DNA from: Bacteroidota bacterium
GTDB lineage: Bacteria > Bacteroidota > Bacteroidia > Bacteroidales > B39-G9
Length of the DNA: 61,266 nt
NCBI GenBank assembly: GCA_015222055.1
Contig: JADFUR010000086.1
Location: 1-61,266, forward strand
Direction of reading: 5' to 3'
The notes beneath the pieces were generated by a model that saw only the letters and a program-made list of their open reading frames with translations, ran no database searches and had not been told where the DNA came from. Below are positions 1 to 61,266 of this stretch, one piece after another (position 1 is the stretch's first letter; the number at the start of each line of letters is the position of its first letter). The position numbers and the translations under genes were made by a program.

Positions 1-20
1 ATATTTTTTATAATACACAT

Positions 21-100
21 TTTACCCAAGGCGTTGCCTTAGGGCTGAACCGAGCTTGCGAGCTCACCGAAGGTAAATAAGTTACCACTTCGTGGCGTAA
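21..100. repeat. Hairpin-rich, relatively GC-rich element
   Basis: TTTACC (21-26) and GGTAAA (72-77) form an outer inverted repeat. It encloses two perfect small hairpins, AAGGC-GTT-GCCTT (28-40) and GAGCT-TGCG-AGCTC (52-65). A third, CCAC-TTC-GTGG, follows at 85-95. The stretch is richer in G+C than its surroundings and has no open reading frame. It looks like a REP-like dispersed palindromic element or the end of a small structured RNA. No second copy was seen in the window, so the identity is open. Confidence 0.4.
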
Positions 101-246
101 TACATTTCTCAATTGCTTTAAATGAATCAATATAACTTCTACATAAAATATTAAAAACACAGATAATATAAAATTTTAATAAATTTATTTCCACAATTTT
201 TTAAATTGATCCTTAAATATTAAAGAAATAATAATATTTAAACCAA

Positions 247-274
247 AAAAAAGAGGCTTTTCAGCCTCTTTTTT
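247..274 (-). terminator. Rho-independent terminator of nifJ
   Basis: A 12-bp stem (AAAAAAGAGGCT at 247-258 with AGCCTCTTTTTT at 263-274) closes a 4-base loop. Read on the minus strand it ends in a T run, 27 bases past the nifJ stop. The base composition would also allow termination on the plus strand. Confidence 0.85.
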
Positions 275-300
275 ATTATAATTATTTCCTTAAACTTTTC

Positions 301-3300
301 TTACTCAGAAAAATCTAAAGCTTGTAATCGTTTATAACTGTTATATCTCCATTTTGCATCTTTCTCAGCTTCAACAAATAAAACTTTTGCTTCTTCAGGG
401 AATGATTTTATCAATGAAGCATATCTAACTTCTCCTAATAAGAAGTTTTGGAATTCGCTCCAATTAGGTTCTTTTGAATCAAGAGTAAATGGGTTCTTTT
501 CTTCTTTTTCCATTTCAGGATTAAATCTGTAAAGATGCCAGTATCCAGCCTCAACAGCTTTTTTCTCTTCAGCCTGAGTTTTACCCATACCTGCTTTTAA
601 TCCATGATTAATACATGGGGCATAAGCAATAATTAATGAAGGTCCGTTATATGCTTCAGCTTCTCTAAGAACTTTTAAATACTGAGCTTGATTAGCTCCC
701 ATTGCAACTTGAGCAACATAAACATAACCATAAGACATAGCCATTTTACCTAAATCTTTCTTTCTAACTTTCTTACCTGAAGCAGCAAATTTAGCAACAG
801 CAGCTGTTGGTGTAGCTTTAGATGATTGACCTCCGGTATTTGAATAAACCTCTGTATCAACAACCAAAACATTAACATCTTCACCAGAAGCAAGAACATG
901 ATCTAATCCACCATATCCAATGTCATAAGCCCATCCGTCACCACCAAAAATCCATACAGATTTTTTAACTAAATATTGTTTTAGCTTAAGAATTTCTTTT
1001 GCAGTATCTGAATTATCTTTTTCAAGTAATTCAATAACTTTTGCAGAAGCGATTTCTGATTTTTCAGCATTTTCTTTACCTTCAATCCAATCATTAAAAG
1101 CATTTTTGATATCAGAAGAAACATTCGTTTCTATTGCTGATTTCATCATACCTTCAATTCTACTTCTAAATTTATCAATACCTGTAGCCATACCAAAACC
1201 ATACTCAGCATTGTCTTCAAATAATGAATTAGCCCAAGCTGGTCCATTACCGTTCTTTTTGCTTGCACAATATGGAGTTGATGGAGCAGAACCACCATAA
1301 ATAGAAGAACAACCTGTAGCATTTGCAACAACCATTCTCTCTCCAAATAATTGAGTAATTAATTTAATATATGGTGTTTCTCCACAACCGGCACAAGCAC
1401 CTGAAAATTCAAATAATGGTTGAGCAAACTGACTTGCTTTAACATTTGTTTTAGGTAAGATATTATCTTTATAAGTAACATTATTTGCAATGTAATCCCA
1501 TCTTTCAACTTCAGCTTCTTGAGTTTCAAGATGTTTCATTACTAATGCCTTATCTTTTGCAGGACAAACATCAGCACAGTTACCACAACCAGTACAATCA
1601 AGAGTACTTACTTGAATTCTGAATTGTAATCCGTCTAAACCTTTACCAACTGCTTTTTTAGTCTTTGTTCCTTCAGGAGCATTTTTCAACTCATTCTCAT
1701 CTAATAAGAATGGACGAATAGCAGCATGAGGGCAAACATAAGCACATTGATTACATTGAATACAATTATCAACGTTCCACTCAGGTACATTTATAGCAAC
1801 GCCTCTTTTTTCATATTCGGTTGTTCCTGATGGGAAAGTACCATCTTCTCTTCCTACAAAAGCACTTACTGGTAAACTGTCACCATTTTGTGCATTAATA
1901 GGATCACACATATTCTTAATGAAATCGGGTACGTTTCTTTCTTGTTTAACTTCTTTAACTTCAATATTTTTCCATTCTTTAGGTACTTCAACTTTAACAA
2001 TATTTTGACCTCCTGCATCAACAGCAGCATAGTTCATGTTAACAATTTTCTCACCTTTTTTACCATAAGACTTAACAATTGCTTTTTTCATCTCATCAAC
2101 TGCTTTTTCGAAAGGAATAACCTCTGCAATTTTAAAGAAAGCTGACTGCATAATGGTATTTGTTCGAGAACCAAGACCTATTTCCTCACCTAATTTATTT
2201 GCATTAATGATATAGAAATTAATATCATTCTCAGCTAAATATTTTTTCATTTTGTCAGGAAGATTCTGTTTAGTTTCTTCTTCATCCCAAATACTATTTA
2301 ATAAGAATGAACCTGATTTTTTCAAGCCTTTCAACACATCATATTTATAAATATATGAAGGAACATGACAAGCAGCAAAATCTGGAGAATTTACAAAATA
2401 AGTTGAACGAATAGGAATATCACCAAATCTCAAATGAGAAGTAGTGAAACCTCCTGATTTTTTTGAATCGTATGCAAAATATGCCTGACAATATTTATCG
2501 GTTGCTCCACCAATAATTTTAATTGAATTTTTATTAGCACCAACAGTACCGTCAGAACCTAATCCATAAAACTTAGCGGCAAAATTACCTTCGGGTGCAA
2601 CATTTATTGCAGGTAATAAAGGTAATGATTTGAATGTTACATCATCAACAATACCAATAGTAAAACCATTTTTAGGTTCGTTAAGTTTTAAGTTTTCATA
2701 AACAGAAATAATTTGAGAAGGAGTTGTATCTTTAGAACTCAAACCATATCTACCACCAACTATTAACGGTCTATTTTCTTTTTCATAAAAAGTATCTCTA
2801 ATATCAAGATATAATGGTTCGCCTGTAGCTCCCGGCTCTTTAGTTCTATCTAAAACACTAATTCTTTTTACTGTTTTTGGTAATGCTTTAAAGAAATATT
2901 TTTCAGAGAATGGACGATAAAGGTGAACAGCAATTAGTCCAACTTTTTCTCCTTTAGCAACTAAATAATCAACAACTTCTTTAATAGTATCGGTTACAGA
3001 ACCCATTGCTACTATTACATTTTCTGCATCTTTAGCTCCGTAATAATCAAATGGATGATATTCACGACCTGTTATTTTTGTGATTTCCTGCATGTAATTC
3101 TCAACAATGTCAGGAACATTATCATAAAATTTATTAACAGATTCTTTTGCCTGGAAATAAATATCAGGATTTTGAGCTGTACCTCTTTGTACAGGATGCT
3201 CTGGATTTAAAGCTTTTTCTTTAAATGCCTGAACTGCATCAAAATCAAGAAGTTTGGCCATCTCCTCGGTATCAATAACTTCAATTTTTTGAATTTCGTG

Positions 3301-3837
3301 AGAAGTTCTAAAGCCATCAAAAAAGTTTACAAAAGGAACTTTTGATTTAATAGCTGTAAGGTGAGAAATACCTGACAAATCCATAACTTCTTGAACGCTA
3401 CCAGCTGCAAGAAATCCAAATCCAGTTTGTCTGGCTGCATAAATATCATTATGATCACCAAAAATTGAAAGAGCATGAGCTGCAATACTTCTTGCACTTA
3501 CATGAAAAACTGCAGGTAATAATTCTCCTGCCATTTTATACATATTTGGAATCATTAATAATAGACCTTGAGAAGCTGTATAAGTTGAAGTTAATGCTCC
3601 AGCTTGTAATGATCCATGAACAGCTCCCGATGCTCCACCTTCAGATTGCATCTCTGCAACTTTTACTGTATCTCCAAAAATATTTTTGCGACCATGTGCT
3701 GACCACTCATCAATGTATTCTGCCATTGTTGACGATGGTGTAATTGGGTAAATACAAGCTACATCGCTAAACATATATCCTATATGTGCAGCAGCATAAT
3801 TACCATCACATGTAATAAACTTTTTATTCTTTTTCAT
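301..3837 (-). CDS. nifJ: Pyruvate:ferredoxin (flavodoxin) oxidoreductase
   Basis: Cytoplasmic enzyme that oxidises pyruvate with CoA to acetyl-CoA and CO2 and reduces ferredoxin or flavodoxin, a central step of anaerobic carbon metabolism. The 1178-residue chain has the usual length of the single-subunit homodimeric enzyme. The N-terminal pyrimidine-binding part begins with the typical YAAAHIGYMFSDVACIYPIT segment. A middle region holds two 4Fe-4S motifs, CIQCNQCAYVCP and CTGCGNCADVCP (about residues 690-760). A C-terminal thiamine-diphosphate part carries GACAGCGETPY and the GGDGWAYDIGYGG/VDTEVYSNTGGQ signature. It is a lone gene with a strong terminator at 247-274 and a likely -7 box at 3878-3885. 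The assignment is firm; physiological direction (pyruvate oxidation or synthesis) cannot be told from sequence. Confidence 0.97.
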   Translation of the reverse strand: MKKNKKFITCDGNYAAAHIGYMFSDVACIYPITPSSTMAEYIDEWSAHGRKNIFGDTVKVAEMQSEGGASGAVHGSLQAGALTSTYTASQGLLLMIPNMYKMAGELLPAVFHVSARSIAAHALSIFGDHNDIYAARQTGFGFLAAGSVQEVMDLSGISHLTAIKSKVPFVNFFDGFRTSHEIQKIEVIDTEEMAKLLDFDAVQAFKEKALNPEHPVQRGTAQNPDIYFQAKESVNKFYDNVPDIVENYMQEITKITGREYHPFDYYGAKDAENVIVAMGSVTDTIKEVVDYLVAKGEKVGLIAVHLYRPFSEKYFFKALPKTVKRISVLDRTKEPGATGEPLYLDIRDTFYEKENRPLIVGGRYGLSSKDTTPSQIISVYENLKLNEPKNGFTIGIVDDVTFKSLPLLPAINVAPEGNFAAKFYGLGSDGTVGANKNSIKIIGGATDKYCQAYFAYDSKKSGGFTTSHLRFGDIPIRSTYFVNSPDFAACHVPSYIYKYDVLKGLKKSGSFLLNSIWDEEETKQNLPDKMKKYLAENDINFYIINANKLGEEIGLGSRTNTIMQSAFFKIAEVIPFEKAVDEMKKAIVKSYGKKGEKIVNMNYAAVDAGGQNIVKVEVPKEWKNIEVKEVKQERNVPDFIKNMCDPINAQNGDSLPVSAFVGREDGTFPSGTTEYEKRGVAINVPEWNVDNCIQCNQCAYVCPHAAIRPFLLDENELKNAPEGTKTKKAVGKGLDGLQFRIQVSTLDCTGCGNCADVCPAKDKALVMKHLETQEAEVERWDYIANNVTYKDNILPKTNVKASQFAQPLFEFSGACAGCGETPYIKLITQLFGERMVVANATGCSSIYGGSAPSTPYCASKKNGNGPAWANSLFEDNAEYGFGMATGIDKFRSRIEGMMKSAIETNVSSDIKNAFNDWIEGKENAEKSEIASAKVIELLEKDNSDTAKEILKLKQYLVKKSVWIFGGDGWAYDIGYGGLDHVLASGEDVNVLVVDTEVYSNTGGQSSKATPTAAVAKFAASGKKVRKKDLGKMAMSYGYVYVAQVAMGANQAQYLKVLREAEAYNGPSLIIAYAPCINHGLKAGMGKTQAEEKKAVEAGYWHLYRFNPEMEKEEKNPFTLDSKEPNWSEFQNFLLGEVRYASLIKSFPEEAKVLFVEAEKDAKWRYNSYKRLQALDFSE

Positions 3838-3877
3838 GTTTTTATTTATTTAAAAAATCAAACTTTAACTCAATCAA

Positions 3878-3885
3878 CAAAAGTA
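3878..3885 (-). promoter_or_regulatory. Probable -7 box for nifJ
   Basis: The plus strand reads CAAAAGTA, which is TACTTTTG on the minus strand and fits the Bacteroidota -7 consensus TAnnTTTG. Transcription would begin about 33 bases before the nifJ start. No -33 TTTG is present at the usual distance, so this rests on one box only. Confidence 0.45.
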
Positions 3886-3983
3886 CAATAAACATTATAA
3901 TTTTTAAATTATTGAACAAGCTTTTTTTGCAAATTTCAATAATAAATAATGAATTTAATTAATATTAGATAATCAACAAAAAA

Positions 3984-4014
3984 TTTGTTTTGAATTTAAA
4001 ATTATTTACATTTG
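3984..4014 (+). promoter_or_regulatory. Bacteroidota-type promoter of the ABC/GntR operon
   Basis: TTTG at 3984-3987 (-33) and TACATTTG at 4007-4014 (-7, TAnnTTTG) are separated by 19 bases, the spacing expected for the primary sigma factor of Bacteroidota. The predicted start near 4018-4022 falls inside the operator that follows, and the first ATG is at 4056. Confidence 0.8.
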
Positions 4015-4015
4015 C

Positions 4016-4039
4016 AGTGTATTAGTAAAGTATTACACT
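4016..4039 (+). promoter_or_regulatory. Operator, inverted repeat AGTGTA-N12-TACACT
   Basis: AGTGTA (4016-4021) and TACACT (4034-4039) form an inverted repeat that begins one base after the -7 box and covers the predicted transcription start. The half-sites resemble those described for YtrA-type GntR regulators. A YtrA-size GntR protein is encoded in the same operon (5681-6046), so negative autoregulation is the simple reading. Confidence 0.7.
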
Positions 4040-4055
4040 ATTAAACTAAAAGACT

Positions 4056-4883
4056 ATGATAGAAATAAAAAATTTAAAATTTGCTTATAAAAAGAAAGCA
4101 AAACTATTTGATGACCTAAACCTTGAATTGTCCTTAGGGAATATTTATGGTTTATTAGGGAAAAATGGTGCAGGTAAAACCACTCTTTTAAAACTAATAA
4201 CAGGTTTACTTTTCCCTCAATCGGGTGAATGTATTGTTTTAGGCGAGCACGCAAGTAAACGAGATGCAAAATTATTACGTGAAATATTTATAGTTCCCGA
4301 AGAATTTGATCTCCCGGATATTACTGTAAATAGCTATTTAAATTTAACGGCTCCTTTTTATCCTCGTTTTAACAAAACGCAATTTTATGAATATATAAAT
4401 GACTTTGAGATTTCTGAAAATAATAATATTAAAAATTTATCTTTTGGACAAAAAAAGAAATTTTTGCTTTCATTTGGGATTTCGGCAAACACAAAATTAC
4501 TTATTCTCGACGAGCCTTCTAATGCCTTAGACATACCATCAAAAAGTCAGTTTCGTAAAATTATTGCTTCGTCAATTAACGATGAAAGAAGCATCATAAT
4601 ATCATCTCATCAGATACGCGATTTATCAAGCTTGTTAGACAATATAATTATTGTTGACAATGGCAAAATTATCTTTAATCATAATATTGAAGATATTTCG
4701 AAAAAATTAGTCTTCAAAAAAGCAAAAGATACAGAAATTGATAACGAACTGTATTCAGAAGAAATTATTGGAGTTAAGTATGCAATTCTTAAAAACAAAA
4801 ACAATTCTGAAACTAACATTGATTTAGAAATGCTTTTTAATGCAGTAATAAATAATTCCGAAAAAATAAATAACGAATTTTAA
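4056..4883 (+). CDS. ABC transporter ATP-binding protein
   Basis: 275-residue ABC ATPase that should energise the membrane protein encoded 11 bases downstream. Visible motifs are Walker A LLGKNGAGKTTLLK (about 34-47), a short signature NLSFGQKKKFLLS (about 129-141), Walker B LLILDEPSNALD and the switch histidine in IIISSHQIRDLSSLL. The LSFGQ signature and the lack of a binding-protein gene nearby fit an exporter or a YtrB/BcrA-type transporter. It is the first gene of a four-gene operon (ATPase, permease, GntR regulator, GIN-domain protein) starting 16 bases after the operator at 4016-4039. The substrate is unknown. Relatives respond to cell-wall stress or antimicrobial peptides, which is only a guess here. 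Confidence 0.88.
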   Translation: MIEIKNLKFAYKKKAKLFDDLNLELSLGNIYGLLGKNGAGKTTLLKLITGLLFPQSGECIVLGEHASKRDAKLLREIFIVPEEFDLPDITVNSYLNLTAPFYPRFNKTQFYEYINDFEISENNNIKNLSFGQKKKFLLSFGISANTKLLILDEPSNALDIPSKSQFRKIIASSINDERSIIISSHQIRDLSSLLDNIIIVDNGKIIFNHNIEDISKKLVFKKAKDTEIDNELYSEEIIGVKYAILKNKNNSETNIDLEMLFNAVINNSEKINNEF

Positions 4884-4894
4884 ACAAAAAAATC

Positions 4895-5668
4895 ATGACA
4901 AGAAATAAATTAATTAATTTAAGAAACTTATTTTTATTTATAAAGAGATATATCTTTATAAATAAAAAGAAACTAAGTATTGAATTTGGAAGCGTTTCTG
5001 CTACAATTATTGCAATATTAATGTTTACAGCTTATAACACTAATTCTTATAATTCAGATATACTTTTATCAACTTTTCTGCCAATCTTTTTTTTAGGCGG
5101 TTTAATATTCACTAGTTCTTCTTTTAAAGAACTTCATGACCCAAAATCAAGTTGTAGCTTTTTAACTTTTCCTATATCAACCTTAGAAAAGCTAACAGGA
5201 TTATGGTTGACAACTTCTGTACTATTCTCAGTTGCATCAATTGCCACAATTTATATTATACATATATTAGTAAGTATTTTATCGTCTCAATTATTCGATT
5301 TTCAACTTCAAATTGACAATATTTTTGTTGCTGAATTATTTAAAAAAGTCGCTAGTTATATTGTTTTTCAGTCAATATTTTTATTAGGAGCTATATACTT
5401 TAGAAAAAACAATTTTCTTAAAACAATACTATCAATATTTATTGTTTTTACAATATATGCAATATTGACAGGACTAGCGGGTCGAATACTATTTTCAGAC
5501 TATGTTGGGAATCATGGTTTCAGTTTCAATACTGATAATGTTTCACCTAATATTATATTTTCTCTCAAAAATACAATATCTCAAATATTGAATTTCTCTT
5601 ATTGGTATCTAACAGCTCCTTTTTTCTTAATTATTTCGTATTTCAGACTTAAAGAAAGACAAATTTAA
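4895..5668 (+). CDS. ABC transporter membrane subunit, six-helix
   Basis: 257-residue, very hydrophobic protein with about six predicted membrane helices: near residues 33-55, 62-78, 105-130, 148-165, 172-195 and 228-250. It has no ATPase motifs and no recognisable catalytic residues. Its position 11 bases after the ATPase gene and 12 bases before the GntR gene makes it the membrane partner of the exporter. A conserved-looking cytoplasmic stretch (FKELHDPKSSCSFLTFPIS) between helices 2 and 3 is typical of ABC-2-like subunits of YtrB-type systems. I do not recognise a specific subfamily. The role as permease rests on hydropathy and operon context. Confidence 0.75.
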   Translation: MTRNKLINLRNLFLFIKRYIFINKKKLSIEFGSVSATIIAILMFTAYNTNSYNSDILLSTFLPIFFLGGLIFTSSSFKELHDPKSSCSFLTFPISTLEKLTGLWLTTSVLFSVASIATIYIIHILVSILSSQLFDFQLQIDNIFVAELFKKVASYIVFQSIFLLGAIYFRKNNFLKTILSIFIVFTIYAILTGLAGRILFSDYVGNHGFSFNTDNVSPNIIFSLKNTISQILNFSYWYLTAPFFLIISYFRLKERQI

Positions 5669-5680
5669 AAAAATAAAGCC

Positions 5681-6046
5681 ATGGAATTTAAAGACACACA
5701 ACCAATATATATCCAGATAGCAGATTATTTTTGCGAAAATATTTTGTTAAAAAAATGGAAAGAAGGAGAAAGAGCACCTTCTGTTCGACAAGTTGCTGTA
5801 TCGATGGAAGTAAATCCGAACACTGCACTACGGACTTTTAACTATTTACAAGACATGGGAATTATTTATAACAAAAGAGGTATTGGCTATTTTGTTGGCG
5901 ATAATGCTTACAACAAAACTTTAGAGTTAAAAAAAGAAAAATTTATTAATACAGATTTACCATTTATTTTTAAATCTATAAAAATGCTTAACATTAGCTT
6001 TGATGAATTAAATAAATTGTATTTAGAATATTGCAAAACAAAATAA
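5681..6046 (+). CDS. GntR-family regulator, YtrA subfamily
   Basis: 121-residue transcription regulator. The N-terminal winged helix begins with the hallmark PIYIQIADYFCENIL and continues through APSVRQVAVSMEVNPNTALR and FNYLQDMGIIYNKRGIGYFV. Only a short all-helical tail of about 40 residues follows, the size of YtrA-type regulators, which lack a large ligand-binding domain. These proteins typically repress their own ABC transporter operon. Here the gene is third in such an operon, and an AGTGTA-N12-TACACT inverted repeat covers the operon's transcription start. The inducer is unknown. Confidence 0.9.
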   Translation: MEFKDTQPIYIQIADYFCENILLKKWKEGERAPSVRQVAVSMEVNPNTALRTFNYLQDMGIIYNKRGIGYFVGDNAYNKTLELKKEKFINTDLPFIFKSIKMLNISFDELNKLYLEYCKTK

Positions 6047-6084
6047 TTATTAATTTTCAATACGTAATTTAAATTATAAACATA

Positions 6085-6831
6085 ATGAAAACAAGCAATA
6101 AAATATTATTATCGGGATTTTTGGTAGCATTTGTAGTTACCTTGATATTCATGTTCTACATAAAATCAAATATTAATGAAATAAAAGGAGATGGACAAAT
6201 TATTACAGAAACAAGACAAGTTGCTGGATTTGCCGGAATTAAAATAAAAAACCGAATAAAAGTAAAATACATACAAGATTCAAAACAAAAACTTATTGTT
6301 ACGGCAGACAATAACTTGATGGAATTGATAAAAACCGAGGTAAAAGATGACACTCTAAATATCTATACTTCAAAAAATTATTCTTTTAATGATACTATAA
6401 TAGTAGAAATTTCATCTAACAAAATCAATTTTATCAATTTATCACAAAAAAGCGAATTTAAAGGGTTAAATAAAATTTCAGGAGACACAATTACTTTTAA
6501 TTTAAATAGCTGTAGTAAATTAAATGCTGATATTAATTTCACATGTCTTAATTGCAATGCAATATCTAAGAGTATTGTAAATTTATCGGGGAATGTTGAG
6601 ACTTTAAAATTAAAAAATAATTCAAAAAGTAAATTTTCAGCTAACAACCTTATAGTAAAAAAATGTTTTATAGAAGCCAAAATGCATTCTAAAAGTGAAG
6701 TAAATGTAAGCAAAGAGCTAAATGTAGAAGCACAAGGAAAAAGCAAGATTAAATATTCAGGCAATCCTGATTTAAAAGGTATTGATATTAAAAATGGAGC
6801 AAGTCTTATAAAAAATAAAAAACAAGAATAA
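6085..6831 (+). CDS. GIN-domain (DUF2807) membrane-anchored protein
   Basis: 248-residue protein with one N-terminal membrane helix (about residues 8-26). It is followed by a beta-rich domain of short repeating strands (VKDDTLNIYTS, SQKSEFKGLNKISG, SGNVETLKLKNNSKSKFSAN), characteristic of the putative auto-transporter adhesin head GIN domain common in Bacteroidota. The domain should sit outside the inner membrane; its function is unknown. It is the last gene of the YtrA-type operon, 38 bases after the regulator. The 3' half of the gene has been duplicated downstream and later broken (6843-7072 and 7968-8111). The intact copy has an extra 18 bases between two TAAATGTA repeats that the broken copy lacks. 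Confidence 0.82.
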   Translation: MKTSNKILLSGFLVAFVVTLIFMFYIKSNINEIKGDGQIITETRQVAGFAGIKIKNRIKVKYIQDSKQKLIVTADNNLMELIKTEVKDDTLNIYTSKNYSFNDTIIVEISSNKINFINLSQKSEFKGLNKISGDTITFNLNSCSKLNADINFTCLNCNAISKSIVNLSGNVETLKLKNNSKSKFSANNLIVKKCFIEAKMHSKSEVNVSKELNVEAQGKSKIKYSGNPDLKGIDIKNGASLIKNKKQE

Positions 6832-6842
6832 ATCAAATTCAC

Positions 6843-7072
6843 TTATCACAAAAAAATAAATTTGAAGGTTTAAATGCTACTATAAGAGACACAATTACTT
6901 TAAATAGTTAGTAACAGATGTAAGTTAAATACCAATATTAACTTTTCATATTTTAACTGTAAAATGGTATCTATGAGCATTGCTAATTTAACCGGAAATG
7001 TCGAAACTTTAAAGTTAGATAATACTTCAAACAAAAATTTTCGGTTAACAATTTTTTAGTAAAAAACTGTTG
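6843..7072 (+). pseudogene. 5' part of a decayed duplicate of the GIN-domain gene
   Basis: This segment aligns with about 6436-6670 of the intact gene. Shared landmarks are TTATCACAAAAAA, GAGACACAATTACTTT, TAATTTA(A/T)C(C/G)GG, GAAACTTTAAA and TAGTAAAAAA. It contains stop codons and frame-breaking indels and has no start. The duplication begins directly after the stop of the intact copy, so it arose as a tandem copy of the gene's 3' half. The match breaks off near 7072 and resumes at about 7968. Confidence 0.75.
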
Positions 7073-7089
7073 TGTCTAATTAATAAAAG

Positions 7090-7818
7090 ATGATGATAAA
7101 AATAATATTTGTGGATTTTTTGAAATTTTTAATCAATCCAAATTCTCAAAGAATAAAGCTAAAGTCCGAGAATGCTTTATATATAAAAAAGATTTTAATA
7201 ACTATTTGTATAACAATTGTTTCTGTAATTACAGGATTATTCCTGTTTGTGTTAAGTAATCTTATTTTAACAAAATTAAATATTGTTCCACCTGATGTAG
7301 TAAACCATGGAAAAGTACTTGCAATTGAAACTTTCAGCATTTATCAGATTTTCTTTCTTTCAGCAATTCTAGCACCAATCATTGAAGAAATCATTTTTAG
7401 ACTGCCACTAATATTTAATAATTTATATTTGGCACTCTCAATTTCGTCTTTTTATTTACTTTTAAAACTTTTGGCAAAAGTAGATTTTTATATGGGAAAT
7501 TATGATTTTGAATATATAATAACTCATACAGTAATAGGTGTTAGTTTGTTTATTGTAACCTTATTAATTTTAAAGATAAAGTGGGTAAAGAACACATTAT
7601 TAAACATTTATAAAAATAAATTTGGACTTTTATTCTATTCTATTGCTGTTGTTTTTGGTATAATACATTATCCTGGAGAGTTATCTTTATATATGTTTTC
7701 ACTAACAATCCCTCAGACTATTGCTGGTATTTTCAATGGGTATGTGCGACTTAAATTTGGATTTCAATATGCAGTTTTAATGCACCTTATTACTAATTCG
7801 TTTTGTTTTTTGATGTGA
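7090..7818 (+). CDS. CPBP-family intramembrane glutamic protease
   Basis: 242-residue polytopic membrane protein with the three motifs of the CAAX protease and bacteriocin-processing (Abi/CPBP) family: the EEIIFR pair of glutamates (about 99-104), a conserved FGIIHYPGELS histidine motif (about 190-200), and the C-terminal GYVRLKFGFQYAVLMHLITN segment. Roughly six to eight hydrophobic helices are visible. Members cleave membrane-embedded substrates or act in bacteriocin self-immunity. The substrate here is unknown. The gene lies inside the interrupted duplicate of the GIN-domain gene, so it probably arrived as an insertion of about 900 bases (7073-7967). Two adjacent ATG codons (7090, 7093) are possible starts. 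Confidence 0.85.
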   Translation: MMIKIIFVDFLKFLINPNSQRIKLKSENALYIKKILITICITIVSVITGLFLFVLSNLILTKLNIVPPDVVNHGKVLAIETFSIYQIFFLSAILAPIIEEIIFRLPLIFNNLYLALSISSFYLLLKLLAKVDFYMGNYDFEYIITHTVIGVSLFIVTLLILKIKWVKNTLLNIYKNKFGLLFYSIAVVFGIIHYPGELSLYMFSLTIPQTIAGIFNGYVRLKFGFQYAVLMHLITNSFCFLM

Positions 7819-7967
7819 TATTCAGAATAAAAAACTAGCCACAACAAAAAACATAGTACATTTGTCTGATACTGCTAAAAATGAAGATGATAGCAATAAA
7901 GAGACATAGTGGTAAATTGAAAGTTTGGAGCGTTGAAATGCCAAACAAACCAAATTTATAACGTTAT

Positions 7968-8111
7968 ATAGTTGCAAAAATACACTCTAAAAGTGAAGTA
8001 AATGTAGAAGCAAAAGGAAAAAGCAAAATTAAATATTCAGGCAATCCTGCTTTAAAAGGTATTGACATTAAAAATGGTGCAAATCTAATAAAAAATAAAG
8101 AACAAGAATAA
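7968..8111 (+). pseudogene. 3' part of the decayed GIN-domain duplicate
   Basis: The sequence reads as the C-terminal end of the upstream GIN protein (SKSEVNVEAKGKSKIKYSG through to a taa at 8109-8111) and is nearly identical to 6685-6831, apart from an 18-base deletion between TAAATGTA repeats. The similarity continues past the stop (AATCAAATTCA in both copies). It has no start codon or independent reading frame. Together with 6843-7072 it forms one duplicate split by the CPBP-carrying segment. The rest of 7819-7967 shows nothing I can identify. Confidence 0.78.
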
Positions 8112-8124
8112 ATCAAATTCAATC

Positions 8125-8160
8125 AAAAAAAAATGCGAGTTTAAAAACTCGCATTTTTTT
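8125..8160. terminator. Bidirectional terminator between the GIN/CPBP region and rho
   Basis: AATGCGAGTTT (8132-8142) pairs with AAACTCGCATT (8145-8155). A runs lie on one side and T runs on the other, so it works in either direction. It ends rho on the minus strand 16 bases past the stop. Confidence 0.88.
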
Positions 8161-8176
8161 TACATATTATAAACTA

Positions 8177-9784
8177 TTATTTATCATTCATTGAAATCAA
8201 AAATTCTTCATTACTGGCTGTTTTTCTAATTCTATCCCTTAAAAAAGACATTGCCTCAGAAGGATTCATATCTGCAAGATAATTACGTAAAATCCAAATA
8301 CGATTAAGCATCTCTTTATCAAGCAATAGGTCTTCTCTACGAGTACTCGATGCATTAAGGTCAACAGCAGGATAAATTCGTTTGTTAGAAAGTTTCCTGT
8401 CGAGTTGTAACTCCATATTACCTGTACCTTTAAATTCTTCAAAAATAACATCATCCATTTTCGAACCTGTTTCAGTTAATGCAGTAGCTAAAATAGTTAA
8501 AGAACCACCGTTTTCAATATTACGAGCAGCACCAAAAAAACTTTTTGGTTTCTGTAAAGCATTAGCATCAACACCACCAGACAATACTCTACCTGAAGCA
8601 GGTGAAACAGCATTATATGCTCTAGCTAATCGTGTAACAGAATCGAGAAGAATAACAACATCGTGTCCGCTTTCAACTAAACGTTTAGATTTCTCAAGCA
8701 CTATATTAGCAATTCTCACATGTTTATCTGCAGGCTCATCAAAAGTTGAAGCAATAACCTCGGCATTAACGCTACGAGACATATCTGTAACTTCTTCAGG
8801 ACGCTCGTCTATTAAAAGTATTATTAAATATACATCAGGATGATTAGCAGCAATTGCGTTTGCAACTTCTTTTAAAAGAACCGTTTTCCCTGTTTTTGGC
8901 TGAGCAACAATTAAACCTCTTTGTCCTTTACCAATTGGAGTAAACATATCAATAATGCGAGTTGACAAACTGTCTTTTGCATGCCCTGTTAATTGAAATT
9001 TTTCGTTTGGGAATAAAGGTGTTAAATAATCAAAAGGAACTCTGTCTCTAATTGCATCAGGTTTAGTTCCGTTAATTTCTTCGATTTTAATTAAGGGGAA
9101 ATACTTTTCTCCTTCTTTTGGAGGACGAATTGTTCCTTTTACAGTGTCGCCGGTTTTAAGTCCAAACAACTTAATCTGAGATTGAGAAACATAAATATCA
9201 TCAGGCGAATTCAAATAATTATAATCAGACGAACGTAAAAAACCGTAACCATCAGGCATTACTTCTAACACACCTGAATTTGTAATTACACAATCAAAAT
9301 CTATATTGTCCTTTTTGTCGTAACTTCTTTTTCTATAAGGTCTATCAACATTCGTTGGTCGGCTAATATTACTTGTACTTGTACTTGTACTTGTAGTTGT
9401 AGTTTTGTTTGATGGGAAATTTTGTGGTACTATTTTTTTTTCTACAACTTCTTCCTTAACTTTACCTTCAATAATTTCTTCTTTAACTTTCTCTATTACT
9501 GGTGGTTTTATCTGAGGTGCATTAACTTGTGTCTCTACATTTTCTTGTATTCTTGCTCGAGGTCTGGGGCGAGGTCCAGAAATCCTTTGTTTGGGTTTAG
9601 GGTTGTTAATATGGACTTTTTTTTCAATTTTAATTCCATCAGTAGCAGTAATTGCTTGTTGGTCTAGAATTTGATAAATCAAATCTTGTTTGCGGAGGGA
9701 ATCAATTCTTTTTACTTTTAATTGCTTGGCAATTTCTTTTAATTCTGAAACAACTTTCTTGTTCAGTTCAAGAATATCATACAT
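8177..9784 (-). CDS. rho: Transcription termination factor Rho
   Basis: RNA-dependent hexameric ATPase/helicase that terminates transcription. Visible parts of the 535-residue chain are a Rho-N helical start ([20 protein letters not shown]), then a low-complexity, basic and Ser/Thr-rich insertion (about residues 50-160). The RNA-binding cold-shock-like domain follows ([20 protein letters not shown]). The RecA-like core has Walker [17 protein letters not shown], Walker [17 protein letters not shown] and the Q/R-loop region [21 protein letters not shown]. coli Rho is about 419 residues; the excess is the insertion, common in Bacteroidota. A hexanucleotide repeat encodes part of it (9371-9402). 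It is a single gene with a terminator at 8125-8160. Confidence 0.97.
9371..9402. repeat. Hexanucleotide tandem repeat inside rho
   Basis: ACTTGT is repeated four times (9371-9394), followed by AGTTGT and a partial unit. It encodes alternating Ser/Thr in the insertion domain of Rho. Because the unit is six bases, slippage would change the length by Ser-Thr pairs without breaking the frame. Confidence 0.8.
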
Positions 9785-9984
9785 AAAAATTATATTAAAT
9801 TAAAGTTTTGATTAGTTTATTTAATTAAATAACACACAAAAATGGGTTAATTATTATTATAGAAGAAAAAAAATGATTTTAATACCAATAAAGAATGTTG
9901 GAATTATTTTGCAAGTATAAATCAAAACATTGTAAAAACCAAAAGAAAATTTGTATTTTTACGTGTTACAAAATCTGAAAAACT

Positions 9985-12969
9985 ATGCCTTTGCCTTATA
10001 AAAAATTTCTCGAATCAAAAAAATATTTCATAAACGAGACCTCTTTTAAACTGCTAATGCAGAAACGAATATACAAAGTTTTAATAATTTGCAGTAATTA
10101 CGATTTTTTTATGCTTGAAGAAGATGGACGAATCGATGAGCAAATATTTAACGAATATGTTTCTTTAAATTTGAGATATCCTCCGGTATTTATTCAAGCA
10201 AGTACAGCAGAAAAGGCTTTTCGACTTTTAGAAAAAGGAGATATTGGCCTTGTAATAACAATGCTTAGTGTTCGTGAGATTGACGCTTTTGCTTTATCAA
10301 AACAGATAAAAGATAAATTCCAAAACATTCCTATCGTTGTATTAACTCCTTTCTCACGTGAAGTAAGGATGAAAATTGCTAAAGAAAATCTTAGTGCTAT
10401 CGACTATGTATTTTGTTGGTTAGGAGATGCCGACCTATTGCTTGCTATAATTAAGCTTATTGAAGATAAGATGAATGTTGATCATGATGTTCAAATTGTT
10501 GGTGTTCAAACAATATTACTGGTTGAAGATTCAATCAGATTTTATTCCAGTTATCTACCAAACATCTATAAAATTGTGTTTAAACAATCACAATCTTTTA
10601 TGAAAGAAGGCTTGAATGAGCACCAGCGAATGCTAAGGAAACGAGGAAGGCCAAAAATTCTTCTTGCCACAAATTATAATGAAGCAATTGAACTATACGA
10701 AAAATACAAAAATAATTTATTAGGTATTATTTCTGATACAAGATATAATAAAGATGGAATTAAAGATTCTCAAGCAGGTATCAAATTATTCAAAAAAATA
10801 AGAGCTAAAGATAAACATTTACCTTTTCTACTTCAGTCGTCAGAAACCGAAAATGAAAAAATCGCAAAAAAAATAGGCGTTACTTTCATTAATAAAAATT
10901 CAAAACTATTTTCATTAAACCTTCGCAATTATTTATTCAAAAACCTTGCTTTTGGTGATTTTATATTTATAGACCCAGTATCACAAAAAGAAATTGCAAG
11001 AGCTAAAGACCTTAAACAATTACAAAAAAGAATATTAGAAATACCAGACAATTCATTAAGTTATCATATCAATAGAAATAATTTTTCACGATGGTTAAAT
11101 GCCAGAGCATTATTTTCTCTTGCTGAAATACTTAAACCATATGTAGCTGACGATTTTGAAAACATTGACGAAATAAGAAACTACATTTATGAAGAAATAT
11201 CAAGGTATAGACTTAATAAAGGTAGAGGTATAATTTCCAAATTTGATAATGACCATTTTGACGAATATCTTATTTTTTCTCGTATTGGCGAAGGTTCCCT
11301 TGGAGGAAAAGGTAGAGGTCTTGCTTTTATCGATTCATTAATTAAAAAATACCAATTACTTTACGACTACGAAAACGTATTTATAACTATTCCAAGAACT
11401 GTGGTTATATGTACAGATATCTTCGACGAATTTATGGAAAGTAACAACTTATATAAATTTGGATTGTCAAATTATAATGATGAAAAAATACTAAAACGCT
11501 TTGTTAAAGCGAAGCTACCCAAATCGTTAGTCGATGATTTAAAAACATTTATATCTTTCGTTAACAATCCAATAGCTATAAGGTCGTCAAGTCTGCTTGA
11601 AGATTCTCATTACCAACCTTTTGCCGGAGTATATTCAACATATATGATTCCCAACGACAAAACGAACATAAAAAAAATGATAGAATCTTTAACAACAGCT
11701 ATAAAAAGTGTTTATGCATCTGTTTATTTTAAAAATAGTAAGGCATATATGGAAGCAACCTCAAATGTTATTGATGAAGAAAAAATGGCAATAATATTAC
11801 AAGAAGTCTGTGGAACAAAATTTGAAAACAAATTTTATCCTACAATTTCTGGAGTAGCTCGTTCAATTAACTTCTATCCTATTTCACCGGAAAAACCTGA
11901 AGACGGTATTGCAAATATAGCATTTGGTTTAGGTCGTACTATTGTTGATGGAGGTATTACTTTAAGATTTTCGCCCAAATACCCTAAAAAAATCCTGCAA
12001 CTCTCATCTCCAGAAATGGCTTTAAAAAACACTCAAAAAAAATTTTTTGCTCTCGACTTAAATATTGATAATTTTAAACCTTCGGTGAATGAGGAAGTTA
12101 ATTTATTAAAATTAAAAATTAAAGATGTAGAAAATGATAATTCATTAAAAAATATAATTTCTACTTATGATTTTGAAAATAACGTAATTAAAGATGGAAC
12201 AGGGTTAAATGGAAAAAAAATTATTACTTTTTCGAACATATTAAAATATAATACATTTCCTCTATCACAAATTTTAGATACTATCTTAGAAATTGGGCAA
12301 AAAGAAATGAATAATCCTATAGAAATTGAATTTGCAGTAAATTTGAATACTGCTAATAAAACTAGAATATTCAACTTTTTACAAATAAGACCAATTGTTG
12401 AAGACAAAGAAACAATTAATTTTAAAATTGACGATATACCACATAATAAAACAATTATTTTTTCAAATTCGGCTCTAGGCAACGGTACTATTAAAGATAT
12501 ACACGACTTTATTTATATTAAACCTAAAGAATTTAACGCAGCAAATAGCCAAAAGATTGCAGATGAAATAGATGAAATCAATGCTCAATTTGTTAAAAAT
12601 AATAAGTCATATGTTTTAGTAGGTCCCGGCAGATGGGGCTCAAGCGATCCTTGGCTAGGAATTCCTGTTAAATGGTCACAAATATCACAGGCAAGAGTAA
12701 TTGTTGAAGCTGGGCTCGAGAACTATCGAATTGACCCAAGCCAAGGCACACATTTTTTTCAAAACCTTACCTCTTTCAAAGTTGGGTATTTAACAATTAA
12801 TCCTTTTATTAATGATGGATTCTACGATATAAATTTCTTAGACAATCAAAAAGCAAAATACGAAAGCAAATTAATTCGTCATATACTTTTTGAAGAGCAA
12901 ATTACAATTAAAATTGATGGAAAAAATAATAAAGGGGTTGTATTTAAACCAAAAAAAACAATAGAATAG
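9985..12969 (+). CDS. Double receiver domain fused to a PPDK-N/PEP-synthase-type ATP-binding domain
   Basis: 994-residue cytoplasmic protein. Residues about 30-165 have receiver-like pattern (KVLIICSNYDFF, LVITMLSVREID, IVVLTPF) but lack the phospho-acceptor Asp, so this is a pseudo-receiver. A second receiver (about 175-325) keeps the key residues: acidic LLVEDS, acceptor Asp in GIISDTRY, LLQSSE and the lysine in FINKNS. From about 430 to the end there is a nucleotide-binding domain of pyruvate phosphate dikinase/PEP synthase type, with GEGSLGGKGRGLAF, AIRSSSLLEDSHYQPFAGVY and GPGRWGSSDPWLG. The phosphohistidine and PEP-binding domains of true PEP synthase are absent. This suggests a signal-controlled phosphotransfer or ATP-binding protein rather than a metabolic enzyme. 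Nothing is encoded close by on the same strand. The partner and reaction are unknown. Confidence 0.8.
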   Translation: MPLPYKKFLESKKYFINETSFKLLMQKRIYKVLIICSNYDFFMLEEDGRIDEQIFNEYVSLNLRYPPVFIQASTAEKAFRLLEKGDIGLVITMLSVREIDAFALSKQIKDKFQNIPIVVLTPFSREVRMKIAKENLSAIDYVFCWLGDADLLLAIIKLIEDKMNVDHDVQIVGVQTILLVEDSIRFYSSYLPNIYKIVFKQSQSFMKEGLNEHQRMLRKRGRPKILLATNYNEAIELYEKYKNNLLGIISDTRYNKDGIKDSQAGIKLFKKIRAKDKHLPFLLQSSETENEKIAKKIGVTFINKNSKLFSLNLRNYLFKNLAFGDFIFIDPVSQKEIARAKDLKQLQKRILEIPDNSLSYHINRNNFSRWLNARALFSLAEILKPYVADDFENIDEIRNYIYEEISRYRLNKGRGIISKFDNDHFDEYLIFSRIGEGSLGGKGRGLAFIDSLIKKYQLLYDYENVFITIPRTVVICTDIFDEFMESNNLYKFGLSNYNDEKILKRFVKAKLPKSLVDDLKTFISFVNNPIAIRSSSLLEDSHYQPFAGVYSTYMIPNDKTNIKKMIESLTTAIKSVYASVYFKNSKAYMEATSNVIDEEKMAIILQEVCGTKFENKFYPTISGVARSINFYPISPEKPEDGIANIAFGLGRTIVDGGITLRFSPKYPKKILQLSSPEMALKNTQKKFFALDLNIDNFKPSVNEEVNLLKLKIKDVENDNSLKNIISTYDFENNVIKDGTGLNGKKIITFSNILKYNTFPLSQILDTILEIGQKEMNNPIEIEFAVNLNTANKTRIFNFLQIRPIVEDKETINFKIDDIPHNKTIIFSNSALGNGTIKDIHDFIYIKPKEFNAANSQKIADEIDEINAQFVKNNKSYVLVGPGRWGSSDPWLGIPVKWSQISQARVIVEAGLENYRIDPSQGTHFFQNLTSFKVGYLTINPFINDGFYDINFLDNQKAKYESKLIRHILFEEQITIKIDGKNNKGVVFKPKKTIE

Positions 12970-13134
12970 TTGTAATTTTTCATCGTTGTCAAAATCACCA
13001 TTATCAGTTATTATTATTAAAATTAAATCAATCTCAAAACCAGGTAAGTTAGGTGATTATCACTCAAATACGCACCTACAATAAATATCTATAAAAAAAT
13101 ATTAAATAATTTTCATAAATATGATATTAATCAT

Positions 13135-13192
13135 AAACAATTGTTTGGAAAAATGAAATTAATAAATAACATTTGCCAAATGAAATTAATAA
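13135..13192 (+). promoter_or_regulatory. Palindrome and direct repeat upstream of gdhA
   Basis: A perfect 12-base palindrome AAACAATTGTTT (13135-13146) is followed by a 14-base direct repeat AATGAAATTAATAA at 13152-13165 and 13179-13192, 27 bases apart. They lie 65-120 bases before the gdhA start and are plausible regulator sites. A near-consensus -7 box, TAATTTCG, follows at 13201-13208 without a well-spaced -33 box. The remainder of 12970-13255 shows nothing else identifiable. Confidence 0.45.
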
Positions 13193-13255
13193 TGTGTTAT
13201 TAATTTCGCATAATATTAAAATTCAATATATCAACAATTTAAAAAAATAAATCAA

Positions 13256-14590
13256 ATGAATGTAAATCAAATTTTAAACGATTTAGAAAAAAAACATCCT
13301 GGAGAATTAGAATATCTTCAAGCTGTTAAAGAAGTTCTTGAATCAATTGAAGAAGTTTACAATGAAAATCCTCAATTTGAAAACGCTAAAATTATTGAAA
13401 GACTTGTTGAGCCTGACAGAATTTTAACTTTTAAAGTACCTTGGGTTGATGATAATGGTGGTGTTCATGTAAACATTGGTTATCGTGTTCAATTTAACAA
13501 TGTAATTGGGCCTTACAAAGGTGGATTAAGATTTCACCCAAGTGTTACATTAAGTATTTTAAAATTCTTAGGCTTTGAACAAATATTCAAAAACAGTTTA
13601 ACCACATTGCCTATGGGTGGTTCAAAAGGAGGAAGTGATTTCAACCCAAAAGGAAAATCAAGCGACGAAGTTCAACGTTTCTGCCAATCATTTATGTTAG
13701 AACTATGGACAGTTATTGGTCCACAAACTGACGTACCTGCTGGTGATATGGGTGTTGGTGGCCGTGAAATTGGTTTCTTATATGGAATGTATCGTAAATT
13801 AGCTCGTGAAAATACTGGCGTTTTAACTGGAAAAGGTATAAACTGGGGTGGTAGTTTAATCAGACCAGAAGCAACTGGATTTGGTGCAATTTATTTTGCA
13901 AAAGAAATGTTAGCTACAAAGAATGATTCTTTTAAAGGAAAAGATGTTGCAATTTCTGGTTTCGGTAATGTTGCTTGGGGTGCTGTTAAAAAAGCAACTG
14001 AATTTGGTGGTAAAGTTGTTACTATATCTGGTCCTGATGGTTATATTTATGACAAAAACGGTATTTCTGGAGAAAAAATCGACTATATGTTAGAACTTAG
14101 AGCTACATGTAACGACGTTGTTAAACCTTATGCTGATGAGTTCCCTGGTTCTATTTTCTATGAAGGTAAAAAACCTTGGGAAGCAAAATGTGATATCGCT
14201 TTACCATGTGCTACTCAAAATGAACTTAACGGTGATGATGCTAAACAATTAGTTAAAAATGGTGTTATGATGGTTGCTGAAGTTTCTAATATGGGTTGTA
14301 CTCCTGAAGCAATTGGAACATTTATTGAGAACAAATTATTATTTGCTCCTGGTAAAGCTGTTAATGCTGGTGGTGTTGCTGTTTCTGGTCTTGAGATGTC
14401 TCAAAACTCTATGAAATTTAACTGGGGGAAAGAAGAAGTTGACGAAAAATTAAAACACATAATGACAGAAATTCACAAATCTTGTGTGAAATATGGTACC
14501 AAAGATGGTTATACAAATTATGTAAAAGGTGCTAACGTTGCAGGTTTCCTTAAAGTTGCCAATGCAATGGTTGATCAAGGCATATACTAA
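13256..14590 (+). CDS. gdhA: Glutamate dehydrogenase (NADP-type)
   Basis: Cytoplasmic hexameric enzyme that interconverts 2-oxoglutarate plus ammonium and glutamate. The 444-residue length and sequence fit the class I enzymes used for ammonium assimilation. Substrate-domain motifs are KGGLRFHPSV, LPMGGSKGGSDFNPKG (with the catalytic-region lysines) and PAGDMGVGGREIG. The dinucleotide domain has VAISGFGNVAWGAVKK. The C-terminal NAGGVAVSGLEMSQNSM is also typical. It is a single gene with a strong terminator 14 bases past the stop. It has fewer A/T-ending oddities than its neighbours, as expected of a highly expressed gene. NADP preference is inferred from family resemblance. Confidence 0.96.
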   Translation: MNVNQILNDLEKKHPGELEYLQAVKEVLESIEEVYNENPQFENAKIIERLVEPDRILTFKVPWVDDNGGVHVNIGYRVQFNNVIGPYKGGLRFHPSVTLSILKFLGFEQIFKNSLTTLPMGGSKGGSDFNPKGKSSDEVQRFCQSFMLELWTVIGPQTDVPAGDMGVGGREIGFLYGMYRKLARENTGVLTGKGINWGGSLIRPEATGFGAIYFAKEMLATKNDSFKGKDVAISGFGNVAWGAVKKATEFGGKVVTISGPDGYIYDKNGISGEKIDYMLELRATCNDVVKPYADEFPGSIFYEGKKPWEAKCDIALPCATQNELNGDDAKQLVKNGVMMVAEVSNMGCTPEAIGTFIENKLLFAPGKAVNAGGVAVSGLEMSQNSMKFNWGKEEVDEKLKHIMTEIHKSCVKYGTKDGYTNYVKGANVAGFLKVANAMVDQGIY

Positions 14591-14603
14591 TAATATTTTT
14601 TTT

Positions 14604-14635
14604 AAAAGGCTGTTAATTTATTTAACAGCCTTTTT
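14604..14635 (+). terminator. Terminator of gdhA
   Basis: A perfect 13-base stem AAAAGGCTGTTAA (14604-14616) with TTAACAGCCTTTT (14622-14634) around a 5-base loop is followed by a T-rich tail. Confidence 0.9.
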
Positions 14636-14661
14636 CTTTTAATCTTACAAATATTCTTATT

Positions 14662-14943
14662 ATGTTCAAAACAAACGAATACTTCGACGGTAAAGTAATG
14701 TCAATGGCTTTTGAAACTTCTGAAGGCTCTGCTACAATTGGTGTAATGGCTAAAGGAGACTATGAATTTGGAACTTCCACAATTGAACACATGACTGTAA
14801 CTTCAGGTATAATGAAAGTTATGTTACCAGATAGCAATGAATGGAAAGAATATAAAGAATTTGAAACTTTTATTGTTGCTAAAGATAAAAAATTTAAAGT
14901 TCAACTTTCTGAAGACACTTCATATCGCTGTTTATATAAATAA
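14662..14943 (+). CDS. ppnP: Pyrimidine/purine nucleoside phosphorylase
   Basis: 93-residue single-domain cupin-like protein of the PpnP/YaiE (DUF1255) family, which phosphorolyses a wide range of nucleosides to free base and ribose-1-phosphate. The family pattern is clear: NEYFDGKVMSMAFET near the N-terminus, TIGVMAKGDYEFGTS, EHMTVTSGIMKVMLP and ETFIVAKDKKFKVQ. The full length matches the family. It sits alone after the gdhA terminator, and an AT-rich hairpin follows. It probably serves nucleoside salvage. Confidence 0.92.
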   Translation: MFKTNEYFDGKVMSMAFETSEGSATIGVMAKGDYEFGTSTIEHMTVTSGIMKVMLPDSNEWKEYKEFETFIVAKDKKFKVQLSEDTSYRCLYK

Positions 14944-14979
14944 TTTTCAGCATAATAATAAAGCAAATAAAGGCATATA

Positions 14980-15012
14980 AATCTCAATTTGTAATATATA
15001 TTGAGATTTTAT
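14980..15012 (+). terminator. Probable terminator of ppnP
   Basis: AATCTCAAT (14980-14988) pairs with ATTGAGATT (15000-15008) around an 11-base loop, followed by TTATT. The stem is AT-rich but perfect. Confidence 0.6.
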
Positions 15013-15097
15013 TAAGCTAAAATCAATTTTCAATAATATAATAATCCCTATTTAATAAAATTATTATAATATTGCATACCTCAATTATTCAATATTA

Positions 15098-15153
15098 TGT
15101 ATAACAATATTTTCTTTTTATTATACATTTTGTTATGTTTGTATATACATAAC
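15098..15153 (+). promoter_or_regulatory. Likely ModE-type operator pair overlapping a -7 box
   Basis: Two inverted repeats lie just before the regulator gene. One is ATGTATAA (15098-15105) with TTATACAT (15121-15128). The other is GTTATGT (15132-15138) with ACATAAC (15147-15153). The second contains TATGTTTG (15134-15141), a match to the -7 consensus TAnnTTTG, so a bound protein would block transcription of the gene at 15167. The half-site (g)TTATGTa resembles the AT-rich inverted repeats used by ModE-type regulators. The exact consensus for this family member is not known. Confidence 0.6.
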
Positions 15154-15166
15154 GAATTATATAATT

Positions 15167-15550
15167 ATGGCAGGGACAAAAGGAGAAAAATATTATAATG
15201 TTTTCTTAAAATATAAAATATGGCTTGTTTCTAGAGAAGAAGAAAATATTTTAGGAGACGGTAAAGTAAATCTATTAAAAGAAATAGATAAACAAGGCTC
15301 ATTACAATCAGCTGTAAACACAATAGGGATAAGCTATAGAAAAGCATGGGGAAATCTAAAAAAAGCTGAAGAAATTTTAGGTTTTAGTTTAGTTGAGAAA
15401 CACCGAGGCGGTCAATTTGGAGGAACAACAACTCTCACCGATGAAGGAAGAAATCTTATTGAAGCTTATGAAGAACTTCATAAAGAAATTGATGAAACAA
15501 TAAAAAAAACAGTGAAAAAATTCTTTAACCATATAAATGATTTTAAATAG
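15167..15550 (+). CDS. ModE-type winged-helix regulator without metal-binding domain
   Basis: 127-residue DNA-binding protein. The winged-helix region shows the LysR/ModE N-terminal pattern: GDGKVNLLKEIDKQGSLQSA, then VNTIGISYRKAWGNLKKAEE, FSLVEKHRGGQFGGTTTLTD and EGRNLIEAYEELHKEIDE. The C-terminal Mop/TOBE molybdate-binding domains of E. coli ModE are missing, so it is a stand-alone DNA-binding module, common in this phylum. It is the first gene of the molybdate/tungstate locus, with wtpA 46 bases downstream. Inverted repeats over its own promoter (15098-15153) suggest autoregulation. How it senses Mo or W without a TOBE domain is unclear. Confidence 0.85.
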   Translation: MAGTKGEKYYNVFLKYKIWLVSREEENILGDGKVNLLKEIDKQGSLQSAVNTIGISYRKAWGNLKKAEEILGFSLVEKHRGGQFGGTTTLTDEGRNLIEAYEELHKEIDETIKKTVKKFFNHINDFK

Positions 15551-15596
15551 ATAATAATACTTAATATCTTAAAGAGAGATAACAATACCAAAAAAT

Positions 15597-16577
15597 ATGA
15601 AAAAAACTAAACAACTAATTTCAATATTGCTTGTTTTAACATTATCTTTTTCGTGTAACAACACAAACAAACAAAAAAAACAAGACGATAACACTATTTC
15701 TGGTAAATTGATAATTTTTCATGCCGGTAGTTTATCTGTTCCTTTTAAACAAATTACTGAGGAATTTAACAAAGAATATCCAAATGTAAAAATTATTTTA
15801 GAACCTGCAGGAAGTCGAAAATGTGCACGAAAAATAACAGATCTAAATCGAGATTGTGATATTATGGCTTCTGCCGATTATAAAGTAATCGACAACCTGC
15901 TAATACCTGATTATGCAGACTGGAACATAAAATTTGCAAGTAATGAGATGTCAATTGTGTATAACGAAAAATCACATTATGCAAATGAGATTAACAAAAA
16001 TAATTGGTATAATATATTGCTAAAAAAAGATGTTGCCTTTGGCAGATCAGACCCGAATTCTGACCCTTGCGGTTATCGTGCTGTTTTAACTTCTAAGCTT
16101 GCAGAAAAATATTACAACCAGAATGGAATTGTGAAAAAAATTTTAGCAAAAGATCTTAACTATATGAGACCCAAAGAAGTCGATTTAATAAGCCTTCTTG
16201 AAGCTAATGCAATAGATTATATTTTCCTTTATCGTTCTGTAGCAGAACAACATAATTTAAAATTTTTAATATTACCCGATTCTGTAAATCTTAAAAATCC
16301 TGAATTAGGCGAATATTATTCAACCGTTTCTGTTGAAGTTAACGGAAAAAAACCCGGCGAAAAAATAGCTCATAAAGGCGAACCAATGGTTTATGGCGTA
16401 ACAATTTTAAAAAATGCAAAAAATAAACCTGCTGCTGAGGCTTTCACAAAATTTTTGTTAAGTAAAAATAAAGGAGCTAAAATTATGGAACAAAATGGAC
16501 AACCATCTGTTATTCCTTCAAACACGATTTCTTATTCTAAAATACCTGACAAGTTCAAACAATTTGTGAAAAAATAA
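15597..16577 (+). CDS. wtpA: Tungstate/molybdate-binding lipoprotein of ABC importer
   Basis: 326-residue periplasmic oxyanion-binding protein anchored as a lipoprotein (signal peptide to Cys20, LTLSFSC). The mature part has the ModA/WtpA pattern: LIIFHAGSLSVPFKQI, then EPAGSRKCARKITD, CDIMASADYKVID, the strongly conserved FGRSDPNSDPCGYRAV and YIFLYRSVAEQH. The WtpA branch, rather than classical ModA, is indicated by the FGRSDPNSDPCGYR segment and YRSVAEQH. It should deliver tungstate or molybdate to the permease encoded at 21808. Unusually, its permease and ATPase genes are separated from it by three other genes (16757-21622). A strong hairpin follows at 16611-16645. Metal preference cannot be decided from sequence alone. 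Confidence 0.92.
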   Translation: MKKTKQLISILLVLTLSFSCNNTNKQKKQDDNTISGKLIIFHAGSLSVPFKQITEEFNKEYPNVKIILEPAGSRKCARKITDLNRDCDIMASADYKVIDNLLIPDYADWNIKFASNEMSIVYNEKSHYANEINKNNWYNILLKKDVAFGRSDPNSDPCGYRAVLTSKLAEKYYNQNGIVKKILAKDLNYMRPKEVDLISLLEANAIDYIFLYRSVAEQHNLKFLILPDSVNLKNPELGEYYSTVSVEVNGKKPGEKIAHKGEPMVYGVTILKNAKNKPAAEAFTKFLLSKNKGAKIMEQNGQPSVIPSNTISYSKIPDKFKQFVKK

Positions 16578-16610
16578 TTTGATTAACCAACTAAAATTTA
16601 ATTCAAAAAT

Positions 16611-16645
16611 TGTAGAGACAAGTTCATAATTATCTTGTCTCTACA
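16611..16645 (+). terminator. Strong hairpin after wtpA
   Basis: A perfect 12-base stem TGTAGAGACAAG (16611-16622) with CTTGTCTCTACA (16634-16645) has an 11-base loop. The T-rich tail begins only about 10 bases later, so it may be a transcript-end stabiliser or a partial terminator. Confidence 0.65.
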
Positions 16646-16690
16646 TATTAAAAATTTTCTTTTTAAAATCAATTGATGATATTTATCATA

Positions 16691-16731
16691 TTATGTGCAA
16701 ATATTTAATAATATGTTTGCAATCGTTATGT
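16691..16731 (+). promoter_or_regulatory. Promoter and candidate regulator site before the TonB receptor gene
   Basis: TATGTTTG (16712-16719) matches TAnnTTTG and is identical to the box in the ModE-gene promoter. It is framed by TTATGT at 16691-16696 and 16726-16731, the same hexamer found in the putative ModE operators. An imperfect inverted repeat GCAAATA...TATGTTTGC spans 16697-16720. This fits a separate, co-regulated promoter for the receptor gene at 16757. No clear -33 TTTG is visible. Confidence 0.5.
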
Positions 16732-16756
16732 TTAAAAGAGCACAACCGAAACAAAA

Positions 16757-19060
16757 ATGAAAAAACATTTACTCGTATTATTGACATTATTAATGCCATT
16801 TTTTTCTATTTCACAAGAAATTACGGGAAAAATTACTGATGCATCAACAAGCAAAGCTCTTGCTGGAGCTAACGTTGTGATAGTTGAAACTAATACAGGA
16901 ACTATTACAAACACTGATGGTATTTATAAATTCGAAAAGCTAAAGAAAGGAACTTATAATTTATCTGTTAGTTTTATAGGTTATAAAAAAATTAATAAAA
17001 AATTAAGTATTACTGAGGACAAAACTTACACATTAAATTTTTCTGTTAATAGTAGCAGTATAGAAACTAAAGAAGTAGTGATTACTGCAACTAAAACACA
17101 GCAAAATATTGAAGACATACCCCAAAGAGTTGAGTTGATTTCTTTAGCAAAAATTAAATCAAGCCCTATTGAAAGTGCCGATGATATACTAAAATCAATA
17201 TCAGGAACTTACGTAAGTCGAACAATGGGAATTTTCAGCCACAATGCAAATGTTAGTATGAGAGGACTAAGTGGAAGCGAGCAATCAAGAGTTTTAATTT
17301 TGATGGATGGTGTTCCTATCAATAAATCTGATGGAGGTTCTGTAAACTGGAATATTATGAACATGAATCAAATTGCTAAAGTAGAAGTTACAAAAGGACC
17401 CGGTTCTTCTTTATATGGAAGTAATGCAATGGGCGGTGTTATCAACTTTATTTCAAAAAAACCAACTGAAAAAATTACAGGGCAAATTAGTACTGAATAT
17501 GGAACTTATAATACTATTGGAACAATAGTAAATTTTTCTGGCAGACAAGGCGATGATATTAATCATGGATTATACTGGAATGTTAATGGATTTTATAAAC
17601 AAAGTGACGGTTATAATTCAACACCTGAAAATGAAAGAGATTCTAATGATGTAGCATCAGATTTACAAGAATATGCTGTAGGAACAAAATTAGGATACGA
17701 CTTTAATAAATTTAATAATATTGAACTTCAATTAAATTATTTTGACGACCAACGTGGCACCGGTGTTAAAATTTACGATGAAGATGGTTGCAACTTCCAA
17801 CATGAAACATATTCAGGCAGCTTAAATTATAAGGGGGAATTGGGAAAAACAAAAATAAACGCTATTGTTTATTATAGAAATGAGCCATTCTACAGACTAA
17901 ACGAATCTATTAAAATAAAAAATGGCAATGTAATGTACAAATGTTATGATGTAAGTTCTGAAAGAATTGATATGGGAACTATGTTTAATGCATCGCATAA
18001 ATTTGGCAAACACAATTTAATAACTACTGGTTTTGATATGAAAAACGGAAGTGTTGATGGTAACGATAATTACAAAACCTCACCCGATATTGTAACAAAC
18101 AAAGGAAAAATGAACACGTTCGCTTTTTATGCTCAGGATGAATTAAGTCTTTTAAACAATAAAATTAAAATTATTGCAGGATTAAGATACGACGTAGCAA
18201 GATTTTATGATGGATCATATTACATAACAGACGGAACCAGAGCAACTTCAATACTAGAAGATCTTGTTAATGAAAATCTTAATGAGCACACATGGGCTGC
18301 AATAAGTCCTAAATTTTCTGCTCAATACTCCTTTAATAAAAATACTCGAACATATATTTCATACTCAAAAGGCTTCCGTCCTTCAATCTTAGATGACCTT
18401 TGCCGATCAGGTTTTATTGCTGGGGGATTTAAACGAGCAAACCCCGATTTAGAAGCAGAAACTCTTGCTAATTTTGAAATTGGGGGGAATATTAATATTA
18501 ACAATAAATTAAAAATTTCTTCTTCAATTTATTATTCTATTGGTCACGATTTTATGTATTATGTAAGCACCGGAGATTCATTAATGATGGGTGGAAAATT
18601 AAAACCTGTAAGAATAAAACAAAATATTAGTAAAGTAAATATTTACGGAGCTGAATTAGATGTTGCTTACAAAATAAATTCAAATCTAAATGTTTTCGCA
18701 AACTACACATTTGCAAATTCTCAAATATCAAATTTTGATGCCTCTACAGGAGATTTTGATTTAACAGATAAATATTTAACCTATGTTCCTCAAAATCAGG
18801 CTTCAAGTGGCATTTTATGGATGAATAAAATATTAAATACAAATGTAACTTATCATTATTATGATGACCAATGGATGGACGATCAAAACATTGACAAAAT
18901 TGATGCATTTTCATCTATCGATTTAAAATTCTGGAAAACAATTAAGTCATTTACTATGAGCATGAATATACAAAATGTAACAAATCATATATACATCGAA
19001 AGTCATAGTCACGAATCTCTTGGAAGATTTATTACTGGTCAAGTTTCTTATCAATTCTAA
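16757..19060 (+). CDS. TonB-dependent outer-membrane receptor in Mo/W locus
   Basis: 767-residue outer-membrane transporter. A signal peptide (about 1-20, ending SISQ) is followed by a carboxypeptidase-regulatory-like domain (ITGKITDASTSKALAGANVV, about 22-105). Next come a TonB-box-like KEVVITATKT, a plug domain (ISGTYVSRTMG, VSMRGLSGSEQSRVLILMDG, VTKGPGSSLYGSNAMGGVIN) and a 22-strand-type barrel ending in the aromatic VSYQF. The receptor size and plug resemble BtuB/CirA-type receptors rather than the longer SusC; no SusD gene accompanies it. It lies between wtpA and an iron-sulfur membrane protein, with shared promoter motifs. Its substrate is therefore inferred to be a molybdate or tungstate species, perhaps chelated. 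Substrate from sequence alone is not determinable. Confidence 0.88.
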   Translation: MKKHLLVLLTLLMPFFSISQEITGKITDASTSKALAGANVVIVETNTGTITNTDGIYKFEKLKKGTYNLSVSFIGYKKINKKLSITEDKTYTLNFSVNSSSIETKEVVITATKTQQNIEDIPQRVELISLAKIKSSPIESADDILKSISGTYVSRTMGIFSHNANVSMRGLSGSEQSRVLILMDGVPINKSDGGSVNWNIMNMNQIAKVEVTKGPGSSLYGSNAMGGVINFISKKPTEKITGQISTEYGTYNTIGTIVNFSGRQGDDINHGLYWNVNGFYKQSDGYNSTPENERDSNDVASDLQEYAVGTKLGYDFNKFNNIELQLNYFDDQRGTGVKIYDEDGCNFQHETYSGSLNYKGELGKTKINAIVYYRNEPFYRLNESIKIKNGNVMYKCYDVSSERIDMGTMFNASHKFGKHNLITTGFDMKNGSVDGNDNYKTSPDIVTNKGKMNTFAFYAQDELSLLNNKIKIIAGLRYDVARFYDGSYYITDGTRATSILEDLVNENLNEHTWAAISPKFSAQYSFNKNTRTYISYSKGFRPSILDDLCRSGFIAGGFKRANPDLEAETLANFEIGGNININNKLKISSSIYYSIGHDFMYYVSTGDSLMMGGKLKPVRIKQNISKVNIYGAELDVAYKINSNLNVFANYTFANSQISNFDASTGDFDLTDKYLTYVPQNQASSGILWMNKILNTNVTYHYYDDQWMDDQNIDKIDAFSSIDLKFWKTIKSFTMSMNIQNVTNHIYIESHSHESLGRFITGQVSYQF

Positions 19061-19071
19061 TAGATAAATTT

Positions 19072-19110
19072 AAAGGGCTAGGACAAAATTAAAAAACGTT
19101 ATAGCCCTTT
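19072..19110 (+). terminator. Hairpin after the TonB receptor gene
   Basis: AAAGGGCTA (19072-19080) pairs perfectly with TAGCCCTTT (19102-19110) around a 21-base loop, followed by ATTAATAAAA. The poor T tail suggests partial termination, which would let some transcripts continue into the next gene 15 bases on. Confidence 0.6.
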
Positions 19111-19124
19111 ATTAATAAAAAAGC

Positions 19125-20525
19125 ATGAAAAATAATTTTTTAACTAAAATATTTAAAAGTAAGTATTTCTTAATAGTGATGCAATTAATCACTATAACAG
19201 CTTTTACTCTTCTCATTATAGGATCAATAGGTGTAGATACCGGCAATAATTTTAAAATAACAAAAATAATTCAACATACGAACTTGCCAAATTTGTTGGT
19301 TTGGTCTTACTGGTTTTCATTAATAATAATTGTAGCAATAATTTTTGGGAGATTTTGGTGCTCTGTTTGTCCCATGGAGTTAATAATTAGCATTTTTAAT
19401 AGATTGGGATTGAAAAAAAAACCAGGTAAATTCATGAAGTCTGGTTGGCTTGTTACTATTTTGTACACAATTATATTAATATTTGGGATTCATGTTTTTC
19501 TTATACAATGGCTACCCATGCGTATGGCATTATACATGTTGTCATTATTAAGTATTGTTATAATAGTCTCACTTATTTGGGAAAAACGTACGTTTTGTAA
19601 TTATGTTTGTCCAATAGGATTTTTATTAAAATTATACTCTTTATTCTCAACAATAAGAATAAAAAACAAGAGTAAAGAAGTTTGTAAAAACTGTAAAACG
19701 AGAGACTGTATTTCTAAAAAAAATCATTATAATTTTATTAAACGTTCATGCACCTCAAATGTTAATCCTCCTGATTTAAAATATCAGAATGATTGTATCT
19801 TATGTGGGCAATGTATTAAAACATGTCCAAACGATAATCTAAAAATCGGTTATAGTAAACCATCATTAAAAAAAATTGCAAATATTAATTTTTCATCATC
19901 TGAGATATCATTTATTGTAATAATAGCAGGTCTTGTACTATGGGAAATATTATTCAAATGGGAAGTTGCAAGAGGATTTTATCTTGCTCCTCTCTATTTT
20001 ATTTCTAATCTATTTGGATTTGCCGACAATTTTTTTAAAATTATCAAAGCTTTATTTTTCTTTATTATTTATCCCAGTTTTTTATTTCTAATATTTTCAT
20101 TAATAATGAAATATTTTTCGAAAAAAAGCTTGAAAGATTGTTTAGGTAATATTGTTATTTCAATTTTACCAATAATAATAATTATGCATCTATTAAGTGC
20201 TATATTAATAATGATTGAACATTCAGTTTACATTCCATTGGCAATTTCTGACCCAATAGGATTTGATACTGCAACAGCAATACTCAACAAAACAATTTTA
20301 GTAAATAGAACAGAATATATTCCTTGGTTAGTAACTTTACTTTGTATAACTCTACCAATAATTGGATTCATAATATCATATAAAATTATTAAACTAAGAA
20401 AAAATAATAAAGCACAAAAGACAATAGCCTTACTAACAAGCTTTGTATACTTTGCTTTATTTGAATTTTCATTAATTGGATGGAGATTCGATTTAATAGA
20501 ACCTTTTTTAAAAACATGTAACTAA
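19125..20525 (+). CDS. NapH/NosR-like polyferredoxin membrane protein
   Basis: 466-residue membrane protein with around nine to ten hydrophobic helices and iron-sulfur motifs. Two CP-type motifs are typical of the NapH/NosR/RdxA group: FWCSVCPMEL (about 77-86) and TFCNYVCPIGFLLKLYS (about 156-172). A soluble ferredoxin-like loop follows, with CKNCKTRDC (187-195) and CILCGQCIKTCP (224-235), enough cysteines for two 4Fe-4S clusters. The C-terminal half (from about 255) adds further helices not found in short NapH. Such proteins carry electrons across or at the inner membrane to periplasmic partners. The next gene, 23 bases downstream, encodes a lipoprotein that could be that partner. No quinone-binding or enzyme subunit is recognisable. 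Confidence 0.8.
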   Translation: MKNNFLTKIFKSKYFLIVMQLITITAFTLLIIGSIGVDTGNNFKITKIIQHTNLPNLLVWSYWFSLIIIVAIIFGRFWCSVCPMELIISIFNRLGLKKKPGKFMKSGWLVTILYTIILIFGIHVFLIQWLPMRMALYMLSLLSIVIIVSLIWEKRTFCNYVCPIGFLLKLYSLFSTIRIKNKSKEVCKNCKTRDCISKKNHYNFIKRSCTSNVNPPDLKYQNDCILCGQCIKTCPNDNLKIGYSKPSLKKIANINFSSSEISFIVIIAGLVLWEILFKWEVARGFYLAPLYFISNLFGFADNFFKIIKALFFFIIYPSFLFLIFSLIMKYFSKKSLKDCLGNIVISILPIIIIMHLLSAILIMIEHSVYIPLAISDPIGFDTATAILNKTILVNRTEYIPWLVTLLCITLPIIGFIISYKIIKLRKNNKAQKTIALLTSFVYFALFEFSLIGWRFDLIEPFLKTCN

Positions 20526-20548
20526 AAAATAATCTAAAAACAAAAAAA

Positions 20549-21622
20549 ATGAAAAAAATTTTATTTCTAGCAATTGCAATTGGCTTTATAACAGTTTCTT
20601 GCACAAACAATTCAAAAATAGACAACGCTCAAAAAGAGACAACACTTAAAGTTGATACTACAGATGCCACAAATAATTTTTACGACAATGAAATTACCCA
20701 CGAATTAAATGGTAATGATGTTGAAGTTTTGGGCGAAGTAGCTAATCCCGGGAAAGTATATTTTTCAAAATTACCGCAACGGTCGGTAATTATTAAAGAG
20801 GCAAAATTAAAAGACAATAATGAAATAGCATTTGTAGGTGCTTATCGTTACGATGGTTATTCAATTTACGATATCTTAAACGAAAGAATTCTTAAAAAAG
20901 CAAATCAAGAAGAATTTCCTCCAATAATTGATCTTTATGTTGAAATTTCTAACGACAAAGGAGAATCTGTTCTTTTAAGTTGGGCTGAAATTTACTATCC
21001 TATTTATCGTCATAACATAATTATTGCTACAAAAGTTATGCACATTGTTCCTTCAAAAAGTAAAGATTTATGGCCTTTACCTACAGAAACAAAATTAATT
21101 GTAGGAACAGATTTAATTACAGAAAGAAATATTTCTAATCCTACTAAAATTATTGTTAAGAGTCTTGATGATAAATTCAAAATCAAAAGGGATATAAAAC
21201 CTCTTTATTCAAAAGACTTAAAAATTTATAATGACAAAGAATTAATAAAAACCTTAACTCAAATACCAAAAAATTTAAAAGAAGAAAATTTTTCAACAAT
21301 TTTTTATGGTAGAGGAAGAGGTATTCATAGCACTAGCGATTTTATTGGAGCCAAGTTGAAAGATCTTTTAATAACTGATTTTGAATTCAATAAAAAAAAT
21401 ATTCAAAATGGAATGTTTGTTCTTGCTTCAAAAGATGGTTATAGATCTGCTTTCACTTATAGCGAAGTAATGAACCGTAACGACCAATCAGAAATTTTAT
21501 TAATTGACAAAAACAATTACGAAAATGCAGGTCGTTTCTCAATATTCCCTAGCTGTGATTTTTTCTCAGACAGGGCTATGAAAGCTTTAAATGAAATACA
21601 TTTTAGAACAATAAAACATTAG
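20549..21622 (+). CDS. Lipoprotein with two sulfite-oxidase-fold-like halves
   Basis: 357-residue lipoprotein (Cys18 after IGFITVS). Both halves share one pattern: a hydrophobic segment with DGYSIYDILNE (first half) or GAKLKDLLITD (second), then a strand such as VEISNDKGESVLLSWAEI or MFVLASKDGYRSAFTYSEV. The first half adds LPTETKLIVG and the second NRNDQSEILLID. This resembles the oxidoreductase molybdopterin-binding (SUOX-like) domain, with its GVPLxDLL and ADGY patterns, but the catalytic cofactor-binding Cys is not evident, so cofactor binding is unproven. It follows the polyferredoxin gene by 23 bases and is probably cotranscribed and exported to the periplasm or outer membrane. It could be a redox partner, a metal-handling protein or a degenerate molybdoenzyme. 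Confidence 0.6.
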   Translation: MKKILFLAIAIGFITVSCTNNSKIDNAQKETTLKVDTTDATNNFYDNEITHELNGNDVEVLGEVANPGKVYFSKLPQRSVIIKEAKLKDNNEIAFVGAYRYDGYSIYDILNERILKKANQEEFPPIIDLYVEISNDKGESVLLSWAEIYYPIYRHNIIIATKVMHIVPSKSKDLWPLPTETKLIVGTDLITERNISNPTKIIVKSLDDKFKIKRDIKPLYSKDLKIYNDKELIKTLTQIPKNLKEENFSTIFYGRGRGIHSTSDFIGAKLKDLLITDFEFNKKNIQNGMFVLASKDGYRSAFTYSEVMNRNDQSEILLIDKNNYENAGRFSIFPSCDFFSDRAMKALNEIHFRTIKH

Positions 21623-21623
21623 G

Positions 21624-21672
21624 AAGTTTGGAGTTTGGAGTTTGGAGTTTGAAGTTTGAAGTCTGAAGTTTT
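21624..21672. repeat. Heptamer tandem repeat
   Basis: About seven copies of (G/A)AGTTTG, with the later units drifting to GAAGTCTG and GAAGTTTT, begin two bases after the stop of the lipoprotein gene. The repeat is not protein-coding. Similar GTTTGGA-type runs occur between genes in many Bacteroidota. Confidence 0.75.
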
Positions 21673-21690
21673 ATAAATATATTTCTTTAA

Positions 21691-21730
21691 ATTGCTCTTT
21701 TGATTTATAAATTCGAAAGAGCAATTTTTC
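21691..21730 (+). terminator. Terminator between lipoprotein gene and wtpB
   Basis: A perfect 10-base stem ATTGCTCTTT (21691-21700) with AAAGAGCAAT (21716-21725) is followed by TTTTT. It should separate the receptor/redox transcript from wtpBC. Between it and wtpB lies a -7-like TACTTTTA (21775-21782). Confidence 0.8.
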
Positions 21731-21807
21731 TATATTAGCGATAAAAAACCTAAGGGATATAAAACATTTTTTTGTACTTTTAGAAGTTTTTAAGATTTAA
21801 CGTTAAA

Positions 21808-22590
21808 ATGAAAAAAATTGAACCTGTAAATTTAATATTTGCTTTTTTGGGAGGCATAGTCCTTTTGTTCATATTAGGACCACTCCTCAGCATGTTTTTT
21901 GCTAGTTCACCACAAGAAATTTTTGAGACGACTAAAGATGTAGAAGTACAAAACAGTATTTGGCTAACTCTTTTAACATCAATGGGAGCAACTGTTGTAT
22001 TTTCTATTTTTGCAATACCCCTATCTTATTTACTTGCTCGAAAAAATTTTTATTTTAAAAAATTAATAATAGGTATTATCGATATTCCAGTTGTAATTCC
22101 TCACTCAGCTGCCGGTATTGCTATTTTAGGATTTATTTCAAGAGATACTGTAATTGGAAAAACAGCCTCTTACTTTGGATTTAATCTTATAGGACATCCA
22201 ATAAGCATATCAATAGCAATGGCATTTGTAAGCATTCCGTTTTTATTAAATTCTGCCCGTGACGGGTTTTCATCAGTTCCGGTAAGACTAGAAAAGGCAG
22301 CACTAAATCTGGGAGCTTCGCCTATCAGAGTATTTTTCACCATTTCGCTACCTCTTGCATGGCGAAATATTATTTCCGGATTAATAATGATGTTTGCCCG
22401 AGGCATGAGTGAATTTGGGGCTGTAATTATTGTTGCATATCACCCAATGATAACTCCTGTATTGATTTATGAACGATTTGGTGCTTTTGGTTTAAAATAC
22501 GCACGTCCTGTATCAATAGTATTTATTGGAGTTTGTTTAATTTTCTTCATTTTGTTACGACTACTTTCAAAAGAAAGGAAAAATGCTTGA
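21808..22590 (+). CDS. wtpB: Tungstate/molybdate ABC transporter permease
   Basis: 260-residue inner-membrane permease of the ModB/WtpB type with about six helices. The cytoplasmic EAA loop is clear (EKAALNLGASPIRVFFTISL, about 166-185), as are the family segments IPVVIPHSAAGIAILGF and MFARGMSEFGAVIIVAYHPM. Its stop overlaps the start of the ATPase gene by 8 bases, so the two are translationally coupled. It should work with WtpA (15597) despite the three intervening genes. A terminator before it and a weak -7-like box suggest its own promoter. Confidence 0.92.
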   Translation: MKKIEPVNLIFAFLGGIVLLFILGPLLSMFFASSPQEIFETTKDVEVQNSIWLTLLTSMGATVVFSIFAIPLSYLLARKNFYFKKLIIGIIDIPVVIPHSAAGIAILGFISRDTVIGKTASYFGFNLIGHPISISIAMAFVSIPFLLNSARDGFSSVPVRLEKAALNLGASPIRVFFTISLPLAWRNIISGLIMMFARGMSEFGAVIIVAYHPMITPVLIYERFGAFGLKYARPVSIVFIGVCLIFFILLRLLSKERKNA

Positions 22591-23641
22591 AGTAAAAAAT
22601 ATATCAAAAAAATTAGATGATTTTAACATTAAAGATATAAGTTTTTCTGTTAACAAAGGTGATTACTTTGTTATTCTTGGCGTTTCAGGTGCAGGAAAAT
22701 CTGTTATACTAGAAATTATAGCTGGCTTAATGCAACCAAATTCCGGCACAATTCATCTTAACAATAAAAATATTACTAACGAAAAAATCCAAAAAAGAAA
22801 AGTTGGTCTCGTATTTCAAGATTATGCTGTTTTTCCTCACTTATCTGTAAAAGAAAATTTATTATATCCTTTAAAAAACGTTGGTCTTGAAAAAGAAGAA
22901 ATTCAAAACAGAATGAACGAATTAGCTGACGAAATGAGCATTTCTCATTTATTAAAAAGAAGTCCAACAACCCTATCGGGAGGTGAATTACAACGCGTTG
23001 CTCTTGCACGAACACTTGCTCTAAATCCTGAGTGTTTACTTCTCGACGAGCCTCTCTCTTCATTAGATATTCAACTTAAAAATAACTTAAGAGGATTGTT
23101 GCGAAAAATAAACAGAAAGGGACAAACAATAATTCATGTAACTCACGATTACGAAGACGCAATATTTTTAGCAAATAAAGTTGCAGTTATAAATGATGGA
23201 AAAATTGTTCAGACCGGTTCTCCCGAGGAAGTTTTTAAAAATCCGAAAACAAAATTTGTAGCAAATTTTTCGGGTATAAAAAATTTTTTCAAGGCAGATA
23301 TAATAACAGAGGTAAACGAAAATTTAAAAAAAGCTGTTATTAATAATAAAGTTTCAGTAAGTTTATTTACAGAAGCAAAAACAGGAACAGGTTTTGTAAT
23401 TATTAAAAATAAGAACATTATTATATCTAACATAAAACCCAACATAAGTGCGATGAACAACTATCAAGGTGTTGTTGTAGATGTTTTACCTGCTAAATTT
23501 GGTGTTGAGATTATTGTTGATATAGGAATTTTAATTTCTGTTTTGATTAGTGCAGAAACTTTAAAAAAATATGATTTCTTTGAAGATAAAAAAGTGTGGA
23601 TTTCTTTTAAAGCATCATCTGCAAAATTTTTGCATGGATAA
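22583..23641 (+). CDS. wtpC: Tungstate/molybdate ABC transporter ATP-binding protein
   Basis: 352-residue ATPase of the ModC/WtpC group. Walker A is ILGVSGAGKSVILE (about 31-44), Q-loop GLVFQDYAVFPHLSV, signature TLSGGELQRVALARTLALNP and Walker B CLLLDEPLSSLD, followed by the switch histidine THDYED. From about residue 235 there is a C-terminal TOBE-like regulatory region (ITEVNENLKKAVINNKVSVS onward), as in oxyanion importers. It overlaps wtpB by 8 bases and ends just before a small terminator that meets the convergent pth gene. Confidence 0.93.
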   Translation: MLEVKNISKKLDDFNIKDISFSVNKGDYFVILGVSGAGKSVILEIIAGLMQPNSGTIHLNNKNITNEKIQKRKVGLVFQDYAVFPHLSVKENLLYPLKNVGLEKEEIQNRMNELADEMSISHLLKRSPTTLSGGELQRVALARTLALNPECLLLDEPLSSLDIQLKNNLRGLLRKINRKGQTIIHVTHDYEDAIFLANKVAVINDGKIVQTGSPEEVFKNPKTKFVANFSGIKNFFKADIITEVNENLKKAVINNKVSVSLFTEAKTGTGFVIIKNKNIIISNIKPNISAMNNYQGVVVDVLPAKFGVEIIVDIGILISVLISAETLKKYDFFEDKKVWISFKASSAKFLHG

Positions 23642-23690
23642 AATAATTTGGAATTACGAATTAAAAATTAGGAATTGGTATTTCGCTCTC

Positions 23691-23712
23691 GCTCAACTTT
23701 ATGAGCTTTTTT
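23691..23712 (+). terminator. Terminator of wtpBC
   Basis: GCTCA (23691-23695) pairs with TGAGC (23702-23706) around a 6-base loop, followed by TTTTTT (23707-23712). It lies directly against the stop of the convergent pth gene. Confidence 0.65.
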
Positions 23713-24274
23713 ACTTATTATTATACTGGTTCATTGTTCGCTCTAGTCCTATTGTTCCAAAACCTTTAATAACATCAATTGCAATTTTTAAACGCTCGGG
23801 TATGAGCTTCTCTTCATCAGCAGACCATTGACCTATGACATAATCAATTTGTTCTCCTCTTCTAAAATTATTTCCAACACCAAAACGTAATCGTGCATAA
23901 TTTTGATGTCCTAATATTTCGGTAATATTTTTCAATCCATTATGACCGGCATCATTACCTTTAGGTTTTAATCTAAATTTTCCGAAAGGCAGAGAAATAT
24001 CATCAGAAATAACTAATAAATTTTCGGCTGATAATTTTTCTTTTTGCAACCAGTAGTTTACTGCTTTGCCACTTAAATTAACGTAGGTAGTAGGTTTGAT
24101 TAACACAAATATTCTGCCTTTAAATTTATATTCACATCTAAAAGCATGACGTTCTTGCTTAAAACAAATATTGGATGCTTCAGCTAAAGCATCCAATATT
24201 TTAAAACCTATATTATGCCGAGTATTAAAATATTCGTTACCAATATTTCCTAATCCGACAATTAAATATTTCAA
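23711..24274 (-). CDS. pth: Peptidyl-tRNA hydrolase
   Basis: 187-residue cytoplasmic enzyme that recycles peptidyl-tRNA released from stalled ribosomes. The diagnostic elements are all present: the N-terminal LIVGLGNIGNEYFNTRHNIGF with the catalytic His, PTTYVNLSGKAVNYW, and KGNDAGHNGLKNI with the conserved Asn and His. It lies 15 bases after rplY on the same strand, a very common pairing in bacteria, and is cotranscribed with it. Confidence 0.97.
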   Translation of the reverse strand: MKYLIVGLGNIGNEYFNTRHNIGFKILDALAEASNICFKQERHAFRCEYKFKGRIFVLIKPTTYVNLSGKAVNYWLQKEKLSAENLLVISDDISLPFGKFRLKPKGNDAGHNGLKNITEILGHQNYARLRFGVGNNFRRGEQIDYVIGQWSADEEKLIPERLKIAIDVIKGFGTIGLERTMNQYNNK

Positions 24275-24289
24275 TTTATAAAAATTTAT

Positions 24290-24916
24290 TTATTCACTTT
24301 TTTCAGCAGGAGCATCACTTGCTTCTTCTGTTTTAACTGCTTCTTCAGTTTCTTCTGCGTCTTCTTCTACAGAAGTTCTTGAAACTTTAACCTCAACAAC
24401 TACAGTATTTTTTGGAGCTACTAATTCAAGATTTTCAAAACTCAAATCACCAATTTTTATAGTTTTACCTAATCCTAAATTATCAATATTAATATTAAGA
24501 ACATCTGGCAAATCTTTAACAACAGCCGTTACTAAAACTTTTCTTCTAAGTAAATATAGGGTTCCTCCTTGTTTAACACCTGGAGCTAAACCATTTAATT
24601 TAACTGGGACTCCGATTTCAATTGTTTTATCATCTTCAACCTGAAAAAAATCAATATGTAAAATTTTGTCAGTTACAGGATGAAATTGAATATCTTTAAG
24701 TATTGCTTTATATACTTTACGTTTAATTTTTAGTTTTACAATATAAACATTAGGAGTATAAACTAAGCTACTAAAATCGTTTTCATGAGCATAAAAATGA
24801 ACATTTTTTTCACCACCATATAATTCACAAGGTACTTGTAAATCTTTTCGCAATTGTTTTGTGAATTTTTTACCTACATTTTCTCTAATTGTTCCTTTAA
24901 TCTCAATTGTTTCCAT
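24290..24916 (-). CDS. rplY: 50S ribosomal protein L25, CTC type
   Basis: 208-residue long form of L25 (general stress protein CTC), which binds 5S rRNA. The N-terminal 5S-binding domain (IKGTIRENVGKKFTKQLRKD, VPCELYGGEKNVHFYAHEND) is followed by the TL5-type C-terminal domain (GVPVKLNGLAPGVKQGGTLY) and an acidic tail rich in Glu, Ala and Thr. E. coli L25 lacks the second domain. It is first in the rplY-pth pair. A -7-like TATATTTG (plus-strand CAAATATA at 25018-25025) lies about 100 bases upstream. Confidence 0.95.
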   Translation of the reverse strand: METIEIKGTIRENVGKKFTKQLRKDLQVPCELYGGEKNVHFYAHENDFSSLVYTPNVYIVKLKIKRKVYKAILKDIQFHPVTDKILHIDFFQVEDDKTIEIGVPVKLNGLAPGVKQGGTLYLLRRKVLVTAVVKDLPDVLNINIDNLGLGKTIKIGDLSFENLELVAPKNTVVVEVKVSRTSVEEDAEETEEAVKTEEASDAPAEKSE

Positions 24917-25017
24917 TTTTTTAAATTTTCTGTGTTACTAAAAAAACACATAAGTTATTTTAATTCAAATAACTATTGTTTTCCACATTACACGTTAATA
25001 CTATTTTTTTGAGTTTG

Positions 25018-25025
25018 CAAATATA
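25018..25025 (-). promoter_or_regulatory. Probable -7 box for rplY-pth
   Basis: The plus strand reads CAAATATA, which is TATATTTG on the minus strand and matches TAnnTTTG. It would give a leader of about 95 bases that contains two short AT-rich hairpins (24931-24950 and 24953-24974). These may act on expression or simply terminate prs transcripts. No -33 box is visible. Confidence 0.35.
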
Positions 25026-25030
25026 ATAAT

Positions 25031-25969
25031 TTAAAAAATAAAATTAGAACTTATTGACTGATAATTATAGACTTTTTTTATAACATCAGAAAAGGTATCA
25101 GCTACAGAAAGGACTTTTATTTTATCGCACTTCTGTTTTAAAGGAATAGTGTCAGTAACAATAAGCTCAGTTATTGAAGATTTTTCAATTCGTTCGTAAG
25201 CCGGACCAGACAATACAGCATGAGTTGCAACTACTCTAACACTTTTTGCTCCTTTATGAAGTAATATATCAGAAGCCATTGTTACTGTTCCCGCTGTATC
25301 TATAATGTCATCAACAATTATAACATTTTGGTCTTTCACCTTTCCTATAACAGTCATATCGCCAACTACATTAGCTTTAGATCTCGTCTTATGTGAAATT
25401 ACAACAGGGGTTTTTAAATGTTTTGAATAAGCACTTGCACGCTTTGATCCTCCCATATCAGGAGCCGCCATTGTTAAATTTGGTAAATTTAAGCTCTTAA
25501 TATAAGGTACAAATATTGATGATGCATATAAGTGGTCAACCGGAATATTAAAAAAACCTTGAATTTGATCGGCATGTAAATCCATTGTCATAACTCTTGA
25601 AACACCTGCAGCATATAATAAATCAGCTACTAATTTTGCACCTATTGACACCCTGGGTTTATCCTTTCTGTCTTGTCGTGCTAAACCGAAATATGGAATA
25701 ACAGCAACAATTTTATAAGCCGAAGCTCTTTTTGCAGCATCAATCATTAAAAGCAATTCCATCAAATTATCAGATGGTGCAAATGTTGATTGTACTATAA
25801 AAACGTACGACCCCCTAACTGTTTCATTGTAAGAGGATTGAAACTCTCCATCACTGAATTTTAAGCATGATGAACTACCTAGTTTGGTTCCATAGCTTTT
25901 AGCTATTTTTTCAGCCAAATATTTAGATGACGAACCTGAAAAAATTTTCATTGAATTATGTACAGACAT
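25031..25969 (-). CDS. prs: Ribose-phosphate pyrophosphokinase
   Basis: 312-residue cytoplasmic enzyme that makes PRPP from ribose-5-phosphate and ATP for nucleotide, His and Trp synthesis. Visible motifs are the ATP-binding FSDGEFQSSYNETVRG region, YFGLARQDRKDKPRVSIGAK, the cation site MDLHADQIQGFF, and the PRPP loop NVIIVDDIIDTAGTVTMA. The length equals that of other bacterial PRPP synthetases. It sits between engB and rplY, all on the minus strand, but with gaps of 79 and 114 bases, so it is probably transcribed on its own. Confidence 0.97.
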   Translation of the reverse strand: MSVHNSMKIFSGSSSKYLAEKIAKSYGTKLGSSSCLKFSDGEFQSSYNETVRGSYVFIVQSTFAPSDNLMELLLMIDAAKRASAYKIVAVIPYFGLARQDRKDKPRVSIGAKLVADLLYAAGVSRVMTMDLHADQIQGFFNIPVDHLYASSIFVPYIKSLNLPNLTMAAPDMGGSKRASAYSKHLKTPVVISHKTRSKANVVGDMTVIGKVKDQNVIIVDDIIDTAGTVTMASDILLHKGAKSVRVVATHAVLSGPAYERIEKSSITELIVTDTIPLKQKCDKIKVLSVADTFSDVIKKVYNYQSISSNFIF

Positions 25970-26048
25970 GACCTTTATTTTTTTTTGTAAAAGTATAAAT
26001 AGTATTACAAATATTTAAAGTATTAATACATCTTTAACAACACCTTTT

Positions 26049-26657
26049 TCACTTTTTTTTGTAATAAAATTTGTTTAACTTATCTATATAATTTAAAATA
26101 TCGTCTCTTCCAACAACTTTTTCAGAAGATGTAATGAATTCTTTTGGTAATTCTTCCCATTTTTCTAACATCGCATTTTTAAATGTTTGTATGTTATTCG
26201 CTAATTTAATTTTAGCCAATTTATCAGATTTAGTATATACTATAGCGAAAGGGATTTGTTTTTCACCAAGGTTTTCAATAAAATCTAAATCAATTTTTTG
26301 AGGTTCATGACGAGAATCAATTAAAACAAAAAGACAAACTAAATTTTCGCGATTGTCAATATACTTATAAATAAATTTTTGCCATTTCTCTTTGCTTGTT
26401 TTTGAAACTTTAGCAAATCCGTATCCAGGAAGGTCAACCAAATACCAATCTTTGTTAATAAGAAAATGATTTATTAACCTTGTCTTTCCTGGTTTGACTG
26501 AAATTTTTGCAAGCTTTTTTCGCCCTGTCAACATATTAATTAACGATGATTTCCCAACATTGGAACGTCCAATAAAAGCATATTCTGGCATAATTGGTTT
26601 CGGACATTTATCAAGATTAGTATTACTAATAACAAAATCGGCTTGTTTTATAATCAT
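26049..26657 (-). CDS. engB: Ribosome-biogenesis GTPase EngB/YsxC
   Basis: 202-residue GTPase needed for assembly of the large ribosomal subunit. G1 is [15 protein letters not shown], the switch region [11 protein letters not shown]3 [13 protein letters not shown]4 YTKSDKL and G5 TSSEKVVG. The length fits the family. A decayed glycosyltransferase fragment (26676-26890) lies 18 bases upstream on the same strand, so the promoter of engB probably lies within or beyond that remnant. Confidence 0.95.
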
Positions 26658-26675
26658 TTTTTTAAATTTATTTTA

Positions 26676-26890
26676 TCAAACAATTTTATAATTCTTGTAC
26701 TCTCCTACTCGATAGTTAGTTGATTTTTCAATAAAAATTTTTACAAATTCTTTAAAAAAAATATAATAATCAAATTTCCAATTGCTATGTATTATTCTTG
26801 AAGACATAACTGAAGGATAAGTTTCTTCAAAATATTTGAATAATCAAATTTTAAAGCATTACGAATAAATGAAAAACCTACTCCTTTCAT
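26676..26890 (-). pseudogene. Decayed glycosyltransferase remnant with large internal deletion
   Basis: Read on the minus strand from the ATG at 26888-26890, the first codons give MKGVGFSFIRNALKFDYSNI. This closely resembles the N-terminus of a Bacteroidota glycosyltransferase family (GFTFIRNA...DYP pattern). The frame then closes. Shifted by one frame from about 26829, the DNA reads EETYPSVMSSRIIHSNWKFD and on to EYKNYKIV with a stop at 26676-26678, which looks like the C-terminus of the same kind of protein. The middle, several hundred bases, is missing. The N-terminal match is the firmer part. The remainder of 26658-26995 shows nothing else. Confidence 0.6.
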
Positions 26891-26995
26891 TTTTAATTAA
26901 GATAGGAAACTTTTGGTTACAAAAATATGTTAATTAATTTTAATATTGATTATTTATTTAAAATTAGGGTAATAAAAGATTTATTTTTTAAATTC

Positions 26996-27925
26996 TTAAA
27001 AAGGTATCTCTTTATTAAAATCAGGCAAGTAATATGATTGGCTTTCAATCTCTTGAATCCATCCATTATGAAAACCAAAATTTTGAATTACATCTACTAC
27101 TTTTTTATATTCATCGCTTCTTATCGTTCGGTTTAAAGAAGAATCATCTTGTACTTTTATTGTTGGATAATACTGCGACATTAATGAAATATAAACATTT
27201 GTTGAAATTTCCTCTGCCACATATTTAAATAAATTTATACTATTATCAACATTATTGGGTAAAACAAGATGCCTAATAATTAAGCCAGATTCTGCTTGAT
27301 TATTTTCATTTACAATTAATGTTGATCCCTTTTGTCTGTACATTTCCTTAATTGCCATTGATGCAATTTTAGGATAATTATTTGCATCTGAATATTTTTT
27401 TGCAATATTAGAATTAATATACTTAAAATCAGCTAAATAAATATCTACAAGATCTTCAAGTTGTTTTAATGTATCAACTTTATCATAAGAATTTGTATTA
27501 TAAACTATTGTTGGATACCTGCCTAATTTATGAAGTTCGTTAATAATAATCTTTACTTGTGGTACAAAATGAGAAGGTGAGACAAATCCAACTGAATTAC
27601 AACCCGTATCAAGTATTGCTAAAATCTTTTCAATTACTTCAGATAATTCTAAATTATACTGCGGTAAGCTATTGCAGTTTCTGCTAATCTGATAATTCTG
27701 ACAATAAACACATTGCAAATTACAATGTGTAAAAAAGACATTACAAATTCCTTTCGCTCCACTAATAACAGGTTCTTCACCGTAATGCGAAACTATTGAT
27801 GCAATATTATAACTTGCATCGCTCTTACAATAACCTAACTTAGATGTAAATCTATTTACGTGACAATTGCGTGGACAAACTGTACAATCTTTCAGTTCGT
27901 TAAAAATTTCATTATAATTATTCAC
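26996..27925 (-). CDS. Radical SAM protein, PflX-like (COG1313 type)
   Basis: 309-residue iron-sulfur protein. An N-terminal cysteine cluster, CTVCPRNCHVNR with a later GYCKSD, precedes the radical SAM motif CNLQCVYC (C-x3-C-x2-C, about residues 72-79). The glycine-rich SAM region follows (TGCNSVGFVSPSHFVPQV), then VYNTNSYDKVDTLKQLEDLV and DIYLADFKY. This layout is that of PflA-related proteins called PflX, whose substrate is unknown. The gene is 12 bases downstream of the SiaC-like gene on the same strand, so the pair is probably cotranscribed. No glycyl-radical enzyme is encoded in the window to serve as an obvious target. Confidence 0.85.
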   Translation of the reverse strand: MNNYNEIFNELKDCTVCPRNCHVNRFTSKLGYCKSDASYNIASIVSHYGEEPVISGAKGICNVFFTHCNLQCVYCQNYQISRNCNSLPQYNLELSEVIEKILAILDTGCNSVGFVSPSHFVPQVKIIINELHKLGRYPTIVYNTNSYDKVDTLKQLEDLVDIYLADFKYINSNIAKKYSDANNYPKIASMAIKEMYRQKGSTLIVNENNQAESGLIIRHLVLPNNVDNSINLFKYVAEEISTNVYISLMSQYYPTIKVQDDSSLNRTIRSDEYKKVVDVIQNFGFHNGWIQEIESQSYYLPDFNKEIPF

Positions 27926-27937
27926 TCAAAACGACAA

Positions 27938-28312
27938 TTAAAAAGTTCCAAACTCAAAAGGAACTTCAACAAGTTCTTCATATCCTTCACCGGCCTCCTG
28001 CATATCTTCATCATCTTCCATATAAAACCAATGAATTACTACATCATTTCCATTTTCTTTAATATCTTCAAACTTCCCCATTACGTCTAATAACATTTTA
28101 GATGAAGCAGTATTAAAGTAGTCCATCTTAAAAACAATATCAGTTTTCTGATTTGGATCTTCTGAATAATCTTCTAACCAATTAATTATTGGGCGATAAA
28201 ACTCTTCAACATCTTCAGGCAATGATTTGCCTGAAAACTCAAACTTGCTATTATCTTTATCTAATAAGACTGTTGGTCTATCATCAGTACCTGCAAATTC
28301 AAATTTATCCAT
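27938..28312 (-). CDS. SiaC-family regulatory phosphoprotein (DUF1987)
   Basis: 124-residue protein of the SiaC/DUF1987 family. Its pattern is PTVLLDKDNSKFEFSGKSLP, then EDVEEFYRPIINWLEDY, VFKMDYFNTASSKMLLDVM and a long acidic C-terminus. In Pseudomonas, SiaC is phosphorylated on a Thr in the equivalent of YFNTASSK and activates a diguanylate cyclase; SiaA phosphatase and SiaB kinase control it. None of those partners is encoded here; the only neighbour is the radical SAM gene 12 bases downstream. The function in this organism is therefore open. Confidence 0.88.
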   Translation of the reverse strand: MDKFEFAGTDDRPTVLLDKDNSKFEFSGKSLPEDVEEFYRPIINWLEDYSEDPNQKTDIVFKMDYFNTASSKMLLDVMGKFEDIKENGNDVVIHWFYMEDDEDMQEAGEGYEELVEVPFEFGTF

Positions 28313-28359
28313 ATAATTAAGTTCAAATAAAAATTAAATTTCTATAAAATTTCAATTAA

Positions 28360-28367
28360 CAAATATA
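28360..28367 (-). promoter_or_regulatory. Probable -7 box for the SiaC-like/radical SAM pair
   Basis: The plus strand reads CAAATATA (TATATTTG on the minus strand, fitting TAnnTTTG), about 48 bases before the start codon. No -33 box is seen. Confidence 0.4.
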
Positions 28368-28446
28368 AATATAAAATCGAAAAAAAAATATTATATTTAT
28401 ACTTAAAATCAAAAAAGAACTAAAAAAAATCTTTTAACATGAGGAT

Positions 28447-28476
28447 ATTGTTATTTAAAATAACTTTATAACTTTG
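28447..28476 (+). promoter_or_regulatory. Promoter of the C1 peptidase gene
   Basis: TAACTTTG (28469-28476) matches the -7 consensus TAnnTTTG. ATTG (28447-28450) lies 18 bases upstream as a -33 element with one mismatch. The predicted start is near 28483, 36 bases before the ATG. Confidence 0.6.
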
Positions 28477-28518
28477 TTTCAAAATTTTATATTACATAAT
28501 TAACCAAAATTTACGTCT

Positions 28519-29919
28519 ATGAATAAATATAAATTTATTGCATTTTTGATTTTAATAAGTTGCTTCAGTACAATTAGTTTAGCTCAAAATAAAGGTGCAA
28601 TTACGCCGAATGTTATTAAGCAGATTAAAGAAGCTTATAAAAAAGATTCTCATTCAAAATCCCTTACTAATGCTATTTCAAATAACAAGTTAAATAGTTT
28701 AGCTTTAAACAGAGAAAACATTGGTCAAGTTGATCATTTTTTTAAATACAAAGTGAAAGTAAAAGGAATAACTGACCAAAAAAGTTCAGGAAGATGCTGG
28801 ATGTTTTCAGGCTTAAATGTTTTAAGACCAAAAATTATTGAAAAATACAACTTAAGCAATTTTGAATTTTCGGAGAGCCACTTATTTTTCTGGGATCAAT
28901 TAGAAAAAGCGAATCTATTTCTAGAAATAATTATAAAAACCGGAAAAAAACCAATTGATGACAGAACTGTTCAATGGGCTTTTAAAAACCCAGTGAACGA
29001 TGGCGGTGTTTGGAATTCATTAGCAAATCTTTTGATTAAATATGGTGCTGTTCCTAAATCAGCAATGTCAGAAACTCAAAGTAGCAACAACACTCGCTAT
29101 TTGGGTAAAATTTTAAACACTAAACTTCGTGAAGATGGTTTAGAACTTCGTAAAATGAGTGCTAATAAAACAAAAGTAGATAAAATTGAAAAACGCAAGC
29201 TTGAAATGCTTAGCGATATTTATAAAATTCTTGCTTATAATATTGGTGAACCTCCAACGGAATTTAGCTGGCGCTATAAAAATACTAAAGATAGCATAAG
29301 TGAAGAAAAAACTTACACTCCAAAAAGCTTCTTAAAAGAAGTTTTGGATGTAAATCTTGAGGACTATGTTTTACTTATGGACGATCCTTCAAGGCCATAT
29401 AACAAATTATATGAAATTCAATATGACAGGAACGTTCAAGAAGGAAAAAACTGGGTTTACATTAATATTCCTTCTTCAGAAATTAAAAAATTTGCATTAG
29501 GATCAATTAAAAATAATGAGGCAATGTACTTTTCTTGCGATGTTGGAAAACAATTAAACAGAGATGCCGGTTTATTATCAATGAACAATTATGATTATGC
29601 ATCATTATACAATATTGATTTTGGCATGAATAAAAAAGAAAGAATTCTAAGTCGCCAAAGTGGATCTTCTCATGGAATGGCTCTCGTAGGAGTTGATGTT
29701 GATCAAAATGAGAACCCAACAAAATGGCTAATTGAAAATTCATGGGGAGCAAATGCTGCTTATAATGGATATTTAACAGCTACAGATAAATGGTTTGATG
29801 AATATATGTTTAGAGTAGTGGTTGACAAAAAATTTGTTGATGCTAAAACATTAAAAATTTTAAAACAAAAACCAACACAACTTCCTCCTTGGGATCCAAT
29901 GTTTACGCCTGATAAGTAA
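28519..29919 (+). CDS. Secreted C1-family peptidase (bleomycin hydrolase/PepC type)
   Basis: 466-residue cysteine aminopeptidase with an N-terminal signal peptide (about 1-22, ending ISLAQ), so it acts in the periplasm or outside, unlike cytoplasmic PepC. The active-site Cys lies in DQKSSGRCWMFSGLNVLRP, the His in SSHGMALVGVDVDQN and the Asn in KWLIENSWGANAAYNGY. Family segments such as FSESHLFFWDQLEKAN and NDGGVWNSLANLLIKYGAVP are plain. The C-terminus ends in an extension, LPPWDPMFTPDK, that in this family can reach the active site and limit cleavage to one residue at a time. It is a single gene with its own promoter at 28447-28476. Confidence 0.94.
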   Translation: MNKYKFIAFLILISCFSTISLAQNKGAITPNVIKQIKEAYKKDSHSKSLTNAISNNKLNSLALNRENIGQVDHFFKYKVKVKGITDQKSSGRCWMFSGLNVLRPKIIEKYNLSNFEFSESHLFFWDQLEKANLFLEIIIKTGKKPIDDRTVQWAFKNPVNDGGVWNSLANLLIKYGAVPKSAMSETQSSNNTRYLGKILNTKLREDGLELRKMSANKTKVDKIEKRKLEMLSDIYKILAYNIGEPPTEFSWRYKNTKDSISEEKTYTPKSFLKEVLDVNLEDYVLLMDDPSRPYNKLYEIQYDRNVQEGKNWVYINIPSSEIKKFALGSIKNNEAMYFSCDVGKQLNRDAGLLSMNNYDYASLYNIDFGMNKKERILSRQSGSSHGMALVGVDVDQNENPTKWLIENSWGANAAYNGYLTATDKWFDEYMFRVVVDKKFVDAKTLKILKQKPTQLPPWDPMFTPDK

Positions 29920-29954
29920 TTAGTGAAGTTGAAAGCTTAAAGTTCAAAAAATAT

Positions 29955-30025
29955 GATCTTTCGGATTTGTAATCCGGAAGCATTAATATACAGCTTATTA
30001 ATTCGGGATTACAAATCCCAAACAG
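29955..30025. repeat. Inverted pair of TTCGGATTTGTAATCC-like repeats
   Basis: TTTCGGATTTGTAATCCGGAA (near 29959-29979) and TTCGGGATTACAAATCCCAA (near 30002-30021) are imperfect inverted copies. A third related copy forms the hairpin at 30065-30093. The unit CGGATTTGTAATCCG is itself palindromic. It looks like a dispersed intergenic repeat that can also act as a terminator. Confidence 0.6.
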
Positions 30026-30064
30026 CATTGATAGCTTTTAAAAATAATGTCATAAAAGGCATCC

Positions 30065-30098
30065 GCTCTTTCGGATTTGTAAGCCGAAAGAGCATTTT
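30065..30098 (+). terminator. Terminator before asnB
   Basis: A perfect 10-base stem GCTCTTTCGG (30065-30074) with CCGAAAGAGC (30084-30093) and a 9-base loop containing ATTTGTAA is followed by ATTTTTG. It should end transcription of the peptidase gene. Confidence 0.8.
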
Positions 30099-30127
30099 TG
30101 TTAAAAATTCAAACTAAAATACATGCA

Positions 30128-32011
30128 ATGTGTGGTATAACAGGTATTTATGCTTTTAACGAAAACGGCAAATCCTATTTTAACAAAATAAATGAATCAA
30201 TAAAAACACTTTCTTTTCGTGGACCTGACGACACTGGAACATTTAAGCATAATAATGTTGCTTTGGGGCATTCTCGATTAGCTATTATTGACACTACTTC
30301 AGCAGCCTCACAACCGTTTACCGATAATAGCGGACGATATACAATAATTTTTAATGGAGAGTTTTATAACTTTAAAGAACACCAAACAATTTTAAAAAAG
30401 AAAGGTGTTAAGTTTAAATCAAACAGCGACACCGAAGTTTTACTTTATTTATATATTAATGAAGGGATATCTTTTTTAAATAAAGTAAATGGTTGTTTTG
30501 CTCTAGCTATTTATGACAACAAAGATGAAACATTATTAATTGCAAGAGACCGAATTGGCATAAAGCCTTTAATTATTTATCATGATGACGATAAATTGAT
30601 ATTTGCCTCAGAGATGAAAGCAATTTTAGCTTACAATATTCCTAAAAAAATAAACAATGTATCTCTTTATAATTATCTGCAATTTAACTATATACCTTCA
30701 CCTTATTCAATTTTTGAAAATACCGAAAAACTAATACCAGGCTCCTATATTTTAATTAAAAATAAAAAAATTGAAAAAAAACAATATTATAAAATCCCAT
30801 ATCCAAATAAAAAAACGGATTTAACTTATAATCAAGCACAGCAAAAACTCAATGAATTATTATCGGAATCTGTAAAATTAAGAATGATTTCCGATGTACC
30901 TTTAGGAGCATTCTTAAGCGGAGGAATAGATTCTTCAGTTATTGTGGCATTAGCTTCGCAGTTTACAAAAAATTTAAATACTTTTTCGATTGGCTATAAA
31001 GATGAACCATTTTATGACGAAACTTACTATGCTGATTTAGTAGCAAAAAAATACAAAACAAATCATACAGTATTCTCTTTATCAAACGATGATTTGTTTA
31101 ATAACTTGTATAAAGTATTAGACTACATTGACGAGCCATTTGCAGATTCTTCGGCACTAGCTGTAAATATTTTAAGCATGCACACTAGGGAAAAAGTAAC
31201 TGTAGCTCTTTCTGGTGATGGTGCCGACGAAATGTTTGCTGGATATAACAAACACATGGCACATTTTAAAGCAAATAATAATAATTTTGTTAACAGTATT
31301 ATAAAGATTGGTTCACCATTTTGGGGTGGTATTCCTCAGTCGAGAAACAATAAATTTGGAAACATCATACGACAAATAAATCGCTTTTCGGAAGGTCTTA
31401 ATCTAAGTGAAAAAGAAAGATACTGGCGATGGTGTTCAATAAATAATGAACAACAAGCTGGCAATTTGCTTAATTCAAAATACGCCAACAAAGAGTATCA
31501 AAAAATTAAGAATTCAATTTTAGCACATATAAATAAAGATTCCTCAATATCAAATATCCTATATTCTGATATGCACTTAGTCTTGCAAAGCGATATGCTT
31601 CACAAAGTTGACCATATGTCAATGGCAAACAGTCTCGAAGTAAGAACCCCATTTTTAGACCATAATATTGTTGATTTTGCTTTCCAATTACCTGATAGTT
31701 ACAAAATAAACAAATCGACGAAAAAAAGAATTTTACAAGATTCATTCAGGCACAATCTGCCAGAAGAGTTATACAACAGACCTAAGCATGGCTTTGAAGT
31801 TCCTATGTTAAAATGGTTTCGTAACGAATTAAAATCACTGATAACCGACGACCTTTTAAATGATAATTTTATTAAAGAACAAAACATTTTTAATGTTGAT
31901 GTAATAAAAAAAATGAAATTAAAATTATTCTCTACAAATCCCCAAGATATTCAATCTCAGATATGGGGATTGCTAGTTTTTCAATATTGGTGGAAAAAAA
32001 ACTTTTATTAG
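30128..32011 (+). CDS. asnB: Asparagine synthase, glutamine-hydrolysing
   Basis: Cytoplasmic amidotransferase of 627 residues. The start is placed at 30128 because the mature enzyme needs Cys2 as glutaminase nucleophile (MCGITGIYAF). An upstream TTG at 30098 would bury it and overlaps the terminator. The glutaminase domain has RGPDDTGTF and FNGEFYN; the synthase domain has the PP-loop LSGGIDSSVIVALAS and ALSGDGADEMFAGYNKH. The C-terminal RPKHGFEVPMLKWFRNELK is typical of AsnB proteins of surface polysaccharide loci. It sits directly before a GT4 gene and the Wza/Wzc block, so it may amidate a sugar or amino-acid side chain of an exported polysaccharide rather than make free asparagine. Confidence 0.9.
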   Translation: MCGITGIYAFNENGKSYFNKINESIKTLSFRGPDDTGTFKHNNVALGHSRLAIIDTTSAASQPFTDNSGRYTIIFNGEFYNFKEHQTILKKKGVKFKSNSDTEVLLYLYINEGISFLNKVNGCFALAIYDNKDETLLIARDRIGIKPLIIYHDDDKLIFASEMKAILAYNIPKKINNVSLYNYLQFNYIPSPYSIFENTEKLIPGSYILIKNKKIEKKQYYKIPYPNKKTDLTYNQAQQKLNELLSESVKLRMISDVPLGAFLSGGIDSSVIVALASQFTKNLNTFSIGYKDEPFYDETYYADLVAKKYKTNHTVFSLSNDDLFNNLYKVLDYIDEPFADSSALAVNILSMHTREKVTVALSGDGADEMFAGYNKHMAHFKANNNNFVNSIIKIGSPFWGGIPQSRNNKFGNIIRQINRFSEGLNLSEKERYWRWCSINNEQQAGNLLNSKYANKEYQKIKNSILAHINKDSSISNILYSDMHLVLQSDMLHKVDHMSMANSLEVRTPFLDHNIVDFAFQLPDSYKINKSTKKRILQDSFRHNLPEELYNRPKHGFEVPMLKWFRNELKSLITDDLLNDNFIKEQNIFNVDVIKKMKLKLFSTNPQDIQSQIWGLLVFQYWWKKNFY

Positions 32012-32112
32012 TCATCAAAATATCTACACTTGTAATATATTTGCAACTAATTATAAAAACTTAGGTAAAATTGATTAAAAAAGCCTAAATTTGATAATAA
32101 TTTCAAAAAAAA

Positions 32113-33300
32113 ATGCCAAAAATTTTACGAATAATAAATCGGTTTAATATTGGAGGTCCTACATATAATGCTGCATATTTGACAAAATATTTGTCAAACG
32201 ATTTTGAAACATTATTAGTTGGTGGTGAAAAAGAAGAAACCGAAGATAGTTCAGAATATATTATTCGTAATCTCGGTATTGAGCCAGTAATTATTCCCGA
32301 AATGCATCGCTCAATTGATCCAAGAAACGACCTTCTAGCCTATCGAAAATTAAAAAAAATTATTGAGACATATAAGCCGGACATTGTTCACACTCATGCC
32401 TCAAAAGCTGGTACTATTGGAAGAATAGCTGCTCTACGAAGTAATGTTCCTATAATTATTCACACTTTTCACGGACACATTTTCCATTCTTATTTTAATT
32501 CATACAAAACAAAAATATTTCAAAATATTGAACAGGGATTAGCAAAAAAAAGTAGTAAAATTATTGCAATCAGTGATTTGCAAAAAAAAGAACTCTCCGA
32601 AACATATAATATTACATCTGCAAATAATATTGAGGTTATACCTCTCGGTTTTGATTTAGATCGATTTCATCAAAACAATGCTTTAAAAAGAAAAGCATTT
32701 AGAGAAAAATATAATATTGATGATGACGAACTGGCAATTGGTATAGTTGGACGACTTGTACCTATTAAAAATCACAATTTATTTTTAGAATCAATTAAAT
32801 ATATTAAAAAAAACACCTCGAAAAAAATTAGAGCTTTTATAATTGGCGATGGAGAAAGCCGTCATAATTTAGAAAAAAAATCAAAGGAGTTAAATATAGA
32901 TTATGTTGACGGAACAAAAACAAACAAAAAAGCAACTCTAACATATACATCTTGGATAAAAGATATTGACTTTGCTTATGCCGGATTAGATATAGTTACA
33001 TTAACATCGCTAAACGAAGGAACACCTGTTAGCCTAATTGAGGCTCAAGCAGCAAACAAGCCTATTGTTAGCACTAATGTTGGAGGCATTGAAAACGTTG
33101 TTATACCACAAACAACAGCCCTGCTGTCAAAAAATGATGATGTTAATGACTTCTCACACAAACTTTTCTCTCTAATAGAAAACGATGAATTAAGGTATAG
33201 TTTATCTCAAAAAGGTTGGCAACACGTTCATAACAAATTCCACTATTCTCGTCTAGTGAGTAACACCGAAAATTTATATTATAAGCTTTTGTGTAGTTAA
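32113..33300 (+). CDS. Glycosyltransferase, family 4 type
   Basis: 395-residue GT-B fold transferase. The N-terminal half opens with ILRIINRFNIGGPTYNAAYL and holds DIVHTHASKAGTIGRIAALR and IHTFHGHIFHSYF. The C-terminal nucleotide-sugar half has IAIGIVGRLVPIKNHNLFLE and LTSLNEGTPVSLIEAQAANK with PIVSTNVGGIENVV, where the conserved E-x7-E pair occurs. No membrane segment is seen, so it probably works at the cytoplasmic face on a lipid-linked acceptor. It lies between asnB and the export genes and is assigned to the same polysaccharide pathway. Donor and linkage are unknown. Confidence 0.88.
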   Translation: MPKILRIINRFNIGGPTYNAAYLTKYLSNDFETLLVGGEKEETEDSSEYIIRNLGIEPVIIPEMHRSIDPRNDLLAYRKLKKIIETYKPDIVHTHASKAGTIGRIAALRSNVPIIIHTFHGHIFHSYFNSYKTKIFQNIEQGLAKKSSKIIAISDLQKKELSETYNITSANNIEVIPLGFDLDRFHQNNALKRKAFREKYNIDDDELAIGIVGRLVPIKNHNLFLESIKYIKKNTSKKIRAFIIGDGESRHNLEKKSKELNIDYVDGTKTNKKATLTYTSWIKDIDFAYAGLDIVTLTSLNEGTPVSLIEAQAANKPIVSTNVGGIENVVIPQTTALLSKNDDVNDFSHKLFSLIENDELRYSLSQKGWQHVHNKFHYSRLVSNTENLYYKLLCS

Positions 33301-33434
33301 ACTGAACTTTTTGCTTCTCATGACACTTAGCATTTTATAATTTCACAATAACAGAAATTTGCAAATTAGTCAGTATAAAACAGCTTTTCATCAATTTTTT
33401 AAATATTTTAATTACATTGTTAAAAAGAAATTTT

Positions 33435-33442
33435 TATCTTTG
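33435..33442 (+). promoter_or_regulatory. Probable -7 box of the polysaccharide export operon
   Basis: TATCTTTG fits TAnnTTTG and lies 77 bases before the wza-type start at 33520. The nearest -33-like ATTG (33416-33419) is 15 bases away, shorter than usual. No further promoter is visible between here and 38672, so the five export genes may form one transcript. Confidence 0.4.
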
Positions 33443-33519
33443 ATAATTATAACTCTGTATTTGCATAAGAGGTATTAAATTATTTTCTTTTGCATTATTA
33501 CAAAACATTCATATTACTT

Positions 33520-34257
33520 ATGAAAAAATATTTAATCTTTATACTTATCACTATTCTATTTGCCTCATGTAGGCTTATTAACCCAGGCAAAATGTTTCAA
33601 ACAGAAAGAAATTTTAAATTTTCCGAGTTTCAAGCTTCAAAAAAAGAATACGTTATCCAAGCTTTTGATAAATTGAACGTGAAAATTTTCACTAACGATG
33701 GATTTCGTCTTATTGATGTACAAGCAAATGCTGGCAACAATATGCAAAACAAAAACGTAATATCATATCTTGTTGAGTATGATGGAAAAGTAAAAGTTCC
33801 TACATTAGGCAGAATAAAAATTTCAGGCTTAACTATTAGAGAAGCAGAGCAATTACTAGAGAAAGAATATTCACAATATTATAAAAAACCTTTTGTAATA
33901 ATCAATGTAACAAACCGAAGAATAATAATTTTTTCAGGAGGCAGTTCAAATGGCTCTGTATTACCAATTACAAATGAAAATTTCACATTAATTGAAGCTT
34001 TGGCTCAAGCAGGAGGAATTGATAATTTCAGTAAATCATATAAAATAAAATTAATACGAGGAAACTTGAACAGTCCTCAGGTATTTTTATTTAATGTTTC
34101 GGACTTAAAAGATATGAACAAAGCAAATTTTTTACTGCAAGCTAACGATATTATTTATGTTGAAACAAGACCAAGATACGCATCAAAAGTATTGATTGAA
34201 ATAGCTCCATATATGAGTTTATTAACTACAATATTATTAATAGCAAGTTTTCTCTAA
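33520..34257 (+). CDS. Polysaccharide export lipoprotein, Wza-like
   Basis: 245-residue outer-membrane export channel protein. The start is taken at the ATG 33520 because it gives a clean lipoprotein signal, MKKYLIFILITILFASC (Cys17); an earlier TTG would only add a poor leader. The poly-export domain has FDKLNVKIFTNDGF and VEYDGKVKVPTLGRIKISGL with TIREAEQLLEKEYSQYYKKP. A soluble SLBB-like part follows (FTLIEALAQAGGIDNFSKSY). A hydrophobic C-terminal segment (about 225-243) is common in Bacteroidota members. It is 16 bases upstream of the Wzc-like kinase gene, its expected inner-membrane partner. Confidence 0.9.
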   Translation: MKKYLIFILITILFASCRLINPGKMFQTERNFKFSEFQASKKEYVIQAFDKLNVKIFTNDGFRLIDVQANAGNNMQNKNVISYLVEYDGKVKVPTLGRIKISGLTIREAEQLLEKEYSQYYKKPFVIINVTNRRIIIFSGGSSNGSVLPITNENFTLIEALAQAGGIDNFSKSYKIKLIRGNLNSPQVFLFNVSDLKDMNKANFLLQANDIIYVETRPRYASKVLIEIAPYMSLLTTILLIASFL

Positions 34258-34273
34258 AAAATACTAAACAAAA

Positions 34274-36655
34274 ATGCAACAAAATAAAATCCCAATAATA
34301 AACGAAAAGTTTGACCTTCAAATATTCTTATTGATTTTAAAAAAAAATATTTGGCTTTTCCTTCTTTTTATTTGTCTATCAATTTTTGGCACATATTTAT
34401 ATTTAAGATACACACCTCCTGTTTACAAATCGATTTCAATTATACAAATTAACAACGAAGGAAGCCAGGCACAAAAAATTCTAAACATTGAAGATATTTA
34501 TGAAAAAAAAGACATATCGAATGTTATTGAGTTGTTGAGATCGAAAGAATTTTTAAAAAGAGTATATAATAAACTCCCTCTTAATATTGAATACTATACA
34601 CAAGGAACTTTCCAATCAACTGAATTATATAGGACTTCACCTTTTAAGCTTGAAACAAAAATTGACAACCCTTGTATTTACAATATGCCAATTTTTATTA
34701 ATTTTCACGATAAAACTTCTTTTACTATTCAATATGAAATTTCAGGAAAAAAATATAAATACAATTTAAAAACAAATATTTGGAATTTAATATGTGGTGG
34801 TAAAATTAAATTAAGCATTAATAATTATAAAAGAATAGAATTACAACAAAGTAATCTTAATAAAACAGCCTACTCGTTTATTATAAACAAGCCTGACAAT
34901 ATTTTTTCAAAACATGCGAACACCCTTAACATAAAACTCTTAAACAGATATGCCAATACCATTGAGATATCATGTTCTGCCAATAATGCGAATAAAACTT
35001 CTGAAATGGTAAATACTATTGCTGAAGAATATATGAAATATGATATTGAAAAGAAAAAAGAAAGTGCCCAAAAAATTTTATCATTTATTGATTTACAACT
35101 GAAATCTGTTTACAAAAATCTTGATAATACAGAAAAACAGCTTCATGAATTTAAGAAAGAAAACAAACAAAATTTTAATATTCTATCAAGCAAAACATCT
35201 TCCCCAATATTCACAACAAAAATCAATGAATTTCAAAATAAAATATTAAATATTGATTTTCAGCTAGTTACACTTAAAAGAATTCAAGAGCAAATTATTA
35301 AAGGTAAAGATTCTAATGTTTATGAAATTATTGCAATATTATCGGGCACAAAATTCGATGGAATTATTGTAAATGTATTAAGTAACCTTCAAAAACTAAT
35401 TACAAAAAAGCAACAATTGCTAAACGATGTAACAGCAAACAATTACCAAATTACAACAATTGATAGTCAAATAAACAACCAAAGGCAATTAATAATTGAA
35501 CTATTAAGCACAACAATAAGCAGGATAAGTGAGCAAAAAAAAGATTATAAAAAAAAGATAGATGAATATGAAAACAAAATGTTTAACAATGCATCGTTTG
35601 AAGTTGAATACTCAAAATTAGATCGTTTATACACAATTAATGAAAGATTTTATCATAAATTAATTGAAAAAAAAGCAGAGTATTTAATCTCACAAGCAGG
35701 CTATGTGTCTTTAAATGAAATTCTTGAAAAATCAGACATTTCACATAAACCAATTTCTCCCATCAAAAAAAATATTACAATAATATTTTTATTTATAGGC
35801 ATTATTATAAGCTTAATAATTATTTTTATTAAATATTTACTATACGATGAAGTAACTTCAATTGAAAATCTTAAAAATTATACTTCCGTGCCTGTTTTGG
35901 GGGCAATACCAAACTATAAAAAACAAATACCTGTATCCCAACTTTTAGTTGATAAAAAACCAAACTCAATTTTTACAGAATCTTTTAGAAATATACGATC
36001 AAACTTACAATTTATTTCTCACGAAAAAGGTTCTAAAATAATTACAGTTACTTCAACAATTGCAGGTGAAGGAAAAACTTTTGTTGCTATTAACTTGGCA
36101 GGAATATTATCAATATCAGACAAAAAAGTTATATTACTTGATTTTGACTTACGAAAGCCTCGTATTCATCTAGGGTTTGATACTGATAATGATAAGGGTA
36201 TAAGCACAATTCTTATTAATCAAAACACTATTGGAGAATGCATCAAACACTCAAATAAAAATCATTTTGATTTTATTACTGCTGGTCCTGTCCCTCCTAA
36301 TCCTTCTGAAATAACTATGTGTGAAGAAAAAAATAAAATGCTTAATTCATTAAAAAATGATTATGACTACATTATTATTGATACTCCTCCTATAGGAATA
36401 GTTACAGATGCTATGGATAATATTCAAAAAGCAGACTATCCCATTTATGTAATGAAAGCAAATTCATCAAAAAGATATTTTATAAATAATATAAACAATC
36501 TTTTCAAAGAAAAAAAATTAAACCGTCTTTCTATTGTCCTAAATGGCATTGATTTACACGTTTCAAATATAAAATATGGATACGGTTATGGTTATTATGA
36601 CGATGAAAATGAGACAAAAAAACACTCTCTTATTAAAAAAATATTAAAAAAATAA
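34274..36655 (+). CDS. Chain-length determinant/BY-kinase, Wzc-like
   Basis: 793-residue inner-membrane tyrosine autokinase controlling polysaccharide export. There is a first membrane helix (about 17-40), then a Wzz periplasmic domain with long coiled coil (about 255-450). A second helix with its preceding proline motif follows (PISPIKKNITIIFLFIGIII, about 495-515). The cytoplasmic kinase has Walker A TVTSTIAGEGKTFVAINLA, Walker A' VILLDFDLRKPRIHLGF and Walker B YIIIDTPPIGIVTDA. The C-terminus is a tyrosine cluster YGYGYGYYDDE, the expected autophosphorylation tail. It lies three bases before the WecA-type gene. Confidence 0.94.
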   Translation: MQQNKIPIINEKFDLQIFLLILKKNIWLFLLFICLSIFGTYLYLRYTPPVYKSISIIQINNEGSQAQKILNIEDIYEKKDISNVIELLRSKEFLKRVYNKLPLNIEYYTQGTFQSTELYRTSPFKLETKIDNPCIYNMPIFINFHDKTSFTIQYEISGKKYKYNLKTNIWNLICGGKIKLSINNYKRIELQQSNLNKTAYSFIINKPDNIFSKHANTLNIKLLNRYANTIEISCSANNANKTSEMVNTIAEEYMKYDIEKKKESAQKILSFIDLQLKSVYKNLDNTEKQLHEFKKENKQNFNILSSKTSSPIFTTKINEFQNKILNIDFQLVTLKRIQEQIIKGKDSNVYEIIAILSGTKFDGIIVNVLSNLQKLITKKQQLLNDVTANNYQITTIDSQINNQRQLIIELLSTTISRISEQKKDYKKKIDEYENKMFNNASFEVEYSKLDRLYTINERFYHKLIEKKAEYLISQAGYVSLNEILEKSDISHKPISPIKKNITIIFLFIGIIISLIIIFIKYLLYDEVTSIENLKNYTSVPVLGAIPNYKKQIPVSQLLVDKKPNSIFTESFRNIRSNLQFISHEKGSKIITVTSTIAGEGKTFVAINLAGILSISDKKVILLDFDLRKPRIHLGFDTDNDKGISTILINQNTIGECIKHSNKNHFDFITAGPVPPNPSEITMCEEKNKMLNSLKNDYDYIIIDTPPIGIVTDAMDNIQKADYPIYVMKANSSKRYFINNINNLFKEKKLNRLSIVLNGIDLHVSNIKYGYGYGYYDDENETKKHSLIKKILKK

Positions 36656-36658
36656 TAC

Positions 36659-37717
36659 ATGAATAACATTTTTAGTTTTATCATATTCTTCTTAATAACA
36701 TTTATATTAAGTTATTTTGAGAATAAATTTTTCTTAAAAAAATCTATAAAAATTAATTTTAGAAAATCAAACATTTCTGCCATTCGTTGGGAAAACCAAA
36801 CAAAACCAATTTTTGGAGGAATAACATTCTACACGATCTTCTTATTAACAGTTATATATTATCATTTCTTTATATCACCCTCATTAGCAACCAACAATAT
36901 TGTAATTGTCGGTGTAATTTCAATTGCTTTTTTTATGGGTCTTGCCGATGATTTGCTTAACACATCACCACATTTTAAATTCCTTTTCCAATTATTAATT
37001 GCCACTGTACTTATTTATTTTGGAATTTACATTAACATTACTCAACACGTATTTCTAAACTATTTTATCACATATTTTTGGGTAATAGGAATTATGAACT
37101 CAATAAATATGCTTGATAATATGGATGCTATTAGTTCATCTATATCAATAAGTATTTTAATTGGTGTCGCCCTAAATATTATTTTATCAACCAACATTTC
37201 ATTTTTCCCTTTACTAATAACAATTGCAACAATTGCCTCATTAATAAGCTATTTATTTTTTAACTGGCATCCATCAAAATTATATATGGGTGATAATGGA
37301 AGCCAATTTCTGGGGGCATTATTAGCAATTTTAGGAATTCTATTTTTCTGGAATTATAACAATTCGTTTTTACACTCAATTAGTTTATCAAAACAAATAC
37401 TAATTACAATTATTGCCTTTATTATTCCAATAACCGACACTTCATCAGTTACTATTAACCGATTACTAAAAAAGAAATCACCTTTTATTGGTGGTAAAGA
37501 TCACACTACTCATCATCTTTCTTATCTTGGCTTTTCTGATAGACAAGTTGCAATTATTTTGATGCTTCTATCTTTTTTATCAGTACTAATTTCTGTATAT
37601 ATTGCTAATTATATTATTGTTTGGAAAACCATTCATGTAGTATTATATAGCTTCTATGCTTTAATAATATTTATAACTCTTTTTTCAATAACAAAAATAT
37701 CAAAACCTAATAAATAA
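36659..37717 (+). CDS. Undecaprenyl-phosphate sugar-1-phosphate transferase, WecA/MraY type
   Basis: 352-residue polytopic membrane protein (about ten helices) that transfers a sugar-1-phosphate, probably GlcNAc-1-P, to undecaprenyl phosphate and so primes polysaccharide synthesis. Family motifs are TKPIFGGITFY, the Asp pair in FMGLADDLLNTSPHFKF, MNSINMLDNMDAISSS, and WHPSKLYMGDNGSQFLGALL. The cytoplasmic His motif is KDHTTHHLSYLGFS. It is cotranscribed with the Wzc gene upstream and the transglycosylase gene one base downstream. The exact sugar is inferred from family resemblance. Confidence 0.9.
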   Translation: MNNIFSFIIFFLITFILSYFENKFFLKKSIKINFRKSNISAIRWENQTKPIFGGITFYTIFLLTVIYYHFFISPSLATNNIVIVGVISIAFFMGLADDLLNTSPHFKFLFQLLIATVLIYFGIYINITQHVFLNYFITYFWVIGIMNSINMLDNMDAISSSISISILIGVALNIILSTNISFFPLLITIATIASLISYLFFNWHPSKLYMGDNGSQFLGALLAILGILFFWNYNNSFLHSISLSKQILITIIAFIIPITDTSSVTINRLLKKKSPFIGGKDHTTHHLSYLGFSDRQVAIILMLLSFLSVLISVYIANYIIVWKTIHVVLYSFYALIIFITLFSITKISKPNK

Positions 37718-37718
37718 A

Positions 37719-38672
37719 GTGATTAAAATAAATTTTCTAAATAAAATCAAAAGAAGCAATATTGTTAAAATAATATTTTTTCTTTTATCGATAATTCTCA
37801 TTGTTCACACTTCAATATTTTGGGATACTAATCAAGATAAAAAATTGAGTGAAAAAAATATTATTTTCACTCAATCAATTCAAATACCTGACGAATTAGA
37901 ATTTGCTGGAGAAAAAGTTCCTGTTGAAAATTTTGATGTTTACGAAAGTCTCGACCGTGAGCTTTCAATAAATGTATATTGGCAATCGCAAACAATTTTA
38001 CTTATTAAACGGGCAAACAGATTTTTTCCTATTATTGAACCAATATTAAAAAAGCATAACATTCCTGATGACTTTAAATACATGTCTGTAGCCGAAAGTG
38101 GATTAATGAATGCTGTTTCTCCGTCAGGAGCAAAAGGGTATTGGCAATTTTTAGAAGGTACCGGAAAAGAATATGGACTTGAAATAAATGACGAAGTTGA
38201 CGAAAGATATAACATTGAAAAATCGACGGAATCAGCTTGTAAATTTCTAAATAAATCATATAAAATTTATAATAACTGGACCTTAGCAGCTGCATCATTT
38301 AATTTTGGCCGTAAAAATTTAAATAAACAAATCAATCGGCAAAAATCTGACAACTACTATAATCTTCTTCTAGGCGAAGAAACAGGGAGGTATGTTTTCC
38401 GACTTATTGCTATTAAAATGATATTATCGAATCCCCAAAAATATGGTTTCAATATTAACAAAGAAGAGCTTTATCCAATAATACCGACATCTAAAATAAA
38501 AATTGATTCTTCTATTACTGATTTTGCAAAATTTGCGAAAGAATTTTCAATAAATTACAAAATATTAAAAATATTAAACCCCTGGCTTCGTGAAAATTAT
38601 TTAACTAATAAAAACAAAAATACTTACGAAATTGTTATTCCTAAAAAAAGATATAGAACTTTTGAGAATTAA
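37719..38672 (+). CDS. Membrane-anchored lytic transglycosylase (MltD-like)
   Basis: 317-residue protein with a GTG start one base after the preceding stop. An N-terminal membrane anchor or signal (about 15-33) is followed by an SLT domain. The catalytic Glu lies in YMSVAESGLMNAVSPSGAKG, followed by YWQFLEGTGKEYGL, DERYNIEKSTESACKFL and WTLAAASFNFGRKNL. The remainder ends in a short LysM-like region (FAKEFSINYKILKILNPWL). It cleaves peptidoglycan glycan strands in the periplasm. Its place at the end of an export operon suggests it opens the wall for the Wza/Wzc machine. Confidence 0.88.
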   Translation: MIKINFLNKIKRSNIVKIIFFLLSIILIVHTSIFWDTNQDKKLSEKNIIFTQSIQIPDELEFAGEKVPVENFDVYESLDRELSINVYWQSQTILLIKRANRFFPIIEPILKKHNIPDDFKYMSVAESGLMNAVSPSGAKGYWQFLEGTGKEYGLEINDEVDERYNIEKSTESACKFLNKSYKIYNNWTLAAASFNFGRKNLNKQINRQKSDNYYNLLLGEETGRYVFRLIAIKMILSNPQKYGFNINKEELYPIIPTSKIKIDSSITDFAKFAKEFSINYKILKILNPWLRENYLTNKNKNTYEIVIPKKRYRTFEN

Positions 38673-38749
38673 AAAATTGAAATTCGAATTATAAACTTTC
38701 AACTTTATTGTCAAATATTAATAACTAATCTACAAAATAAAAAAAATAA

Positions 38750-38880
38750 AAACCACAAAGAGCTCTAAGTATTCACAAAGAACACAATTCATTAAGTGCT
38801 TTTAACTTTATGAACTTTCAACTTTACGAACTTTCAAGTTTATAAACTTTTAACTTTATAAACTTTTAATTTTTTGAACT
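38750..38880. repeat. CACAAAG-type repeat followed by AACTTT(A/C)-type tandem repeat
   Basis: First comes an ACCACAAAGAGC...TTCACAAAGAACACAA stretch, similar in style to the copy at 61145-61222. From about 38800 to 38880 an irregular 15-17-base unit of the kind AACTTTAT(G/A)AACTTTCA repeats about five times. It is not coding. This fills the gap between the transglycosylase gene and uvrA. A -7-like TAACTTTG (38890-38897) just before uvrA could be its promoter. Confidence 0.6.
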
Positions 38881-38930
38881 ATATTTTATTAACTTTGCGA
38901 GCTTGTAATATTTAAAAAAAATAAAAAAAG

Positions 38931-41771
38931 TTGTCGAAAAAAAGCAATAACTCTCAAAATATTAGTGTACTAGGTGCAAGGGTTCATAACCTAAAAAATA
39001 TTGATGTAAACATACCAAGAAAAAAGTTAACTGTAATAACCGGACTTAGTGGCAGTGGCAAATCATCATTAGCTTTTGATACCATTTATGCCGAAGGTCA
39101 AAGAAGGTATATTGAAACTTTTTCAGCCTATGCACGTCAATTTTTAGGAAAATTAGAACGCCCTGATGTTGATAAAATAACCGGATTAAGTCCAGTTATT
39201 GCTATTGAACAAAAATCTTCGAATAAAAACCCACGATCTACTGTAGGTACAATTACTGAAATTTATGATTTTTTACGTTTGCTTTTTGCTAAAGCAGGTA
39301 TAGCATACTCATACATGTCTGGCGAAAAAATGGTTAAATATACCGATGAAAAAATACTGGAAATTATTTTTCACAACTATGCCGATAAAAAGATTATTCT
39401 GTTATCGCCAATAATAAAAGGACGAAAAGGACATTATAAAGAATTGTTAGAGCAAATTCGTAAAAAAGGATTTTTATACGCACGCATTGATGGCGAGATA
39501 AAAGAACTCACATATGGATTAAAACTAGACCGCTACAAAGCTCATAATATTGAGATTGTTATTGATAAACTTAAAATCGAAAACAAAGATAACAAAAGAA
39601 TAAAAGAATCTATAAAAATGGCTATGCAGTATGGAAAAGGAATTATTATGCTTCTTGACCATGATAGTGACTCTACAAGATTTTTCAGCCGCAACCTGAT
39701 GTGCCCAACAAGTGGAATATCTTATGACGAACCAGCTCCACACTCATTCTCTTTCAATTCTCCTAAAGGAGCTTGTCCCAGATGCAATGGTCTTGGTACA
39801 ATTAATGAAATTGATATTTCCAAAATTATTCCTGACGACAGTTTGAGCATAAACAAAGGCGGTATTGCTCCCATTGGGAAATACAAAAGTTCTCTTATCT
39901 TTTGGCAATTAGAAGCTATCGTATCAAAATATAAAATTTCTTTATCTACACCAATAAAAAAAATTCCTGAAAATGTTTTAAATATAATACTTTATGGTTC
40001 TGAAGAAACATTCAAATTGGGAAATACGCCTCTTGGCTCATCATCGAACTATTTCTTAAGTTTCTCAGGAATAATTAATTATATTACTGAAAAAAAGACA
40101 GAAAACGTTTCGAAAAAAAGACAAAATAATTTTAACTATTTTATTAAAAAAACAACTTGTCCGGAGTGCAATGGAAGCAGATTGAGAAAAGAATCTATGT
40201 GTTTTAAAATTGCCGGTAAAAACATTTCCGAACTTTCAAATATGGATATTGACGAGCTTTATGCATGGTTTGCAAATGTTGAAGATAAACTCTCTGAGAA
40301 ACAAAATAAAATTGCTAAAGAAATATTTAAAGAAATTCGAACACGTTTAACATTTCTTATTGATGTTGGATTAAATTATTTATCGATAAACAGAAGTGCA
40401 AGAAGTTTATCAGGGGGTGAAAGTCAGCGTATAAGACTTGCAACTCAAATTGGTTCTCAATTAGTAAATGTTTTATATATTTTAGATGAGCCAAGTATCG
40501 GATTGCACCAAAAAGACAATCTGAAACTTATCCACTCACTTCAACAACTAAGGGACGCAGGCAATTCAGTAATTGTTGTTGAGCACGATAAAGAAATGAT
40601 GCAGTGTGCCGATCATATTATTGATATGGGGCCATTTGCTGGTAAACTTGGAGGCGAAGTTGTTGCTCAGGGTTCATACAAAGAAATTTTAAAATCAAAC
40701 AGTTTAACTGCTCAATACCTGAATAATAAAAAACTTATTAAAGTGCCCGAAAAACGTCGTGAAGGAAATGGCCACCATATAAAACTTATTGGTGCTCAAG
40801 GAAATAATTTAAAAAATATTTCAGTTGATTTCCCTCTTGGCAAATTTATTTGCTTAACTGGTGTTTCAGGAAGTGGCAAATCATCTCTTATTAATGAAAC
40901 TTTATATCCGTTTCTTTCACATCATTTTTATCGTTCGCAAAAACAGCCTTTAAAATATGAAAAAATTCAGGGTGTTGAGTTTATTGATAAGGTTGTTGAA
41001 GTTAATCAATCACCATTAGGAAAAACGCCTCGTTCAAATCCTGTAACTTACACAGGAATATTTTCAGAGATTAGAAAATTATTTGAAAAATTACCCGAAG
41101 CACAAATAAGAGGATATAAAGCCGGTCGCTTTTCATTTAATGTTAAAGGTGGTCGTTGTGAGACTTGCAAAGGTGCTGGTGTAAAAACCATTGAAATGAA
41201 TTTTTTACCCGATGTATACGTTAAATGCGATGAGTGCAATGGGAAAAGATATAACCGCGAAACTTTAGAAGTTCGTTACAAAGGTAAATCTATTAGTGAC
41301 GTACTCAATATGACTATTAATCAGGGTGTTGAATTTTTCAAAAATATTCCTAAAATTTTTATCAAACTAAAAACCTTACAAGAAGTAGGATTGGGATATA
41401 TAACTCTGGGACAAGCATCGACAACACTCTCGGGTGGCGAAGCACAAAGAATAAAACTTGCGTCGGAACTATCAAAACGTGATACCGGAAAAACCTTATA
41501 TATTCTTGATGAGCCAACCACAGGATTGCATTTTGAAGATATTAATGTTTTACTTAAAGTATTGAATAAGCTTGTTGATAAAGGAAATACTATTATTGTT
41601 ATTGAACACAATATAGATGTTATCAAAATGGCTGATTACATTATTGATCTCGGTGTTGATGGCGGGAAAAATGGCGGAGAAGTAATCTGCACTGGCACAC
41701 CAGAAGAAATTGCTGAAAACAAGATAAGTTATACTGCAAAATTTCTGAAAGATGAATTATCAAACTCATAA
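38931..41771 (+). CDS. uvrA: Excinuclease ABC subunit A
   Basis: 946-residue damage-recognition ATPase of nucleotide excision repair. The start is TTG at 38931, supported by the usual beginning ISVLGARVHNLKNIDVNIPR a few residues on. Two ABC modules are clear. The first has Walker A GLSGSGKSSLAFDTI, zinc fingers CPRCNGLG and CPECNGSR, and signature SLSGGESQRIRLATQI. The second has GVSGSGKSSLINETL, CETCKGAG...CDECNGKRYN and TLSGGEAQRIKLASEL. The length equals that of other UvrA proteins. It converges with the large ABC gene at 41819; no terminator is obvious in the 47-base gap. Confidence 0.97.
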   Translation: MSKKSNNSQNISVLGARVHNLKNIDVNIPRKKLTVITGLSGSGKSSLAFDTIYAEGQRRYIETFSAYARQFLGKLERPDVDKITGLSPVIAIEQKSSNKNPRSTVGTITEIYDFLRLLFAKAGIAYSYMSGEKMVKYTDEKILEIIFHNYADKKIILLSPIIKGRKGHYKELLEQIRKKGFLYARIDGEIKELTYGLKLDRYKAHNIEIVIDKLKIENKDNKRIKESIKMAMQYGKGIIMLLDHDSDSTRFFSRNLMCPTSGISYDEPAPHSFSFNSPKGACPRCNGLGTINEIDISKIIPDDSLSINKGGIAPIGKYKSSLIFWQLEAIVSKYKISLSTPIKKIPENVLNIILYGSEETFKLGNTPLGSSSNYFLSFSGIINYITEKKTENVSKKRQNNFNYFIKKTTCPECNGSRLRKESMCFKIAGKNISELSNMDIDELYAWFANVEDKLSEKQNKIAKEIFKEIRTRLTFLIDVGLNYLSINRSARSLSGGESQRIRLATQIGSQLVNVLYILDEPSIGLHQKDNLKLIHSLQQLRDAGNSVIVVEHDKEMMQCADHIIDMGPFAGKLGGEVVAQGSYKEILKSNSLTAQYLNNKKLIKVPEKRREGNGHHIKLIGAQGNNLKNISVDFPLGKFICLTGVSGSGKSSLINETLYPFLSHHFYRSQKQPLKYEKIQGVEFIDKVVEVNQSPLGKTPRSNPVTYTGIFSEIRKLFEKLPEAQIRGYKAGRFSFNVKGGRCETCKGAGVKTIEMNFLPDVYVKCDECNGKRYNRETLEVRYKGKSISDVLNMTINQGVEFFKNIPKIFIKLKTLQEVGLGYITLGQASTTLSGGEAQRIKLASELSKRDTGKTLYILDEPTTGLHFEDINVLLKVLNKLVDKGNTIIVIEHNIDVIKMADYIIDLGVDGGKNGGEVICTGTPEEIAENKISYTAKFLKDELSNS

Positions 41772-41818
41772 AAATTTACGGCATAACTTAGTCTCTTAAT
41801 TTCTTTCTGTAATTTTCT

Positions 41819-44800
41819 TTATCGCTTTTTTTTAATTTTAAAACGACCAATACCCTCAATTCCTTTTCTCAATAAATCATATAACAGTGTAAAATACAAA
41901 ACAACAACAAACAGCCATATAACAAAAATATTGAACCAAAAAGTACCAAAAATCAATCCAAAAATATTTTTTTGTGGAGCATAAAAATGTGCTCTTCCAT
42001 AATTTGATTCGGGATTTTTATATATTGGATCCATCATCTGTAGCAAGCGATCGTTTGTTTCATGTATTTTATGAATATCTTGTTTGTTTTTAATCAATGC
42101 ATCTAAACAAACATTGTGATATTCATTTTTCAATTTATCAACATTTTGTTTACTTCCAAGCTTTTCAATTAGGTCTTCATATACATAATCAATATTATCT
42201 GAAGCTTGATTAAACTTTTTCAAATAAACTCTTTTTTCTTGTCGAAGATATTTTTGAGCTGCAAACGAAATTTTATTATTAAATGAATTTATATTTAAAC
42301 TATCAATGAATTTAAAACTGTGCTCCTTATTTTGTTGAGCAAGTATATTAATTTCATTTTTAATTATTCTTAAATCCTTAATCGTATTTTCATTTTCACT
42401 ACTCTGGTCAATATTTCTGTCACATTTTTCTAATTTTGTTTGAAGTGAAGGAATTAGAAAAGAATTTTTAAAGGCAGCATTACTTTTTTCTTTCTCAAAA
42501 GGATAAAAATTCTTATCAAATTTATTATTTTTAAACTGATAAACAGCCATTGCTTCGTATGCCCAACGAGAAGTCATTAAATCACCCATAAAAGGTACAA
42601 ACTGATGCGAACCAATGTGTTTGTTAAGATTTTCATACCTTACGGTTGTCCCATTAAACAATAATTGAGGCACAATTATGAAAGGTATAAGTATATATAT
42701 TGTTACAACAGAATTTAATGCAGATGAAATGTTTAAACCTAAAATATTTGCAAAACAAGATGTTGAAAATAAAATAAGCCAATAAGCTAATGTCATTCCT
42801 TTTATGCCCATAATTAGATTCCCTACCACAATAAAACATATTGTTTGAATTGCAGACAAAGCAAACATTATGAGAACCTTAGAATTTATATAACTAAACC
42901 GGCTTAAGTTAAGAAACTTCTCACGTTTAAGAAGTTGCCTATCCTTAATAATCTCTTCAGCACTAACTGTTAATCCAATAAATAAGGCAGTTAAAATACA
43001 CATAAACATATAAATAGGAATATTTATATTTTCGCTAAAAACATAAGCGTTTGGATTATCAACTGTTCCACTAATATATTTAATACTTACAGCCAAAATA
43101 AATGCTAACAAAGGAGCTTCGGTAAAATTAATTAGCATATACTGCTTATTTGTCAATTTTGATAAAATATTTCGAATGCTAAATATTTTAAATTGCTTAA
43201 ATTTATCTGGTATCTTAAAATTATTATCCGGTAATTTTTCTTCACATTGTTTTTCAGAAAACTTTGATTCTATATTTCCCTTATATAATTCATTCCACTC
43301 TTGGGGCGACATTTTTCGGGTTCTTGTTAATTTTCCATACTCATTAACAACTTTTGATTCTACAATTTGAAGAACTTGTTCGGGATTAACATTACCACAT
43401 GAAGAGCATTCACTTTCGAGAGCGTTAACGTGGTTAGTCATTGTTTTAAAATAAACAACCGCCTCAACAGGATTTCCATAATAAATTAAGTATCCACCTC
43501 TATCAAGAATAAGTAATTTGTCAAACATTTTATAAATATCTGACGAAGGTTGATGAATATTAATGATAACAAGTTTGCCTTTTAATGCCTGTTGCTTAAG
43601 CAAATCCATAACAATTTCAGAATCCATTGACGACAAACCCGAAGTAGGTTCATCAACAAACAGAACTGACGGCTCTCTAATAAGCTCAAGTGCAATATTT
43701 AAGCGTTTTCGCTGTCCACCGCTAATAAATTTATTTAAAACATTACCTACAGTTAAATCTTTTATCTCAAGCAAATCTAAATCTTCGAGTATCTTAATAA
43801 CAGCTTTTTGTAAATCAATTTCGCTAAAATCATCAAAACATAATTTGGCATTAAAGTATAAATTTTGATAAACAGTTAGTTCTTCAATAAGCAAATCATC
43901 TTGAGGAACAAATCCGATTACTCCTGATAATTTTTCTTTATTTTTATATATATCTAATCCATTAATTTTAATACTGCCTTTTTGTGGAATTAAATTGCCG
44001 TTTAAAATATTTAAAAGAGTAGATTTTCCTACACCACTACCTCCCATTATGCCTATTAGCTCACCACCTTGTTCCGAAAAATTAAAATGATGAAGACCAT
44101 TCTCGCTATTTTTAAAATGAAATTCTACATCTTTAGCCGTAAAAATAACTTTACATTTAATTTTTGAATGTAAAAATTCACTCTCAATGTCGCTGTAATA
44201 AATTGTATTAATTCTTGAACCACGAATAGCAGAGCCTTTTGTTAAAATATATGAGCGATTTAGCAATATTATATGTCCGTTCAGATATAGGTTATCTTCC
44301 CCAACATACCTGAAAATAAACATATTAGTACATACAATGTGCAAAACGAATATATGCCCATTAAGTTTGTTATTCACAATATGCTTAAATTCATCACTTA
44401 TTGGATTTTCGTTTTTATTTATAGTTAAAATATTTTCTTTTACAGGTACATTTTTTATTGTATCAAGTATAAATGCTTTGCTGTTTAAATAATCAGATTT
44501 TTCTATATTAAAAATATCAGAAACAGTTTTAACAAAATCTAACTCTTTGTCGGTAATTTCTGCACCATAACTAATAAACTCAAGTAATAATAGCAAAACC
44601 AATACCTTTTGTTCCTGTTGCAATTCTTCGTTAATCTGTTGGCATATCATTAATACTTTAACGGAATTAACAGATGTTCGTTTTTTAACGAATGATCCGT
44701 CTTTTTTCTTTGTAGTTCGATGATGGAAGGCTAAATATTCATCAAATAACTTAAGATATTCATTAACTTTTTCTTGATTGAGCTGCTGATTTAAATAGGA

Positions 44801-44899
44801 TTCAACTATTGAACGAGATGTTTCAGAAACTCCATCTTTATTAACATTTGCAATTATTGCGAATAATCGCATTAAAGCTTTTAATATTGTTTCACTCAT
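41819..44899 (-). CDS. TerB-like/ABCG-type ATPase-permease fusion
   Basis: 1026-residue inner-membrane protein. Residues about 1-150 are helical and resemble a TerB/tellurite-resistance-like domain (LMRLFAIIANVNKDGVSETS, FISYGAEITDKELDFVKTVS). A beta-rich stretch follows (about 165-245) with repeating strands (DNLYLNGHIILLNRSYILTK), possibly FHA-like. The ABC domain has Walker A GIMGGSGVGKSTLLN (about 282-296), signature FISGGQRKRLNIALEL, Walker B VLFVDEPTSGLSS and switch INIHQPSSD. The C-terminal part (about 590-1020) carries roughly six helices of ABC-2/ABCG type and a long charged loop (about 790-950) before the last helix. Half-transporters of this layout act as dimers. The substrate is unknown. 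Confidence 0.82.
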   Translation of the reverse strand: MSETILKALMRLFAIIANVNKDGVSETSRSIVESYLNQQLNQEKVNEYLKLFDEYLAFHHRTTKKKDGSFVKKRTSVNSVKVLMICQQINEELQQEQKVLVLLLLLEFISYGAEITDKELDFVKTVSDIFNIEKSDYLNSKAFILDTIKNVPVKENILTINKNENPISDEFKHIVNNKLNGHIFVLHIVCTNMFIFRYVGEDNLYLNGHIILLNRSYILTKGSAIRGSRINTIYYSDIESEFLHSKIKCKVIFTAKDVEFHFKNSENGLHHFNFSEQGGELIGIMGGSGVGKSTLLNILNGNLIPQKGSIKINGLDIYKNKEKLSGVIGFVPQDDLLIEELTVYQNLYFNAKLCFDDFSEIDLQKAVIKILEDLDLLEIKDLTVGNVLNKFISGGQRKRLNIALELIREPSVLFVDEPTSGLSSMDSEIVMDLLKQQALKGKLVIINIHQPSSDIYKMFDKLLILDRGGYLIYYGNPVEAVVYFKTMTNHVNALESECSSCGNVNPEQVLQIVESKVVNEYGKLTRTRKMSPQEWNELYKGNIESKFSEKQCEEKLPDNNFKIPDKFKQFKIFSIRNILSKLTNKQYMLINFTEAPLLAFILAVSIKYISGTVDNPNAYVFSENINIPIYMFMCILTALFIGLTVSAEEIIKDRQLLKREKFLNLSRFSYINSKVLIMFALSAIQTICFIVVGNLIMGIKGMTLAYWLILFSTSCFANILGLNISSALNSVVTIYILIPFIIVPQLLFNGTTVRYENLNKHIGSHQFVPFMGDLMTSRWAYEAMAVYQFKNNKFDKNFYPFEKEKSNAAFKNSFLIPSLQTKLEKCDRNIDQSSENENTIKDLRIIKNEINILAQQNKEHSFKFIDSLNINSFNNKISFAAQKYLRQEKRVYLKKFNQASDNIDYVYEDLIEKLGSKQNVDKLKNEYHNVCLDALIKNKQDIHKIHETNDRLLQMMDPIYKNPESNYGRAHFYAPQKNIFGLIFGTFWFNIFVIWLFVVVLYFTLLYDLLRKGIEGIGRFKIKKKR

Positions 44900-45078
44900 T
44901 TTTTCAAAAATTAAATTTGTAACGGATTATGCAACTGCTATAAATTTTAAATAATTCATATCAATAAATAAAAATAAGAATAAATAATCATATTAGGACA
45001 ATTATTATTCATTTTTTATAGAGAAGAAAACGAAACTCCTTTTAAATCAACAGTTTATACAAATTTAAAAATAAAAAA

Positions 45079-45105
45079 ATCCTCAAGGTTTTTAAGCTTG
45101 AGGAT
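45079..45105 (-). terminator. Terminator of the tsaC-like gene
   Basis: ATCCTCAAG (45079-45087) pairs with CTTGAGGAT (45097-45105); on the minus strand it is followed by a run of T (plus-strand ATAAAAAA before 45079). It lies 70 bases past the stop at 45176. The remainder of the 276-base gap 44900-45175 shows nothing else. Confidence 0.75.
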
Positions 45106-45175
45106 TCAAAACATACTAAAAATACTTTTTTTTTAAAACTTATTTTTGTTAGATACAAATTGCACTAAATATAAA

Positions 45176-45787
45176 TTATTTTAAAATACCGGCACCTTCT
45201 CTTAAAATTTCAATCTCTTCTTTTGAACAATCAACCACAGTTGATGCTTCATTATTTCCATATCCTGCATCAATAACAATGTCAACAATATCTCTATATT
45301 TTTCATAAATCAATTCAGGGTCAGTAGTGTATTCAATAACATCGTCTTCGTCATGAACAGAGGTTGACATAATTGGATTTCCCAATTCTTTCACAATCTC
45401 AAGAGCAATATTATTGTCGGGCACTCTTATACCAACGGTCTTCTTTTTACTTTTAAACAATTTTGGCACCTTACTATTTGCCTGAAGAATAAATGTAAAA
45501 GGTCCTGGAAGATTTCGCCTCATCAACTTATAAATATCATTATTTATTGGCTTAGTAAAATCTGAAAGATGACTCAAATCATGACAAACAAATGAAAATA
45601 AAGCGTTTTCAGTTTTAACCCCTTTTATTTTAGCAATTTTCTCAACTGCTTTTTGGTTATTAATATCACAACCCAAACCATAAACAGTGTCGGTAGGATA
45701 AATAATTATACCCCCACTCTGTAATACGTCAACCACTTTTCTAATATGGCGATCATTAATATTTTCCTGAAAAATTTTTAATAACAT
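45176..45787 (-). CDS. L-threonylcarbamoyladenylate synthase (Sua5/YciO/YrdC type)
   Basis: 203-residue cytoplasmic enzyme of the YrdC-like fold that condenses threonine, bicarbonate and ATP to threonylcarbamoyl-AMP for t6A37 tRNA modification. Visible signatures are GGIIIYPTDTVYGLGCD, RNLPGPFTFILQAN, VGIRVPDNNIALEIVKELGN and PIMSTSV, with a VIDAGYGNNEASTVVDCS end region. It is a one-domain form without the Sua5 extension. YciO paralogues look similar, so assignment to TsaC rather than YciO is not certain. Confidence 0.85.
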   Translation of the reverse strand: MLLKIFQENINDRHIRKVVDVLQSGGIIIYPTDTVYGLGCDINNQKAVEKIAKIKGVKTENALFSFVCHDLSHLSDFTKPINNDIYKLMRRNLPGPFTFILQANSKVPKLFKSKKKTVGIRVPDNNIALEIVKELGNPIMSTSVHDEDDVIEYTTDPELIYEKYRDIVDIVIDAGYGNNEASTVVDCSKEEIEILREGAGILK

Positions 45788-45823
45788 AAACTCATTGACT
45801 ATTAATTATTGAGTAAGTCTCCA

Positions 45824-45904
45824 ACGTCATTCATAAGCGAAGTTCGAACAAGGAATCCCTTTTTTTAATGAAAGGGATTTCTCCCTTCGGTCGAAATGAC
45901 AGTA
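45824..45904. repeat. Short palindromic dispersed element, copy 1
   Basis: GTCATT near 45826-45831 and AATGAC near 45895-45900 form the outer ends. Inside lie AAGGAATCCC and GGGATTTC, which pair as AATCCCTTT/AAAGGGATT around 45852-45880, and the tail CTTCGGTCGAAATGAC. The layout (GTCATTC..., GGAATCCC, ...TTCGG...AATGACA) is shared with 59835-59930. It has no coding capacity and behaves like a MITE-type or REP-like repeat. Confidence 0.65.
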
Positions 45905-45947
45905 ATATTTATTATAAATTTTAATATAAAATCAAAATTACAAATAT

Positions 45948-46604
45948 CTATCCGTTAACACTATGATAATCTTCAAGAAATTTTTTCAAACCACTATCTG
46001 TTAATGGATGATTAAGTAAACCCAAAATTGCTTTTAACGGACATGTTGCAACATCAGCACCTGCTTGAACGCATTGAACAATGTGCATTGTATGACGAAT
46101 AGAAGCTGCAAGAACCTGAGTTCCGTATTCATAATAATTAAACATATCAACAATTTCAGCAATTAATTGAATACCATCTGTTGATGTATCGTCTAATCTG
46201 CCAATGAAAGGAGAAACATAAGTTGCTCCTGCTTTTGCAGCAAGTAATGCTTGTCCAACAGAAAAAACTAATGTGCAATTAGTTCTAATTCCTTTGCTTG
46301 TTAAAAATTTAATAGCTTTAATACCTTCTTTTATTGCAGGTACTTTTACTACTATTTGAGGGTGTAAAGCAGCTAATTTTTGTCCTTCAGCAATCATTCC
46401 TTCATAATCGGTTGAAATTACTTCGGCACTAACATCACCATCTACAATATTACAGATGTCTACATAATGTTGTAAAATATTTTTTTCTCCTTTTATTCCT
46501 TCTTTTGCCATTAATGAAGGATTGGTAGTTACACCGTCAAGAACACCTAAATCTTGTGCTTCTTTAATTTGTTCAAGGTTTGCTGTATCAACAAAAAATT
46601 TCAT
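45948..46604 (-). CDS. Transaldolase/fructose-6-phosphate aldolase family protein
   Basis: 218-residue TIM-barrel aldolase of the short transaldolase (TalC/FSA) group. The chain starts MKFFVDTANLEQIKEAQDLG and has GVTTNPSLMAKEG, the Schiff-base lysine in QIVVKVPAIKEGIKAI, TNCTLVFSVGQALLAAKAGA and YVSPFIGRLDD. It transfers dihydroxyacetone units between sugar phosphates in the pentose phosphate pathway. Without a structural test, transaldolase and FSA activity cannot be separated; short Bacteroidota forms are usually transaldolases. A -7 box lies at 46638-46645. Confidence 0.9.
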   Translation of the reverse strand: MKFFVDTANLEQIKEAQDLGVLDGVTTNPSLMAKEGIKGEKNILQHYVDICNIVDGDVSAEVISTDYEGMIAEGQKLAALHPQIVVKVPAIKEGIKAIKFLTSKGIRTNCTLVFSVGQALLAAKAGATYVSPFIGRLDDTSTDGIQLIAEIVDMFNYYEYGTQVLAASIRHTMHIVQCVQAGADVATCPLKAILGLLNHPLTDSGLKKFLEDYHSVNG

Positions 46605-46637
46605 TTCGTTTTTATTTTAATTATTATTTATATTTTG

Positions 46638-46645
46638 CAAAAGTA
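46638..46645 (-). promoter_or_regulatory. Probable -7 box for the transaldolase gene
   Basis: The plus strand reads CAAAAGTA (TACTTTTG on the minus strand, fitting TAnnTTTG), 34 bases before the start codon. No -33 element is visible. Confidence 0.45.
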
Positions 46646-46710
46646 GTTATTTTTATATTTTTTTTTGTATAAAATTTATGATTTAAGATTTATAAATCAG
46701 AAATCCCCTA

Positions 46711-47442
46711 TTAAATCCCAGTCCAATTAATAATATTTTTTGTTTCTTTAAAATGATTTATTTCTCCAAATAAAAAATCACTCTCACGTCCTTGTTTTTT
46801 ATAACACATCATAGGATGCATTGAAACCAACTTATTCTCAATATTAATATTCTTTGTTATGTTTATTGCATTATTACCCCATAAGAACCAAATAATATTT
46901 TTATTTTTTTCAGAAATATATTTTAACAATTCCTCTGTAAATGGCTCCCAAATTTTAGCATGACTGTTTGATTTTCCAATTTCACATGTAAAAGATGTGT
47001 TCAATAATAGAACTCCTTGCTTTTCCAATGAAGAAAATAATTTATTGGGTGGTAAGATATTAAAACCATTTTCAATCTCTTCTTTTATTAAGCTGTATTT
47101 TTTATATTGAGACGTGTAAGCATAATAAATTGAACGAATAATATTTTTTAACGAAATATTATTATAAGTATCTTTCCATGATTTCAATGTTCCTACTTCA
47201 AAAGAGCGACCAGTAGCTACTCCTTTTTGAGGATAAGGATCTTGTCCGAGAACAACAACCTTAACATCGTGTAACGATGTGCTTAAAAATCGCAATACTT
47301 TCTCTTTATTTGGTGTAATGTCTATATTTTTACGGTAAATATCTTTTTCTATGTTTGATAAAATACTTAAAATTTTCTTGTTTGATACAAAATCATTCCA
47401 TGTATTATCAATTTCAATATTTTTAAGCAATAACGATTCCAT
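46711..47442 (-). CDS. ung: Uracil-DNA glycosylase, divergent family 1
   Basis: 243-residue base-excision repair enzyme removing uracil from DNA. The water-activating loop reads VVVLGQDPYPQKGVATGRSF, in which the Asp and Tyr are kept but the usual following His is Pro. The uracil-binding Asn lies in VLLLNTSFTCE. The C-terminal His loop reads SMHPMMCYKK, where HPSPLS is usual. KIWEPFTEELLKYIS and IIWFLWGNNA are also family-like. All three catalytic positions (Asp, Asn, His) remain, so activity is likely. It is a single gene with no visible terminator. Confidence 0.85.
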   Translation of the reverse strand: MESLLLKNIEIDNTWNDFVSNKKILSILSNIEKDIYRKNIDITPNKEKVLRFLSTSLHDVKVVVLGQDPYPQKGVATGRSFEVGTLKSWKDTYNNISLKNIIRSIYYAYTSQYKKYSLIKEEIENGFNILPPNKLFSSLEKQGVLLLNTSFTCEIGKSNSHAKIWEPFTEELLKYISEKNKNIIWFLWGNNAINITKNINIENKLVSMHPMMCYKKQGRESDFLFGEINHFKETKNIINWTGI

Positions 47443-47547
47443 TAAATATACTTTGTGGTTAAATTTTGCCTAATGCTATTTATAATTTTTTACTATTTAG
47501 CTTTGGTGTCATTTATTGTTACTTACTTTGATGTTATTTCGTTACCT

Positions 47548-47612
47548 AACTACTAATGACTATCAATAACTATCAATAACTAATAATGACTACCAATAGC
47601 CACCAACGACTA
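47548..47612. repeat. Short tandem repeat between ung and pepT
   Basis: About six irregular units of the type (A)ACTATCAATA/ATGACTACCAAT form a 65-base stretch (CTAC TAATGACTATCAATAACT and onward). It is not coding. Nothing else is seen in 47443-47645. Confidence 0.6.
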
Positions 47613-47645
47613 TATTAAATTATAATAATAATCGGTTATAACATA

Positions 47646-48872
47646 TTATTCTAAACCAAACAACTCAATAGTTTTAACAATAACCTCAACGGCTTTGCCC
47701 ATAGTTTGAATAGGAACGAACTCAAAACGACCATGATAATTGTGTGCACCTGTAAAAATATTAGGTGTTGGAAGTCCCATAAAAGATAATTTTGAGCCAT
47801 CTGTACCTCCTCTAACTGGAAAAATCTTCGGTTCAACACCAACTTCAATCATAGCTTTTTTTGCTGTTTCAACAATTTGTATAACAGGAACAATTTTTTC
47901 TTTCATGTTATAGTATTGGTCTTTTATTTCTAAATCAATAATATTTTTCCCGTATTTTAAATTCAAAAATTTAACAGCATCGCTCATCAATTTTTTCTTG
48001 TTTTCAAACTTTTCTCTATCAAAATCTCTAATAATATATTTAAATTTTGTATTTTCAACGCTTCCTTTAAAATCAATTAAATGAAAAAACCCTTCGTATC
48101 CACTTGTATATTCGGGTTTTTGATTTGTGGGTAACATTGAGTTTAACTCGATAGCAAGCGAAATAGAATTAATCATTTTCCCTTTTGCTACACCTGGATG
48201 AATATTTCTTCCTGCAATATTAATTTTCGCTTCGGCTGCATTAAATGTTTCATATTCTAATTCACCTAATTCTCCACCATCAACAGTATAAGCAAAATCT
48301 GCATTAAATTTTTTCACGTCAAAAAAATCTGCACCTCTGCCAATTTCCTCGTCAGGTGTAAACCCAATTTTAACTGTTCCGTGCTTAATATCCGGATTAT
48401 TAATAAGAAACTCAACAGCAGTAATTATTTCTGCAATACCTGCCTTATCGTCTGCTCCGAGCAAGGTGTTTCCGTCGGTAGTAATCAGAGTTTGTCCAAC
48501 ATATTTTTTTAATTGAGGAAAATCATCTGGAGAAAGAACAATATTCTCCTCCTTATTTAATATTATATCTTCACCATCATAATTTTCAATAATTTGAGGA
48601 TTAACATTTGTTCCTGTCATATCCGGACTTGTATCCATGTGTGCAATAAACCCAATTGTAGGGACGTTCTTTTTAATATTAGCTTGCAAAGTGGCAGTTA
48701 CGTAGCCATTTTCATCTAAAGAAACATCTTGCAAACCTATATCTTTTAATTCTTCAACAAGTTTATTTGCTAGATTTAGCTGTTTGTTTGTGCTTGGACA
48801 AAATTTGGAATTTTCATCAGACTGCGTGTCAATTTTTACATACTTAATAAAACGTTCAACTAATTTGTTCAT
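47646..48872 (-). CDS. pepT: Peptidase T (tripeptidase)
   Basis: 408-residue zinc aminopeptidase of the M20 family that removes the N-terminal residue of tripeptides in the cytoplasm. Zinc ligands and catalytic residues are in [54 protein letters not shown] and [20 protein letters not shown]. The C-terminal [20 protein letters not shown] and [19 protein letters not shown] complete the set. The length agrees with other PepT proteins. It is a single gene. Confidence 0.96.
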
Positions 48873-49074
48873 AATATTTACTTTTTAAAAGGTTCACAGC
48901 AATACTACAATTTTATAAAATTTATTTTCAAATAAGTTCGCTACAAAAAAACTTCATAGTTGTAATTGCGAGGGCAAAATTCAAAGTAATTTATTGATAA
49001 CCAATATATAAAAACTTCTTCACTATTGTTCTCAATTACGAAAATGTACTTTTAGTAGTTGCCTTTTAAAATAA

Positions 49075-49794
49075 TCAATAAATTTTAATTTCCCAATTTC
49101 TCATTTCATTCCTTAGACCCTTTGCATCGCCTGATACCTTATTAAGTAATGCCCAAAATTCTTTACCGTGATTTTTGTGAACCGTATGACACAGTTCGTG
49201 AAGAATTACATAATCGATTAAATAATCAGGTAATCTCATAAGGTGAAGTGTAAAATTCAAATTATCTTTATAAGAACAACTTCCCCATCTTGATCTAATA
49301 TTTTTTATAAAAATATTATTATATTCAAATCCATGAATTTCAGATAATTGCTTGGCTCTTTTTGGTATATATTGTTTTGCTTCAATCCTCCATGCCTCTT
49401 CAATAGCCTTTCTTATTACAACCTGATATTTAATATTTCTAATATCTTCATCATCTGGATAAGTAACTTTTATAATATTTTCTGATGTAATTATTTTAAT
49501 AGATTCTACTTCTTGAGGATTAAACAGAAGTGAGTATGTCCGAGTTTTGTAGTTTGTTAGTTCATCAAAGATTGTAAATTTCTCTTCAATTCTTTCTATT
49601 TTAGGAAGATGTTTTATAATCCAATCTTGCTTTCTATTAACAATTTTTTCTGCAGATTTAAAACTCAAAATTCTTGGTACTGAAACATTTACTCCTTCGA
49701 ATGGTTTTATTGTTATACTGACATTTCGTGCTTTATTGCTTTTTTTTAAACAAACATTTCCAACGCCGTCAATATAAATAGTCTTAGTAAGCAT
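49075..49794 (-). CDS. YgjP-like zinc metallopeptidase (M48-related, DUF45)
   Basis: About 239 residues when started at the ATG 49794. A longer frame starting at 49851 would run through the conserved 3' half of the SRP RNA gene, so its first 19 codons are not coding. The HExxH zinc motif is in IDYVILHELCHTVHKNHGKEF, preceded by the family's RSRWGSCSYKDNLNFTLHL. These small proteins (YgjP/UPF0758-like) are putative metallopeptidases sometimes found with restriction-modification systems; no such genes are next to it here. Function is unknown, and cytoplasmic location is inferred from the lack of a signal peptide. Confidence 0.85.
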   Translation of the reverse strand: MLTKTIYIDGVGNVCLKKSNKARNVSITIKPFEGVNVSVPRILSFKSAEKIVNRKQDWIIKHLPKIERIEEKFTIFDELTNYKTRTYSLLFNPQEVESIKIITSENIIKVTYPDDEDIRNIKYQVVIRKAIEEAWRIEAKQYIPKRAKQLSEIHGFEYNNIFIKNIRSRWGSCSYKDNLNFTLHLMRLPDYLIDYVILHELCHTVHKNHGKEFWALLNKVSGDAKGLRNEMRNWEIKIY

Positions 49795-49811
49795 AAATGG
49801 ATTGGGGATAA

Positions 49812-49917
49812 AAAAAGTGGGTAAGCTACTCATATCGCACCGCTCAACCATCTTACCCTTGCTTCCTTCCAGACCTGGGGGAGTTCAATAGGAGCTAGTC
49901 GTATGAGACTTACCCGA
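49812..49917 (-). ncRNA. ffs: Signal recognition particle RNA, small bacterial type
   Basis: On the minus strand the region holds CCAGGTCTGGAAGGAAGCA (complement of 49862-49880), the hallmark SRP54-binding loop of 4.5S RNA. GGGTAAGTCTCATA near the 5' end pairs with TATGAGTAGCTTACCC near the 3' end (plus-strand 49819-49834 and 49902-49915), closing the long hairpin. A T run follows at the 3' end (plus-strand A run 49810-49816). The promoter is at 49920-49950. The length, about 100 bases, fits the bacterial small form. The RNA was not predicted as a gene in a coding frame and overlaps the false N-terminal extension of the metallopeptidase. Confidence 0.95.
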
Positions 49918-49919
49918 GG

Positions 49920-49950
49920 CAAAAGTAATAATTTATTAAACCTTTTCAAA
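49920..49950 (-). promoter_or_regulatory. Promoter of the SRP RNA gene
   Basis: On the minus strand TTTG (plus CAAA 49947-49950) and TACTTTTG (plus CAAAAGTA 49920-49927) are spaced by 19 bases, a perfect fit to the -33/-7 promoter of Bacteroidota. The predicted transcript start is near 49917, matching the 5' end of the RNA hairpin. Confidence 0.88.
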
Positions 49951-49984
49951 CAATTGTGAAGTTAAATATTAATAATTTTTCATT

Positions 49985-50032
49985 AAAAATTTAAATATGA
50001 GATATAACGTATATCATATATTTAAATTTTTA
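49985..50032. repeat. Long AT-rich palindrome
   Basis: AAAAATTTAAATAT (49985-49998) pairs with ATATTTAAATTTTT (near 50019-50032), and GATATA/TATATC extends the stem inward around ACG. It lies in the divergent region between ffs and the DUF4199 gene. It could be an AT-rich cruciform, a bidirectional terminator or a protein site; nothing more can be said. Confidence 0.55.
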
Positions 50033-50093
50033 CTTTTTTTTATAAAAACCGAAACTTAATATTTATTTTTATTTAAAATAATTACAAATTAAT

Positions 50094-50101
50094 TATATTT
50101 G
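50094..50101 (+). promoter_or_regulatory. Probable -7 box for the DUF4199/GT operon
   Basis: TATATTTG matches TAnnTTTG and lies 28 bases before the ATG at 50129. No -33 TTTG is found at 19-21 bases, so this rests on one box. Confidence 0.5.
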
Positions 50102-50128
50102 TGTTTTAAACATAATTAAATACTTATC

Positions 50129-50686
50129 ATGCTACAAACAATAAAGGAAAACACAAACACTTTTGGTAAAAATGCAATGACATATGGTGCTATCACCGGT
50201 TTTGCATTAGTATTAATGTCATTATTATTTTATTCACTCAATTTACAAAATTCACAGTATCAGGGCTTTTTTACTTATCTACTGTTAGGTGCAGGAATAT
50301 ATATTGGAACAAAAAGTTTTCGCGATAAATCTCTTGATGGATACATGAAATATTCAAAATCAGTAGGTTCTGGTGTGCTTATTAGTTTATATGCTTCTCT
50401 TATTTTAGCATTTTATTTTTATATTTTTTATAAAGTTATCGATCCAAACAGCATACAAATTTTAATCCAAACAATGGAAGAAAATTTGCTAAATCAAGGA
50501 ATGGCTGACGATCAAATTGAAATGTTTATTGAAATACTAAATAAAACGATGTCTCCCGGATTATTAGCTTTTGGCTATGTTTTCTCGATTACTTTTTATG
50601 GGACACTTCTTTCTTTAGTATTATCTTTTTTTATTAAGAAAGACCAAGAACCTTTTGAGAAAGCAATGAACGAAATTAAAAATTAA
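50129..50686 (+). CDS. DUF4199 membrane protein
   Basis: 185-residue protein of the Bacteroidota-specific DUF4199 family, with four membrane helices (about 17-35, 45-63, 80-103 and 145-170). The pattern GAITGFALVLMSLLFYSL, then GAGIYIGTKSFRDKSLDG and YMKYSKSVGSGVLISLYASL, is typical. The family commonly lies directly before a DPM1-like GT2 gene, as here (11 bases apart), so it may assist the transferase or its lipid product. No biochemical function is known. Confidence 0.88.
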   Translation: MLQTIKENTNTFGKNAMTYGAITGFALVLMSLLFYSLNLQNSQYQGFFTYLLLGAGIYIGTKSFRDKSLDGYMKYSKSVGSGVLISLYASLILAFYFYIFYKVIDPNSIQILIQTMEENLLNQGMADDQIEMFIEILNKTMSPGLLAFGYVFSITFYGTLLSLVLSFFIKKDQEPFEKAMNEIKN

Positions 50687-50697
50687 ATTATTTTTTA

Positions 50698-51654
50698 ATG
50701 GATATATCTGTAGTAGTTCCTTTATATAATGAAGAAGAATCAATTGCTGAATTGGTTGATTGGATTGATAAAGTTATGAATAATAATAATTTCTCATATG
50801 AGATTATTATTATTGATGACGGAAGTAATGATAGTTCATGGCAAATTATCAATAATTTAGAAGCAAAGAACACTTCTGTTAAAGGAATAAAATTTAGAAG
50901 AAACTATGGTAAATCAGCAGCTTTATATTCAGGCTTTGAAGTCGTTAAAGGTGATGTAGTTATAACTATGGATGCCGATTTGCAAGACAGTCCCGATGAA
51001 ATTCCTTCTCTATATAAAATGATTATTGATGAGGATTATGACTTGGTTTCCGGTTGGAAGAAAAAAAGACATGACCCAATATCCAAAACCATACCCAGCA
51101 AATTTTTCAATTTTATCTCACGAAAATTAACAGGAATAAAACTTCATGACTTTAATTGTGGTTTAAAAGCTTATAAAAATGATCTTGTAAAAAATATTGA
51201 GGTTTATGGTGAAATGCACAGATATATTCCGATTTTAGCTAAACAAGCAGGCTTTGATAAAATTGGAGAGAAAGTAGTACACCATTATAAAAGAAAATAT
51301 GGAGTTACAAAATTTGGATTAGAACGTTTTATTAATGGTTTTCTCGACTTATTATCAATAACTTTTATAACAAAATTTGGTAAGCGACCAATGCATCTGT
51401 TTGGAACTCTTGGCACCCTGATGTTTTTTCTTGGTTTTATTGCAGCCCTTTGGTTGGGTATCCACAAACTCTATTGCTTAGGTAATGGACTTGAAGCAGG
51501 ATTAGTTACCGACAGTCCTTATTTTTATATCTCTTTAACAACTATGATAATGGGTACGCTACTATTTTTAGCAGGCTTTGTTGCTGAATTAGTGTCAAGA
51601 AATTCACCTAAGAGAAACTCTTATCAAATTGAAAATGATTTAAATAAAAAATAA
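50698..51654 (+). CDS. Glycosyltransferase family 2, polyprenyl-phosphate type with two C-terminal helices
   Basis: 318-residue GT-A fold transferase. The nucleotide-binding start reads DISVVVPLYNEEESIAELVD and is followed by IIIDDGSNDSSWQIIN, VITMDADLQDSPDEIPSL (Asp motif) and GLKAYKNDLVKNIEVYGEMH. The C-terminal part has two membrane helices (about 230-255 and 275-300), as in GtrB/ArnC-like enzymes that transfer a sugar to undecaprenyl phosphate. It lies 11 bases after the DUF4199 gene and before another glycosyltransferase. The sugar donor is unknown. Confidence 0.9.
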   Translation: MDISVVVPLYNEEESIAELVDWIDKVMNNNNFSYEIIIIDDGSNDSSWQIINNLEAKNTSVKGIKFRRNYGKSAALYSGFEVVKGDVVITMDADLQDSPDEIPSLYKMIIDEDYDLVSGWKKKRHDPISKTIPSKFFNFISRKLTGIKLHDFNCGLKAYKNDLVKNIEVYGEMHRYIPILAKQAGFDKIGEKVVHHYKRKYGVTKFGLERFINGFLDLLSITFITKFGKRPMHLFGTLGTLMFFLGFIAALWLGIHKLYCLGNGLEAGLVTDSPYFYISLTTMIMGTLLFLAGFVAELVSRNSPKRNSYQIENDLNKK

Positions 51655-51705
51655 GTGTCTAAAATAGCTAAAGCAATAATTATCAAATAATTAAAACAAA
51701 AAAAA

Positions 51706-52851
51706 TTGAACAATATTATCATAGGTCCTGCCTATCCTTTACGCGGCGGTATTGCTAACTTTAATGTTGCCTTATGCAATGCTTTTTTGAAAAACAATAT
51801 TGATTCGAAAATTATATCATTTTCATTACAATATCCTAAAATTTTATTCCCCGGAAAAACACAAATGGATAATGGTGATGCCCCTAAAAATATTGATATT
51901 TCATCAGATATTAATTCGATAAATCCATTTAACTGGTTTAAAGTTGCAAAAAAAATAATAAAATTAAATCCTGATTATATTATTGTTGATTTCTGGATGC
52001 CATTTATGGCTCCTGCTTTAGGAACAATTATTCGAAGAATTAAAAAGAAAAAAAATATTAAAATAATTGCAATTACTCATAATGTGATTGCCCACGAGAG
52101 TAAATTTTACGATAAAATACTCACTAAATACTTTATCAAATCATGCGATGGCTTTATTGCGATGTCGAAATCAGTTTTAGACGATATTAAGCAATTTACA
52201 ACAAATACCCATCTTAAATTTATTCCTCATCCAATTTATGATATTTTTGGAGATAAAGTGCTAAAAGAAAAGGCTCTTGAATTTCTTAAGTTAAATAAAA
52301 AAGACAAACATATTTTATTTTTTGGTTTAATAAGAGAATATAAAGGGCTCGATTTGCTTTTACATGCAATGGGTACCGACAAAATAAAAAAGCTTAATAT
52401 TAAATTAATAGTTGCAGGTGAATTTTATGATTCAAAGCTAAAATATGAAAAAATTATTGACGATTTAAAAATCAAAGAAAACATAATAATAAAAGACAGC
52501 TATATATTAAATCAAGAAGTGAAATATTATTTCTCGGCTGCCGATATTATCGCACAAACGTACAGAACTGCTACCCAAAGCGGTGTTACACAAATTGCAT
52601 ATAATTTTGACCGACCTATGTTAGTAACAGACGTTGGAGGTTTGTCAGAAATTGTACCAAACAATAAAGTAGGTTATGTTACTCAAACTACTCCTGAGAG
52701 CATTGCTAATGCAATTTTTGACTTTTACAAAAACAACAAAGAAGCTGAATTTGTAAAAAACATAAAAATTGAAAAAAACCGATTTTCTTGGGTTGCAATG
52801 GTTGATGGTATTTGCGATTTAGAAAAAGAGATTAATCAAAAAACAATTTAA
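51706..52851 (+). CDS. Glycosyltransferase family 4
   Basis: 381-residue GT-B enzyme starting at TTG 51706; the N-terminus reads NNIIIGPAYPLRGGIANFNV, the expected beginning of this family. The acceptor half has DYIIVDFWMPFMAPALGTII and IAITHNVIAHESKFYDKIL. The donor half has ILFFGLIREYKGLDLLLHAM, KDSYILNQEVKYYFSAADII, TQSGVTQIAYNFDRPMLVTD and VGGLSEIV. The gap of 51 bases from the GT2 gene is larger than the spacing upstream but the strand is the same, so it may share the transcript. A hairpin follows at 52861-52887. The sugar and acceptor are unknown. Confidence 0.88.
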   Translation: MNNIIIGPAYPLRGGIANFNVALCNAFLKNNIDSKIISFSLQYPKILFPGKTQMDNGDAPKNIDISSDINSINPFNWFKVAKKIIKLNPDYIIVDFWMPFMAPALGTIIRRIKKKKNIKIIAITHNVIAHESKFYDKILTKYFIKSCDGFIAMSKSVLDDIKQFTTNTHLKFIPHPIYDIFGDKVLKEKALEFLKLNKKDKHILFFGLIREYKGLDLLLHAMGTDKIKKLNIKLIVAGEFYDSKLKYEKIIDDLKIKENIIIKDSYILNQEVKYYFSAADIIAQTYRTATQSGVTQIAYNFDRPMLVTDVGGLSEIVPNNKVGYVTQTTPESIANAIFDFYKNNKEAEFVKNIKIEKNRFSWVAMVDGICDLEKEINQKTI

Positions 52852-52860
52852 ATTTTACAC

Positions 52861-52887
52861 AAAAAAGCAATATCATTGCAATTTTTT
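52861..52887 (+). terminator. Probable terminator after the GT4 gene
   Basis: GCAAT (52867-52871) pairs with ATTGC (52875-52879) with an A run before and a T run after. The stem is short, so strength is doubtful. Confidence 0.5.
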
Positions 52888-52938
52888 CACCCAATTTCCT
52901 AGTCAGTTAACTTATTGCATTAATAATAAACGCTCTAT

Positions 52939-54174
52939 TTATTTTTTTATATGACTTATAATTCTTCTTTGTGGAATAAAAACAACATCACTCCTCTTCT
53001 CAAAAATCTTATCTGCTGATTTATACATAAATTCTGAAATAAAATTGACCCCCTTTTCCGGTTTATTAACTTTTTCAAATCTACATTTATTTGCTTGTAA
53101 ATACATCTGTTCAATTCTTGTACCTAAATAAAATTGAAACCAATACTTATAATTGTCTTTATATAAACTCCTTATACTATCATTATAAGTAATAGTTTTT
53201 ATCTCATTTCCAAAAGTCGAAAGTTCTATTGTTTTCCTGTTTTTATTAAAACTCTTTATTTGCAGAGGTGTATAATCTTCTTTATACCATAATTCTTCTA
53301 CTATTTTAATTTTATTAAAATCTTCCACTTTTTTCATTATCGGCCCCTCAAATCTCACATAGGTTTTAACCTGAGTGCTTCCAAAAAAAGGTTCAAGTCT
53401 ACTATATGTTAAGCCTTCCCTAAAAACGGTTGGAGAAAATTTGCCTTTATTAATAAGTCCTAATAATAAATTATAAAGAGAGCTATCATTCAATACTTTG
53501 TGATAGAACTGATAGTTGCTATTTTCATTTTTATTGTCATTTTTACAATTATGCTTTGCTCTATTAAGCAATCCAAAATAATGTCTTACTAAAACCCAAG
53601 GTATATAACTTCGCATTTTAATATCTTCAAAATCAAAAAGCTCAACAGTAGGAATACTGTCGTGTTGAATTAATTCAGCAATACGCTTTCCATTTTCATA
53701 AAATATGCTATCAATAAAAATTAAAGTATCGCCTGCATAAGACTTTTTAAGTGATTCCTGATCAATATCTTCCAATTCTTTTAATACAATATATTTTTGA
53801 GATTTAAATTGGTTTAAATAGCTATTATGCAGAGAATCATATTTGGCTTCAAATTTAGTCCAATCTTTGCTTGCGTGTAAATCTTTAAAAAAATCACTTT
53901 TAAAATATTCAATAGTATAACCTTTTGCAACACAATCATCAATATATTTAAAAGCAAGATTATAATTACCTTTTAATGTTGAGGCTAAAACTAAATTATA
54001 GCAGTCATTAGACCTCAAAAATTGATACTTTTCATAAGCATTCAGGTAATTGACAATTGCTCTTTTGTATTTCTTTTCAATAATATTTTCCTCTGCTTTA
54101 TTTATATATGAAAAATATTGAGCATTACCAAAAAGTGGGATAACGAATAAAAAAAGTATTAAATATTTACGCAT
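52939..54174 (-). CDS. Secreted TPR-like protein of unknown function
   Basis: 411-residue protein with a signal peptide (about 1-18, ending FGNAQ). Residues about 20-110 form helical repeats of TPR type (AEENIIEKKYKRAIVNYLNA, LVLASTLKGNYNLAFKYIDD). The rest is rich in charged and aromatic residues with no recognised motif. Proteins of this shape, with TPR-like starts and a long variable tail, are frequent in Bacteroidota and mostly uncharacterised. It is not in an obvious operon. Confidence 0.7.
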   Translation of the reverse strand: MRKYLILFLFVIPLFGNAQYFSYINKAEENIIEKKYKRAIVNYLNAYEKYQFLRSNDCYNLVLASTLKGNYNLAFKYIDDCVAKGYTIEYFKSDFFKDLHASKDWTKFEAKYDSLHNSYLNQFKSQKYIVLKELEDIDQESLKKSYAGDTLIFIDSIFYENGKRIAELIQHDSIPTVELFDFEDIKMRSYIPWVLVRHYFGLLNRAKHNCKNDNKNENSNYQFYHKVLNDSSLYNLLLGLINKGKFSPTVFREGLTYSRLEPFFGSTQVKTYVRFEGPIMKKVEDFNKIKIVEELWYKEDYTPLQIKSFNKNRKTIELSTFGNEIKTITYNDSIRSLYKDNYKYWFQFYLGTRIEQMYLQANKCRFEKVNKPEKGVNFISEFMYKSADKIFEKRSDVVFIPQRRIISHIKK

Positions 54175-54250
54175 AATTTAAGTTTAATAAAGTTTTTTAA
54201 GCTATTCCAAATGTACAAATTATATCGTAACTATTTTATTATAAAACAAA

Positions 54251-54284
54251 TTAACCCGAAAAACTTTTACATTTTTCGGGTTAA
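54251..54284. terminator. Hairpin between the add gene and the TPR-like gene
   Basis: TTAACCCGAAAAA (54251-54263) pairs perfectly with TTTTTCGGGTTAA (54272-54284) around an 8-base loop. It lies 35 bases past the add stop on the minus strand, so it probably ends the add transcript even though the flanking T tract is poor. Confidence 0.7.
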
Positions 54285-54318
54285 TTAAGTATAAAAAACA
54301 ATCTTTATCGTTCAAAGA

Positions 54319-55377
54319 CTAGATATAATCTTTTCTCACAATAAGTCCTTTTTCTTCCATTTCTTTACTTATTCGGTGAATAAGTTTAACTTTCTGGTTA
54401 AGAGGTAAGAAAGCTGATTTAAAACCATCTAAAATCAGATATTTAATATCATCAGGTTTAAAACCATATTTTTCAATAGCAATCATATACTCATTAGTCA
54501 ATGTTGTGTTTGAAATTAATCGGTTATCAGTATTTAGAGTTACTCTAATACCATAATCGTAATAAAATTTAACAGGATGATGTGTAAATGAATCTACTGC
54601 CTTAGTTTGCACATTTGAAGTAATACACATCTCAAGCGGTATTCTATGGTCGTTAACATAATTTAATAAATCACCGTCTTCGCGTAATCGAGTACCGTGG
54701 CCAATTCTGTTTGCATTAATATAATGAATAGCCTGGTGAATAGATTCCGGTCCATAAGCTTCTCCAGCATGAACTGTTGTATTAATATTATTATTACTGA
54801 TTAAATAAAAAGCTTCTTTGTGCTCTTTTGCGGGGAAACCACCTTCGGCACCAGCTAAATCGAAACCAACAACACCTCTATTTTTATATGCTACACAAAG
54901 TTGTGCCAGTGTTAAAGAAGTCTCAGGGTCAGTATGACGCAAGCTACAAATAATTACACCAATAATAATATCAAAATCTTTCTCAGCCTTTGCTTTTCCT
55001 TGTAAAACAGCATCAACAACCTGAGTAAGAGTTAATCCTTTTTTCACATGCAGAATTGGAGAAAATCTTATTTCAAGATATCTCACATTTTCTTTTGCAC
55101 AATCTTCAGCCAGTTCGTAAGTAGATCTTTCTAAAGAAGCTTTTGTTTGAAGCACTGAACATGTTACATCAAATGCTCTTAAATATTCTACTAAATCTTC
55201 ACAATTATCACTTACTTGTAAATATTTTGTTAATTGTTTAACATCATTTTTGGGCAACTTAACATTTTGGTCTTTGGCAAGCTCCATAATTGTTTCTACT
55301 CTCATAGAACCATCTAAATGGCAATGTAGTTCAGCTTTTGGCAAACTGTGAATAAATTCGCGTGTTAATTCAATCAT
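54319..55377 (-). CDS. add: Adenosine deaminase
   Basis: 352-residue cytoplasmic zinc enzyme converting adenosine to inosine in purine salvage. Zinc ligands and catalytic residues are in PKAELHCHLDGSMRVETIM (HxH pair), NTTVHAGEAYGPESIHQA, RIGHGTRLREDGDLLNYV and VTLNTDNRLISNTTL. The length agrees with the bacterial enzyme. It follows the RsmI-like gene by 25 bases on the same strand, so both probably share one transcript ending at 54251-54284. Confidence 0.95.
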   Translation of the reverse strand: MIELTREFIHSLPKAELHCHLDGSMRVETIMELAKDQNVKLPKNDVKQLTKYLQVSDNCEDLVEYLRAFDVTCSVLQTKASLERSTYELAEDCAKENVRYLEIRFSPILHVKKGLTLTQVVDAVLQGKAKAEKDFDIIIGVIICSLRHTDPETSLTLAQLCVAYKNRGVVGFDLAGAEGGFPAKEHKEAFYLISNNNINTTVHAGEAYGPESIHQAIHYINANRIGHGTRLREDGDLLNYVNDHRIPLEMCITSNVQTKAVDSFTHHPVKFYYDYGIRVTLNTDNRLISNTTLTNEYMIAIEKYGFKPDDIKYLILDGFKSAFLPLNQKVKLIHRISKEMEEKGLIVRKDYI

Positions 55378-55402
55378 ATCTTTTATTTTAATTTAAAATA
55401 AT

Positions 55403-56110
55403 CTAATATTTGTGTAACAAAAAAATTGTTGGGCGTTTGTTAATCTGTGGTATATTCTTTTTCCACTCAGCAATTGATTGTGTTTTAATAAATTCAGAAT
55501 CTAATGTAATATCAGTAGCAATACACAACTGCGTTTGTTCATTGCAATTATGTAAAATGTCGGTTAACAAACTTATGTTTCTATAAGGAGCTTCAATAAA
55601 AATCTGTGTTTGATTAAATGAAAAAGAATTTTTCTCAATTGCTCTTATTTTTTTTATTCTTTCAGGATTTTTTATTGGGATATAACCTAAAAAAGAAAAA
55701 TTTTGTCCGTTCAAACCAGAAGCCATTAACGATAATAGTATTGATGAAGGACCTACTAAAGGAACAATTTTAATGTTATTTTTATGAGCAATTTTAACAA
55801 TGTCTGCTCCAGGATCGGCAACTCCAGGTGCTCCTGCTTCAGAAATTACTCCAACATTATTATTTTTAGAAATTGGGGCAAGAAACTGTGTCAGTTCACT
55901 TGCTGTTGTATGTTTATTTAATGTGTAAAATGTTAAATCGTCAATTGGAGTTTTAATATCAAGCCTTCGTAAATACCTTCGGGCAGTTCTGATATTCTCT
56001 ACCACATAAAAATTTATTGAATTTACAATATTTTTAACATTGTCTGGAATAACATCATTTATAGGACTTTCGCCTAAAGTAGTTGGGATAAGATACAGAA
56101 TGCCGCTCAT
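55403..56110 (-). CDS. SAM-dependent methyltransferase, RsmI-like
   Basis: 235-residue tetrapyrrole-methylase-fold enzyme. Its features are the N-terminal LYLIPTTLGESPINDVIPDN, NVGVISEAGAPGVADPGADI with a glycine-rich SAM site, IVPLVGPSSILLSLMASGLN and GQNFSFLGYIPIK. This is the Bacteroidota form related to RsmI, which 2'-O-methylates C1402 of 16S rRNA. It is shorter than typical RsmI (about 280 residues) and lacks the C-terminal extension. Exact target is inferred. It is followed by add. Confidence 0.82.
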   Translation of the reverse strand: MSGILYLIPTTLGESPINDVIPDNVKNIVNSINFYVVENIRTARRYLRRLDIKTPIDDLTFYTLNKHTTASELTQFLAPISKNNNVGVISEAGAPGVADPGADIVKIAHKNNIKIVPLVGPSSILLSLMASGLNGQNFSFLGYIPIKNPERIKKIRAIEKNSFSFNQTQIFIEAPYRNISLLTDILHNCNEQTQLCIATDITLDSEFIKTQSIAEWKKNIPQINKRPTIFLLHKY

Positions 56111-56136
56111 TAAAAAAGATTATATGATTTGGCTTA

Positions 56137-56144
56137 CAAATATA
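56137..56144 (-). promoter_or_regulatory. Probable -7 box for the rsmI-like/add operon
   Basis: The plus strand reads CAAATATA (TATATTTG on the minus strand), 27 bases before the start at 56110. Its divergent partner is the box at 56217-56224. No -33 element is visible. Confidence 0.45.
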
Positions 56145-56216
56145 ATGCTTTTAATTTTTATAGCTCTATGAAATATAGAATTTTTATTATGACTAATTAT
56201 TGTTAAACAATTTTGT

Positions 56217-56224
56217 TACTTTTG
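56217..56224 (+). promoter_or_regulatory. Probable -7 box for the MBL hydrolase gene
   Basis: TACTTTTG fits TAnnTTTG and lies 27 bases before the TTG start at 56251. No well-spaced -33 TTTG is visible. Confidence 0.5.
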
Positions 56225-56250
56225 CTTTATCATAAAAATATAAAAACAAA

Positions 56251-57012
56251 TTGAAAATAACTTTTTTAGGAACAGGCACTTCTCAAGGTGTTCCTGTAAT
56301 AGCTTGTAAATGTGACGTTTGTAAATCGTCTGACAAGAAAGATAAACGATTAAGAAGTTCAATATTGATTGAGACACAAGGCTCATCAATTGTTATTGAT
56401 ACAGGTCCTGACTTCAGACAACAAATGCTTAGAGAGGATGTTGGGAAACTTGATGCTGTAATTTTCACTCACGAGCACAAAGATCATGTAGCTGGATTAG
56501 ATGATGTTCGCTCTTTTAACTATATTCAACAAAAACCAATGGATGTTTATGCTCTTAAAAGAGTTAATGAGGCTTTAAAAAGAGAGTATGCCTATGTATT
56601 TTCGAAAGATAAATACCCCGGTGTTCCTCAATTAAATTTACATAATATAAATGACGAAAAATTCTCAATTAATAATGTGACAATTACGCCTATTAATGTA
56701 ATGCATATTTCACTACCAATTTTAGGATATAGAATTGATGATTTCACTTATATTACTGATGCCAGCTTTATTTCGGAAGAAGAAAAATTAAAAATTAAAG
56801 GATCTAAAATTTTAGTTGTTAATGCTTTAAGAAAGCAGAAACACTTTTCTCATTTCTGTTTGAGTGAAGCTCTTGAACTGATTAAAGAGATAAATCCTGA
56901 AAAGGCATATTTAACTCATATTGGTCATCAAATGGGATTAACAAAAGATGTTAAAAATGAATTACCGGCTAATGTAGCTTTGGCTTACGATGGGCAGCAA
57001 ATAGTTATTTGA
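56251..57012 (+). CDS. MBL-fold metallohydrolase, PhnP-like
   Basis: 253-residue metallo-beta-lactamase-fold phosphodiesterase. The start is TTG at 56251, supported by the family beginning KITFLGTGTSQGVPVIACKC. An extra zinc-binding cysteine pair follows in CKCDVCKSSDKKDKRLRSS. The metal site is in VIFTHEHKDHVAGLDDVRSF, with later metal-ligand histidines in INVMHISLPILGYRI and YLTHIGHQMGL. Relatives include PhnP and RNase Z-like enzymes; the substrate here is unknown, but the Cys pattern fits the PhnP-like branch. It is a single gene divergent from the rsmI-like gene. Confidence 0.87.
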   Translation: MKITFLGTGTSQGVPVIACKCDVCKSSDKKDKRLRSSILIETQGSSIVIDTGPDFRQQMLREDVGKLDAVIFTHEHKDHVAGLDDVRSFNYIQQKPMDVYALKRVNEALKREYAYVFSKDKYPGVPQLNLHNINDEKFSINNVTITPINVMHISLPILGYRIDDFTYITDASFISEEEKLKIKGSKILVVNALRKQKHFSHFCLSEALELIKEINPEKAYLTHIGHQMGLTKDVKNELPANVALAYDGQQIVI

Positions 57013-57153
57013 GTTATCAAGTTTAAAATTCAGATTGTGCTTTGATATATTGCTAAAACCCTTTTTCAGATTGCAAATAAAAAAAAACCTATATTTTATA
57101 TAAATATTTAATGAAATTGTATAGTTTTATAAATTAAACAAAAATATTAAAAA

Positions 57154-58041
57154 ATGAAAAATCTAACATTATATACTGGTTTATTAATAATACTTTCAAT
57201 ATTTATGTCTACTTCATGCAAAAAAGATGATGATGATGACACTCGTTATTTAACTAAAGTTTATGATAATAGTTCCTTAAATGAAGAATATCAATGGCAA
57301 GGCAATCAGTTGCAAAAAATCAATAATTACAACTCACAAGGTGAAATTATACGCTATCAGGAGTTTAAATACTCTGATGGAAAGCTTGCTCAGTTAGACG
57401 ACTACAGTTCGACAAAAAAAAACGTAGTAAAGATTAATAAACTTGGTTATAATAATTTATTAGATTATAATAATAGTCTATTTCACGAAAAAAATCGTTT
57501 AAAAGGTACTGTAGATCCTGATGCTAATATTACATTATATTCATATTCTAGATATAAATACTTAGATGGAAAAGTTAATAAGGTATCTTATTATACAAAA
57601 ACAAATAATGATCTTTATGTAACGAATAGTTACGATACTATTGAGTATAATGGCACGCAAATATCAAAATACAAACGTTATTGGGACAACGAAATTGTAT
57701 CTTATGTTACATTCACTTGGGGTAACGACAATGTTACGAGTGAAAATTATTTCTCAAATCAAAACGGCAACTTTGTGTTAAGTCAAAAAATTGATTATCA
57801 ATATGACGACAAGATTAATAAATATAAAGCAATAATGAATCTGCCACTTATAGAGCCAGAGATACTATCAAAAAACAATCAAATAAGTGCAGAATCAGCT
57901 TCATATTTTGGTAGTAGTGTGTATAAATCTGCAATTTCTATTGCATACCAATATAATTCTGATAATTACCCTACACAACAAACCGAAACAGACGCTGACA
58001 GACAAAATGAATTAAAGGTTTATTCGTTTGAATACAGGTAA
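57154..58041 (+). CDS. Surface-type lipoprotein with YD-like repeats
   Basis: 295-residue lipoprotein. The signal peptide ends at Cys22 (SIFMSTSC) and is followed directly by KKDDDDD, the acidic-rich stretch that acts as an export signal to the cell surface in Bacteroidota. The mature part consists of short repeating strands of the type YSDGKLAQLDDY and YLDGKVNKVSYY, reminiscent of YD or MORN-like repeats and rich in Tyr, Asn and Asp. No function is known. It is a single gene. Confidence 0.75.
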   Translation: MKNLTLYTGLLIILSIFMSTSCKKDDDDDTRYLTKVYDNSSLNEEYQWQGNQLQKINNYNSQGEIIRYQEFKYSDGKLAQLDDYSSTKKNVVKINKLGYNNLLDYNNSLFHEKNRLKGTVDPDANITLYSYSRYKYLDGKVNKVSYYTKTNNDLYVTNSYDTIEYNGTQISKYKRYWDNEIVSYVTFTWGNDNVTSENYFSNQNGNFVLSQKIDYQYDDKINKYKAIMNLPLIEPEILSKNNQISAESASYFGSSVYKSAISIAYQYNSDNYPTQQTETDADRQNELKVYSFEYR

Positions 58042-58065
58042 ATTTTAAAATTGAACAACTCTAAA

Positions 58066-59625
58066 TTATTGAATTATCATTTTCTTAATAATTCTTTGTC
58101 TTGGCGTGATTAAACTAAAATAATAAACTCCGGATTTTAATTTTTTTGTTTTTGCATTAAAACTTTCTAAATATTTCCCGGGATTTCTTTTTTCATTGTT
58201 TATAATTTTTTCAATTTCTCTGCCGAAAATATCAAAAACTACAAGACTTACATTAGTTCTTTGTCTTAGCTTAAACGAAATAAATGTTTGAGCTGAAAAC
58301 GGGTTTGGATAATTTTGCTGTAAATTTAAATTTTCAGTTACAGGTTCACTTATACCCACCATATTATCAGTATCAATTATTGCAGTCCAGATACTTAAAC
58401 CGCGGGAAGCAGATGTTCCAAAACGTGTCCAAACTGGTCTTACAACATTGTTATAAGCAGTTATATTATTATAATCTCCGAAAAAGACTCCTGCATCAGG
58501 AGTAAAAGGGGATTCGCTAATTTTAAAATTAGAAAAAGTTTTTCCTCCGTCTTTTGAAACTGCCATATATACATCTGTTTGAGTATACTGATAATTTCTT
58601 CTATCGTAAAACACAACATAAACATAACCGGTAACCTGATCAACAGTCATCCACGGGAAAAATTGATGCTTACCCGGTCCATCGTTATTTACACGTTTGG
58701 GAATGCTCCATGTATCGCCATTGTCGGTAGATTTTACAATCCAAACATCTGCATCATCTTCACCATATTTTTTATCACCATAACAAATATAAATAGTTCC
58801 TCTGTATTTGGTATTACTTGTATCACAAACAGTTATTGGCATTCCGTTACACCTCTGTATTCCGGGAATATCCATATCCCAGCCTCCAACCTGATCAACA
58901 ACAAAAATATCTTTATCAAGCCAGGTTTCTCCATAATCTGATGAACGGTCAAAAACAATACCCTCCGGACCTGCCCATGAAACATAAATTTCACCATTGA
59001 TTCCTGTTGTAGGAACAGCTCCTTCAACAGTATTGTCGTCGTCAACACAATCGCCTAGAACTTGATTAATCCTTATTGCCTGAGACCAAGTCTCTCCCAA
59101 ATCGGAAGATTTTGAAAATAAAATATTTGTACTGTCAGCTTTTGATGTACTTCCATAGTTATCAAACTGTGTCCATGTAACATAAATATTTTGCGAACCA
59201 ATATCAAAAGTTGCCCAAGATTTATCCTGATTTTTGTCTCCGTTTAATCCTGTGCAGCTACCATTATTCCATATTTCTCCACCATTGCTCGACTTTTGAC
59301 AAACAATTCTATCGATCCAACTACCATCTTGGGGATTCGAAAGATGAAAAAAATAAAAATTGTTATTATTGTCAGCAATGAGACAAGGGTCGCCCCAAAC
59401 ACCATTAGTAGAAGATATAAAGCTATGCGTCCAGGTTTTACCACCATCATTTGAATAACAATAATTATTAATATTATACCCACAAACCATTTCATCAGGG
59501 TTAAGAGAATTAAGTGTTATTGAAGGTTCATTAGGGGAATTAATTCTTGCAACTTTAACATTAGTATGTTGTGCAAAAACACATATTTTCATCACAAAAA
59601 AGAGTATGGTTGTAGCGTATTTCAT
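58066..59625 (-). CDS. T9SS-sorted BNR/Asp-box (sialidase-like) protein
   Basis: 519-residue secreted protein. It has a signal peptide (about 1-18, ending CVFAQ) and at least six Asp-box motifs: CYSNDGGKTWTHS, SSNGGEIWNNG, FSKSSDLGETWSQA, FDRSSDYGETWLD, VKSTDNGDTWSIP and AVSKDGGKTFSNF, which mark a beta-propeller. The C-terminus is a type IX secretion sorting domain (NYPNPFSAQTFISFKL, VFDIFGREIEKI, LKSGVYYFSLIT). The propeller could be a sialidase or a glycan-binding fold; the arginine triad needed for a sialidase is not clear to me. It should be released or surface-attached through T9SS. Confidence 0.85.
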   Translation of the reverse strand: MKYATTILFFVMKICVFAQHTNVKVARINSPNEPSITLNSLNPDEMVCGYNINNYCYSNDGGKTWTHSFISSTNGVWGDPCLIADNNNNFYFFHLSNPQDGSWIDRIVCQKSSNGGEIWNNGSCTGLNGDKNQDKSWATFDIGSQNIYVTWTQFDNYGSTSKADSTNILFSKSSDLGETWSQAIRINQVLGDCVDDDNTVEGAVPTTGINGEIYVSWAGPEGIVFDRSSDYGETWLDKDIFVVDQVGGWDMDIPGIQRCNGMPITVCDTSNTKYRGTIYICYGDKKYGEDDADVWIVKSTDNGDTWSIPKRVNNDGPGKHQFFPWMTVDQVTGYVYVVFYDRRNYQYTQTDVYMAVSKDGGKTFSNFKISESPFTPDAGVFFGDYNNITAYNNVVRPVWTRFGTSASRGLSIWTAIIDTDNMVGISEPVTENLNLQQNYPNPFSAQTFISFKLRQRTNVSLVVFDIFGREIEKIINNEKRNPGKYLESFNAKTKKLKSGVYYFSLITPRQRIIKKMIIQ

Positions 59626-59834
59626 AAGTTTGAATTTTATATTGTTTTAAAGCAAATTTCAAACAAGAAAATGAGAAAGTCAAGTTTATTTTTATGTTTG
59701 GAGTATGTTTAAAAACAACTTTATGTATTTGCTATGAATTGTTCTGGTCAATTTAAAACATTGGGGACTATAATACGATTTGCTAATTATTACTTTCTAA
59801 ATAATTATCCGTATGAATACCTAATAGGTTTATT

Positions 59835-59930
59835 ATTGTCTGTCATTCCGCTCCGCCAGCTTGCGGAGAAGGAATCCCCCTTCAATTAAAAAGGAGATTC
59901 CTCGCTCGTGCCTCACTTCGGAATGACAAT
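59835..59930. repeat. Short palindromic dispersed element, copy 2
   Basis: ATTGTCTGTCATTCCG (59835-59850) and CGGAATGACAAT (59919-59930) are terminal inverted repeats. Inside are CTCCGC...GCGGAG (a hairpin), GGAATCCCCCTT and AAGGAGATTCC, which pair, and GTGCCTCACTTCGG. This is the same arrangement as the copy at 45824-45904. It ends directly next to the GT2 gene and a T run. The part of the gap before it, 59626-59834, contains nothing recognisable. Confidence 0.7.
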
Positions 59931-59936
59931 TTTTTT

Positions 59937-60710
59937 TTAATTATCATAATTAGATATATGGACATCTAATTTTCTAAACATCTTAAACTTAGCCAAACCT
60001 ATTTTTTGCAAAAAAAATGATAAAGAAACCAAAACAACACCAAAACCATATTTCAGGCTTCGAACAAAATTGATTGACGATGCTTCTTTAAAATATTTGG
60101 TTGGGCATGAAATCTCGCCTATTTCATAACCAGCAAAAATTATTTGTGCCAAAATTTGATTATCGAAAATAAAATCGTCGGAATTATCATTATAAGTAAT
60201 TTCTTTTAAGACATTGCTCGAAAAAGCCCTGTAACCTGTATGATACTCAGACAATTTTTGATTCATCATAATGTTTTGAAAGAATGTTAATGCTCGATTT
60301 GAAACATATTTATAAAAAGGCATTCCTCCTTTTAAAGCACCTTTGCCTAAAATACGGGAACCAAGAACAACTTTATACACATTGTTTGCAATGAGATAAC
60401 ACATTGATTGAATTAACCTTGGAGTGTACTGATAATCGGGATGAAGCATAACTACTATATCTGCGTTAAGCTCAATTGCCTTGTTGTAACAAGATTTTTG
60501 ATTTGCTCCATAGCCTTTGTTTACCGAGTGGTTTATTATATTTTTAATACCTAATTTATGGGCAAGCTCAACAGTATTATCGTCACTTTGGTCGTCGCCA
60601 AGAATAACATCATCAACAATATTGAAAGGAATCTCTTTATAAGTCTGCTCAAGAGTTTTTTCAGCATTATAAGCAGGCAATACAACAATTATTTTTTTAT
60701 CGTTAATCAT
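59937..60710 (-). CDS. Glycosyltransferase family 2
   Basis: 257-residue GT-A fold transferase. The start reads KKIIVVLPAYNAEKTLEQTY, followed by DVILGDDQSDDNTVELAHKL, KGYGANQKSCYNKAI, DIVVMLHPDYQYTPRLI (Asp-containing motif) and YHTGYRAFSSNVLKEI. One hydrophobic segment near the end (about 215-235) may anchor it. The type is close to DPM1-like transferases. Its donor and acceptor are unknown. The palindromic repeat at 59835-59930 lies directly at its 3' end and could serve as terminator. Confidence 0.86.
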   Translation of the reverse strand: MINDKKIIVVLPAYNAEKTLEQTYKEIPFNIVDDVILGDDQSDDNTVELAHKLGIKNIINHSVNKGYGANQKSCYNKAIELNADIVVMLHPDYQYTPRLIQSMCYLIANNVYKVVLGSRILGKGALKGGMPFYKYVSNRALTFFQNIMMNQKLSEYHTGYRAFSSNVLKEITYNDNSDDFIFDNQILAQIIFAGYEIGEISCPTKYFKEASSINFVRSLKYGFGVVLVSLSFFLQKIGLAKFKMFRKLDVHISNYDN

Positions 60711-60756
60711 ATAATTAGTTAAAAGTTCGTAAAATTGAAAGTTTTAAGTACTGAAA

Positions 60757-61128
60757 TCAATTTATCAATCTTTTAATACCATTTTTAAGTACTGCTACAT
60801 GAAAATTTAAAAGTAAGCCAAGTTTATAGTTTCCCAACTTTAAATAAGTAAGTAGTTGTGCAGTATGAACATCATTAAGTGCTTCCACTGTTTTTATTTC
60901 AATTACTACTTTTTCTTCAACCAATAAATCTATTCTATATCCATGGTCTAGTTTTACTTCTTTATAAACAATGGGCATTGGTTTTTCTTTTTTAACATTT
61001 AAGCCTGCTAGTTTTAACTCATATAACAAGCATTCCTGATAAGCAGATTCCAACAAACCCGGACCTAAATGTCTGTGTACTTCAATTGCACAGCCAATAA
61101 TCTTTTTAGATAATTCATTTTCAATCAT
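60757..61128 (-). CDS. GxxExxY-family protein
   Basis: 123-residue protein of the GxxExxY family. The name motif is seen as GPGLLESAYQECLLYELKLA, with IGCAIEVHRHLG before it. Next come KLDHGYRIDLLVEEKVVIEI, which has the D...E-x-K arrangement of a PD-(D/E)XK nuclease fold, and LLTYLKLGNYKLGLLLNF. Nuclease activity has been proposed but not proved. The family is spread widely in environmental Bacteroidota, often as isolated genes beside repeats, as here (61145-61222). Confidence 0.9.
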   Translation of the reverse strand: MIENELSKKIIGCAIEVHRHLGPGLLESAYQECLLYELKLAGLNVKKEKPMPIVYKEVKLDHGYRIDLLVEEKVVIEIKTVEALNDVHTAQLLTYLKLGNYKLGLLLNFHVAVLKNGIKRLIN

Positions 61129-61144
61129 AATAATTAATTTTTTC

Positions 61145-61222
61145 TTTGCGAAGCTCTGTGGAAACTCCGTGGAAAAGCTATGTCACAGAGTTGCACAAAG
61201 GAAACTCAAAGTTACACAAAGG
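61145..61222. repeat. Imperfect palindromic CTCTGTG/CACAGAG repeat
   Basis: CTTTGCGAAGCTCTGTG (61144-61160) and CACAGAGTTGCACAAAG (61184-61200) match as inverted repeats at 14 of 17 positions. AACTCCGTGG lies within, and AACTCAAAGTTACACAAAGG follows. It sits 16 bases before the GxxExxY start codon on the minus strand. A related CACAAAG stretch occurs at 38750-38790. The last bases of the window show nothing further. Confidence 0.65.
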
Positions 61223-61266
61223 TGTTTAATACAACTATATTCAATATTTAAAAACTACTACGAAAC

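Follow-up and report, generated by a model that had tools for sequence, protein, structure and literature searches.

Three ABC importers for tungstate and molybdate are listed in the portion of PMC11980592 available to us, and the terms TonB and outer membrane are absent from the main text of that article. The locus described here encodes an importer that resembles WtpABC, with WtpA scoring over the NCBIfam cut-off and WtpB and WtpC giving their best family matches, but its genes are split by those for a TonB receptor, a polyferredoxin and a lipoprotein denoted LIPO. To our knowledge, no dedicated machinery is invoked for the passage of tungstate and molybdate across the outer membrane. A search of the open-licence literature, including the available parts of PMC12096430, PMC11980592 and PMC3400609, yielded no described system that joins TonB with tungsten or with ModE, although one may be in print elsewhere.

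The ModE regulon of Escherichia coli is similar to the one considered here in the related helix-turn-helix (HTH) domain of its regulator and, as predicted for our case, in the combination of uptake repression with activation of a metal enzyme; unlike E. coli ModE, the present protein contains no TOBE domain, and its apparent targets include an aldehyde oxidoreductase (AOR), a glutamate-semialdehyde dehydrogenase and an outer-membrane receptor. A tungsten regulator of Desulfovibrio is TunR, for which the open-licence literature search yielded no paper. The accessible sections of PMC11980592 describe the ModE-like TudE and TaoR as regulators tied to tungsten genes, with TaoR controlling a tungsten AOR; however, TudE/ModE-like proteins carry TOBE domains and TaoR combines an HTH with a periplasmic-binding-like domain, and neither a TOBE nor a periplasmic-binding-like domain was found in the protein analyzed here.

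The other components of the locus also have partial parallels. Uptake of metallophores, such as siderophores and molybdophores, likewise combines a TonB receptor with periplasmic and ABC steps under metal control, but the seven genes here include none for metallophore biosynthesis and do encode a periplasmic protein derived from the SUOX domain. The corresponding Pfam family, PF00174 (Oxidored_molyb), includes MsrP and sulfite oxidase. Single-domain relatives connect each half of LIPO with this family, whereas LIPO itself is a tandem duplication and a lipoprotein, lacks the molybdenum-ligating cysteine and does not match PF00174. Finally, the c5 lipoproteins detected in this work, with acidic residues after the lipobox cysteine and genes adjoining a receptor, recall the BtuG-BtuB and HmuY-HmuR pairs but differ in being tied to tungsten genes and in having no Pfam match over the cut-off. 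Weighing the evidence below, we assign a probability of roughly 0.7 to the interpretation that this locus forms the uptake part of a ModE-family regulon that serves tungsten, and possibly also molybdenum.

Results

The window, that is, the whole analyzed stretch of 61,266 nucleotides, contains all seven genes listed in the earlier note, in the order given there and all on the + strand. The ModE-like regulator (15167..15550, 127 aa) consists of the DNA-binding domain only: it scores 81.8 bits (E 3e-23, cut-off 98.5) against the HTH model TIGR00637, and a Pfam search detected no C-terminal TOBE (Mop) domain. WtpA, the tungstate/molybdate-binding lipoprotein (15597..16577), is above both curated cut-offs (NF003196, 387 versus 355 bits; TIGR03730, 333 versus 243). 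The WtpB-like permease (21808..22590) and the WtpC-like ATPase (22583..23641) best match NF040839 and NF040840, yet both fall under the curated cut-offs (273 versus 340 and 338 versus 440 bits, respectively). Between WtpA and WtpB lie the TonB-dependent outer-membrane receptor (16757..19060), the NapH-like membrane polyferredoxin (19125..20525) and LIPO (20549..21622), followed by a hairpin between LIPO and WtpB at which transcription may end. In other genomes, too, LIPO interrupts the series of Wtp genes, either alone or together with the receptor.

Across the order, strong matches to LIPO were found in 73 of the 393 genomes, and 69 of these 73 also carry WtpA, the p-value of this co-occurrence being uncorrected for phylogeny; weak matches (2 LIPO and 12 WtpA genomes) had been excluded before counting. 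WtpA is strongly matched in 122 of the 393 genomes, 53 of them without LIPO, and therefore Wtp function does not need LIPO. The gene neighborhoods comprise 72 loci, that is, the 73 fetched stretches minus L131, where the ORF caller overlooked LIPO; the fragmentary genes of three strong LIPO genomes (G647, G680 and G765) were left out, L051 and L052 are separate contigs from the same genome (G002), and L172 comes from a class-level search. The neighbors at these loci are WtpA (36), the receptor (35), WtpC (34, with the one at L045 probably being a general ABC ATPase), WtpB (33), c5 (27), ModE (18) and c7 (15). The sequences show that the genes are associated: at least one of Wtp, ModE, receptor or c5 is present at 60 loci, and 16 of these have a receptor but no Wtp or ModE gene. 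The remaining 12 have none of these partners in the stretch fetched, three of them being full 19.8-kb stretches.

The description of LIPO as a two-half SUOX-like protein holds only by way of single-domain intermediates. The two halves match single-domain secreted proteins with hhalign values of 96.5% and 97.7%, and these secreted proteins match PF00174 domains at 94.5%, whereas the halves themselves reach only 33% and 5% against PF00174. Neither LIPO nor its 8 aligned relatives showed a Pfam match to PF00174 over the gathering score, nothing exceeded the PF00174 cut-off in the 60 relatives searched, and Pfam and PDB sequence searches with LIPO produced no meaningful match, leaving it without a Pfam family. 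A single-sequence AlphaFold2 model of LIPO was discarded (pLDDT 31). Among 71 LIPO sequences, the lipobox cysteine is present in 44 and the next two cysteine columns are occupied in 23 and 17, so that no well-conserved cysteine other than that of the lipobox exists in the family; in the single-domain relatives, a cysteine occupies one candidate column in 9 of 16. Invariant D, E and R residues are present in each of the two halves. Given the lack of such a cysteine, a molybdenum cofactor should not be held in LIPO as it is in sulfite oxidase, and LIPO is more likely to be a carrier than an enzyme.

A palindrome, CGWTATG-N10-CATAWCG, resembling the ModE box, was detected upstream of ModE, WtpA, and the receptor and its lipoproteins. 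In the window, a ModE-type operator (TGTTATG-N10-CATAACG, 15131..15154, + strand) precedes modE and encloses the promoter box TATGTTTG; a second operator (16724..16747, + strand, 13/16 positions) precedes the receptor gene, just 3' of a TATGTTTG box, and was found by score, its two mismatches to the core pattern placing it outside the list of 53 sites considered below. Of the 143 regions upstream of system genes, 32 contain a site scoring at least 13/16, as counted on the same loci that served to find and refine the motif, compared to 2 of 312 regions of other genes and 10 of 2860 shuffles; the other 111 system-gene regions contain no such site. These sites precede ModE in 9 of 13 and WtpA in 4 of 20 regions, and none was found upstream of WtpB (0/14) or the polyferredoxin (0/2).

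A scan of 14 LIPO genomes recovered 53 sites, and the reversed pattern gave 24. Because these genomes were chosen from the LIPO loci, mostly for good sites, the 21 sites at LIPO loci are not independent, whereas those at AOR and dehydrogenase genes are. The 32 sites outside LIPO loci include 11 in front of AOR genes, 4 in front of glutamate-semialdehyde dehydrogenase genes, 5 in front of units of c5 and a receptor, and 1 in front of ModE/WtpA; 10 are at other genes, 6 of these within reading frames. The position of the common operator relative to promoter boxes, a further feature of the sequence, differs between the two classes of genes. In 26 of 33 uptake genes, a −7 box, TAnnTTTG, lies at −20 to +9 from the operator start (a hand count; a narrower overlap window gives 8 of 33), and of the remaining seven, four have no box in view and three have it at −52, 34 and 56. 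At 10 of 11 AOR genes, the box lies 55-66 nt past the operator start. Thus, for most uptake genes, operator and −7 box overlap or lie next to each other, whereas for AOR genes the operator is found some 60 bp upstream of the box, a placement that suggests repression of the former and activation of the latter.

The association with AOR extends beyond the scanned genomes. Among 16 AOR genes of the 718-aa type outside the 14 genomes, 7 have, at 81-108 bp, a site scoring 11/14 or better, a score reached by 1.8% of the shuffles, and 9 lack a good site; the LIPO loci of four of these 16 genomes (G010, G032, G053 and G057) belonged to the motif-finding set, their AOR genes being previously unseen. 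The AFOR family, whose members are virtually all tungsten enzymes according to the available text of PMC11980592, is present in 22 of 60 relatives, with 3 copies in the host genome; in one set of 20 genomes with strong WtpA matches, 18 carry it. Conceivably, the metal is mainly molybdenum, or molybdenum as much as tungsten, with the AOR link reflecting a common ModE-type regulator rather than tungsten specificity. WtpABC carries both oxyanions, as stated in the part of PMC11980592 at hand, and the single-domain relatives of LIPO adjoin Mod, ModE, receptor, moa/moe or nif-like genes at several loci elsewhere in the phylum (the labels being assigned partly by eye from sequence), an arrangement that also counts in favor of the uptake interpretation. 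However, in the order under study, the operator precedes AFOR-family enzymes, and AFOR, the enzyme family surveyed, co-occurs with WtpA, which makes the molybdenum interpretation unlikely, if still worth serious consideration.

The receptor combines plug (PF07715) and beta-barrel (PF00593) domains, both over the Pfam cut-off, with a CarboxypepD_reg-like N-terminal domain. Its recurrence and that of LIPO with Mo/W genes in many genera, together with an operator common with modE and wtpA, bear out the proposal in the earlier note that outer-membrane uptake is added to Mo/W import, and we consider this a sound inference. The c5 lipoproteins, whose genes in the host genome lie away from the seven-gene locus, together with a second receptor, are in part accompanied by a T9SS-exported protein. 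The earlier note mentions neither the operator nor its link to the tungsten AOR and the semialdehyde dehydrogenase, and c5 and c7, both surface proteins, are likewise absent from it. An import route for heme, a corrinoid or another cofactor of the same metabolism, with the tungsten genes merely co-regulated, would fit the similarity of the receptor to hemin-type TonB models, its closest matches, albeit under the cut-off (TIGR01785, 218.5 bits versus 316.85), and a gene pair read by eye as CcsA/ResB-like at 5 of the 72 LIPO loci, which gave no Pfam match and whose CcsA-like member at another locus gave no NCBIfam match. Such a route is quite improbable in view of the repeated pairing with ModE and WtpABC, the common operator, the near restriction of LIPO to WtpA genomes, and the molybdenum transporters that also adjoin single-domain relatives of LIPO.

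The polyferredoxin has 9 hydrophobic segments and the cysteines C79/C82, C158/C162 and a C224-C234 ferredoxin motif, and scores well under the NapH cut-off (TIGR02163, 56.9 versus 213 bits). Of the three middle genes whose recurrence beside wtpA or modE was proposed as a check, the receptor and LIPO do recur in other genomes, and the polyferredoxin is found at 2 of the 72 LIPO loci, in two genomes, where it is located between the receptor and LIPO. This arrangement, along with a paralogue in the host genome that likewise adjoins a TonB receptor, would accord with the model in which the polyferredoxin and LIPO perform a reduction in the periplasm that frees the metal from a chelator. The polyferredoxin is, however, missing from 70 of the 72 loci, and the third genome of the genus does not contain it; neither Wtp nor ModE genes adjoin its relatives at 41-44% identity within the retrieved stretches, and LIPO lacks a well-conserved cysteine other than that of the lipobox. 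Hence, the redox step is not supported as part of the system and is very unlikely as its mechanism; the polyferredoxin is a genus-level, lineage-specific accessory. The chance proximity of a housekeeping receptor and lipoprotein to Mo/W genes, for which the 12 LIPO loci without a system partner could be cited, is scarcely credible in the face of recurrence in many genera, the co-occurrence in 69 of 73 genomes and the common operators, all of which speak strongly against it.

Discussion

Taken together, the results suggest a model of tungsten uptake in which the choice of tungsten over molybdenum, the species carried, the order of hand-over and the direction of regulation are the features that we infer. 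Under this model, a surface capture module, composed of c5 lipoproteins and in part a T9SS-exported protein, would supply the TonB receptor with tungstate or a tungsten complex; LIPO would take up the tungsten species in the periplasm and deliver it to WtpA, and WtpBC would pump the metal into the cell. When the metal is sufficient, the ModE-like protein would repress modE, wtpA and the transcription unit of the receptor, as well as the glutamate-semialdehyde dehydrogenase, which needs no tungsten, and would activate the tungsten aldehyde oxidoreductase. The tungsten-free dehydrogenase with the common operator could stand in for the tungsten AOR.

A bolder version of this model, which we advance tentatively and hold at somewhat less than even odds, is that a regulator devoid of a known metal-sensing domain runs an entire tungsten economy in Bacteroidales, switching the AOR on and the tungsten-free dehydrogenases and the TonB importer off, with the carrier being a doubled SUOX domain deprived of its metal-ligating cysteine. 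Under this version, free tungstate may not be the cargo; instead, a chelate of tungsten or a salvaged W/Mo-pterin may be imported.

If the TonB arm is indeed under the operator of modE, tungsten would be scarce enough in some habitats for competition of the kind known for iron. LIPO, a previously unnamed lipoprotein family, is put forward here as a likely periplasmic carrier. The operator points to a set of Bacteroidales genes that may be controlled by tungsten, among them those for tungsten AOR and tungsten-free dehydrogenases, which may replace each other so as to spare the metal.

Composition and spread of the locus

All seven genes that the earlier note had read on one strand lie at 15167-23641 on the plus strand. 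Against family models, WtpA exceeds the curated cut-off; WtpB and WtpC match their own families best, yet score below it. The regulator (ModE, 15167-15550) is a ModE-type DNA-binding domain and nothing else. The receptor (TBDR, 16757-19060) has a plug and a barrel and, though under the cut-off, resembles hemin-type models most; the polyferredoxin (19125-20525) has nine hydrophobic segments, NapH-type cysteine pairs and one ferredoxin motif. The SUOX-like lipoprotein (LIPO, 20549-21622) matched no Pfam family in a Pfam search. Upstream of modE lies a Ppnp nucleoside phosphorylase gene (14662-14943), also found near ModE or LIPO in four further loci (L042, L044, L051, L167), and the minus strand encodes a Bacteroidales small SRP RNA (49815-49922; Rfam RF04183).

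A nine-sequence alignment detects LIPO in 75 (73 strong) of the 393 genomes searched in the order and in 53 of 204 genera; a search of the same genomes for WtpA gave 134 (122 strong). WtpA is present in 69 of the 73 LIPO genomes and occurs without LIPO in 53 (Fisher p 7e-38, with genomes counted as independent of phylogeny); in G769, one of the four LIPO genomes without WtpA, LIPO, WtpB and WtpC lie at a contig end. LIPO is present in 12 of 60 relatives and, by single-sequence search, in 2 of 396 genomes of a class sample; in a phylum sample, 21 of 394 match, in only four at full length, the window genome among them. The copy in G001, of the same genus (L041, 8239-9309), contains an in-frame stop codon, which in a draft genome may be error or decay.

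Around 72 LIPO loci, the neighbours are WtpA (36), the receptor (35), WtpC (34), WtpB (33), the lipoprotein c5 (27), ModE (18), c7 (15; T9SS tail by Pfam in two members), a CcsA/ResB-like pair (5, by sequence reading) and the polyferredoxin (2). LIPO has one or more of Wtp, ModE, receptor and c5 in its vicinity at 60 loci; all are missing from the fetched stretches of the other 12, three of which are full 19.8-kb stretches. Frequent orders are c5-c7-TBDR-LIPO-WtpB-WtpC and (ModE)-WtpA-LIPO-WtpB-WtpC. The recurrence beside wtpA or modE that the earlier note named as a check on the three middle genes holds for the receptor and the lipoprotein but not for the polyferredoxin.

The polyferredoxin, present at the LIPO locus in just two genomes, the window genome and G002, is an accessory of the locus; in G001, LIPO directly follows the receptor gene without it. 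Around its relatives (41-44% identity) in the window genome, G054, G003 and G005, the fetched stretches contain neither Wtp nor ModE genes. The paralogue in the window genome (L053, contig C3, 9439-14064) adjoins a further TonB receptor of the hemin type and a protein of 121 aa that looks secreted, so that the polyferredoxin-receptor pairing occurs twice in this genome.

At least two acidic residues occur within six after the lipobox cysteine in 37 of 41 c5 proteins versus 3 of 40 LIPO proteins (28 LIPO and two c5 proteins unmatched by the lipobox pattern were left out). Because such residues direct a lipoprotein to the outside under the Bacteroidota surface-export rule, c5 is predicted outside the cell and LIPO in the periplasm. 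Shortly downstream of LIPO in L046, L137, L145, L155 and L169, genes read as CcsA-like and ResB-like form a heme or cytochrome link outside the tungsten model's explanation. A second receptor unit, comprising c9 (a DDTDN-motif protein with no Pfam match), c13 (a PGHHG membrane protein), c5 and a TonB receptor, occurs in L258 (contig C103 of the window genome), L049, L118, L130, L163 and L164, with an operator close by in L258, L163 and L164.

The SUOX-like lipoprotein

Weak LIPO matches in the phylum sample are mostly short, single-domain proteins, and three (G803, G823, G123) are the same ORFs as matches to Pfam PF00174. In profile comparisons, the N and C halves of LIPO match 16 aligned single-domain relatives (169-218 aa) at 96.5% and 97.7%, these match 11 PF00174 domains at 94.5%, and the halves reach only 33% and 5% in direct comparison with PF00174 domains. 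The best-conserved LIPO cysteine is that of the lipobox (44 of 71 sequences; next column 23). In both halves, one E and one D...R pair (E147, D188/R193; E306, D341/R342) are kept by 69 or more of the 71 sequences; by eye, these seem to match conserved residues of the single-domain family. The two-half SUOX-like reading is therefore upheld through the single-domain relatives as a doubled SUOX-type domain, but one that by sequence lacks the metal-ligating cysteine; because of this, LIPO more likely binds or carries a ligand than acts as an enzyme.

The single-domain proteins adjoin Mod transporter, ModE, TonB receptor, moaA/moeA-type or nif-like genes (named by reference match or reading of sequences) in L212, L213, L215, L216, L218, L219, L223, L226 and L227; no such neighbour appeared in the inspected neighbourhoods of others, such as L210 and L214. 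In L212, L225, L226 and L227, they adjoin TonB receptors and nif-like cofactor genes, with ModE and a ModA-like gene as well in L212 and L227; these loci are possibly a molybdenum version for nitrogenase.

Operator and predicted regulon

LIPO loci share the upstream palindrome CGWTATGT-N8-ACATAWCG, a motif first seen as a palindrome in the window and then refined on the same loci. Upstream regions score at least 13/16 for ModE (9/13), c5 (9/29), TBDR (4/19), WtpA (4/20), LIPO (3/37), c7 (3/5), WtpB (0/14) and others (0/6), in total 32 of 143 regions of system genes, against 2 of 312 for other genes (a single palindrome read in either direction) and 10 among 2860 first-order shuffles. Upstream regions of genes adjoining a system gene, counted separately, score in 12 of 82 cases, mostly in an intergenic space shared with that system gene. 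Within the window, one site stands before modE (15131-15154) and a weaker one before the receptor gene (16724-16747).

Across 14 LIPO genomes, we found 53 sites with at most one mismatch versus 24 for the reversed pattern; 21 of the 53 lie at LIPO loci. All 32 outside sites were inspected: 11 lie 65-168 bp upstream of a 716-722-aa gene of the tungsten aldehyde oxidoreductase family (AOR/AFOR; nine by Pfam, with G055:C81 and G038:C177 coinciding with AFOR matches), and four lie 21-78 bp upstream of a 541-547-aa gene, in every case L-glutamate gamma-semialdehyde dehydrogenase (TIGR01236, 774-785 bits, cut-off 614). The remainder lie at a c5/TBDR unit (5; in G487, G492 and G655, L276, L278 and L268, a c5-c7-TBDR unit away from LIPO follows the same operator), ModE/WtpA (1), a contig end behind Ppnp (1) and other genes (10). 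The window genome has sites at AOR (C74), the dehydrogenase (C20) and c5/TBDR (C103, overlapping the called c5 start). Another 16 AOR genes of the 718 type come from genomes other than the 14. At seven of them, a site scoring 11/14 or better lies at 81-108 bp (1.8% in shuffles), and six of these seven have the promoter box 64-68 nt beyond the start of the operator; the other nine have no such site. Two shorter AOR genes out of four also attain 11/14, at 56-59 bp.

Several of these surroundings deserve mention. In L259, L265, L271 and L277, the operator region separates the tungsten AOR from a divergently oriented ThiF-type sulfur-carrier adenylyltransferase of 193-199 aa (family checked in L259 alone). 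In L255 (contig C20 of the window genome, 4080-8001), a perfect operator precedes an apparent operon of the glutamate-semialdehyde dehydrogenase, L-piperidine-6-carboxylate dehydrogenase (NF050084, above cut-off) and an iron-sulfur protein resembling HoxU/[FeFe]-hydrogenase. In L281, the gene of a Na+/H+ exchanger that carries a cNMP-binding domain has a perfect operator at a distance of 151 bp, which is either chance or the mark of an unexpected regulon member.

In 10 of 11 AOR promoters, the box TAnnTTTG, which we take to be the Bacteroidota -7 box, begins 55-66 nt beyond the start of the operator, at exactly 64 in six (chance in a 12-nt window, 1.3%), whereas in 26 of 33 uptake promoters it begins at -20 to +9, overlapping, adjoining or close by. 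Median distances between operator and start codon are 86 (AOR), 27 (uptake) and 29 (dehydrogenase), with a Mann-Whitney p of 3e-5 between AOR and uptake. From this layout we infer that control would be of the activator type at AOR genes and of the repressor type at uptake genes and three of the four dehydrogenase genes.

Discussion

The periplasmic redox step that had been proposed is not supported: the polyferredoxin stands at 2 of 72 LIPO loci, and LIPO appears to lack a metal-ligating cysteine. The role of LIPO as a carrier and the on/off logic of the regulon can both be reasonably inferred from the sequences.

As to the metal, AFOR_C occurs in 22 of 60 relatives, with three copies in the window genome, in 18 of 20 genomes with strong WtpA and in 10 of the 12 LIPO genomes found among the relatives. 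WtpA adjoins AFOR by coordinates in G053, G043 and G057 and lies 3.3 kb from it in G010. According to one study, virtually all AFOR-family enzymes appear to use tungsten (PMC11980592). Tungsten is thus likelier than molybdenum. Taken as a whole, both the outer-membrane arm proposed for this importer and its link to molybdenum/tungsten metabolism are well supported.
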